From positions 1-33,407 of IMG/VR virus record IMGVR_UViG_3300007516_000072: DNA of 33,407 nt; one strand, 5' to 3'. The position numbers and the translations under genes were made by a program. Positions 1 through 33,407 of the stretch are shown piece by piece. Numbering within the stretch: the first letter of the stretch is position 1; each line of letters starts with the position of its first letter. The stretch is from a virus. The notes below the pieces were generated by a model. It did no database searches, was not told the DNA's origin, and saw only the letters and a list, made by a program, of their open reading frames with translations.

Positions 1-2
1 AA

Positions 3-1067
3 TCTAGTGCTTCTATGAGAACTTGGAGTGACGGTCTTATCAAGTGGCCAAAGGACACCCAGAGGGCAACATACGGGGTTATGGAAGAGTTAAATAGCAT
101 GACTAGGCTTTGGGCTGATAATACTGACAAAATTCATATCTTAACGACTAAGACTGGAACAGCCTGGGAGGAAGTCAATGGGGTAATGGTCAATAAATTT
201 GGGCAAACGGGGAAGAGAATTGTGGATTCTTATGGAAAGACTGTCGCTATTCTAAATCATATGACAGGGGAGTATGAGGAGACTTCGGTTAGGTCATTCG
301 ATACCGCTGAGGACGCATTCAAGTTTATGAACGAAAATGGAATCGTACCAGGGACTGCCTTGTACGAGATTTACATTGGTAAGGTCAATGACCTTGGCGC
401 AGCGGTGACGAGGCTTCCAGGCGGCAAAAGGATACTTATCGACTTGGACACAGCTAGGGCATTAACAAAACTGAAAGCTCTGGATACTATTCTGAGGAAT
501 GGCGGAGGTCAGGGGTTAGGGGAAGGTGATATTAATATGCTCCAGTACGCCGGGGCGGCGGAGTATCTCGGAGGAGCTAAATATACCCAGTTTGGCGTGT
601 TCTGGCCAGATGGTCAAGGAGGATGGAGGCATGAAACTGAGCTTCCGATGCCAAATGCCGCTGGCGGATTGATCAAGAGCCAGAAAGATGGTATTATAGC
701 AAATATCGCCGAAGGTGGATATGATGAATACGTCATTACCACTGACCCCAAATATCGTGCATCAAACATCGGATTCCTTGCCGCTGCAGCCTCAAGGTTA
801 GGTCTTAAGATGGCTTCTGGCGCAGCAGTAAAAGCAAGTTCTCGAAGTGTCAGCATGGGGGCCACTGGTGGAATGAGATCGTCTAGTGGCGCCGGTGGCG
901 GCGGCGGGGACGTCTATGTTCATGTCGATACTTTCATCGGTGAAGAGAAATGGTTCGAAGAATTGTCAAAGAAATACAATATGAAAACTACACCAAGAAA
1001 TCGTAAAATTGCGGGACAACAGAGAAGAGTTGTTTCGGCTTATAACAACAACTGGGATGTCAAATGA
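3..1067 (+). CDS. tail tape measure protein, C-terminal part (5' end outside window)
   Basis: The reading frame is open to the left edge of the window, so only the C-terminal ~350 residues are seen; the ATG at 15 is probably internal. The tape measure protein sets tail length in siphoviruses and lies inside the tail tube. The region around residues 225-240 (motif IANIAEGGYDEYVI, counted from the ATG at 15) resembles the segment near the C-terminus of many actinophage tape measure proteins. A Gly/Ser-rich linker (GAGGGGG) follows, then a C-terminal block with DTFIGEEKWFEEL, also usual for these proteins. It is followed with a 4-base overlap by a small tail gene and then a very large tail protein, the normal order downstream of a tape measure gene. 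The coiled-coil bulk of the protein must lie upstream. The family call rests on these motifs and on position; no search was possible. Confidence 0.72.
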   Translation, partial: SSASMRTWSDGLIKWPKDTQRATYGVMEELNSMTRLWADNTDKIHILTTKTGTAWEEVNGVMVNKFGQTGKRIVDSYGKTVAILNHMTGEYEETSVRSFDTAEDAFKFMNENGIVPGTALYEIYIGKVNDLGAAVTRLPGGKRILIDLDTARALTKLKALDTILRNGGGQGLGEGDINMLQYAGAAEYLGGAKYTQFGVFWPDGQGGWRHETELPMPNAAGGLIKSQKDGIIANIAEGGYDEYVITTDPKYRASNIGFLAAAASRLGLKMASGAAVKASSRSVSMGATGGMRSSSGAGGGGGDVYVHVDTFIGEEKWFEELSKKYNMKTTPRNRKIAGQQRRVVSAYNNNWDVK

Positions 1068-1480
1068 GTTCAGGAAATTCTTTATTCTTCCCCGCCGCAA
1101 TTTGGATAGACAATGTCCAGCTGACGGACGAAGGCCGCTCTCCCGTCTCTCGCACTCGTGATGAGCGCTCTGTGAGTACCGAACTTGCTAACGGAACCAG
1201 GAAGCGCTATATAAAGTCAGTGAAGCATACTTTCTCTACAGGATGGTCATTTTTGCCTGACGATAGCACTCGGACTATTGACGGCTATGCCACTCGCGAT
1301 ACGCTGGTTAAACTGATCGGTGACTCTGGGGACAGCCACACTTTGAGGTTTTTCTATAAAAATGGAGCATATGAGGAATTTATTGTGTTTGTTTCAGATT
1401 ACAAAGAAGATCTTATTAAGCGAGATCCCGCATCAGGAGTGTTTATTTGGAGCGTAGAGGTCTCCTTTGAGGAATCATGA
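1064..1480 (+). CDS. small tail protein (distal-tail-like position)
   Basis: 138 residues. The ATG overlaps the stop of the tape measure gene (ATGA), suggesting translational coupling. The protein has alternating short hydrophobic and charged segments that look beta-rich, and no signal peptide or membrane segment. It begins MSSGNSLFFPAAIWIDNVQL and ends with an acidic VEVSFEES. In siphoviruses the gene after the tape measure usually encodes a distal tail or minor tail protein joining tube and tip, and I infer that role from position only. No catalytic motif is visible. The last codons overlap an extended -10 promoter-like element (1478-1486) for the next gene. Confidence 0.6.
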   Translation: MSSGNSLFFPAAIWIDNVQLTDEGRSPVSRTRDERSVSTELANGTRKRYIKSVKHTFSTGWSFLPDDSTRTIDGYATRDTLVKLIGDSGDSHTLRFFYKNGAYEEFIVFVSDYKEDLIKRDPASGVFIWSVEVSFEES

Positions 1481-1486
1481 TATAAT
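1478..1486 (+). promoter_or_regulatory. extended -10 promoter element (TGA-TATAAT)
   Basis: TGATATAAT overlaps the stop codon of the small tail gene, 33 bases ahead of the ATG of the 1888-residue tail protein. No -35 hexamer is seen at 16-18 bases upstream. An extended TGN before the -10 can substitute for a -35. It is one of a set of identical elements in this window. The predicted transcript would start near 1493. Confidence 0.5.
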
Positions 1487-1519
1487 GGGTTACATGAGAA
1501 CGACAATTAAGGAAAGAAC

Positions 1520-4500
1520 ATGATTCCAATATCGGAAGCTCTCCGAAAAGAATTAAATAACGATTCTCAATCTGTGCTGCCAAAAGTAAAAGCGTGGATG
1601 TCTGATATGAGATACATGACGAATCTAAAGGTCTCTACTTCAAGTCATTCTTATGGGAAACAAATTTTAGATAGAAAGCCTCTTTTGTATCTTCCCTTCG
1701 AGGATGCTTACGAGAGGGCTCTTTCTGTTACCGCTGTCGCTACAATTTCTATTGCTGCCGCAGCGGTTGTCTCTACTGGCCCTGCCTTTCACGGTCTTCT
1801 TGCAGGCACGCCAGTTTCCTTTAGTACAACAGGAGCTTTGCCTTCTGGCATTGTTGCTGGCAAAATATATTACGTTCAGCGCCCTTTTTTGACAGGGTTT
1901 TATTTGAATACCCAACGATGGGCCGCGTTAGAGAATTCGTCTATAAGCAGGGTGGCTACGGGAAGTCCTCAATCTGGAGTCCATTCTTATATTGTCTACA
2001 AGGCTAGGTCTAAAGACATCGGCTCTAATTCTTTCAATTTTTCTTATGGAAAATATGAGGACAATAATTACGTTTGGTTTCCGGGGGTGAATGGTAGTTA
2101 CATTTCGACTCCTGATGCTGCTAATAATAGTTTTACTGGAAGTTTTTCTATTGTTGCAAAGTTGGATAACAGTTGGGGGAGTGGGGCACGTCAAACAATT
2201 ATTTCAAAATATGCCCCCACCGCATCTGCGGATTCGGCTAAGTCTTACACTTTCGACATTAACACTTCAGGATATCTTCGTCTTATGTTAAATAGTGGAG
2301 TCGGAGGAGTTGGCTCAGAGGTAGATTCTATATCCTCCAACCCTCTGACAACTTTTGGCACTGGCGGTGTCGGCTGGGTTGCTGTGTCTTGGAACTCCTC
2401 TACGAAGGTTGTCACTTTTTATACTTCACATGATGGAGTGAGTTGGGCTTGGAACGGAACTACGGCGAACTCAGTCATCTCCGTTAACAACAGCACTACT
2501 GCCGTAACTATTGGTTCAAGGTCGGATGGTATTCTAAATAAGCTTGCGTCTTCGCGTGTATACAAAATCAACTGTTACTCCGGTCTTATCTCTCTGTCTG
2601 GTACTACATTGGCTCTTCCATCTCCCAATCCCACCTTTTCATTTAACGCCTACGACTTTGCTAGCGGCGCATCCACGTCGGCAGTGACTACGGATAAGTA
2701 TGGCTTCGGTGCGGGGACCAGCACTTGGACAATACAAAATACAGGGAACTCGCCTGCCTACCCTGTTAAATCAAACTTTTCCGAAACCAAGACTGCCATA
2801 AATGAGGTTGATAAAATTTCAGGAAAGACTAAAGAGATCCTTATCAATGAAAGGCTAGAAGACACTTTTAATAGGGCCGACCAAGATACACCGGGATTCT
2901 TCTCTAGTAATAGTTTGTATTCTTGGGGGAAGAACAAGAAAAAGTGGGCTATTAGATCAAATAAGTTAAAGTATTTAGCCGGGATCTACGACAACGACCC
3001 CGGCTTTGTTTATTTGCGAACAAACTCTCTTGATCACTATGTTGACTTCAAGAGTGATGGAAAGCTTGGCTCTGCGACATTCGTAAGGTTCGTTGATGAA
3101 AAGAACTATATTTCAGTTGGCAATGGCAAGAATACAAATGCAAATGTCGATGCCATTGTCGATGGTGTCGTTCATAGAGTGGCATCTCTGAGCGGTGTCT
3201 TCGTTTCTAGTAAATATTACAGGATTAGAACTGAATATAATATGTACCATGTTTTCGACATGGGGGTGTCGATGCCGACCAAGGACTCTGCCGATGGAAC
3301 TTGGATGGGGTCAGGGTATTTTTATGATCCTATTTTTAGGACTGAGGACGCCAAGAGGGTTGGTCTAGGGTTCCATTATGCCAAATATAATCTTCCATCT
3401 GGATCGCAGGCTGAGATGAACGCTTCCTTTTTCGAGTTTGATTATTTCGCCGCCTACGGGTTCAACTATACTAGCGGGTCTTATAAGTTTGACGAGGAGA
3501 AGTACCTTTTTGCCTCAAAATATAACGGGAATACTGTAGGCCAGTTTGAAACTATTAACAGCGCTACTGATTTTACCTTGTCGTTCCTACTTAGGGACCC
3601 AATTTCTACTGGAATACCGCATGGCAGTCCAGACTTGGATGGGACAATATTCTGGCTTGGAAACTCAGCAAAGAAAACCGGGATTAGGGTAAATCGTAGA
3701 GACATAACTAGCGCCGGTCCTACGTACAGGTACACATTGGAGGCGCAGATATTCGCCGCAGATGGTGTCACATCTTACACTTTAACGTGGCCTTCTGGAA
3801 GTTTTGACCCTGGCACACTATATCATATTTCTATCATCAAAAGTGGTGCAAGGTTTTCGATGTATATCAATAATGTGGAAGTTACTTTCGCAACCCTCCC
3901 TTTGGGTTTCGCTATGAACAACGTCTCAGCGGCCGCTGATAACCCGCTAATTGGTATTGGAGCAGACCTTACCCAAGATGACCTTGGGGGAGGATATAGT
4001 TATCACTTTTTTAATGGTTGGATTTCTGAACTTGCGTTTTTTGGTTTTGCTTTTGATCAAGATGATAGGGATTCTCTTTACTATTCAATCGAGAATCTGG
4101 CGACATTGAGCACAGAAACTTGCGACATGTATTACGATGCGGAACGCGCGTTTGATGGAATCCAAGAAGAGACCTTCACATACGCTTTCACTAATATGCT
4201 TAGCAGGCATGGCAAGGTCATTAAGGCTAACAATCACGTATATTGTCCTGCTTCGTCTCCGAATCAGGAGGCCTTTGTCAAAATGGAGGGTAATTTTGGG
4301 TGGATGTCTAGGGTCAAGTCAGCATCAGATAAGTCTTTTAGTAGACCCGACTTTCTAAAAGCATCTTTCGATGCCATGAACTGTAACCGGGTCTTTGTTT
4401 CTACTGGATATTACGGTGGTCCAATAAAGGGATTCGATTACAGTATCGAAAAGGCAGATGGCTTTTTTATAACTGGCAGCACAAGTTTCGATACCATCGA

Positions 4501-7186
4501 TCCATCGTTTATATATATTGACCTTGACGACACTTACTCAATTGTCTCTATAAAGATCACTCCAACATCAACCCTTAACGCTCTCGATTATGCTCGCATT
4601 ATTACAATTAATCCCATCTGGGAAGTTGACTTAAGTGAGCTCGTTATTTCGTTCAATTTGGATAAGGTTCGAGACAATTTTGATTCGTCGCTCCCCATCG
4701 GGTCTACGGCTGCAAACAATGGCAGCATTGAGTTTGATAACACTGAAGTATTATTTAATAACTACGATCCTCTCTCGATTTACGGGGATTATATAAATCC
4801 TGATACCAAAATTTTTATTTCTCTTTCACACGATGTCTCTCAGGTTAGCGGGTCGGGGTATGAATCTGAAACTGTCGTTTTGGCTACAGAAATGTATGCT
4901 GATCAGTGGAGTCTAGATTCATCTTCTATGGTTGCATCTGTCACTATTCGTGATTACTCAAAGTTCCTTCAGGAGAAAACTGTCCAAGGGTATGTTGCTA
5001 GAGGCTTTTCTGCTAGCAAAGCTATTGCCGATCTTGCCTTGCATAGTGGTTTTCCGTTGAGAAAGATCGACTTTTTTGATAAATATCAGCAACAGGTCAC
5101 TGTTGATGAGCCGTTTGTGTATGTAAAGTTTAACGAGACTCAGCCAGATATCGACACAGCTGTCGCCCCCGGCGGATTAGGGCATACACATCATATCGAT
5201 GAGTACCAAAATATTCACTTAGCGGGGTTTTATTCGGGGCTTGAGTCAAACCCGACCGCTGATCTTGCCGGAACTTCGCTTCTTTATTCAGATTTCTACG
5301 AGGCTCAAGATATTGCGCAAAGGTCCATTGACGACCTTGCCATAAAAAGTTTTACTCCGTATTATAAGCAGGGGTCGGTTAAGGCTGAAAGTATCATCAC
5401 AGACGTAAAGACTGTCTTGTTCTCAGACCCAACTGGAAATTGGACCTCAGAAATAATTCACTGTCTGCAGTCAACAGATATATTTACAGATAGTTCGGCT
5501 ACGGCAACTGCACTTGGTGGGATTGTCCAAACGAGCATACTTGGCCCACCGTACTACAAAAGCTTTTGCTTACAGTATGTCTACTCTGTTAGCACCAATT
5601 CGTTGAAATATATACTCTGGTTTGACCCGGAGGGTCTGCCGATGCCGAGTATGGAAAGTTCAAGTTCCTTTAATCCACTTACCCCTAATCATATCTGCAT
5701 CACAAAGAATGTACTCGCTTCGACTATCGAGTATAAGATGTATATCAACAGCAATCTCGAAGCGATTTTGTCAACAAACAAAACAACAGGGCTTCCAGCT
5801 CTCCCAGCTGATCCTACTGATAAAAATTACTATACAGGCTTTTCGTCTAGCTTCCAAGCCTACGATGGGGTGGGGGTAGGCACGATTTCTGGGTTCGCTG
5901 ATAGTTACGTTTCGAACTTCGCATACTACGACTACGTCCTTCCTTATGTAAGAATAAAGAAGCATTTCGATTGCGCTTCGGTTTATGCTATGCCAACTTT
6001 TAATTACCTTTACGCCAAAGATTCCACATACTGGGATTCGATGTTGAACATTGCCACGGCAGATATGGGCATGTTCTATATAGATGAGTACGGGTTTCTC
6101 AAGTACGAATACAAAGATGTCCTTCATGATGGACTCCAGTCGAGATTCCAAAATAGTCAGTATTCTCTTTCGGATGACACAAACATAGTGTCGGGAGATC
6201 TAAACTCTGAGGTTCAAACAAACAAAGTCAAAGTAAAAATCAACAAGTCTAGCTTCAATGCTAGTGAGACACAGAACTTGTGGTCAGCTGAGAGCGGAGA
6301 GTCTCTGGCTGTGTCTGTCATCAAAGATATAGTCACTCCCTTTTCGACAAGCATTCGCCTGAAGAACGTTTCTGAACCACTTTGGTTACCTTCCGGGTAT
6401 ATCAAAATTAATGATGAGATCATAAAGTATGAAAGAAAAGTCAACAATTTCCTTCACGAATTGACGAGGGGAATGTTTGGAACTGAGGTTGGCTATCATA
6501 ATATTGAGGATAGAGCCAGGGAGGCTAGATTCTATAATATTACTTATTCTGACTCTCCAGCTGTTGTTGTGAATTATCCCTTTATCACACAGGATAGGTT
6601 CGAAAAGACCGTGGATGTAGACTATTTGGCGTCTAACGCTTTTTCGACTAAACTTCTCATTTCGGCAAGAGATCCGGGGCCAAGCGTCAAAACCCTCAAC
6701 GGAATTGACTACTATTACACAAACGGTCCCGCATATACAAATCTTGTCATTCTGAATGGAGACAGTCCCCTTACCGATGCCAATAACTACTTTGTGATTT
6801 CCGGAGTTTCAGCTGTCACTGAGGTAAGTAACGAGCTAATAACGGAGTATTCTGAAGAAGTTCGTGATAACATTAGAAAATATCAAATTAAGGAACTTGA
6901 AATTGACAATGAGTTCATTGGGAATAAGATTTACGCCAAGCAATTTGCTAAGCATATTCTTACATATTTCTCTGATCCTGTCAGGATTATAAATCTTGAT
7001 GTGATCGGTGTTCCGCATCTCCAACTTGGAGATCTTGTCACGGTGACATCCTTCAAGGCTTTGGGGATCAGTAATGTTAAATTTTGGGTGATACAGAATT
7101 CAATTTCGTATGACGGTGGTCTTCTGCAGAGTTTGGTTCTGCGTGAATATTCCAGCCCAGCCGCAAGACCAAAATTTATTTTATAG
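1520..7186 (+). CDS. giant minor tail protein with LamG-like modules (tail tip / receptor contact)
   Basis: 1888 residues, the largest uninterrupted gene here. The ATG at 1520 has AAGGAAAG seven bases or so upstream. I see at least three beta-rich segments resembling concanavalin A/LamG jelly-roll modules, at about residues 170-350, 655-850 and 1295-1475. Each has the 'sFtlsf...YHISIIKSG...FSMYINN' style of pattern typical of carbohydrate-binding LamG folds. The C-terminal ~400 residues (from about 1500) resemble a tail hub or baseplate protein, including IKINDEIIKYER and a late VPHLQLGDLVTVT segment. In actinophages, such large proteins right after the tape measure and distal tail genes sit at the tail tip. 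I infer a structural and host-surface binding role; no hydrolase catalytic motif was recognised. There is no frameshift or intein. Exact domain limits are estimates by eye. Confidence 0.7.
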   Translation: MIPISEALRKELNNDSQSVLPKVKAWMSDMRYMTNLKVSTSSHSYGKQILDRKPLLYLPFEDAYERALSVTAVATISIAAAAVVSTGPAFHGLLAGTPVSFSTTGALPSGIVAGKIYYVQRPFLTGFYLNTQRWAALENSSISRVATGSPQSGVHSYIVYKARSKDIGSNSFNFSYGKYEDNNYVWFPGVNGSYISTPDAANNSFTGSFSIVAKLDNSWGSGARQTIISKYAPTASADSAKSYTFDINTSGYLRLMLNSGVGGVGSEVDSISSNPLTTFGTGGVGWVAVSWNSSTKVVTFYTSHDGVSWAWNGTTANSVISVNNSTTAVTIGSRSDGILNKLASSRVYKINCYSGLISLSGTTLALPSPNPTFSFNAYDFASGASTSAVTTDKYGFGAGTSTWTIQNTGNSPAYPVKSNFSETKTAINEVDKISGKTKEILINERLEDTFNRADQDTPGFFSSNSLYSWGKNKKKWAIRSNKLKYLAGIYDNDPGFVYLRTNSLDHYVDFKSDGKLGSATFVRFVDEKNYISVGNGKNTNANVDAIVDGVVHRVASLSGVFVSSKYYRIRTEYNMYHVFDMGVSMPTKDSADGTWMGSGYFYDPIFRTEDAKRVGLGFHYAKYNLPSGSQAEMNASFFEFDYFAAYGFNYTSGSYKFDEEKYLFASKYNGNTVGQFETINSATDFTLSFLLRDPISTGIPHGSPDLDGTIFWLGNSAKKTGIRVNRRDITSAGPTYRYTLEAQIFAADGVTSYTLTWPSGSFDPGTLYHISIIKSGARFSMYINNVEVTFATLPLGFAMNNVSAAADNPLIGIGADLTQDDLGGGYSYHFFNGWISELAFFGFAFDQDDRDSLYYSIENLATLSTETCDMYYDAERAFDGIQEETFTYAFTNMLSRHGKVIKANNHVYCPASSPNQEAFVKMEGNFGWMSRVKSASDKSFSRPDFLKASFDAMNCNRVFVSTGYYGGPIKGFDYSIEKADGFFITGSTSFDTIDPSFIYIDLDDTYSIVSIKITPTSTLNALDYARIITINPIWEVDLSELVISFNLDKVRDNFDSSLPIGSTAANNGSIEFDNTEVLFNNYDPLSIYGDYINPDTKIFISLSHDVSQVSGSGYESETVVLATEMYADQWSLDSSSMVASVTIRDYSKFLQEKTVQGYVARGFSASKAIADLALHSGFPLRKIDFFDKYQQQVTVDEPFVYVKFNETQPDIDTAVAPGGLGHTHHIDEYQNIHLAGFYSGLESNPTADLAGTSLLYSDFYEAQDIAQRSIDDLAIKSFTPYYKQGSVKAESIITDVKTVLFSDPTGNWTSEIIHCLQSTDIFTDSSATATALGGIVQTSILGPPYYKSFCLQYVYSVSTNSLKYILWFDPEGLPMPSMESSSSFNPLTPNHICITKNVLASTIEYKMYINSNLEAILSTNKTTGLPALPADPTDKNYYTGFSSSFQAYDGVGVGTISGFADSYVSNFAYYDYVLPYVRIKKHFDCASVYAMPTFNYLYAKDSTYWDSMLNIATADMGMFYIDEYGFLKYEYKDVLHDGLQSRFQNSQYSLSDDTNIVSGDLNSEVQTNKVKVKINKSSFNASETQNLWSAESGESLAVSVIKDIVTPFSTSIRLKNVSEPLWLPSGYIKINDEIIKYERKVNNFLHELTRGMFGTEVGYHNIEDRAREARFYNITYSDSPAVVVNYPFITQDRFEKTVDVDYLASNAFSTKLLISARDPGPSVKTLNGIDYYYTNGPAYTNLVILNGDSPLTDANNYFVISGVSAVTEVSNELITEYSEEVRDNIRKYQIKELEIDNEFIGNKIYAKQFAKHILTYFSDPVRIINLDVIGVPHLQLGDLVTVTSFKALGISNVKFWVIQNSISYDGGLLQSLVLREYSSPAARPKFIL

Positions 7187-7202
7187 AAAAGGAGTGATTT
7201 AG

Positions 7203-7751
7203 ATGGGTGAATTTCAGTTTGTTCAATGGGGAGAGGGCGTTCCTGTTGACTATCAGCGGCTGAACGCAATGATGCTAAATGAGCAGCATTTGAAGGACTT
7301 GGTTGAGCCGTTACCTAGGGGTATTATTATGCACAAGACAATCGAAATTTTCTCTATTGACCCTAACGGCGGCCCCCAAAATATTACTGGCCTTGTAAAT
7401 TTAAATTTCACGACGGAACCGGGAAGACTGACATCGTTTGAGTTCCACCCTGGGATCATTGCACCTGACGTAGCGAATGGATTCGAAATTAGATATAAAA
7501 TTACAGTCACCGAGGCTGGAGGAAGCATCGTTGCGTCACCAGAAAATGGAGCTGCAGTAGTTAACGATTTCAGCAACCCCGGCGTTCCTCTTGTCTGGAT
7601 GTACCCCGAGGCACTTCCTGCTGGTACGCATAATGTGTCTGTCAATTTAGTCGCTAACGTCTCGTTCAATAGTATAACTGTGGGTAGGGATTTGTCACGA
7701 GTCCTCTTAATTGTGCGAGACGAAGGTGCCTACGTCTCCCCTCACACATGA
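7203..7751 (+). CDS. probable virion structural protein, beta-rich
   Basis: 182 residues with a good ribosome site (AAAAGGAG, 7188-7195) ahead of the ATG. The N-terminus (GEFQFVQWGEGVPVDYQRLN) resembles the start of small tail-fibre or tail-associated proteins, which often begin by naming a position on the tail. The remainder looks like a single beta-sandwich, with many alternating Val, Ile and Thr residues and no Cys. It lies directly after the giant tail protein and before an HNH gene, so I place it in the tail module. The stop overlaps the ATG of the HNH gene (ATGA). Its precise function is not recognised. Confidence 0.55.
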   Translation: MGEFQFVQWGEGVPVDYQRLNAMMLNEQHLKDLVEPLPRGIIMHKTIEIFSIDPNGGPQNITGLVNLNFTTEPGRLTSFEFHPGIIAPDVANGFEIRYKITVTEAGGSIVASPENGAAVVNDFSNPGVPLVWMYPEALPAGTHNVSVNLVANVSFNSITVGRDLSRVLLIVRDEGAYVSPHT

Positions 7752-8200
7752 GTTTAGCTTCTAGAAGGAATAGCGTCTCTTGGTTGGGAGCTAGGGAAGG
7801 TCTACAGAATCCAAATTTCAATGGTGGTCGATACATAGACGATAAAGGATACATCCGAATCCTTACCCCAAAACATCCTTCTAATAATAGCGGATATGTT
7901 TATGAGCACAGGCTTGTTGCTGAAAAACACTTGGGGCGCTTCCTTCAACAATGGGAGACGATCCACCACATCAACGAACTAAAACTGGATAATCGTTGGT
8001 CTAATTTTTATTTAACTACAGGCCCTGAACATACCACTTTGCATCGCGAGGGGAAAAAGCAAAGTAAAGAAAATAGAAAAAGCCAGAGTGAGCGTGGGAA
8101 ACAGCGAGCAAGAACTGGTAAGCGAATAAACGGCAAATTCGTAAAAATGTCCGAAAATTCTGCTATAATGGGGGACGACGAATTGGAGAATATTCCTTGA
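7748..8200 (+). CDS. HNH homing endonuclease
   Basis: 150 residues. The core around residues 30-100 fits the HNH family common in phages: GYIRILTPKHP, then YEHRLVAEKHLGR, then the metal-site region TIHHINELKLDNRWSNF, followed by LTTGPEHTTLHREG. The tandem His (HH) and the Asn of 'LDNRWSN' match the H-N pattern of the beta-beta-alpha metal fold. The C-terminal 50 residues are very basic (KKQSKENRKSQSERGKQRARTGKR) and probably bind DNA. Such enzymes nick or cut DNA and spread their own gene. The gene is free-standing between a tail gene and the metallophosphoesterase, overlapping both neighbours by 4 bases, so it does not look like an intron-borne copy. The promoter of the next gene lies within its 3' end. 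Confidence 0.85.
   Translation: MSLASRRNSVSWLGAREGLQNPNFNGGRYIDDKGYIRILTPKHPSNNSGYVYEHRLVAEKHLGRFLQQWETIHHINELKLDNRWSNFYLTTGPEHTTLHREGKKQSKENRKSQSERGKQRARTGKRINGKFVKMSENSAIMGDDELENIP
8161..8169 (+). promoter_or_regulatory. extended -10 promoter element (TGC-TATAAT)
   Basis: TGCTATAAT lies inside the last codons of the HNH gene, 27 bases ahead of the TTG start of the metallophosphoesterase. There is no clear -35. It matches the other TGN-TATAAT elements of the window, but its position in coding sequence makes chance more likely than for the intergenic copies. Confidence 0.38.
8185..8199 (+). promoter_or_regulatory. ribosome binding site fixing a TTG start
   Basis: GGAG at 8185-8188 lies eight bases before TTG at 8197-8199, which overlaps the HNH stop (TTGA). 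This spacing supports TTG as the start of the metallophosphoesterase. No ATG is available nearby in that frame. Confidence 0.6.
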
Positions 8201-10428
8201 AACACTTCAAAAGTAAGCACGACGAATCACTTAACCTCCCAAATCTTGGTGGAGAAGAGCATATTCCTCCGAGGCGAGAAAAAGAAATCAAGCCTCCCGC
8301 CACTTTAAAGCCAGGGGTGGAATGGGATGGTGATGAAGTTATTGTCACATCAGAGGTCTACAACGAGCCTGTAAAGGACTGGGATGAGCTCCTAAACGAA
8401 CTAGGGTACGATTCAGACCTTTATGAAATTGTTGAGCCAGTTAAAGTATCTTGCTGGGATGCTCCTGCCGGTGAAGGCTCGACTAAGAGGCTTTACTCTT
8501 ACAAGGCCGGGATCAGGGCTAAGCGTTTCACTCAGTATCGTGATGACGATTATAGCGATCTTGTTACGCTAATTAGAAAGCATCGCCCACTTTCGGATAG
8601 GCTTCTTGATGGGGACGCAACTTTTGTTGTCTGCCTATCAGACTGGCAATTAGGCAAGGCTCTAAGGGATGATACCCCAATTCTCACCACTAAGGGCTGG
8701 AAGCCTCACGGCGAATTGGGCATTGGAGACTACGTATACTCCCCAAACGGAGCCCCCGTTGCGGTTGTTGGGAATACCGGGTCATCCGTTCAGGATATCT
8801 ACAAGGTAACGTGGGATGACGGGGAAGAGATCGAGGCGACTGCTAACCACCAATGGGACGGTTATAGGCGCTTCAATCGAAAAGGAAAGTACGATCGTTA
8901 TGAGGTATCTATGACGACAAGGGAACTTTTCGAGATTAATAAATTCGGCACAAATGCAAGTTACGCAAGACCATTCCATATAAAAAACACTAGCCCACTA
9001 GAGGTAAGCCCTCAGGAGCTCCCCGTCGATCCATATCTATTCGGGGCATGGTTGGGTGACGGAAGTAGCTACAGCGGAAGAATAACTTCTGCAGGAAGCG
9101 ATTCAAGCTACTGGCTTAATCTATTTGATTGCCACACTGTAAAAAATGGAGCAAACAGAGGAGAGATGGTAGAGATTCGAATTGACGGACTCACGTCCAA
9201 ACTCAACAAGATGGGAGTCTTGGGCAGCAAGTCCATCCCAAAAGAATACTTAGATGGGTCTATTGACCAGCGTTTGAGTTTGGTGCAGGGTCTTATGGAC
9301 ACAGATGGTTATTGTAGTGAAGATGGTTCGGCTGAGTTTTGTCAAGTGAACAATAACATTGCCGATGGTATGGAATTTCTGCTGAATTCACTCGGTATGA
9401 AAGTAAAGAGGAGGGTGAAGCAAACTACGCATCAGCCAGCCAACATATTGCAGTTTACTCCTAACAGAGAACTTCCTTGGCAGCGCGTATTTAGAATGCA
9501 GAGAAAACTGGACAGGTTGCGCTATGGTGAAGGCCAGTGGACTTATTCCTATATTCGCAATGTCGAGAAGATGGAAAGGGCCAGCGCCCAATGCATCACA
9601 GTCGAAGGCGGGCTGTATCTCGCAGGGGTGAGTCTGAAGGCTACCCACAACTCCGATGGGGACGGCACAGAGGGAACAATTAAGAGAATTTTGGTTATGA
9701 TTGATGAAGTGACTGATCGCATTCGCGAACTTCGAAAGTCTGGCCGGAAGATGAAAACTTTAGTCGTTGCCGGGATTGGGGACATGGTGGAAAACTGCGC
9801 TGGTCATTATGCTTCGCAAACTTTCACGGTGGAACTTAATCGCCGCCAACAGATCCGTGTTCTTCGTCGCCTGTTGACTAAGGCTATCACTACTTGGTCT
9901 AAGTTGTTTAGTGAAGTGATTGTCATCGCTGTGCCAGGAAATCATGGTGAAAATCGCAATGCCGCAGGCAAGGCGTTCACGACTCGTGGAGACAATGATG
10001 ACGTTTCTGTTTTCGAGATGGTTGCTGAAATATTGTCAGCAAATCCCGATGCTTACGGCCACGTTCGTTTTATTTTGCCGGAAGACGAAATTTCCATCAC
10101 TATCGAAGTGAGTGGATTCATTCTCGGCTTTGCTCACGGACACGTTACGAGTAGCGGCGCAGATCCCCAAAAGAAGATCAAGGAGTGGTGGAAGAATCAG
10201 AAGTTCACCAATAATCCCATTGGCGACGCAAATATTCTCATTACTGGCCATTATCACCACTTTTCCGTCATCGAGCATGATAATGACAAGATTCACATGC
10301 AGTGTCCAGCGATGGATGGCGGATCAGAGTGGTTCAACGACCTTACTGGTGTAGACTCTAGACCGGGCACTCTGACGTTTCTCCTTGACTCGTCGGACAA
10401 GCCTTATCGTGATTTAGAAATTATTTAA
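8197..10428 (+). CDS. calcineurin-like metallophosphoesterase interrupted by an intein
   Basis: The precursor has 743 residues. Removing the intein (residues 155-485) leaves a 412-residue metallophosphoesterase. All motifs of this two-metal phosphatase/nuclease superfamily are present in the exteins: D149 in LSDWQLGK, D529 in GIGDMVEN, GNHGE at 581-585, the GFAHGHV segment, and GHYHHF around residues 684-689 with H685, H687 and H688. The spliced junction reads LGK-SDGDGTEG. The intein therefore splits the first metal-binding region, and the precursor should be inactive until splicing. Many actinophages encode such an enzyme near the lysis or tail genes. The substrate is unknown; nuclease or phosphodiesterase activity are the main options. 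The start is TTG at 8197 with GGAG upstream. The next gene is a holin-like protein 20 bases downstream. Confidence 0.9.
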   Translation: MKHFKSKHDESLNLPNLGGEEHIPPRREKEIKPPATLKPGVEWDGDEVIVTSEVYNEPVKDWDELLNELGYDSDLYEIVEPVKVSCWDAPAGEGSTKRLYSYKAGIRAKRFTQYRDDDYSDLVTLIRKHRPLSDRLLDGDATFVVCLSDWQLGKALRDDTPILTTKGWKPHGELGIGDYVYSPNGAPVAVVGNTGSSVQDIYKVTWDDGEEIEATANHQWDGYRRFNRKGKYDRYEVSMTTRELFEINKFGTNASYARPFHIKNTSPLEVSPQELPVDPYLFGAWLGDGSSYSGRITSAGSDSSYWLNLFDCHTVKNGANRGEMVEIRIDGLTSKLNKMGVLGSKSIPKEYLDGSIDQRLSLVQGLMDTDGYCSEDGSAEFCQVNNNIADGMEFLLNSLGMKVKRRVKQTTHQPANILQFTPNRELPWQRVFRMQRKLDRLRYGEGQWTYSYIRNVEKMERASAQCITVEGGLYLAGVSLKATHNSDGDGTEGTIKRILVMIDEVTDRIRELRKSGRKMKTLVVAGIGDMVENCAGHYASQTFTVELNRRQQIRVLRRLLTKAITTWSKLFSEVIVIAVPGNHGENRNAAGKAFTTRGDNDDVSVFEMVAEILSANPDAYGHVRFILPEDEISITIEVSGFILGFAHGHVTSSGADPQKKIKEWWKNQKFTNNPIGDANILITGHYHHFSVIEHDNDKIHMQCPAMDGGSEWFNDLTGVDSRPGTLTFLLDSSDKPYRDLEII
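8659..9651 (+). mobile_element. class 3-type intein in metallophosphoesterase, with LAGLIDADG endonuclease
   Basis: 331 residues (155-485 of the precursor), from A155 just after LGK to N485 before S486. Block A is ALRDDTPILTTKGW: the first residue is Ala, so there is no N-terminal nucleophile. The Trp-Cys-Thr signature of class 3 inteins is visible: W220 in block B (ATANHQW), C466 in block F (AQCITVEGG), and T483 before H484-N485 in block G (KATHN). In class 3 inteins the block F Cys begins splicing. The central part has both endonuclease helices (LFGAWLGDGS and LVQGLMDTDG) with both acidic residues kept, so homing activity looks intact. The flanking extein joins cleanly when it is removed. 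Confidence 0.88.
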
Positions 10429-10430
10429 AA

Positions 10431-10440
10431 AAGGGAGGTG
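10431..10440 (+). promoter_or_regulatory. strong ribosome binding site of holin-like gene
   Basis: AAGGGAGGTG is close to a perfect complement of the 16S rRNA 3' end and lies eight bases ahead of the ATG at 10449. It is the strongest Shine-Dalgarno sequence noticed in the window, consistent with high expression of the small membrane protein. Confidence 0.7.
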
Positions 10441-10448
10441 AAAAAATT

Positions 10449-10751
10449 ATGGATAACATTACTATTGCAGCATTGGCAGGTATTTTCGTCCCCATCTTGA
10501 TTTCTTTCTTGAAGAATAAAAGTTGGAGTTCGAAGGTGAAGCAGGCTGTCGCTGTGGTTGTGTCTGGCGTTGTTGCTGTAGGCATCACCGCAATTGATAA
10601 CGGTGTAGACCTTTCGGATTGGCAAACTATCGCAACTAACATTGCGGTTGTTTTTTCTGTCGCTCAGGTGTCCTACCAACAGTATTTTGGAGGAACCGCA
10701 CTTAATGCGAAACTCGAGAATACCGGAATCGGCCGCGTAAGCGCGGGCTGA
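10449..10751 (+). CDS. holin-like small membrane protein
   Basis: 100 residues with an exceptionally strong ribosome site. There are hydrophobic stretches at residues 5-21 (TIAALAGIFVPILISFL), 32-49 (QAVAVVVSGVVAVGITAI) and a weaker one at 60-77 (TIATNIAVVFSVAQVS). A short basic loop (KNKSWSSKVK) lies between the first two. Size, two to three membrane segments and position after the virion genes and ahead of a strong terminator fit a phage holin, which permeabilises the cell membrane at lysis. No endolysin gene was recognised next to it in this window, which weakens the call. Another small inner-membrane phage protein is the alternative. Confidence 0.6.
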   Translation: MDNITIAALAGIFVPILISFLKNKSWSSKVKQAVAVVVSGVVAVGITAIDNGVDLSDWQTIATNIAVVFSVAQVSYQQYFGGTALNAKLENTGIGRVSAG

Positions 10752-10756
10752 ACTGT

Positions 10757-10800
10757 GGCCGGGGTGGAGGAAGCGTAAATTTCCTCCACCCCGGCCGCTT
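10757..10800 (+). terminator. rho-independent terminator after the holin-like gene
   Basis: A perfect 16-bp inverted repeat (10757-10772 with 10781-10796, GC-rich, GGCCGGGGTGG... arm) encloses an 8-base loop and is followed by GCTTTTAC. It begins 5 bases after the holin-like stop codon. It closes the late gene block and is the strongest terminator in the window. Confidence 0.9.
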
Positions 10801-10821
10801 TTACAATAAGGATATAAATAC

Positions 10822-11256
10822 ATGATTACTATTGAGCGTTTTGAGAGAAAGGTTGATAAGGCTGGTGACTGCTGGCTGTGGATCGCATATATTCGCAGAG
10901 ACGGGTACGGGTATTTCTGGGTTGACGGGAAGATGGTATATTCCCACCGTTTTGCTTATGAGCATTACGTCGGGCCAATTCCGGCAGGCTTACAACTAGA
11001 CCATCTGTGCCGGGTGAGGAATTGCGTGCGTCCAAGCCACTTGGAGCCTGTAACTCAACAGGAAAACGTAAGACGCGGTGAGGTAGGGAAGGCGAGTGGC
11101 GCTCTACAACTGGCAAAAACCCATTGCCCACATGGTCACCCCTATGACGAAATCAACACGTATTACTGTCCAAACGGAAGGCGCCAATGCCGAACCTGCC
11201 ATGCCGAACGTGAGCGCCAACGGCAAGCAAAGAGCCGGAAGAAGGCAGTTGCGTGA
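10822..11256 (+). CDS. HNH homing endonuclease (paralog of the one at 27241)
   Basis: 144 residues. The N-terminal half has CWLWIAYIRRDGYGYFWVDG and SHRFAYEHYVGPIP, then the HNH core LQLDHLCRVRNCVRPSHLEP with the Asp-His, the Asn and the final His in place. The C-terminal half has KTHCPHGHPYDEINTYYCPN and CRTCHAERERQRQ, a Cys/His pattern that probably holds a structural zinc. This is a common free-standing HNH type in actinophages. The ATG at 10822 has AAGGAT upstream (10807-10812). It starts a new transcription block just after a terminator. Its stop overlaps the GTG of a small zinc-ribbon protein. It closely resembles the HNH protein at 27241-27714 across its whole length. Confidence 0.9.
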   Translation: MITIERFERKVDKAGDCWLWIAYIRRDGYGYFWVDGKMVYSHRFAYEHYVGPIPAGLQLDHLCRVRNCVRPSHLEPVTQQENVRRGEVGKASGALQLAKTHCPHGHPYDEINTYYCPNGRRQCRTCHAERERQRQAKSRKKAVA

Positions 11257-11432
11257 TAAATTGTAGAAATTGCGGTGGAGCGATATACGAGGAAGAGAGC
11301 TATTATGATCTTTACTACGAGAGAACTATCCAATTGGGTTGCCGTCAGTGTTCCAAGAAGGTTCAAGTTAACGAAAAGGACTGGAATGATTTCAAAGATA
11401 AACTAGCGAAAGCAAAAAAGCGTGCTAGGTGA
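11253..11432 (+). CDS. small zinc-ribbon protein
   Basis: 59 residues read from GTG at 11253, which overlaps the HNH stop. Two Cys pairs, CRNC near the N-terminus and CRQC about 25 residues later, form a zinc-ribbon-like module, followed by a basic, lysine-rich helix (KLAKAKKRAR). The stop at 11430-11432 overlaps the GTG start of the MerR-like gene by 11 bases, keeping the chain of overlapping genes. Small zinc ribbons of this type often bind nucleic acid or protein partners, but no specific function can be given. Confidence 0.55.
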   Translation: MINCRNCGGAIYEEESYYDLYYERTIQLGCRQCSKKVQVNEKDWNDFKDKLAKAKKRAR

Positions 11433-11868
11433 ACTAAACTTTTCTCAAATAAAAAAAGGCCAACTATACTTCTTGCCAAGCGCAAGCGTGGTGAGAGTTG
11501 TGAGGGTCGATAGATTCAATCAAGTGTTTCTTCTTCGCAACTATCTTTCTCACACTAATGAGTCAATTGATTTCGATTCAGCCCCGAAGGTCTTGAAACG
11601 GGCTTTTACCATTTCGGACGTTTCGAGGGTGGTTAGAAGAAAAGTTTCCACTATACGGAAGTACGAAAATGACGGGCTTCTGGCTTCCCCGAGGAAAATT
11701 CTCCTAAAGGAGAATGGAGTCCAGCATTGTCGTGTATACTCTGATAGGGATGTGGAGGACGTTATAGAGTTCTTCAGAAGGCGTAAACCTGTCGGACGGC
11801 CAGCTTTACGTGGTATAATGATGAGAACCGAGAAACCGCTCAGGTCTCAAGATTTAAGGAATAGGTAG
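11422..11868 (+). CDS. MerR-like helix-turn-helix DNA-binding protein
   Basis: 148 residues from a GTG start. Residues 62-90 (FTISDVSRVVRRKVSTIRKY, then ENDGLLASP) match the winged helix-turn-helix of MerR and excisionase-type proteins: 'sisdvAr..gvs..TiRkYe..GLl.sP'. CRVYSDRDVEDVIEFFRRR follows, the usual second half of the domain. The N-terminal 55 residues look like a small beta-rich domain of unknown role. The C-terminus is basic. No Cys-rich effector-binding domain is present, so metal or redox sensing is unlikely. It is probably a transcription regulator or architectural DNA-binding protein for the early region. The next gene's promoter element lies in its 3' end. Confidence 0.7.
   Translation: MLGELNFSQIKKGQLYFLPSASVVRVVRVDRFNQVFLLRNYLSHTNESIDFDSAPKVLKRAFTISDVSRVVRRKVSTIRKYENDGLLASPRKILLKENGVQHCRVYSDRDVEDVIEFFRRRKPVGRPALRGIMMRTEKPLRSQDLRNR
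11811..11819 (+). promoter_or_regulatory. extended -10 promoter element (TGG-TATAAT)
   Basis: TGGTATAAT lies within the last 60 bases of the MerR-like gene, 54 bases ahead of the ATG at 11874. There is no -35 at standard spacing. It could drive the WhiB-helicase-primase genes. The predicted start is near 11826. Confidence 0.45.
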
Positions 11869-11873
11869 ATAAA

Positions 11874-12101
11874 ATGGCTAATTTAATTCCAGAAACAGAT
11901 GACACTAACACGATTTGGTGTTCTGTTGGCATCACAAAGAACTTGGGCAATTATGAGTCTCTCCGTATCGACGCTGGAGCAAAATCCACTGTCGAAGATG
12001 GAACCTCCAAGGATGAAGCTTGGAAGTCGCTTTGGGCTGATGTTCAAGCACAAATTGAAGAGCAGATCCTTGAGGCTGATCGCGGCTTATCCGAATCCTG
12101 A
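11874..12101 (+). CDS. conserved-looking small phage protein, function unknown
   Basis: 75 residues. The segment NTIWCSVGITKNLGNYESLR resembles small proteins seen in actinophage replication regions, in which a core 'vsvgvTkNLGNYEslrvdaG' is recalled as recurrent. That similarity is from memory and unverified. The remainder is acidic and helical (DEAWKSLWADVQAQIEEQIL). The stop overlaps the ATG of the WhiB-like gene by one base. No catalytic motif is visible. Confidence 0.6.
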   Translation: MANLIPETDDTNTIWCSVGITKNLGNYESLRIDAGAKSTVEDGTSKDEAWKSLWADVQAQIEEQILEADRGLSES

Positions 12102-12412
12102 TGTCCCAGAATTTGAAGAGTGTCCATTGGACAAAGGATGCCTTATGCAAGTTTGACAAGAAGTTTCTTTCTTTTCAAATAGATGAGGTCAATGAGGCTA
12201 AGTCAATCTGCAAGGACTGTACGGTCAAGATTCCTTGCATCATAGCGAATCAGGATGTCGATGGAACTTTTACGTCGGCGGGCCTATCGAAGTACGATAG
12301 GCTTATGATGCAATGGAAGAGGGTGTCAACCCAAGATGAAAGCAACTTTGGAGATAGTGATCTCTACGTTTCAGAAATTGTGCGACGAGAACGGAAAACT
12401 ATTTCTCTCTGA
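12101..12412 (+). CDS. WhiB-like iron-sulfur transcription factor
   Basis: 103 residues. Four Cys fit the WhiB signature: C16, then C37-x2-C40-x5-C46 (ICKDCTVKIPC). In this family they hold a [4Fe-4S] cluster. Residues 54-67 (DGTFTSAGLSKYDR) occupy the place of the usual G[V/I]WGG turn but keep little of it; 'DG.f.ag.s..dR' is still recognisable. A basic tail (RRERK) ends the protein. Host WhiB proteins bind the sigma factor and act at promoters in response to redox or NO. Phage versions can compete with or redirect host WhiB proteins. WhiB-like genes are specific to actinobacteria and their phages, making this the best host clue in the window. The 3' end overlaps the next gene by 77 bases. 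Confidence 0.8.
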   Translation: MSQNLKSVHWTKDALCKFDKKFLSFQIDEVNEAKSICKDCTVKIPCIIANQDVDGTFTSAGLSKYDRLMMQWKRVSTQDESNFGDSDLYVSEIVRRERKTISL

Positions 12413-12659
12413 ACCTCGACAAGAAGAGTTGATCAAAAGTCTTCTTTCGTATTACAATACATACTATAGCGAAGATATCCTTCGAGAGTGTATAGTTGAG
12501 TTCATCAAGACTGCCGATGATCCGATTCTCGTTTATGATTTCGCTATTGAAAGTTCCAAGGTGAGGGATAAGGTAGTCGAAAGACAAAAGTCTAGAAATG
12601 ATTTCGACAAACTCGTAAAGGAAACAGAAGAAAGGATGAGGAATTTCGATGAACTATGA
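12336..12659 (+). CDS. unknown helical protein upstream of the helicase
   Basis: 107 residues, charged and mostly helical, with no Cys pairs or known motif (SEPRQEELIKSLLSYYNTYY, then DILRECIVEFIKTADDP). It overlaps the WhiB-like gene by 77 bases in another frame and the helicase start by 11 bases. The long 5' overlap means that the true start could be slightly downstream, although ATG at 12336 is the only ATG near the 5' end. A protein encoded just before a phage DnaB is often a helicase loader or primosome partner; this is inference from position only. Confidence 0.5.
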   Translation: MKATLEIVISTFQKLCDENGKLFLSEPRQEELIKSLLSYYNTYYSEDILRECIVEFIKTADDPILVYDFAIESSKVRDKVVERQKSRNDFDKLVKETEERMRNFDEL

Positions 12660-14886
12660 GTTGAATCTCATCAACAGCATTGTGAGTACGGGAGATATTG
12701 AGTCATGTATCGATCAGGGGGTCGAACATGTTTTTGCTGAGTACGCTGACGTTTGGAGTTTCATTCTCCAGTTCAATAGCGAGTACGGTCAGATTCCTTC
12801 AAAAGATGTGATCAAAACTAATTTTAAGAGTTTTGAATTTTATAATGCCGACTCTCCTATCCAGTTTTATATTGATGATGCCAAGAGGCAGAGTCTTGGT
12901 CGTGGTGTGCGCACAACATTGTTTAAGGCTTCTGAGTCTTTGAAGGGCGGGGATGATCCCGCTAAGATTTTGACTTTGATCCAAAGCGATTCAGCTAAAC
13001 TCATGCGAGATTCGGGGAGATTGAAGGATTCTAATATTGCTGACTATTCTGAGCGTGTTGAGATCCTCAGGGATCGTATTGAGAATCCTGATAATAAGAT
13101 TGTTGGCGTTCCTAGCGGCATTAAGGTTATCGACGTTCACTTTGGGGGCTTTCAACCTGGGGATTTCGTTGTGGTTATTGGGTGGACAGGAACGGGAAAA
13201 ATGGTTACGCCTGCCACACCGATCCCCACTCCTGACGGGTGGCGTAAGGCTGGAGATATCAGTCCGGGCGATAAGATATTTGGTCGTTCTGGTGCCCCAA
13301 TTACGGTAACCCACATTTGGCCTTGGAGTGATCTGAGCATGTATAAGATCGTATTCAATGACGGAAGTGAGATTGAGGTAGGAGAGGATCATATTTGGAC
13401 TCTCCTTTCTGCAAATAATCGTTATAGGGGCTTGTCGGAGAATTTCATAAACAAGACAACCGGAGAGCTGTTTAGCGAGGGGGTCCGTTTTGGAGCTAGG
13501 AATACTGGGAACTCCAAGTCTCAGTATAAGTATTACCTTCCAGCTACTGGCCCTGTTGAGTATCCGAAGGTGGATCTTCCGATAGATCCTTATACCCTTG
13601 GAGCACTATTGGGCGACGGATATCTCTCAAGAAGAAGGGTAGAGCTTTCCGGCAATGATAACTTTATCCAAGATAAGGTTCAGGGGGCTAACCCTCATAA
13701 AAAGTTTCGTTTCTATACCAAGACTGATAATCACTGCGCCTGTACCAATTACGGAGTTTCCTTCAGGGAGGATCTGACATCGCTTGGGTTAATCAATCAT
13801 AAGTCGAGGGATAAATTCATTCCAGATTCATACCTCATTTCCGATATAGATAGTCGGAAGGCGCTTCTTGCTGGTCTGTTGGATACTGACGGCAGCGCTA
13901 CACCTAGAGAAAGAGCAAAATACTCATCGTACTCGGCCAAGTTGGCCGAAGGCGTCAAGGAATTGGTATTGTCACTTGGCGGCGTCGCTTCGGTAAAAGG
14001 GAATGTCAGAGGAGATGGTACCGAGTACACTGTTAGTGTATGGACCCCATTCAATCCGTTCACTCTCCCCCGGAAGGTGGAACTTTATTCCCCGACGTAT
14101 GAGTGGTTTAGGGCAATTGAAAGCATTGAAAGAATAGACGACGGGGACGGAGTCTGCTTCACCGTAGACGCCCCTGATCATCTGTATATGGCCGGAGATT
14201 ACATTGTCACTCACAACTCCTCGCTTACTCGCCTCATGGCGGCTAACGCTTGGCGTGCTGGGCATGTTCCTCTAATTATTTCTTTGGAGATGGATCGGAT
14301 TCAGGAAGAGTTCCGTATGGACACTATTTTGAATGCGGGAAGAGTGTTTACTAACACTCAACTCACTAACGGTAAAGGCTTGGACTTAGATGAGTATACG
14401 GGCTGGGCTGAGGATATGTTCGACGGGAAGCATCCCATGCATCTTGTGACTTCTGACGGGATAGAGACAGCAGATCAACATTTTGTTCAGTCTAAAATTG
14501 AGCAGTATAAGCCAGATCTTGTCATTCTCGATTACCACACTCTGTTCGATGATTCGAGCGGGGGAAGGTCGGAGACTGAGCGTGCTAAGAATCTTTCTAA
14601 GGCGTTCAAGCGTATGGCTGTGCGCAATCGTGTTCCCATCATTGACGTTTCAGGTGTTACGATGGACGACGGTCACGATGAGCGTCCTCCAGAACTCAAT
14701 GAGATTGCTTGGTCTAAGCAACTTTCGTATGATGCCGACATGGTGTTGAGTTTGCATCGCCCAGAGGGTAGTGATATTTTTCAAGTTGTAACTAAAAAGA
14801 CAAGGCGTTGCGCTCCATTTGCGTTTTATTTAAGATGGAACCTAGACTCAGGAGAGTGGAGAGAGATATATGAATACCAAATTTAA
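12649..14886 (+). CDS. dnaB: DnaB-like replicative helicase interrupted by an intein
   Basis: The precursor has 745 residues; without the intein (185-523) it has 406. The N-terminal domain (about 1-140) is a small helical primase-interacting region. The C-terminal RecA-like ATPase begins around GVPSGIKVIDVHFGGFQPGD, as in DnaB and gp4-type helicases. Walker A is GWTGTGK-SSL, split after K184 by the intein. Walker B is DLVILDYHTLF, and a late SGVT/WSKQLSYDADMVLSLHRP segment matches the DnaB C-terminal motifs. The enzyme unwinds the fork as a hexamer. Splitting the ATP loop makes the precursor inactive. It overlaps the next small gene (ATG at 14870) by 17 bases and lies just ahead of the primase. 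Confidence 0.93.
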   Translation: MNYELNLINSIVSTGDIESCIDQGVEHVFAEYADVWSFILQFNSEYGQIPSKDVIKTNFKSFEFYNADSPIQFYIDDAKRQSLGRGVRTTLFKASESLKGGDDPAKILTLIQSDSAKLMRDSGRLKDSNIADYSERVEILRDRIENPDNKIVGVPSGIKVIDVHFGGFQPGDFVVVIGWTGTGKMVTPATPIPTPDGWRKAGDISPGDKIFGRSGAPITVTHIWPWSDLSMYKIVFNDGSEIEVGEDHIWTLLSANNRYRGLSENFINKTTGELFSEGVRFGARNTGNSKSQYKYYLPATGPVEYPKVDLPIDPYTLGALLGDGYLSRRRVELSGNDNFIQDKVQGANPHKKFRFYTKTDNHCACTNYGVSFREDLTSLGLINHKSRDKFIPDSYLISDIDSRKALLAGLLDTDGSATPRERAKYSSYSAKLAEGVKELVLSLGGVASVKGNVRGDGTEYTVSVWTPFNPFTLPRKVELYSPTYEWFRAIESIERIDDGDGVCFTVDAPDHLYMAGDYIVTHNSSLTRLMAANAWRAGHVPLIISLEMDRIQEEFRMDTILNAGRVFTNTQLTNGKGLDLDEYTGWAEDMFDGKHPMHLVTSDGIETADQHFVQSKIEQYKPDLVILDYHTLFDDSSGGRSETERAKNLSKAFKRMAVRNRVPIIDVSGVTMDDGHDERPPELNEIAWSKQLSYDADMVLSLHRPEGSDIFQVVTKKTRRCAPFAFYLRWNLDSGEWREIYEYQI
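13201..14217 (+). mobile_element. class 3-type intein in DnaB Walker A, with LAGLIDADG endonuclease
   Basis: 339 residues (185-523). It begins MVTPATPIPTPDGW directly after GTGK and ends DYIVTHN before S524, restoring GTGKSS. The first residue is Met, so no standard nucleophile is present. The class 3 signature is W250 (EDHIW), C503 (GVCFTV) and T521 before H522-N523. The endonuclease motifs TLGALLGDGY and ALLAGLLDTDGS keep both acidic residues. Phage DnaB class 3 inteins at this ATP-loop site are known, with mycobacteriophage Bethlehem as the type example, so the site is shared with that family. The C-terminal part (NPFTLPRK) resembles that of the RecA intein in this same genome. Confidence 0.93.
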
Positions 14887-15085
14887 CAACAATAAGCGCG
14901 GAGGCCGACGCCCAGTTTATACCATTAGAGGCACAACATTGGATGAGGAAACTATTATCCGCCAACGATCTTATATCGAAGATTATGTCCGTGAAAATTC
15001 TGGAAAGAAGTTTCGCAAGACATCGCTTTTCTGGAGCATCGACAAGGATGGAGTTTCAAGCTTCTCAATTGAGTTTTATGGTTGA
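14870..15085 (+). CDS. small basic protein of unknown function
   Basis: 71 residues, basic N-terminus (MNTKFNNNKRGGRRPVYTIR). The ATG overlaps the helicase stop region by 17 bases and is preceded by GGAGAG-type ribosome sites. The stop (TGA, 15083-15085) overlaps the primase start by 8 bases. No motif was recognised. Its place between helicase and primase suggests a replication accessory, but nothing in the sequence proves that. Confidence 0.5.
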   Translation: MNTKFNNNKRGGRRPVYTIRGTTLDEETIIRQRSYIEDYVRENSGKKFRKTSLFWSIDKDGVSSFSIEFYG

Positions 15086-16007
15086 TGTAACGAACTACCT
15101 AGAAGGGAAGGGCATTCAGATCATTAGAGATGACGGATCTGAACTTGCTTGCTATTGCCCTTTTCATCAAAATACCGACACCCCCGCATTTTTTGTGAAT
15201 AAGAATACGGGGCTTTGGATTTGCTTTAATCCAGCCTGTGGAAAGACTGGGTCGATTAAAGATTTGATGGAGTTTTTTGGGGATACTGGGAATTTTGTTA
15301 GAGAATATTCTATTGACGAAATTGAATTGAACCTCCTCCATGAAGATGAAGATGTTGAGGACACCTCTTGGGGGGATGTTCTTGAGGAGATAATGGTTGA
15401 TCTTTCTGAGGATTCTTATAAATTTCAATACCTTTTAGATCGTGGTTTTACTCTGGAAACATTAAGGTATTTCAATGTTGCTTATTCCGATTCGAAGAAC
15501 AGAATTGTTATTCCAGCAAGGGATTATAAACATTTAGTGATTGGATTCATTGGGAGAACGACATTGCCCGATGTTCAGCCAAAATATTTGTACTCGAAGG
15601 GGTTTCCGAGAAAGGACACTCTTTTCAACTTAAACAACGCTAAGAGATATGATTCGTGCATAGTGGTCGAAGGTAGCCTCGATGCCCTCAAGGTGCATCA
15701 GGCAGGGTTTCCCAATGTCGTTTCGACTTTGGGGGCCTCTGTAACTAAGGGCCAGATCGCTTTGATGGCAGATTACTTTGACAAGATAGTTATCTTTTCA
15801 GATAACGACGCTGCCGGGAACGCAATGAGAGATCTCATAGCGCGCGCCCTTTACAGCAAAGAGCTTTTCATTGTTGAATTTCCGGGAGATGACATAAAAG
15901 ATCCTGGAGATATGTCTGAGGAGCAAATTAGGTTTGCCGTCGAGAACGCTGTTGACTTTCTTAGTTGGAACTTCGGGGAAGAGTTTTTCCATAGCGTACC
16001 TGTTTAA
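15078..16007 (+). CDS. dnaG: DnaG-like primase (zinc and TOPRIM domains)
   Basis: 309 residues from ATG at 15078. An upstream ATG at 14943 would add 45 residues inside the previous gene that lack primase similarity, so I prefer 15078. The N-terminal zinc domain has CPFH and, 20 residues on, CFNPAC; the second pair has four rather than two residues between its Cys. The TOPRIM core is clear: E198 in VVEGSLDALKVHQAG, followed by STLGASVTKGQ and the metal-binding D242-N243-D244 in SDNDAAGNAM. It makes RNA primers at the fork together with the helicase encoded just upstream. No separate C-terminal helicase-binding domain is evident. The acidic stretch DEDVEDTSW lies between the zinc and catalytic parts. 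Confidence 0.88.
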   Translation: MVDVTNYLEGKGIQIIRDDGSELACYCPFHQNTDTPAFFVNKNTGLWICFNPACGKTGSIKDLMEFFGDTGNFVREYSIDEIELNLLHEDEDVEDTSWGDVLEEIMVDLSEDSYKFQYLLDRGFTLETLRYFNVAYSDSKNRIVIPARDYKHLVIGFIGRTTLPDVQPKYLYSKGFPRKDTLFNLNNAKRYDSCIVVEGSLDALKVHQAGFPNVVSTLGASVTKGQIALMADYFDKIVIFSDNDAAGNAMRDLIARALYSKELFIVEFPGDDIKDPGDMSEEQIRFAVENAVDFLSWNFGEEFFHSVPV

Positions 16008-16055
16008 CACTTTTTCAAAATTACCCCCTTGAATGGTTCGGGATGGAGGAAACAG

Positions 16056-16064
16056 TGGTATAAT
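16056..16064 (+). promoter_or_regulatory. extended -10 promoter element (TGG-TATAAT) of the SSB gene
   Basis: TGGTATAAT lies in the 129-base gap between primase and SSB genes, the longest gap in the window. TTGAAT at 16029-16034 is too far upstream (24-base spacer) for a normal -35. The predicted start near 16071 gives a leader of about 66 bases. A dedicated promoter fits a protein needed in large amounts. Confidence 0.6.
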
Positions 16065-16080
16065 GTCTATGACGCCAAAG

Positions 16081-16128
16081 TGCGTATGGAAAATCAAATA
16101 ATACGCTTGTAGCGTAGGAAAAAAAAGG
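16081..16128 (+). promoter_or_regulatory. structured leader of the SSB gene with two competing hairpins
   Basis: TACGCT (16102-16107) pairs perfectly with AGCGTA (16111-16116) around a 3-base loop. GCGTAT (16082-16087) can instead pair with ATACGC (16101-16106). The two pairings use the same bases and exclude each other. The ribosome site (AAGG, within an A-rich run ending at 16128) follows directly, eight bases or so before the ATG. The arrangement could allow translational control; this is inference from the sequence. Confidence 0.35.
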
Positions 16129-16136
16129 TAATTATT

Positions 16137-16796
16137 ATGAGTATGTTCAAGACTTTGAGTGATCTGAAAAAGAACACTATCAACATGAAGGGTAGTGCTC
16201 AAGATGGAGAGCGCATTCAGCGCTACTTCGTTGTGAAGTCAGGAGAGTCGTATCTGATTCGCTTTCGTCAAGAGTTGACAGAGGACTCCGCAGCGTTCAC
16301 TGAGGAAGCCGGGGTCGCACATGTCGTTTCGGTCCACACTAACCCTGAGGACTTCAAGAAGAGTGCGGTTTGCACTGCAGATAACGAAGAGTTCGGTTAT
16401 CGCTGCTTTGGCTGTGAACAGATTGTTCATGATCGTGGCTGGCGTGCGAAGCAGCATCTTCTTCTGAATGTTGCTGTATTCAATGCAGAAGAGGACATTT
16501 GGGAGCCTCGCATTATCGATCAAAAATTCACTGGAGCGCATGTTGCTGAAACTATTGTGACTTACGCTTCGGAGTACGGCACTATCCTTGATCGAGATTT
16601 CAAGTTTTCTCGCACAGGACAGAAGCAGCAGACCAAATACACACTTATCCCGTTGGCCCCTAAGGATGCTGCCCCTAGCATTGCTGAATTACCGATGCAC
16701 GATCTTACGAAGGTGTTTCGGAATATGAACCCCGCAGAGCAGGCTGGGTTCTTTGCTGGGGAAGAGGACGATTCTAAGTCTTCCGATTGGAAGTAA
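16137..16796 (+). CDS. probable single-strand DNA-binding protein
   Basis: 219 residues. Cys at about residue 79 and CFGC at about 90-93 (YRCFGCEQIVHDRGW), with a nearby His, suggest a zinc-stabilised fold like that of T4 gp32-type binding proteins. A beta-rich core follows. The C-terminus is strongly acidic and ends GEEDDSKSSDWK, the type of tail that SSB proteins use to contact polymerase and helicase. It stands between primase and polymerase genes, has its own promoter and leader, and is closed by its own terminator, all consistent with an abundant DNA-coating protein. I do not see a classic bacterial SSB OB-fold signature, so the call rests on the tail, zinc motif and context. Confidence 0.65.
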   Translation: MSMFKTLSDLKKNTINMKGSAQDGERIQRYFVVKSGESYLIRFRQELTEDSAAFTEEAGVAHVVSVHTNPEDFKKSAVCTADNEEFGYRCFGCEQIVHDRGWRAKQHLLLNVAVFNAEEDIWEPRIIDQKFTGAHVAETIVTYASEYGTILDRDFKFSRTGQKQQTKYTLIPLAPKDAAPSIAELPMHDLTKVFRNMNPAEQAGFFAGEEDDSKSSDWK

Positions 16797-16809
16797 TTTT
16801 TGCAAAATG

Positions 16810-16853
16810 TATTTCCATGCCTTGCTAGGCGAGGCATGGAAATATTCTTTTTT
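16810..16853 (+). terminator. rho-independent terminator after SSB gene
   Basis: A perfect 13-bp stem (16810-16822 with 16832-16844; TATTTCCATGCCT and its complement) has a 9-base loop and is followed by TTCTTTTTTA. It lies 13 bases after the SSB stop and ends the replication transcription unit. Confidence 0.85.
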
Positions 16854-16866
16854 AGAGAGGATCTAA

Positions 16867-17394
16867 ATGATTGTGCTTGAAATCGACGGAGTCATCGCCA
16901 ATTATCGCGATGAACTAAGATTTAGGCTGAATGCTGCAGGATTTCATGCCGATAACGTATGCGAATTGGACAATTGCGACTTTAGCGAGGTTTATCCTGA
17001 CATTCCCTCGGGAGGTCTTGATCTTTTTCTTAACGATCCTCTTATTGTTAAAAATGCTAAATCCTTCGAGGACGCATGGTATTGGGTAAATCACTTCAGT
17101 TCCTCATACGACATCATGTTCTTAACTGGAAGAGACATTTCCCTGACGAGCCCCACTTGGGACTGGTTTCGTGAATGGGATATACCTGCCGACTTTATCG
17201 TGTTCCAAGAAGATAAAATTAAGTTTCTTTATGAGATCCTCCCAACTGTATATGTCGATGATGACCCAGAGGTTATCTCTCAGGCGATATCTGTGGGGGT
17301 CAATGCTTACCTTTATAACCGCCCTTACAATCAAGAACATAGCGTTCCCGAGGGCAGGCGAATAAATAGCCTGTGGGAGATTGAGTTACCATGA
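16867..17394 (+). CDS. HAD-superfamily phosphatase-like protein with altered nucleophile
   Basis: 175 residues. Motif I reads VLEIDGVIANY, so position 5 is Glu where the HAD nucleophile Asp normally stands; the second acid, D7, is present. Motif II is FLTGRD (T87), motif III a Lys around 117-119 (EDKIKF), motif IV the acidic VYVDDDPEV (131-133). The overall pattern is that of 5'-nucleotidase or polynucleotide-phosphatase-like HAD proteins found in phage nucleotide modules. With Glu at the nucleophile position, catalysis may be lost or changed. AGAGAGG precedes the ATG. It opens the nucleotide metabolism block after a terminator and overlaps the SLOG-like gene by 4 bases. Confidence 0.72.
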   Translation: MIVLEIDGVIANYRDELRFRLNAAGFHADNVCELDNCDFSEVYPDIPSGGLDLFLNDPLIVKNAKSFEDAWYWVNHFSSSYDIMFLTGRDISLTSPTWDWFREWDIPADFIVFQEDKIKFLYEILPTVYVDDDPEVISQAISVGVNAYLYNRPYNQEHSVPEGRRINSLWEIELP

Positions 17395-17762
17395 GAGTAA
17401 TTATAGCTGGGTCAGATATTGTGCAGATTAACAAGATTGCTGTAGAGACTTTCCTGAACGGTCTATACGCATCCCAAAAAGATAAGCTGTATGTAATTTA
17501 TACGGGGAGAGGGCATGTCTCAGACATTGCCGAAGAGTGGGTGGATAAAACTTGGCGTCATTCTGTTTCGAAGTTCTCATTTAATGGGGAATGGCTTATC
17601 GAGCATTGGTCTGAAGGAATCACTCTAAGTGAAGTTGGCTTTCATTTCATTGAGGAAACGAACCCTGATTTAATTTTTCTGTTTGGTGAAGATCACAGCG
17701 GGTTTAGTGATGCGGCTAGACGACATAATATTCCTTCATTCATTCTTGAGAAGATTTCTTGA
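17391..17762 (+). CDS. SLOG-family-like protein (Rossmann-type nucleotide binding)
   Basis: 123 residues. The N-terminus MRVIIAGSDIVQINKIAVE and the later YTGRGHVSDIAEEWVDK fit the 'viitGsR...vvhGgarGaD.iAeeWA' pattern of YspA/DUF2493-like SLOG proteins. DLIFLFGEDHSGFSDAARRH and NIPSFIL match the closing beta-strand and 'g.gt...A...gipv' helix. SLOG proteins bind nucleotides or nucleotide-derived ligands. Here it lies between a HAD-like protein and a dCMP deaminase in overlapping genes, so I infer a role in nucleotide metabolism or sensing. The substrate is unknown. Confidence 0.6.
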   Translation: MRVIIAGSDIVQINKIAVETFLNGLYASQKDKLYVIYTGRGHVSDIAEEWVDKTWRHSVSKFSFNGEWLIEHWSEGITLSEVGFHFIEETNPDLIFLFGEDHSGFSDAARRHNIPSFILEKIS

Positions 17763-18247
17763 GCGAGTTAGTTTTTCGGCCAAGTTGGAATGATTATTTT
17801 CTTAATTTAGCAATTGCGGCGGCTCAGCGCTCAACTTGTTCTAGTCGCAAGGTCGGTGCGGTAATCGTAAATCCTGAGACAAATCAGGTCATTTCTATGG
17901 GATATAACGGTTCGCCTAAGGGTACATCACATTGTGGCCCGGAATGCGTTACAAGGACATCTGGGGGGCAATGGGGGCTCTGCAAGGCCATCCACGCCGA
18001 ACAGAATGCAGTCATTTCGGCGGCAATGAACGGGGCGAGGACAAATGGCGCTACTATCTACCTAACGACGACTCCGTGCATATTTTGTGCTAGGGTTCTC
18101 ATCAACGCCGGGATCAAGAAAGTGATCTCATCGACGCTCTACTCTCATACGGACGCCATCGAGCTTCTTTATGAGGGAGGAGTGGATATCGTTGTTGTAA
18201 GTATTGACAATATCCCGCCCATCTTTTTGGAGAAATTATGCATGTAG
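17759..18247 (+). CDS. deoxycytidylate (dCMP) deaminase
   Basis: 162 residues from TTG at 17759, overlapping the previous stop. The zinc-dependent deaminase motifs are complete: H79-A80-E81 in AIHAEQNA, and PCIFC with C107 and C110. The N-terminal RPSWNDYFLNLAIAAAQRST and GYNGSPKGTSHC segments are typical of dCMP deaminases (ComEB-like) rather than cytidine deaminases. It converts dCMP to dUMP, feeding dTMP synthesis during phage replication. An allosteric dCTP site cannot be judged by eye. It stands in an overlapping series of nucleotide genes just ahead of the polymerase. Confidence 0.88.
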   Translation: MSELVFRPSWNDYFLNLAIAAAQRSTCSSRKVGAVIVNPETNQVISMGYNGSPKGTSHCGPECVTRTSGGQWGLCKAIHAEQNAVISAAMNGARTNGATIYLTTTPCIFCARVLINAGIKKVISSTLYSHTDAIELLYEGGVDIVVVSIDNIPPIFLEKLCM

Positions 18248-18450
18248 GACGAGTTCATAGGTTACAAGCGACAGAGTTATCTTTTTCTGATGATGAGTTC
18301 GATATCTGGAAAAAGGCTAACCCTACTGAGCCTCATACTCATGAGAGATATGTGGAGATGGGTACGGCAATTATTGCTGACATCGACTCGATGTGGGATA
18401 CGTATGATCTCTATACTGTCGGAATTTTCTTCTCAAGAGATGAGGAGTAG
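18238..18450 (+). CDS. small acidic protein of unknown function
   Basis: 70 residues. The ATG lies 10 bases inside the end of the deaminase gene, and the stop is two bases before the polymerase ATG. The protein is acidic, with HTHERYVEMGTAIIADIDSM in the middle, and has no recognised motif. Tight packing between deaminase and polymerase supports it as a real gene. Confidence 0.5.
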   Translation: MHVGRVHRLQATELSFSDDEFDIWKKANPTEPHTHERYVEMGTAIIADIDSMWDTYDLYTVGIFFSRDEE

Positions 18451-18452
18451 AT

Positions 18453-21400
18453 ATGGCTGAGTTCGTTCATCTTCATAATCATTCTGAATACTCGCTGTTG
18501 GATGGGATGAGCACTCCAGAGGAAATTGCAAGTATTGTCAGCACTAATGGACAAATTGCCTCGGCCATCACCGATCACGGCACTATGGGAGGGTTCATTC
18601 GATTCCAAAAGGCCTGCAAACAGCAGGGGGTGAAACCCATCTTTGGTGTTGAGGCATATTTTGTTGATAATGCATTCAGGGAGGACGAGGAGAATAAAGA
18701 GGAAAGGTCTCATCTGATCCTCCTCGCAAAAAACGATAAGGGTCTTGAAAATCTGTTCCGCCTTAATAACGTGGCTTGGACAGAACAACATTACTACAAG
18801 CCTCGTATTGACTTCTCTAACCTTGAACAATTCGGAGAGGGTCTCATATGCCTTTCTGGCTGTATGGGGAGCGCTCTATCGAAGGCTATTCTGTCTGGAG
18901 ATGAGGAGCGAGCGGAGTTTGTTCTGGAGAGATTCCGTGGAATCTTCGCTGACGATTACTACCTTGAGGTCCAACCTCATAATCCCCCGGAACTTAATTC
19001 CAAATTGATTGACTATGGGGACTCATACAACATTCCTATTGTTGGGACTTTGGATTGCCATTTTCCTACTGAGGATGATTGGGGAGTAGAGGAAGTCCTT
19101 CTTGCGATTGGACAGAACTCTTCCATGAGTGCTGGCCAGAAGCGTCACGCTAAAGATCATTATGATGAAGCTTGCGGGGTTCATGATTTAATAAAGAAGA
19201 TGGATATCCTTTATCCAGATCGTCGCCTCTCATTTAAAGATTTGCCTTTGTACCTTATGGACGCAAAAGAGGTTTTGCAGCACTTCAATGACGTAGGAAT
19301 TACGCGCCTTGATATTCTTGAAAATACTATGGAGATTGCTGAAAAATGTAATTCTGAGATCAAGATGAACAATATGCTCCTTCCCTCTTATACGAAAGAC
19401 GTAAAGGTCGATATGTCATCTAATGATTACTTGAGGGAAGTTTCTTTTATGATGCTCTCCAATAAGCGCCTTGACAAAGACCAAGTATATGTAGATCGAC
19501 TGAATGAAGAACTTGGCGTCATTTCTGGAAAGAACTTTTCTGATTACTTTCTTATCCTTTGGGATCTAGTAACTTGGTCTGATGATAACGATATCGCTCG
19601 TGGTCCTGCTCGCGGATCTGCTGGGGGGTCTCTTCTCGCTTACGTCCTTGGCATTACTAGCATTGATCCCGTCAAGCATGGGCTTTTGTTTTTTCGCTTC
19701 ATCAACGCCGAGCGCAGTGACTATCCCGATATTGATACAGATTTTGAGGATCGTCGTCGTGATGAGGTCAAGGAATATCTCCGTAATAGGTGGGGGCATG
19801 AAAATGTTGCCGGTATCTCCGCATATGGGTCGTTTCAACCTAAGGGGTCAATAAAGGCTGTGGCATCAGCGTTTTCGGTCCCTTATGTTGAAGCAAACGC
19901 TATCACTCCACTGTTCGAGACTTTTGAGGAGTATAGAACTAAAGATTCGCTTGAGAAGTTCCGCAAGAAGAATCCTGACATCATTAGAGTGGCAGAGAGG
20001 CTCTCTGGGAGATACAAGAGTGCTTCCGCCCATGCGGCTGGCGTTATCGTATCTAGCGTTCCCTTGAATACGATTGTCCCGATTGAGGTCCGCCAAGAAG
20101 CAGTCACAAAGCGCAAGATCAACGTCGTCGCCTACGACAAGGACGAGACTGGAGACTTTGGATTGATCAAACTTGATATCCTCGGTGTTCGTGCTATTAC
20201 TGTCGTCAAGGATTGCGTGGCTAAGATAAAGGAGCGCCACGGATTAGACGTTTTCGACTTAAGTATAGATACTGACAATCCCGACAAGAAGGTCTTTGAG
20301 GAATTTACAGCAGGGAATGTCGTTGGCATTTTTCAGGCAGAGGGTGCCGGATATGCGTCTCTAATTACCGAGATCGGTATAAATAGTTTCAGAGACTTAG
20401 TTGTTTCGAATGCCCTTGTTCGTCCTGGGGCGTATGTGACTCAGGGGAAGAAGTTCATATCTCGCCGCAATGGTACTCAGTCTTTCACTTATGATCACCC
20501 CATACTGGAGGGAATCCTCGGAGACACTTACGGAACTTTCATCTTCGAAGAACAAGTGATGAAGATTGCTGTCGAACTTGCTGGATTCTCTTGGTCTCAA
20601 GCAGACAATCTTAGAAAGATTATTTCGAAGAAGAAGGACCCAGCGGAGTTTGACAAGTATAGAGAAGATTTCGTAAAAGGCGCTAGCGAACACATCTCTG
20701 TAGCCAAGTCGAAGACACTATGGGCTGACATTGAGAAGGCCTCCTCTTACATGTTCGGGCTCTCTCATTCCACTGGGTACGCTCTCGTGTCGTATCAGAC
20801 AATGTGGCTTAAGGTGAACTACCCAACCGAATTCATTTGGGCGACTTTGACTAATGAAGATAAGGGTGAAAAGATTTCTACCTATCTCTTTGAGGCTCAA
20901 CGTATCGGCATAGAGATTCTTGGCCCGGATGTGAACAAATCTGAGCCAAACTTCTCTCTTGAGGGGGATGCTTTGATGTTTGGTCTCTCAAACATTGCTG
21001 GTTGCGGGGCATCAACCGTTTCGGAGATCTTGGTAAAGCGCCCATTCTCCGACTACGATCACTTCGTCAACACGGTACAAAAGTCTAAAGTCAGAGTCAA
21101 TAATATGGAGGCGCTTCAGAAAGTCGGGGCATTGAATAGTATCGGTTACGACTCTCCATACGAATCACGCCGTTACTTCGGCCCTCTATTGAACTATCAC
21201 GTCACAATGAATGACAAGTCTCCGTTCGATTCTATTATCATGCCATGCAGCGATGCTCAGGACGACAAGGGGGACATCAACCTCTACATTGTCCGTGGTG
21301 TTGTCAAGGACACCAAGAGGACTCCTAAGTATTTTCGAGCAGAGATAGAGGACTCTACCGGTGTCGTTTCTTCATTTGCTAATAGCGATGCTGTGATCAG

Positions 21401-21890
21401 CAAGCGAGATTACGTGATTTCCATTGTTGGTGATCAAACTATTCACCACATTGAGAACTTTAATGAAATTGAGACTGGTAAAAGTGACACTGAGTTCTCT
21501 AAATTTTTGCGTAAGCAAGTTGATGGAGAGAATATGAACGAGTACGAATTCCTGTATGATATAGGAATCAAACGAGGAGTTAGCACAAATGGTAAAACTT
21601 TGGCACTCGCATATCTTATCAATACTGTGAAGTTCCAAACAAGGACCGGCAAGGTTATGTCGTCGTCCTACTTTCACGTTCCTGATTACGGATGGCTCAA
21701 AACGACATCATTCACTTCAGGGACTATGACTAACGACGCTGAACTTAGTAAAAGTTTCGAGTGGAAGATGATAAAACTTACTCTCGGAAAGAATAAACAA
21801 ATATCCCTCAAAAGCGTTGTCTCAGTTGAGAAGTGGTGTAAAATGAATGAAATCGATGTTGAAAATGAAAGAGAGAGAGTATGCTTGTAG
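18453..21890 (+). CDS. dnaE: DNA polymerase III alpha subunit (DnaE type)
   Basis: 1145 residues, near the normal bacterial length of about 1160. The N-terminal PHP domain starts at HLHNHSEYSLLDGM (residues 6-19) and keeps the leading His residues. The palm is clear: ARGPARGSAGGSLLAYVLG, then the catalytic pair D426 and D428 in YPDIDTDFED. The thumb and fingers follow with HAAGVIVSS, FIFEEQVMKIA, LRKIISKKK and FGLSHSTGYALVSYQT, all standard DnaE motifs. The C-terminal ~200 residues are divergent and probably hold the OB fold. It synthesises the phage DNA. No intein is present although DnaE is a frequent intein host elsewhere. It overlaps the RecA gene by 10 bases. Confidence 0.95.
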   Translation: MAEFVHLHNHSEYSLLDGMSTPEEIASIVSTNGQIASAITDHGTMGGFIRFQKACKQQGVKPIFGVEAYFVDNAFREDEENKEERSHLILLAKNDKGLENLFRLNNVAWTEQHYYKPRIDFSNLEQFGEGLICLSGCMGSALSKAILSGDEERAEFVLERFRGIFADDYYLEVQPHNPPELNSKLIDYGDSYNIPIVGTLDCHFPTEDDWGVEEVLLAIGQNSSMSAGQKRHAKDHYDEACGVHDLIKKMDILYPDRRLSFKDLPLYLMDAKEVLQHFNDVGITRLDILENTMEIAEKCNSEIKMNNMLLPSYTKDVKVDMSSNDYLREVSFMMLSNKRLDKDQVYVDRLNEELGVISGKNFSDYFLILWDLVTWSDDNDIARGPARGSAGGSLLAYVLGITSIDPVKHGLLFFRFINAERSDYPDIDTDFEDRRRDEVKEYLRNRWGHENVAGISAYGSFQPKGSIKAVASAFSVPYVEANAITPLFETFEEYRTKDSLEKFRKKNPDIIRVAERLSGRYKSASAHAAGVIVSSVPLNTIVPIEVRQEAVTKRKINVVAYDKDETGDFGLIKLDILGVRAITVVKDCVAKIKERHGLDVFDLSIDTDNPDKKVFEEFTAGNVVGIFQAEGAGYASLITEIGINSFRDLVVSNALVRPGAYVTQGKKFISRRNGTQSFTYDHPILEGILGDTYGTFIFEEQVMKIAVELAGFSWSQADNLRKIISKKKDPAEFDKYREDFVKGASEHISVAKSKTLWADIEKASSYMFGLSHSTGYALVSYQTMWLKVNYPTEFIWATLTNEDKGEKISTYLFEAQRIGIEILGPDVNKSEPNFSLEGDALMFGLSNIAGCGASTVSEILVKRPFSDYDHFVNTVQKSKVRVNNMEALQKVGALNSIGYDSPYESRRYFGPLLNYHVTMNDKSPFDSIIMPCSDAQDDKGDINLYIVRGVVKDTKRTPKYFRAEIEDSTGVVSSFANSDAVISKRDYVISIVGDQTIHHIENFNEIETGKSDTEFSKFLRKQVDGENMNEYEFLYDIGIKRGVSTNGKTLALAYLINTVKFQTRTGKVMSSSYFHVPDYGWLKTTSFTSGTMTNDAELSKSFEWKMIKLTLGKNKQISLKSVVSVEKWCKMNEIDVENERERVCL

Positions 21891-23848
21891 TCAAAGGTGG
21901 GGAGAAGCTCCCTAAGGCCGAATCGCTAAAGACACCCAGCTTTGGGTTGAACTATATTCTTGGTGGAGGTTTGTGGTCTGGCCGTTACCATATAATCTGG
22001 GGAAATCCACAAGCGGGAAAGGCGCTGGCGAGTTGGGAAAAAGTGTTGACGCCAACTGGCTGGGAGGAGATTTCCGACCTTGTCGTAGGAGACTATGTTA
22101 TCGGTTCCGATGGAAACCCCACAAGAGTGCTCGGGGTATTCCCCCAAGGTTTTAGAGATCTATACACCGTCACGTTTTCTGATGGGGCGAAGGTAGTTTG
22201 CGACGAAGAGCATTTGTGGACATTTAGGACATCGGAAGATGTCCATGGAGGGAAAACTTGGTGGAGAACTGACTCGCTCAAGAATATAGTCGGATATCAG
22301 AAGAGAAGTAATGGAGTGCAAGTTGAAACCGACTGGTGTCACATCCCCATAGCAGAGCCTGCCAAAACTTTCTTAGCCGATCTTCCAATTGACCCTTATA
22401 CATTAGGGGTGCTTCTGGGAAATGGGTCATTTAGAACTGGATCGATAAGGTTTTCAACTGATGATGACTTTATACTTAAAAATCTAGACACTAAGGACCT
22501 GCGCGTTACTAAGGTGAGCGACTTTGACTACAGAATATCTGCAGAACGAGGTAGAGACAACTGGCTGCTAACCGAGTTGGAGAGCTTGGATCTATGGAGC
22601 GTCCACGGATTAGACAAGTCGATTCCCGCTGAATATATGTTCTCCGATCCAGATGATCGCTTGGAGATGCTACGGGGGCTGATGGATACAGATGGATACG
22701 TAGATAAAGGTGGGCGCTGCGAGTTCTCTTCCTCTAGTCCCCAGTTGATCACTGACGTTGTAGAACTGGTGCGATCGCTAGGAGGAGTTACGGGAAATAC
22801 CGGAGCGGGGATCAGGATGAAGAAAACAACCAATGCCGACCACTACAGAGTGACAGTGACGCTTCCTGTGAATCCATTTAGGCTTCCAAGAAAGGCCGAC
22901 CGGTGGAGTGCCAAGCCTGTTGGCAGGACGATCAGGAGTATTGACTACTACGGAAGAGGTCATGCGACGTGTATCAGGGTTGAGGCTGAGGACGGGCTTT
23001 TTGTAGCAAATGACTACGTAGTGACGCATAACACCACGCTGGCCTTCCATGCTGCCGCCGAGGCGCAGAAGCTTGGATATACGACTGTCGTTATTGACGC
23101 TGAAGGGTCTGCTACCGACGAGTGGATGGTCCAGTGCGGGATTGATATTGATGATCGTATTGTTATCCGTTCGACTATTCTTGAAGATATTCTGAATGTT
23201 ATTATGCCAATGTTTCGTGAAAAGGACTCTAAGTATTTCTTTGTTTTTGATTCGATCAATACTATCGTGATGGAACAGTTTTACAAGAATGATGATGGTA
23301 TGGGCGGTATTGGAATTTACGCTCGCTCTCAGGGCGTTCTTATCCAAAAGATTGCAGATCAACTTATTTCTGGCGTGAATCATGTGGTAGTTTTTATTGC
23401 GCAGCAAACTATTGCAGCGAAGGGTCAATTTTTTGTGACGCAAGGCAAGTATGGTAATGCTGCGTACCATTGGGCTACTAATATTATCCGCCTTCATGCC
23501 GGAGATGCCAGTGCCGATGTCGATCGTGACGATGATGAGCGGATTACTAGCCGCAAAGTTACTTGGCGTATTGACAAGTCGAAGCAGAGGTCTATTCAAG
23601 GCACTAAGGGTGACTACTGGTTTTCCCCGGAGAGTGCCACGATTGACTTGAAGCGTGAGGCTTTTCATATTGCTGTAAGGAACGGGATCATTACGAAGAA
23701 GGGTGCATGGTTCGAATGGGACGGAAAGAGTTATCATGGAGCCGACAAACTCATTAGCGCGCTGTCCGAGGGAGATATGAGTAATATTTTATCTCAACTT
23801 GAGCAGGCCGAACTGTCGTTCGACAGCGACGCAGAGGGCAGCGAATAA
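21881..23848 (+). CDS. recA: RecA/UvsX-like recombinase interrupted by an intein
   Basis: The precursor has 655 residues; without the intein (48-384) it has 318. The N-terminus is short (SFGLNYILGGGLWSGRYHII), then Walker A GNPQAGK-TTL, split after K47. VVIDAEGSATDEWMVQCGID matches the RecA 'ID.E...d...a...Gvd' region. Walker B is YFFVFDSINTIV, and VVVFIAQQT follows as the L2-side motif. The acidic C-terminus (SFDSDAEGSE) is typical of RecA proteins. It pairs homologous DNA strands in recombination-dependent replication and repair. The gene overlaps the polymerase and is followed two bases later by a resolvase-like gene, forming a recombination cluster. Confidence 0.9.
   Translation: MLVVKGGEKLPKAESLKTPSFGLNYILGGGLWSGRYHIIWGNPQAGKALASWEKVLTPTGWEEISDLVVGDYVIGSDGNPTRVLGVFPQGFRDLYTVTFSDGAKVVCDEEHLWTFRTSEDVHGGKTWWRTDSLKNIVGYQKRSNGVQVETDWCHIPIAEPAKTFLADLPIDPYTLGVLLGNGSFRTGSIRFSTDDDFILKNLDTKDLRVTKVSDFDYRISAERGRDNWLLTELESLDLWSVHGLDKSIPAEYMFSDPDDRLEMLRGLMDTDGYVDKGGRCEFSSSSPQLITDVVELVRSLGGVTGNTGAGIRMKKTTNADHYRVTVTLPVNPFRLPRKADRWSAKPVGRTIRSIDYYGRGHATCIRVEAEDGLFVANDYVVTHNTTLAFHAAAEAQKLGYTTVVIDAEGSATDEWMVQCGIDIDDRIVIRSTILEDILNVIMPMFREKDSKYFFVFDSINTIVMEQFYKNDDGMGGIGIYARSQGVLIQKIADQLISGVNHVVVFIAQQTIAAKGQFFVTQGKYGNAAYHWATNIIRLHAGDASADVDRDDDERITSRKVTWRIDKSKQRSIQGTKGDYWFSPESATIDLKREAFHIAVRNGIITKKGAWFEWDGKSYHGADKLISALSEGDMSNILSQLEQAELSFDSDAEGSE
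22022..23032 (+). mobile_element. class 3-type intein in RecA Walker A, with damaged LAGLIDADG motif
   Basis: 337 residues (48-384). It begins ALASWEKVLTPTGW after QAGK and ends NDYVVTHN before T385, restoring GKTT. The first residue is Ala. The class 3 signature is W113 (EEHLW), C364 (ATCIRVEA) and T382 before H383-N384. The first endonuclease helix reads TLGVLLGNGS, with Asn where the metal-binding Asp is expected, while the second, MLRGLMDTDGY, is normal. Splicing residues are intact, so the element may splice but have lost cutting activity. It shares NPF-x-LPRK and the overall C-terminal pattern with the DnaB intein, suggesting a common ancestor. Confidence 0.92.
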
Positions 23849-23850
23849 CA

Positions 23851-24138
23851 GTGGATTGGAATCAAAGAGAACGTAGATCTGCCAAGAAAGATGGGGCAAA
23901 GGTTATTCCGAATAGTGGCCGTGGATTTAAGAAAGGGGACGCTCTTCTTGATGAAGAGTGGCTGATCGACTACAAGCATAATGAGAAAACCTTCACCTTG
24001 AGCGCTACTTCTTGGGCAAAGCACAGCAAGGACGCTTGGAATGATGGTCAATATAAGCCGATCGTAAAAGTCATCTTTGGTGACGGTAGGACGATCGCTA
24101 TTTTAGATTGGGACGATTTCATTGAACTCAAAAGGTAA
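23851..24138 (+). CDS. PD-(D/E)XK Holliday junction resolvase-like protein
   Basis: 95 residues from GTG at 23851, two bases after the RecA stop. The pattern NQRERRSAKKDGAKVIPNSG, then KKGDALLDEEWLIDYKHNEK fits small Hjc/PD-(D/E)XK nucleases of phages. The active site is probably D30 or D34, with D40-Y41-K42 as the D-x-K motif, followed by the KTFTLS strand. Such enzymes cut branched DNA. It directly follows the recombinase gene, a sensible functional pairing. A RuvC-like resolvase is also encoded at 26649. The family call is made by motif only. Confidence 0.62.
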   Translation: MDWNQRERRSAKKDGAKVIPNSGRGFKKGDALLDEEWLIDYKHNEKTFTLSATSWAKHSKDAWNDGQYKPIVKVIFGDGRTIAILDWDDFIELKR

Positions 24139-24373
24139 TGAAAGGTTTGTAATTATAGAATCGTCAGAATGTCTTTACCGAGATGGGGAAGACGGTCCTG
24201 TGTGCCGTATAATGACCGAGAGAGGCTTGCACCTCCCTTTTGACGCATCTCCGATGCCGCTGTGCATAAGCCACGCTTATGAATTTCGGGGATGGACAAT
24301 TGATGATACACTCGATGAGATTGTAAACTTAATAATAGAAGAAGATGAAGATAACTCAACTGGAGGAGAATAA
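24122..24373 (+). CDS. small acidic protein of unknown function
   Basis: 83 residues. TTG at 24122 is the only usable start I see, overlapping the previous gene by 17 bases, and it lacks a clear ribosome site, so the start is uncertain. The middle has C-R-I-M...C-I-S-H spacing (VCRIMTERGLHLPFDASP then MPLCISHAYEF), possibly a metal site. The C-terminus is very acidic (IIEEDEDNSTGGE). The stop overlaps the next ATG by one base. Function is not recognised. Confidence 0.45.
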   Translation: MNSKGNERFVIIESSECLYRDGEDGPVCRIMTERGLHLPFDASPMPLCISHAYEFRGWTIDDTLDEIVNLIIEEDEDNSTGGE

Positions 24374-24744
24374 TGGAAATAGCGAGAACGCGTGAAATGA
24401 GTGAAGGTAATGTGGAGGTCGGACTCGATGAGATTGCCGCAGTGCTAGGTCGTGAGGAGTACGACGAATTCAATGCCTGCATGGCTATTGTCCAGAAGAT
24501 TCTGGACTCTCCATCTGCCATGATGGGCAGTGAGGCCTTGGTTGCTGCAGCGAAGCTGGCTGCGCTAAGAACGAAGATTGGAGCCAGGGCACAATATTAC
24601 AAGACGAGCGACAAGTCGATTATCCAAAGGCGTAGGAAGGACATTTTAATGCTGATGTATGATGCGCTTCAAGAGGTGATAAATACCATGAAACTGCTTG
24701 GCCGCATGGAGCACAGTTCAAGCCAGACAGGATATCGCACTTGA
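24373..24744 (+). CDS. helical protein whose 3' end was altered by HNH gene insertion
   Basis: 123 residues with GGAGG ahead of the ATG. The body is helical and charged (EEYDEFNACMAIVQKIL, ALVAAAKLAALRTKIGARAQ), with no recognised motif. The C-terminus INTMKLLGRMEHSSSQTGYRT is probably not the original one. A divergent copy of its last part (INTMKLLGRIEGSMGHGVR) occurs 715 bases downstream at the end of the HNH gene. Joining the two copies would give the original tail, whose stop codon overlaps the ATG of the nuclease gene at 25450. The gene thus looks partly recoded by an inserted homing endonuclease gene. The role of the protein is unknown; context suggests DNA metabolism. Confidence 0.6.
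   Translation: MEIARTREMSEGNVEVGLDEIAAVLGREEYDEFNACMAIVQKILDSPSAMMGSEALVAAAKLAALRTKIGARAQYYKTSDKSIIQRRRKDILMLMYDALQEVINTMKLLGRMEHSSSQTGYRT
24682..24701 (+). repeat. direct repeat, upstream copy, flanking the HNH insertion
   Basis: AATACCATGAAACTGCTTGG matches 25397-25416 at 19 of 20 positions; the one change is G/T in a third codon position. It marks the left border of the inserted HNH segment. Similarity continues more weakly at the protein level. Confidence 0.8.
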
Positions 24745-24775
24745 AAAGTATGGATACTTATGGCAATATAGATAC

Positions 24776-25453
24776 ATGAAGAAAAAATGCTCAATTGAAG
24801 ACTGCAACGGTCAAACAAAATCACTAGAACTTTGTAGTAAGCACTACCAGCGACTTAGAAAAACAGGAAATCCCCGGCTATCTAAGATGAACAGAGACCA
24901 TGACGGTATATGCTCGCTAGGAGGATGTGATAAGAAATACTGGGCCAAGGGATTCTGTAAGATGCACTATAGTCGATGGCGAGCGCATGGAGACCCAGAG
25001 AAGACAATGTTCGGAAATCACGACGGAGTGTGTGTTATCATAGGGTGCTCAAATGTAAGACACTCCAGGGGATTCTGCACAAAGCATTATGGGAGATGGT
25101 ATCAGCATGGAGACCCAGATAAAATAGTTGACAAATCTAATCCAGATGGAAGGCCTACTGTAGATGGATATAGGACAATATGCAAAAATGGCATTTCGAA
25201 AATGGAACATAGATGGGTTATGGAAGATTATATCGGTAGGGAATTGATCAAACACGAAAACGTCCATCACCTCAATGGTGACAAACTAGACAACAGAATC
25301 GAGAACTTGGAATTATGGAGCACAAAGCAACCAAGAGGTCAGAGAGTGACTGACAAAGTAGAGTGGGCTAAAGAAATCTTAGACATCTACGATATCAATA
25401 CCATGAAACTTCTTGGGAGAATTGAAGGTTCTATGGGGCATGGTGTACGATGA
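24776..25453 (+). CDS. HNH homing endonuclease with three zinc-finger repeats
   Basis: The frame is open from 24698, but the ATG at 24776 (MKKKCSIEDCN) fits the conserved part best; upstream residues overlap the previous gene and show no homology. The protein has 225 residues. Three repeats of C-x4-C-x9/10-C-x2-H (CSIEDC...CSKH, CSLGGC...CKMH, CVIIGC...CTKH), each ending in GNP or GDP, form an N-terminal zinc-finger array. The HNH core follows: EHRWVMEDYIGREL, then HENVHHLNGDKLDNRIENL and LELWS. The last ~20 residues are a copy of the end of the upstream phage gene, fused in frame to the HNH protein. No Shine-Dalgarno sequence is visible ahead of 24776. Confidence 0.87.
   Translation: MKKKCSIEDCNGQTKSLELCSKHYQRLRKTGNPRLSKMNRDHDGICSLGGCDKKYWAKGFCKMHYSRWRAHGDPEKTMFGNHDGVCVIIGCSNVRHSRGFCTKHYGRWYQHGDPDKIVDKSNPDGRPTVDGYRTICKNGISKMEHRWVMEDYIGRELIKHENVHHLNGDKLDNRIENLELWSTKQPRGQRVTDKVEWAKEILDIYDINTMKLLGRIEGSMGHGVR
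25397..25416 (+). repeat. direct repeat, downstream copy, flanking the HNH insertion
   Basis: AATACCATGAAACTTCTTGG matches 24682-24701 at 19 of 20 bases. It lies in the 3' end of the HNH gene and leads into the stop codon that overlaps the start of the Cas4-like gene. It probably represents the original 3' end of the interrupted gene. Confidence 0.8.
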
Positions 25454-26247
25454 AGGGATTAATTAAAAATCTCAAATCAAGCGAGCAGCCAAAAAAGAAG
25501 GTTACGAAGAAGAAGGTCGAGGCGGCTATCCCAATTGACGTTCTGAACCTCGAAACATCTCTAGTTAACGCTATTGACGGCAAACTTGAGGCCGCTAACG
25601 GTACATCTTGGAAGCAAAGCAATAGCTTTGCGCCGTCCAGCACAAGCCCTTGTCCGAGGTTTTATGTGTATAGATTCCGTGGTTACAATCAAGAGATTTC
25701 TTTTCTTGGCCAAACTAAGAGAATTTTCGATCTCGGAAATCGCATTGAAGACGCGGTGGGGGAAATGCTTGACGATATTGGAATCTTGAGAGATTCTCAA
25801 ATTGAGTTTACTATTACAGATCCGGCTCCTGTCAGGGGCTTTATCGACTTTATGGTAGACTGGGATGGATTGAAGCCAATGGAATGTAAGTCTATTAACG
25901 AGGCGGGATTCGTATATCGTAAGGCTTACCATAAACCAACTGATGCTCATTTCAAGCAGTTGCAATTATATATTTACGCAATGAAGACCGATTCTGGCTT
26001 TTTGATTTATTACAGCAAAAATAATTCAGAGTTGCTTCCTATCCTTGTCAAGCGTGATGACGTGTTTTTGGAAAAAACTTTCGACAAGTTTGCTAAAATT
26101 CACAAGGTCTTTACAGACGGAGATCTTCCAGAGAGGCCTTACAAGAAGGAATCACAGAACTGCACTCGCTGTGACGCTTTTTCTCACTGCTGGTCTGATA
26201 CAGAGTTAGGAGTCTCAATAAAACCGCCGAAAGAGGGGGTAAAGTAG
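25450..26247 (+). CDS. Cas4/RecB-like PD-(D/E)XK exonuclease with Fe-S cluster motif
   Basis: 265 residues. The N-terminus is lysine-rich (KKKVTKKKVEA). Four Cys fit the Fe-S cluster of Cas4/AddB-type nucleases: C68 (SPCPRFYVYRF), and C238-x2-C241-x5-C247 (NCTRCDAFSHCW). The nuclease core has E100 (GNRIEDAVGEML), D133 (RGFIDFMVD), E145-C146-K147 (MECKSI) and the QxxxY-like segment KQLQLYIYAM. It probably degrades DNA ends during recombination, alongside RecA and the resolvases encoded nearby. There is no Cas1, Cas2 or CRISPR array, so a CRISPR role is unlikely. The ATG overlaps the stop of the upstream frame (ATGA). Confidence 0.85.
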   Translation: MKGLIKNLKSSEQPKKKVTKKKVEAAIPIDVLNLETSLVNAIDGKLEAANGTSWKQSNSFAPSSTSPCPRFYVYRFRGYNQEISFLGQTKRIFDLGNRIEDAVGEMLDDIGILRDSQIEFTITDPAPVRGFIDFMVDWDGLKPMECKSINEAGFVYRKAYHKPTDAHFKQLQLYIYAMKTDSGFLIYYSKNNSELLPILVKRDDVFLEKTFDKFAKIHKVFTDGDLPERPYKKESQNCTRCDAFSHCWSDTELGVSIKPPKEGVK

Positions 26248-26282
26248 TATATAGATATTACGATATAAATGCCATACACATA

Positions 26283-26291
26283 TGGTATAAT
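26283..26291 (+). promoter_or_regulatory. extended -10 promoter element with leaderless spacing
   Basis: TGGTATAAT ends six bases before the ATG at 26298, so transcription would start at or next to the A of the ATG. There is no -35 box and no Shine-Dalgarno sequence. Leaderless mRNAs are common in actinobacteria. The same arrangement occurs at 28819. Confidence 0.6.
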
Positions 26292-26297
26292 ATAGTT

Positions 26298-26612
26298 ATG
26301 GAACTACCCGGTAGATTTTGCGCCAATGGAGATTGTGATGAGGCGTTCGAGCCTCAGGTCCACAACGCCATTTATTGTAGCGTAGAGTGTCGTAAGATTG
26401 TCACTAACAAGAATGTACTTGATAGATATTATGAAAAAAAAGAGCGAAGGGCCAATAAAAAGAGGGTCTGCTCTAATGAAGGCTGTGCTACTATCTTGTC
26501 AATGTATAATGATGAAGAGATCTGCGAGACGTGCAAAACCGAAAGATTGATACTGAGGTTGGCGGGTTACGGATGGGATGAAGCGAAGCTTCGAGAAGAG
26601 TGGTCATATTAG
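26298..26612 (+). CDS. double zinc-finger protein, probably from a leaderless mRNA
   Basis: 104 residues. Two Cys clusters are visible: C-x4-C (FCANGDC) with C-x3-C (YCSVEC) in the first half, and C-x4-C (VCSNEGC) with C-x2-C (ICETC) in the second. Each can bind one zinc. A basic helix lies between them (YEKKERRANKKR). The C-terminus is a short helix (GYGWDEAKLREEW). This looks like a nucleic-acid-binding or adaptor protein. The first cluster resembles the zinc finger found near the start of some HNH or recombination proteins, but no catalytic site is present. The -10 element is placed so that the ATG is the likely first codon of the mRNA. Confidence 0.62.
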   Translation: MELPGRFCANGDCDEAFEPQVHNAIYCSVECRKIVTNKNVLDRYYEKKERRANKKRVCSNEGCATILSMYNDEEICETCKTERLILRLAGYGWDEAKLREEWSY

Positions 26613-26620
26613 CGGCTCTG

Positions 26621-26629
26621 TGTTATAAT
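26621..26629 (+). promoter_or_regulatory. extended -10 promoter element (TGT-TATAAT)
   Basis: TGTTATAAT lies in the short gap before the RuvC-like gene; the predicted start is near 26636. GGAG at 26637-26640 then lies at the very 5' end of the mRNA, eight bases before the ATG at 26649. Confidence 0.55.
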
Positions 26630-26648
26630 ATATGCTGGAGTGATCGCT

Positions 26649-27239
26649 ATGAACATAGTTCGAGCCTTGAAGTTTAAAACTCCCAAGAGAGCTATTGTTG
26701 TTGGCGTTGATGCTTCGTCAACTTCGATAGCTTTCGCAATTTTCAGTCAGACGGAGGATAAAACTCATCTCCTGTCCACATCTAAAATAAATATCGGGGT
26801 ATTCAAAAGAAATGATAAATTAAAATTTATATCATTATTTATCCCAGAATTCTTATCCAAGTACGATATCGACTATATCTTTGTCGAGCAACCTATATAT
26901 ATCCAGAACCCTGCAACGAGCAGGATTCTTTCTCAGGTTTCTGGGCATCTGATTGGGGAGTGTCTGAAGGTCACTGACAATGTCGATGAGGTTATTATTT
27001 CCAAGTGGAAGAGCTTTATTGGCTACAAAAACGTCTCAAAGGCCGAAAAGTCGTTATGGGCTAGGGACTTTGGGGAAAAGGAATCAAAGAAGATGGCAAT
27101 CTCAGAAAGAAAATTAAGAACAGTTCGTATTGTCCATGAAAAGATCTATGGAATAGATCACATTGTTGATAACGATATTTGCGACGCTATCGGAATCGGC
27201 CTATACGGGTTGAGTGTTGTAAATAAGGGAGGGCAGTGA
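26649..27239 (+). CDS. RuvC-like Holliday junction resolvase
   Basis: 196 residues from ATG at 26649, chosen because GGAG lies eight bases upstream. A GTG at 26640 would add three residues and overlap that site. The RNase H-like fold motifs are clear: D21 in VVGVDASSTSIAFAI, E80 in YIFVEQPIY, and the C-terminal acidic pair around D176-D179 in DNDICDAIGIGLYGL. This is the RuvC-type active site that cuts four-way junctions. It probably resolves recombination intermediates before packaging. A second, unrelated resolvase-like protein is at 23851. The stop is one base before the TTG of the next HNH gene. Confidence 0.82.
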   Translation: MNIVRALKFKTPKRAIVVGVDASSTSIAFAIFSQTEDKTHLLSTSKINIGVFKRNDKLKFISLFIPEFLSKYDIDYIFVEQPIYIQNPATSRILSQVSGHLIGECLKVTDNVDEVIISKWKSFIGYKNVSKAEKSLWARDFGEKESKKMAISERKLRTVRIVHEKIYGIDHIVDNDICDAIGIGLYGLSVVNKGGQ

Positions 27240-27240
27240 G

Positions 27241-27714
27241 TTGGCGCTTGAACCTATTGACAGACTTGAGGCCAAAATTGATAAGTCAGACAATTGTTGG
27301 CTATGGGCGGGGGCTATCGACAAGGCTGGCTACGGACGGATGGGTGTGGGAGGGAAGGTATTGTATACTCACAGGTTGTCCTACGAGTTTTATGTCGGGC
27401 CAATCCCGGAAGGTCTGCACATCGATCACATATGTCGCGTGAGGAGTTGTTTAAACCCGGACCATCTGGAGCCAGTGACTTGTAGAGAGAATGCAAGGCG
27501 TGGAAATACCGGGGAGCTGAGCGGTGCTAAACAAAGGGCCAAAACTCATTGCCCACAAGGTCACCCTTACGATGAAACCAACACGTATGTTGACCCGAAC
27601 AATGGCAGCCGTACATGCAGAAAGTGCCATGCCGAACGAGAGCGTCGTAGCCAAGTAAAAAGGCGCGCCGCAATGTCGTTTACTGCTGGCTTAAAGGAGA
27701 GAGAACGTGCTTGA
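27241..27714 (+). CDS. HNH homing endonuclease (paralog of the one at 10822)
   Basis: 157 residues from TTG at 27241 with GGGAGG upstream, one base after the RuvC-like stop. It has the same architecture as the protein at 10822: NCWLWAGAIDKAGYGRM, SYEFYVGPIPEGLHIDHICR, CLNPDHLEPVTCRENARRG, then KTHCPQGHPYDETNTY and CRKCHAERERR. The HNH core (LHIDHICRVRSCLNPDHLEP) keeps Asp-His, Asn and the last His. The C-terminus (AAMSFTAGLKERERA) runs over the ribosome site of the next gene and overlaps its start by 8 bases. It is a free-standing mobile endonuclease. Confidence 0.9.
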   Translation: MALEPIDRLEAKIDKSDNCWLWAGAIDKAGYGRMGVGGKVLYTHRLSYEFYVGPIPEGLHIDHICRVRSCLNPDHLEPVTCRENARRGNTGELSGAKQRAKTHCPQGHPYDETNTYVDPNNGSRTCRKCHAERERRSQVKRRAAMSFTAGLKERERA

Positions 27715-28000
27715 ACCTTATAAAGACCGCGAGTGGCTCTACTTTCATTACGTCAAAAAGCGAATGAATATGAAAGATATTGTCGTGGTTCTTAAAACTA
27801 AACACAACATCACTTTGACACCCCAAGGGCTATACAATTGGCTCTCCAAGTATGATTTACTTAAGTACAGAGGTAAGGGTCGAAAGATCAATGCGAACCT
27901 CCAGATGAGGAATAAGGTAGCACAGTCGGGGAAGCGCCCCGATAAGATGCGAGAAGAACGAATGCGAGCGATTGCTCGGGCCAGAAAACGGGGCAAGTGA
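27707..28000 (+). CDS. small basic helix-turn-helix-like protein
   Basis: 97 residues from GTG at 27707, with AAGGAGAG upstream. DREWLYFHYVKKRMNMKDIV and then ITLTPQGLYNWLSKYDLL look like a helix-turn-helix: 'wL...Yv.k..s...Ia..l..tp..v.nWl..ygL'. The C-terminal 40 residues are very basic (KRPDKMREERMRAIARARKR). It is likely a DNA-binding protein. The pattern is also seen in small proteins encoded near HNH genes and in terminase-like HTH modules. The specific role is unknown. Confidence 0.55.
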   Translation: MLEPYKDREWLYFHYVKKRMNMKDIVVVLKTKHNITLTPQGLYNWLSKYDLLKYRGKGRKINANLQMRNKVAQSGKRPDKMREERMRAIARARKRGK

Positions 28001-28068
28001 TGATCAGCCACGTTTCGTATGGTATGATGGTCATGTCGATCGAGTCATAAGAGAGGAAGTTGCTACAA

Positions 28069-28500
28069 GTGAACGAGCATATTTTTTTCTTCCGGGACGA
28101 CGATGATGACGATGATGACGAGTATGACAACGGAGAAGAGGAAGCTTTCCCGTCTCTTCAGGTAGTTCTCAAATTTCCTAATTCATTGTCCGCCGAAGAT
28201 CGGCTCTTTTCTTTCGAATACAATTTTCCCGTTCATTACTCCGGGCTTGTTGAAGACATTGAAGAAAATGGGCTAATAATTGGTGACTTTTACAGGGTAA
28301 GCCCTAAGTATGCTTTCGATGCTCTGAAGTGTGGCATGGTCGTCCCGTTGATCGAAGAGATCAACTCGTATGATGATATGATACACTTTGAATACTGGTC
28401 TCCCCTTGAGGGCCGCTACAAGAATTTCTATGATATGGTTTTTGTTGAGAAATATTGGATGTTTTCCGCTCTATCTGAAAGAATATGGTCATATAACTAA
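28069..28500 (+). CDS. acidic protein of unknown function with an Asp run
   Basis: 143 residues from GTG at 28069, with AGGAAG (28054-28059) at good spacing; an in-frame TTG at 28060 is the alternative start. After HIFFFR comes a run of eight Asp, encoded by repeated GAC/GAT codons (28096-28119), then EYDNGEEEAF. The remainder has a mixed pattern ending WSPLEGRYKNFYDMVFVEKY. There is no Cys pair and no known motif. A poor -10-like TGGTATGAT lies upstream at 28020-28028. The stop overlaps the next ATG by one base. Confidence 0.55.
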   Translation: MNEHIFFFRDDDDDDDDEYDNGEEEAFPSLQVVLKFPNSLSAEDRLFSFEYNFPVHYSGLVEDIEENGLIIGDFYRVSPKYAFDALKCGMVVPLIEEINSYDDMIHFEYWSPLEGRYKNFYDMVFVEKYWMFSALSERIWSYN

Positions 28501-28802
28501 TGGAAAATACAGCTAAAGATACACTCGTCATGATTGAAAGAGAACTTATCAAGTTCGCATCATACGATAACGTGAAGTCTATGCTATCTAAGTATATGGT
28601 TGGCTCTTACGATCAAGATACTGTAGAGAAGCTCCTTGTGATTCTTTCCAGCGAATTTCGTAAAGTCTTGGAAAGGGTTGAGGATAATCTCCCAGATGAT
28701 GATGTCGAAGCGGCCGCTGTCGTTGCTAGGCGGTCTTCTCCAAAGCGAGGAAAGCCTCGCAAAGAGGTCGATGTCATCATTGATGATGACGAAGATGAAT
28801 AA
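28500..28802 (+). CDS. unknown protein with helical body and charged tail
   Basis: 100 residues. The first 65 are helical (VMIERELIKFASYDNVKSML, KLLVILSSEFRKVLERVEDN). The tail is basic (RRSSPKRGKPRK) and then acidic (DDDEDE at the end). The ATG overlaps the previous stop. It is probably co-expressed with the acidic protein upstream; both carry Asp-rich segments. No function is recognised. Confidence 0.5.
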   Translation: MENTAKDTLVMIERELIKFASYDNVKSMLSKYMVGSYDQDTVEKLLVILSSEFRKVLERVEDNLPDDDVEAAAVVARRSSPKRGKPRKEVDVIIDDDEDE

Positions 28803-28818
28803 ATAACGAAGATGAGTA

Positions 28819-28827
28819 TGGTATAAT
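28819..28827 (+). promoter_or_regulatory. extended -10 promoter element with leaderless spacing (terminase operon)
   Basis: TGGTATAAT ends six bases before the ATG at 28834, the same spacing as at 26283. There is no -35 box or Shine-Dalgarno sequence. It probably drives the terminase genes. Confidence 0.6.
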
Positions 28828-28833
28828 TGTTGT

Positions 28834-29439
28834 ATGGGCAAAGACTTGGAAAAAACTGAAGGAATTTTTGATAAAGCAAAGAAAGTGGAAGAGGTGGGGC
28901 TTCTTCACTTGAAAGGCTATTCAAATTCTGACATTGGAGAACTTCAGGGGATCTCTCAGCCAACTGTGAGGGATTACATTTTCCAATATAAGAACCACCT
29001 TGAGGTTCTTGCCGAGAATGACCCATACTTTCTGGAAAAGGTCCAACTTAATACTATCAAGGCTCTTGCTGAGTTTGATGAAATTTCAAAGGAGGCTTGG
29101 GAGACTGTCGAGATTGCAACTCGGGAGGGGATGGTCTCTGCAAGAAATCAGGCGCTAAAACTTTGCCTTGACATCGCTACAAAAAAGGCTCAACTACATC
29201 AACTGATGGGGACAGCGAAAACTGACGGGGAGTATATAGCGCGGATGCAGAAGGCCGAGACTGTCAACCAAATCATATCCAAGGTCATTAAGGATGTGAT
29301 TGCCGATTGCGAGTCATGCAAAGGGCGAGCCCGTCCTATGCTGCGCGAAGCCTTCTCTATGATGGAAGGCGACAGTTTCGCTACCGCAGAGGACGCTGGC
29401 GATCATCTAGATTTCGAAGAAGGAGAAGTGGTTGAATAA
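28834..29439 (+). CDS. probable terminase small subunit (HTH protein)
   Basis: 201 residues. Residues 20-55 (VGLLHLKGYSNSDIGELQGI, then SQPTVRDYIFQYKNHL) form a helix-turn-helix typical of terminase small subunits and resolvase-like HTH modules. A long helical middle (residues 60-155) could make the oligomer. CESCKG at about 163-168 is a lone Cys pair. The C-terminus is acidic (LDFEEGEVVE). The position just ahead of the large terminase, with its own promoter, supports the role of recognising phage DNA for packaging. The sequence alone does not prove it. Confidence 0.58.
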   Translation: MGKDLEKTEGIFDKAKKVEEVGLLHLKGYSNSDIGELQGISQPTVRDYIFQYKNHLEVLAENDPYFLEKVQLNTIKALAEFDEISKEAWETVEIATREGMVSARNQALKLCLDIATKKAQLHQLMGTAKTDGEYIARMQKAETVNQIISKVIKDVIADCESCKGRARPMLREAFSMMEGDSFATAEDAGDHLDFEEGEVVE

Positions 29440-29740
29440 TTTTCCAAGAAAAGCGACAATCGCTTGGATAACTTTGGGTTTATTTATCCTCATTTACGAC
29501 GTAATAGCCATGTCCCTGAATGATTATCACAAATCCAAAGGTAGCGGGATAGTGCACGAGACACTCTCTGACGCCTGTTGGCGTGGAATCAATCATCCTA
29601 CAGTAAGATGGCCTATCTGGTTATCTACAGCAGCCATCGTCAAGCATCTTGCTTTTCCGAATTTTTTGAAAAAGTATGATCCAATAAGTTTGGTGGGTAC
29701 AATTATAAAGCGGGTCAGTAGGTCTCGTTCAGATGGCTGA
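29432..29740 (+). CDS. small membrane protein encoded beside the terminase
   Basis: 102 residues from TTG at 29432, with AAGGAGAAG upstream and an 8-base overlap with the previous gene. There is a transmembrane segment at about 8-29 (ATIAWITLGLFILIYDVIAM) and a weaker hydrophobic stretch near 61-76 (WPIWLSTAAIVKHLAF). LSDACWRGINHPTVRWP lies between them. Small membrane proteins with a similar 'DA...HP..R......l.HL' pattern are found near actinophage terminase genes; function is unknown. It overlaps the large terminase start by 8 bases. Confidence 0.58.
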   Translation: MNNFPRKATIAWITLGLFILIYDVIAMSLNDYHKSKGSGIVHETLSDACWRGINHPTVRWPIWLSTAAIVKHLAFPNFLKKYDPISLVGTIIKRVSRSRSDG

Positions 29741-32700
29741 CGACTTCTTTGGTACGAACTTAGACTTCAGCGATTTTGATCGCCTCCTAAAGAATGAGGA
29801 TCTAATCGAAGAGCCTATTCCTATTGAAAAATTTGTAACTGATAAGCATTATCTCGGGCTTCCCCCTCTTGGTGATCTTCAATATGAGGCATCTAAGATG
29901 ATTACTCAAATTTTCAAGCCTGAAACTCTAATACAACTTCATGGTGAGGAAAAAGGTTTAGAGTTATATAAGCATTATACGGTAAATGAAGTCATTTGCC
30001 AATGGGGAAAAGGTTGTTCGACAAAAACGGCTAAAGTTTATTCCCCAGAATTGGGTTACAAAACAGTTGAGAGCTTAACCTTGCAGCCGAATACTTACAA
30101 AGTTGTATCTCATAGTGGAAAGGCGAGAGAAGCGACCCCTTTTGCCAAAATGGGTAGTGGCAGAGCTATCCGAATTACCACGAAGAAGGGCTTTTATATA
30201 GAGGTTTTTGAAAAACACAGGATGCTTGGGTCTCCAGGGTCGAACGAGAAGTCTATGGATTGGCTTCGCAAAGGTGTTGGCGGCAGAAAAATTGACTGGT
30301 GTTATGCCGATGAACTTTCAGTTGGGGATGTAGTTCCTTTAAAGATTGGACTTCCTGAACCAACTATCCCTCTGAACGTGACAGATGACGAAGCGAGATT
30401 TATTGGATACATGCTAGGAGATGGGTCGCTTCCTAACTTTAATCACATTCCACGATTCACTAATGCAACTCCCGAAGTTCAAGAAGACTTTAAGAGAATA
30501 GTCATTGACCACTTTGGAGACATGATTAGGGTCGATAAGAGCGGCTATGGATGTGACAGGTTCTCGGTATCAAATACAGACGGAAGAAACTCAACGATGC
30601 TCTTCCTTAGGTCGGTTGGGATGGAATACGAGGTCGAGAGGCCTAAGCCTTGGAATGATGATTTCATGCGCCTTTCCGACTCCGCTGCCGCGAATCTTCT
30701 CAATGGACTGTGGGCCACAGATGGATGGATCAATATTGACAAGAGCGGATCAGGTGTCTCATATACCATATGTATAGATCTGACATCAGAGGCAGTCATT
30801 CGGGGAGTTCACGATCTCCTTATGAGGCTTGGTATTGTTTCAAAATTCAAGTTGCAAAAACCTAAGCGAAGTAGCGGAAAGCATAAACCTGTCTATGGCA
30901 TCTCAATTTCATCTCTAGAGAATTGCCAGAAATTCTTAAACCTTGTTGGAAAAATTCCGGGCAAAGAAGACGTGAGCAATGAGATTCTATCCGCCACTCA
31001 AATCGAAAAAAGGTCGTGTTTAGATGAGAACGGGTGGTATTGGGATCGTATCGCTTCAGTTGAAGATCTCGGTGTACAAGATTACTACGACTGTGCTGTA
31101 GATGAAGACAATTCGTATGTAGCGAATGGATTTATCAATCACAATTCCGGTAAGGATCATGTGTCAAGGGTCTCTCTTGCTTACGTCGCGTATCTCCTTC
31201 ATTGTCTTAGAGATCCTCTTGACTATTTCGGTAAAGCCCCTGGCGTGTATATCGATATTGTTAACCTCGCTGTAAACGCTAAGCAAGCGCAGCAGGTTTT
31301 CTTTGACCCTCTAAAGAATCTTCTTCTCTCTAGCCCTTGGGCTAGTGAGGTTGGGTTCGAGCCTCGTGTGTCAGAAATTTTTTGGTTTAGTCGTCCTGTG
31401 AGAATGTTCTCCGGTCACTCTGAGGCTGAGGGGTGGGAAGGATATGAGGTTCTTGTCGTTGTCTTGGATGAGATTTCCGCTTTCAAGATTGACAGCGAGT
31501 TGAAAGGGCAGTTTAGAAATAAGGGGGCTGCGTCTGAGATTTACGACATGGCTAGAGCATCTATTACTTCTAGATTCCCAACTGTCGGAAAAGTTGTTCT
31601 CCTTTCCTTTCCCCGGTTTAAGGGAGACTTCATTCAGCAAAGATATAAGTCTGTCCTTGATGACCTCATTGCGCATGGAGGAGTTGTCCTTGATGAGACA
31701 GAAGGAAACAAGGGGCTGTATCGTGAGGCCACTACGTGGGCTATGAAGGCTGCGACATGGGAAGTAAATCCTACTCGTCATCGTGAAGAGTTTGAGAATG
31801 AATTCCGTCGTGATCCGATCATGTCGCGAGCTCGATTTATGTGCGAGCCTCCCGAAATGGTTGATGCTTACTTCCGTGATCCAGAAACTGTTAGAGCGGC
31901 ATTTAAGTTTAAAGAAGACCCTATGGACGAAAGTGGCCAATATAAAAACTGGTTCCTTGGTTCAAGTTCTCACTCAAGATATATCCATATCGACCTTGGC
32001 TTAAAGAGAGATCGTGCCGCTCTTTGTATGGTTCACTCTCCAGGTTTCAAGCAGATTAAAACTCTGGGGGGTGTCGAGAATCTTCCCATTGTTGAGATGG
32101 ATTACATCCAAAGCTGGAAGGCCGAAGACAATTCCGAGATCCCTTTCGCTTCTATTCGTTCTGCTATTGTTGACCTTTCTAGAAGGTTTCCTGTCGTTTC
32201 GGTCACCTTCGACCAATGGAATTGCGTGACGAAAGACACTATGGTATTTACTGAGTGTGGCATCAAAACTGTCGATCAAATATTCGATACAAGCCCTGAC
32301 CTCCTTGCCGACTCTATTTCTAGCAACAAGTTCGGCTCCATAAAGGACAGTGGCGTTGCGGAGGTATTAAAGCTCACGACAAAACTTGGCTACACTATAG
32401 AAACGACAGGGAATCATAAAATCCTGACTAGTTATGGGTGGAAGTTCATGGATCAGATTTCCGTAGGTGACAAGGTCCTCATTAAGCAACCATGCTTGTG
32501 GCCATCAACTGATGTTGTAGATGTTGACGAGGCAATCGCGTTGGGATACATGGTAAGCGAAGGCAATTTTTACGACAAAAGGTATAATTCGCTAGTTCGT
32601 ATAACTTCAATTGATGAAGATATGCTCGACATCAACAAGGAAGCGATGTTCCACATAGCGGATGACTGGACTTACAGCAGGTCAGTAAGATGGGAAGAAA

Positions 32701-33407
32701 CCGACAAGTCGAATAAGGCTTGGGAAGATAGGTTCTACTCAAAGAAGGGTCTTGATCGACTTAAGAAATTGGGATGGATCGGGGGGTCTTTCAATGAGAA
32801 AGTTCCTTGGAGCGTCCTTGCTTCGACAAAAGAGACTCAAAGATCTTTTCTGACAGCCCTTTTCGATGGGGACGGTTGTATATCAGGAAGGATAACCCGA
32901 ACTGGAAATTCAGTTCAGGTGTCTTATGAATGCAGAAGCAAGACGCTATGCGAGCAGATCAGGATGATGTTGTTGAATTTCGGAATAGTGTCTTCTTGGT
33001 ACGAATATGAGCACTGTGGCTCAATGAGATATCGCATTACTATTGGGGGACAAAAGGCAAAGAAGTTTATGAAGGAAATCGGATTCATCTCAGCAAGGAA
33101 GTCGAAGAAGGCATGGTCGTTAGTTGATGGACTTGCAGACTCTCTTCACAAGGACCGATATGACTTCAATGAGCTCGGACGCTTATGGATCTCCGTTAGC
33201 AGCATCGAGAGAAGCGGAGAGAAGCAGGTGTACGATATATCCATGCCAGGCAATGAAACATTCTTGGCTAACGGAATCGTGGTCCATAATTCCGCGGACA
33301 TGATCCAGTCCCTGAGGGCTTTGGGGATTAATGCCGATCTTCACACCGTTGCGAAGAAGGACTATGATACACTGTCAACTTCGATCTACGATGGAAGGTT
33401 TCGAGGG
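29733..33407 (+). CDS. terL: terminase large subunit interrupted by two inteins (3' end outside window)
   Basis: The frame is open from ATG at 29733 to the right edge: 1225 codons, of which 492 are extein. Spliced exteins read QWGKG-SGKD (Walker A, split by intein 1) and DQWN-SADMIQSL (nuclease motif, split by intein 2). Walker B with catalytic Glu is VLVVVLDEISAF (D579, E580). LLSFPRFKGDFIQQRY fits the ATPase coupling motif. IHIDLGLKRDRAALCMVH and VTFDQWN supply the first nuclease acids. The protein cuts and pumps phage DNA into capsids. Both its ATPase and its nuclease would be inactive before splicing. The C-terminus and stop lie beyond the window. Confidence 0.94.
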   Translation, partial: MADDFFGTNLDFSDFDRLLKNEDLIEEPIPIEKFVTDKHYLGLPPLGDLQYEASKMITQIFKPETLIQLHGEEKGLELYKHYTVNEVICQWGKGCSTKTAKVYSPELGYKTVESLTLQPNTYKVVSHSGKAREATPFAKMGSGRAIRITTKKGFYIEVFEKHRMLGSPGSNEKSMDWLRKGVGGRKIDWCYADELSVGDVVPLKIGLPEPTIPLNVTDDEARFIGYMLGDGSLPNFNHIPRFTNATPEVQEDFKRIVIDHFGDMIRVDKSGYGCDRFSVSNTDGRNSTMLFLRSVGMEYEVERPKPWNDDFMRLSDSAAANLLNGLWATDGWINIDKSGSGVSYTICIDLTSEAVIRGVHDLLMRLGIVSKFKLQKPKRSSGKHKPVYGISISSLENCQKFLNLVGKIPGKEDVSNEILSATQIEKRSCLDENGWYWDRIASVEDLGVQDYYDCAVDEDNSYVANGFINHNSGKDHVSRVSLAYVAYLLHCLRDPLDYFGKAPGVYIDIVNLAVNAKQAQQVFFDPLKNLLLSSPWASEVGFEPRVSEIFWFSRPVRMFSGHSEAEGWEGYEVLVVVLDEISAFKIDSELKGQFRNKGAASEIYDMARASITSRFPTVGKVVLLSFPRFKGDFIQQRYKSVLDDLIAHGGVVLDETEGNKGLYREATTWAMKAATWEVNPTRHREEFENEFRRDPIMSRARFMCEPPEMVDAYFRDPETVRAAFKFKEDPMDESGQYKNWFLGSSSHSRYIHIDLGLKRDRAALCMVHSPGFKQIKTLGGVENLPIVEMDYIQSWKAEDNSEIPFASIRSAIVDLSRRFPVVSVTFDQWNCVTKDTMVFTECGIKTVDQIFDTSPDLLADSISSNKFGSIKDSGVAEVLKLTTKLGYTIETTGNHKILTSYGWKFMDQISVGDKVLIKQPCLWPSTDVVDVDEAIALGYMVSEGNFYDKRYNSLVRITSIDEDMLDINKEAMFHIADDWTYSRSVRWEETDKSNKAWEDRFYSKKGLDRLKKLGWIGGSFNEKVPWSVLASTKETQRSFLTALFDGDGCISGRITRTGNSVQVSYECRSKTLCEQIRMMLLNFGIVSSWYEYEHCGSMRYRITIGGQKAKKFMKEIGFISARKSKKAWSLVDGLADSLHKDRYDFNELGRLWISVSSIERSGEKQVYDISMPGNETFLANGIVVHNSADMIQSLRALGINADLHTVAKKDYDTLSTSIYDGRFRG
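30015..31145 (+). mobile_element. class 1-type intein in TerL Walker A, with LAGLIDADG endonuclease
   Basis: 377 residues (95-471 of the precursor). It starts with C95 (CSTKTAKVYSPELG) after WGKG and ends GFINHN before S472. Cys1, the His-Asn end and Ser+1 fit the standard splicing mechanism. Block B is odd: the region IEVFEKHRML keeps His but has Phe where Thr normally stands. Endonuclease helices are FIGYMLGDGS and LLNGLWATDGW, both with the metal-binding Asp. Block F is YDCAVDEDNSYVANGF. Confidence 0.92.
32223..33290 (+). mobile_element. class 1-type intein in TerL nuclease motif, with LAGLIDADG endonuclease
   Basis: 356 residues (831-1186). It starts with C831 (CVTKDTMVFTECG) after FDQWN and ends LANGIVVHN before S1187. 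Block B is the normal ETTGNHKIL with Thr and His. Block F is VYDISMPGNETFLANG. Endonuclease helices are ALGYMVSEGNF, with Glu instead of Asp, and FLTALFDGDGC. The Glu variant occurs in some active LAGLIDADG enzymes, so activity is open. Confidence 0.92.

Follow-up and report, generated by a model that had tools for sequence, protein, structure and literature searches.

The large terminases (TerL) of mycobacteriophages carry class 1 and class 3 LAGLIDADG inteins at TerL motifs, Walker A included, and among the inteins at these published sites (a–g) splicing has been demonstrated for several and DNA cleavage for two (PMC5050341). TerLs with two inteins are also already published: that of Microcystis phage Mic1 is interrupted in both its ATPase and its nuclease domain, by one intein each (PMC7156551), and in a crAss-like genome (OBYQ01000140) TerL lies in three in-frame pieces with two inteins between them (PMC7886860). 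Class 1 inteins are defined by Cys, Ser or Thr at intein position 1 (PMC5222942), and Thr at block B position 7 (B:7) is a recognised assisting residue in the first acyl shift; class 2 inteins (KlbA type) have the signature Ala1, Ser at G:6 and Cys+1 (PMC4031507). The window analysed here is an entire 33,407-base record from a single assembly, and the TerL reading frame at its 3' end is organized as follows, with a caret marking junctions here and below.

29733–33407, plus strand: TerL precursor reading frame with two inteins, 1225 stop-free codons, running off the 3' end of the record (tblastn)
29733–30014, plus strand: N-extein, ending with the first half of Walker A (WGKG), 70–77% identical to the uninterrupted TerLs L001–L006 and L018
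30015–31145, plus strand: intein 1, 377 aa, in Walker A, with class 1 signature and predicted LAGLIDADG endonuclease (profiles, empty site, predicted fold)
30207–30209, plus strand: intein 1 Phe codon at block B position 7, normally Thr or Ser
30399–30431, plus strand: intein 1 LAGLIDADG motif 1 (FIGYMLGDGSL)
30696–30731, plus strand: intein 1 LAGLIDADG motif 2 (LLNGLWATDGWI), PF14528
31146–32222, plus strand: middle extein, with the Walker A remainder (SGKD), Walker B (LVVVLDE), nuclease motif I (HIDLG) and motif II (TFDQWN)
32223–33290, plus strand: intein 2, 356 aa, with class 1 signature and predicted LAGLIDADG endonuclease (profiles, empty site, site filled in L186 and L217)
32400–32426, plus strand: intein 2 block B (ETTGNHKIL), a canonical TxxH
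33291–33407, plus strand: first 39 aa of the C-extein, a stretch 92% identical to L001

The reading frame is homologous to annotated terminases of Streptomyces phages, with 38–43% identity and a best E of 2e-73 (tblastn). Its PHROG terminase match is weak and neither Pfam nor NCBIfam returns a terminase match for the extein, so that the identification rests on the annotated terminases together with the conserved motifs. With the inteins removed, Walker A, Walker B and nuclease motifs I and II are all present, the joined exteins reading GKG+SGKD, VLDE, HIDLG and TFDQWN; these are kept in relatives, and the key motif columns are invariant in an alignment of 15 of them. The Asp that follows GK in Walker A is normal, since Walker A in the aligned relatives ends GKD. 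The record stops at 33407, before the C-terminal part of TerL that contains nuclease motif III, and so the missing part may hold a third intein.

Over the whole reading frame, Pfam reports LAGLIDADG_3 (E=1.6e-32) and Intein_splicing (E=1.4e-23), each in two stretches, and at the sequence level the presence of two in-frame LAGLIDADG inteins is confirmed. Intein 1 runs CSTKTAKV...GFINHN^S between QWGKG and SGKDHVS, and intein 2 runs CVTKDTMV...GIVVHN^S between VTFDQWN and SADMIQ. The TerLs of L001–L006 and L018 have no extra residues at either site, and that of L007 is also an uninterrupted match as far as it is sequenced; because uninterrupted relatives are available at 84–87% identity (middle extein), both junctions are fixed exactly, and as judged from these alignments the inserts at the two sites are not due to chance. 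The initial annotation had TerL split twice, in both of its active sites, and the profiles and uninterrupted relatives agree: the empty sites confirm the junction in Walker A (WGKG^SGKD) and that in the nuclease motif, which is motif II (TFDQWN^SAD). Its further claim, that a working motor would depend on two splicing events, is inferred from the insertion positions.

Both inteins have the residues expected of class 1. In intein 1 these are Cys1, whose position is fixed by the empty site of relatives, His68, Asn377 and Ser+1, together with the penultimate His and an Asp at F:4. Its block B (IEVFEKHRML) places Phe65 at B:7 and His68 at B:10, so that, just as first annotated, Phe stands in place of the usual Thr, a helper that does not define the class. 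Intein 2 has Cys1 (CVTK), a TGNH block B, His-Asn (VVHN) and Ser+1. The block F His is absent from both, with Asn and Glu at the aligned position. Neither has the class 2 signature, as both carry Cys1, His at G:6 and Ser+1, and class 3 chemistry was rejected because the WCT residues (Trp B:12, Cys F:4, Thr G:5) occur in neither. The predicted structure of intein 1 is an intein fold (pLDDT 86.5, pTM 0.89) with VMA inteins as top match. Each intein has two acidic LAGLIDADG motifs, GDG and TDG in intein 1 and SEG and GDG in intein 2 (PF14528), from which endonuclease activity is predicted.

Three more inteins are present in the window, in exonuclease, DnaB-like and RecA-like genes, and all three have the WCT signature of class 3. 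None of the six nearest relatives has an intein at any of the five sites. With five inteins of two mechanistic classes within 33 kb, at sites that its closest relatives leave empty, this phage is a good case of rapid intein accumulation.

We consider it highly probable that one TerL polypeptide is made carrying two self-excising class 1 inteins that arrived independently, and that only the doubly spliced protein forms a working packaging motor. In each intein, an N-S acyl shift at Cys1 would be followed by transfer of the N-extein to Ser+1, cyclisation of Asn and joining of the exteins, so that the ATPase site would again read GKGSGKD and the nuclease site TFDQWNSAD; splicing, with its order and rate, we infer from these residues. 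The LAGLIDADG domain of each intein presumably promotes homing to its own conserved site. For other TerL inteins, both splicing and cleavage of DNA that lacks the intein have been demonstrated (PMC5050341).

An alternative is that the inteins serve mainly as regulators, with timed or conditional splicing that would leave the motor active only late in infection. Regulation has been suggested for the two-intein TerL of Mic1 (PMC7156551), both catalytic domains are gated here, and intein 1, having lost the helper residue, would be expected to take the first step more slowly, but homing alone explains the patchy presence of the inteins, the empty sites in near relatives and the intact endonuclease motifs, and we regard a mainly regulatory role as unlikely.

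The block B substitution can be set against other inteins at the same site. Neither intein 1 nor intein 2 retrieved relatives when its single sequence was scanned against the viral collection, and those in the collection were recovered only through alignments that included a second member. Seven inteins were found at site 1 (GKG^SGKD), and none has Thr or Ser at B:7 (Phe in intein 1, Tyr in L217, Gly in two and Asn in three), compared with 15 of 15 other tabulated class 1 inteins that do. The contrast is striking, but six of the seven share ancestry, and for this reason the Fisher value calculated for it, which also took in four inteins read by eye, is not treated as a probability. Since all seven lack the helper, the site-1 family probably passes the first acyl shift by means of the B:10 His together with other active-site or flank features, the latter being Gly(-1) and Ser(+1) of the P-loop, and the shift may be slower. 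No specific residue compensating for the lost Thr was identified among the site-1 inteins compared; a candidate nucleophile in block F, at F:5 (Cys in intein 1 and L182; Thr in L157, L184, L185 and L186), was set aside, as L217 has Arg.

It could instead be argued that Phe cripples intein 1, giving poor splicing, little active TerL and a defective or intein-overloaded lineage, because B:7 Thr is a recognised helper of the first shift (PMC4031507) and because five inteins here, against none at those sites in the six nearest relatives, would be expected if the load were harmful. This seems distinctly improbable, as all seven site-1 inteins persist in open, motif-complete TerL frames despite having neither Thr nor Ser at B:7, the reading frame in the window is intact with its TerL motifs conserved, and Cys1, B:10 His, F:4 Asp, His-Asn and Ser+1 are all in place in intein 1.

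Five of the seven site-1 inteins, forming one clade, have neither Cys1 nor Ser1 but begin with Thr (L182, L184 and L185) or Asn (L157 and L186). The same five lack the penultimate His, retain Ser+1, and match the signature of neither class 2 (KlbA) nor class 3 (WCT); intein 1, which has Cys1, is the sister of this clade. Comparison of the site-1 inteins is limited to dN and codon-position identities, their synonymous divergence being mostly saturated. We tentatively suggest that one lineage among the GKG^SGKD inteins may have abandoned the usual N-terminal chemistry, with intein 1 representing the Cys1 state before the loss. If the Asn1 inteins splice, they would have to do so by direct attack of Ser+1 or by another, undescribed route, and the N-terminal nucleophile would have been lost independently once more. 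In that case the family would supply naturally occurring intermediates that link ordinary class 1 inteins to those without an N-terminal nucleophile, making splicing after loss of Cys1 directly testable with matched natural sequences.

Inteins 1 and 2 are 24% identical in a full-length alignment (E=4e-18), and other inteins, mostly from TerL, are 20–26% identical to intein 1. In the tree, intein 1 clusters with the same-site inteins of other phages (99.9/100), away from intein 2, and intein 2 clusters with site-2 inteins of other phages with moderate support (67.8/78). Intein 1 has 38% identity to the L157 site-1 intein, and intein 2 has 28–30% to the L186 site-2 intein (E=1e-41). Grouping by insertion site, together with the low identity, supports the view of the initial annotation that the two differ clearly and probably arrived independently. 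Duplication of one intein within TerL followed by divergence is very improbable and disfavoured by the tree, for although the two align throughout and are alike in size and domain order, their identity is ordinary background and each is nearer to, or groups with, inteins at its own site elsewhere.

Among the described systems, Mic1 differs in that its ATPase-domain intein lies at TG^C..HN^TPKG rather than in Walker A, and its second TerL intein is a mini-intein and is in nuclease motif III rather than motif II (PMC7156551). OBYQ01000140 is a recoded crAss-like phage (PMC7886860), and in the related crAss TerL cr53_1 the intein is at TGGDEG^C, which is neither of the sites in the window. In the mycobacteriophages, all seven published sites fall within the ATPase domain, so that nuclease motif II is not among them; site a separates Lys from Thr in Walker A and site b is one residue off, whereas site 1 in the window is after GKG and before SGKD (PMC5050341). 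Two further viral-contig TerLs (L186/L187 and L217/L218) have inteins at the same GKG^SGKD and D(R/Q)W(N/H)^S sites, and the two-site arrangement is therefore tolerated in separate lineages. L186 differs from the window in having a third intein, in nuclease motif III, and an Asn1 intein at site 1; in L217, B:7 is Tyr and the site-2 insert is a mini-intein of 127 aa. Inteins thus recur in TerL at a second site, nuclease motif II, whereas the mycobacteriophage survey had sites in the ATPase domain only, and TerLs with two or three inteins recur across separate lineages.

The large terminase (TerL) gene of the window is interrupted at Walker A and at nuclease motif II, with the following features:

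29733–33407, + strand, TerL precursor ORF, 1225 codons without a stop, its 3' end cut by the end of the record
30015–31145, + strand, intein 1, 377 aa, with Cys at its start and His-Asn at its end, then Ser
32223–33290, + strand, intein 2, 356 aa, with Cys at its start and His-Asn at its end, then Ser

The record is exactly 33,407 bases long, so the ORF continues past its end. The exteins are 38–43% identical to annotated Streptomyces phage terminases (tblastn, best E 2e-73), and Walker B (LVVVLDE), nuclease motif I (HIDLG) and motif II (TFDQWN) all lie in the middle extein, their key columns invariant in an alignment of 15 relatives. Each insert has two LAGLIDADG motifs with acidic residues, and the Pfam profiles LAGLIDADG_3 (1.6e-32) and Intein_splicing (1.4e-23) both match two stretches of the ORF. 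Related loci L001–L006 and L018, 84–87% identical to the window in the middle extein, are ungapped at both positions, with LGKG-SGKD and TFDQWN-SADM contiguous, as are the more distant L008–L013; the intein boundaries are thus known to a single residue, at GKG/SGKD in Walker A (site 1) and TFDQWN/SAD in motif II (site 2; slashes mark insertion points). The in-frame inserts, intein and LAGLIDADG profiles and empty sites in relatives confirm a TerL split by two inteins, as the initial annotation proposed, and the ungapped alignment bears out its coordinates and motif assignments.

Inteins seldom interrupt TerLs of this family. Among 130 TerL loci recruited by extein rather than by intein, inserts of two kinds only are present, one at site 1 in L157 and a mini-intein at a third site (GGGKDW/C..GN/TLRIAF), and none has an insert at site 2:

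L015:5554-5994, L016:5554-5994 and L017, mini-intein adjoining Walker A, 147 aa

The L157 insert is 38% identical to intein 1, and a rescan with an alignment of the two located inteins exactly at GKG/SGKD in L182/L183, L184, L185 and L186/L187. The 97-kb viral contig of L186 has three inteins in one TerL (L186:4983-8900), at site 1, at the window's exact site 2 (TFDRWN/C..HN/S) and at nuclease motif III (DHPRKG/C..HN/SKDLSDA), and L187, from a different metagenome, has the same three. A scan with site-2 inteins showed both sites occupied in L217/L218, site 2 by a 127-aa mini-intein. Double-split TerLs are therefore present in three lineages (the window, L186/L187 and L217/L218). A TerL-like frame (L192:644-1849, and L195) has an ordinary Cys1/TxxH intein at the equivalent P-loop position, GRR/C..HN/SGKD.

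Intein 1 has Phe65 at block B position 7 (B:7; IEVFEKH), the substitution for Thr that had been noticed initially; the 15 class 1 inteins tabulated from outside site 1 all have Thr or Ser there. Since His68 at B:10, Asp at F:4, His-Asn and Ser+1 are present, intein 1 fits the definition of class 1, though without a common assisting residue. Published work describes B:7 of Prp8 inteins as less conserved than B:10 and gives Asn at B:7 for Sce VMA1. The intein 1 model is good (pLDDT 86.5, pTM 0.89) and has VMA inteins as its best fold matches. No residue compensating for Phe65 was found in intein 1; a candidate at block F position 5 was set aside, as this residue is Arg in L217.

Judged by its relatives, Phe65 is no isolated oddity. 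B:7 is F, Y, G, G, N, N and N across seven site-1 inteins, six of which lack the penultimate His (kept in the window's only) and five of which lack Cys1 or Ser1 (three Thr1, two Asn1). These five, all without block B Thr/Ser and penultimate His, are:

L157:2178-3284, Asn1 Walker A intein
L182:4980-6071, Thr1 Walker A intein
L184:3888-4985, Thr1 Walker A intein
L185:729-1823, Thr1 Walker A intein
L186:4983-6092, Asn1 Walker A intein

Asn1 is retained in two lineages 64% identical to each other, one of them found identical in two metagenomes, and the TerLs hosting inteins without Cys1/Ser1 have open frames and intact catalytic motifs. Protein-level constraint is evident in the splicing domains of this group: those of L184 and L185 share 64% of residues, and their codon positions 1 and 2 are 74% identical versus 43% for position 3 (dN 0.31, dS saturated). 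The L185 intein has a confident intein-fold prediction (pLDDT 88.4, pTM 0.90, best match TliVMA intein). The block B change suggests an unusual family of inteins specific to this site.

One paper accepts Thr1 within class 1 (PMC5222942), and under that broad definition the Thr1 members may count as class 1. One review describes every class 2 intein as an ortholog of KlbA, with Ala1, Ser at G:6 and a reaction through Cys+1 (PMC4031507), and class 3 inteins have a WCT (Trp-Cys-Thr) triplet; the Asn1 inteins match none of the classes and, if they splice, do so by an undescribed route. This departure bears on the relatives more than on the window, whose intein 1 is their Cys1 sister.

Inteins 1 and 2 share 24% of their residues, an ordinary background level for inteins. 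A maximum-likelihood tree of 25 inteins places intein 1 with five other site-1 inteins (support 99.9/100) and intein 2 with those at site 2 in L186 and L217 (67.8/78); this identity and the clustering by site support the separate arrivals suggested initially. The L217 site-1 intein is separate from the others and appears to represent a further lineage there.

The window has five inteins, of two classes and in four genes, the other three being class 3 inteins with WCT triplets and 29–33% pairwise identity:

8659–9651, exonuclease-like gene, Ala1
13201–14217, DnaB-like helicase, Met1, in Walker A (GTGK/M..HN/S)
22022–23032, RecA-like recombinase, Ala1, in Walker A (AGK/A..HN/T)

None of the five sites is occupied in the six nearest relatives that have long records (L001, L002, L003, L004, L006 and L018; records G001–G005 and G013), reflecting either five gains within a single lineage or repeated losses. 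Three free-standing HNH-endonuclease-like ORFs raise the load of homing-type genes:

7748–8200, recognized by eye only
10822–11256, recognized by eye only
24698–25453, recognized by PHROG profiles

Record G011, which holds L016, has two more LAGLIDADG inserts (L057 and L059), one interrupting a frame that by eye is ribonucleotide-reductase-like and the other a DnaB-like gene, at a site different from that in the window's DnaB-like gene.

We infer splicing, homing and any regulation: most likely, both TerL inteins splice by the class 1 pathway, which would restore Walker A as well as nuclease motif II, and each is, or once was, a homing element for the conserved motif that it occupies.

By comparison, crAss-like zeta phages are reported to have up to three inteins per genome, alongside many introns (PMC7886860). 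Double-split TerLs have been published for Mic1 (PMC7156551), where the intein sites differ from those of the window, and for a crAss-like genome (PMC7886860); the double-split TerL is thus of a known kind, and its insertion sites are new.
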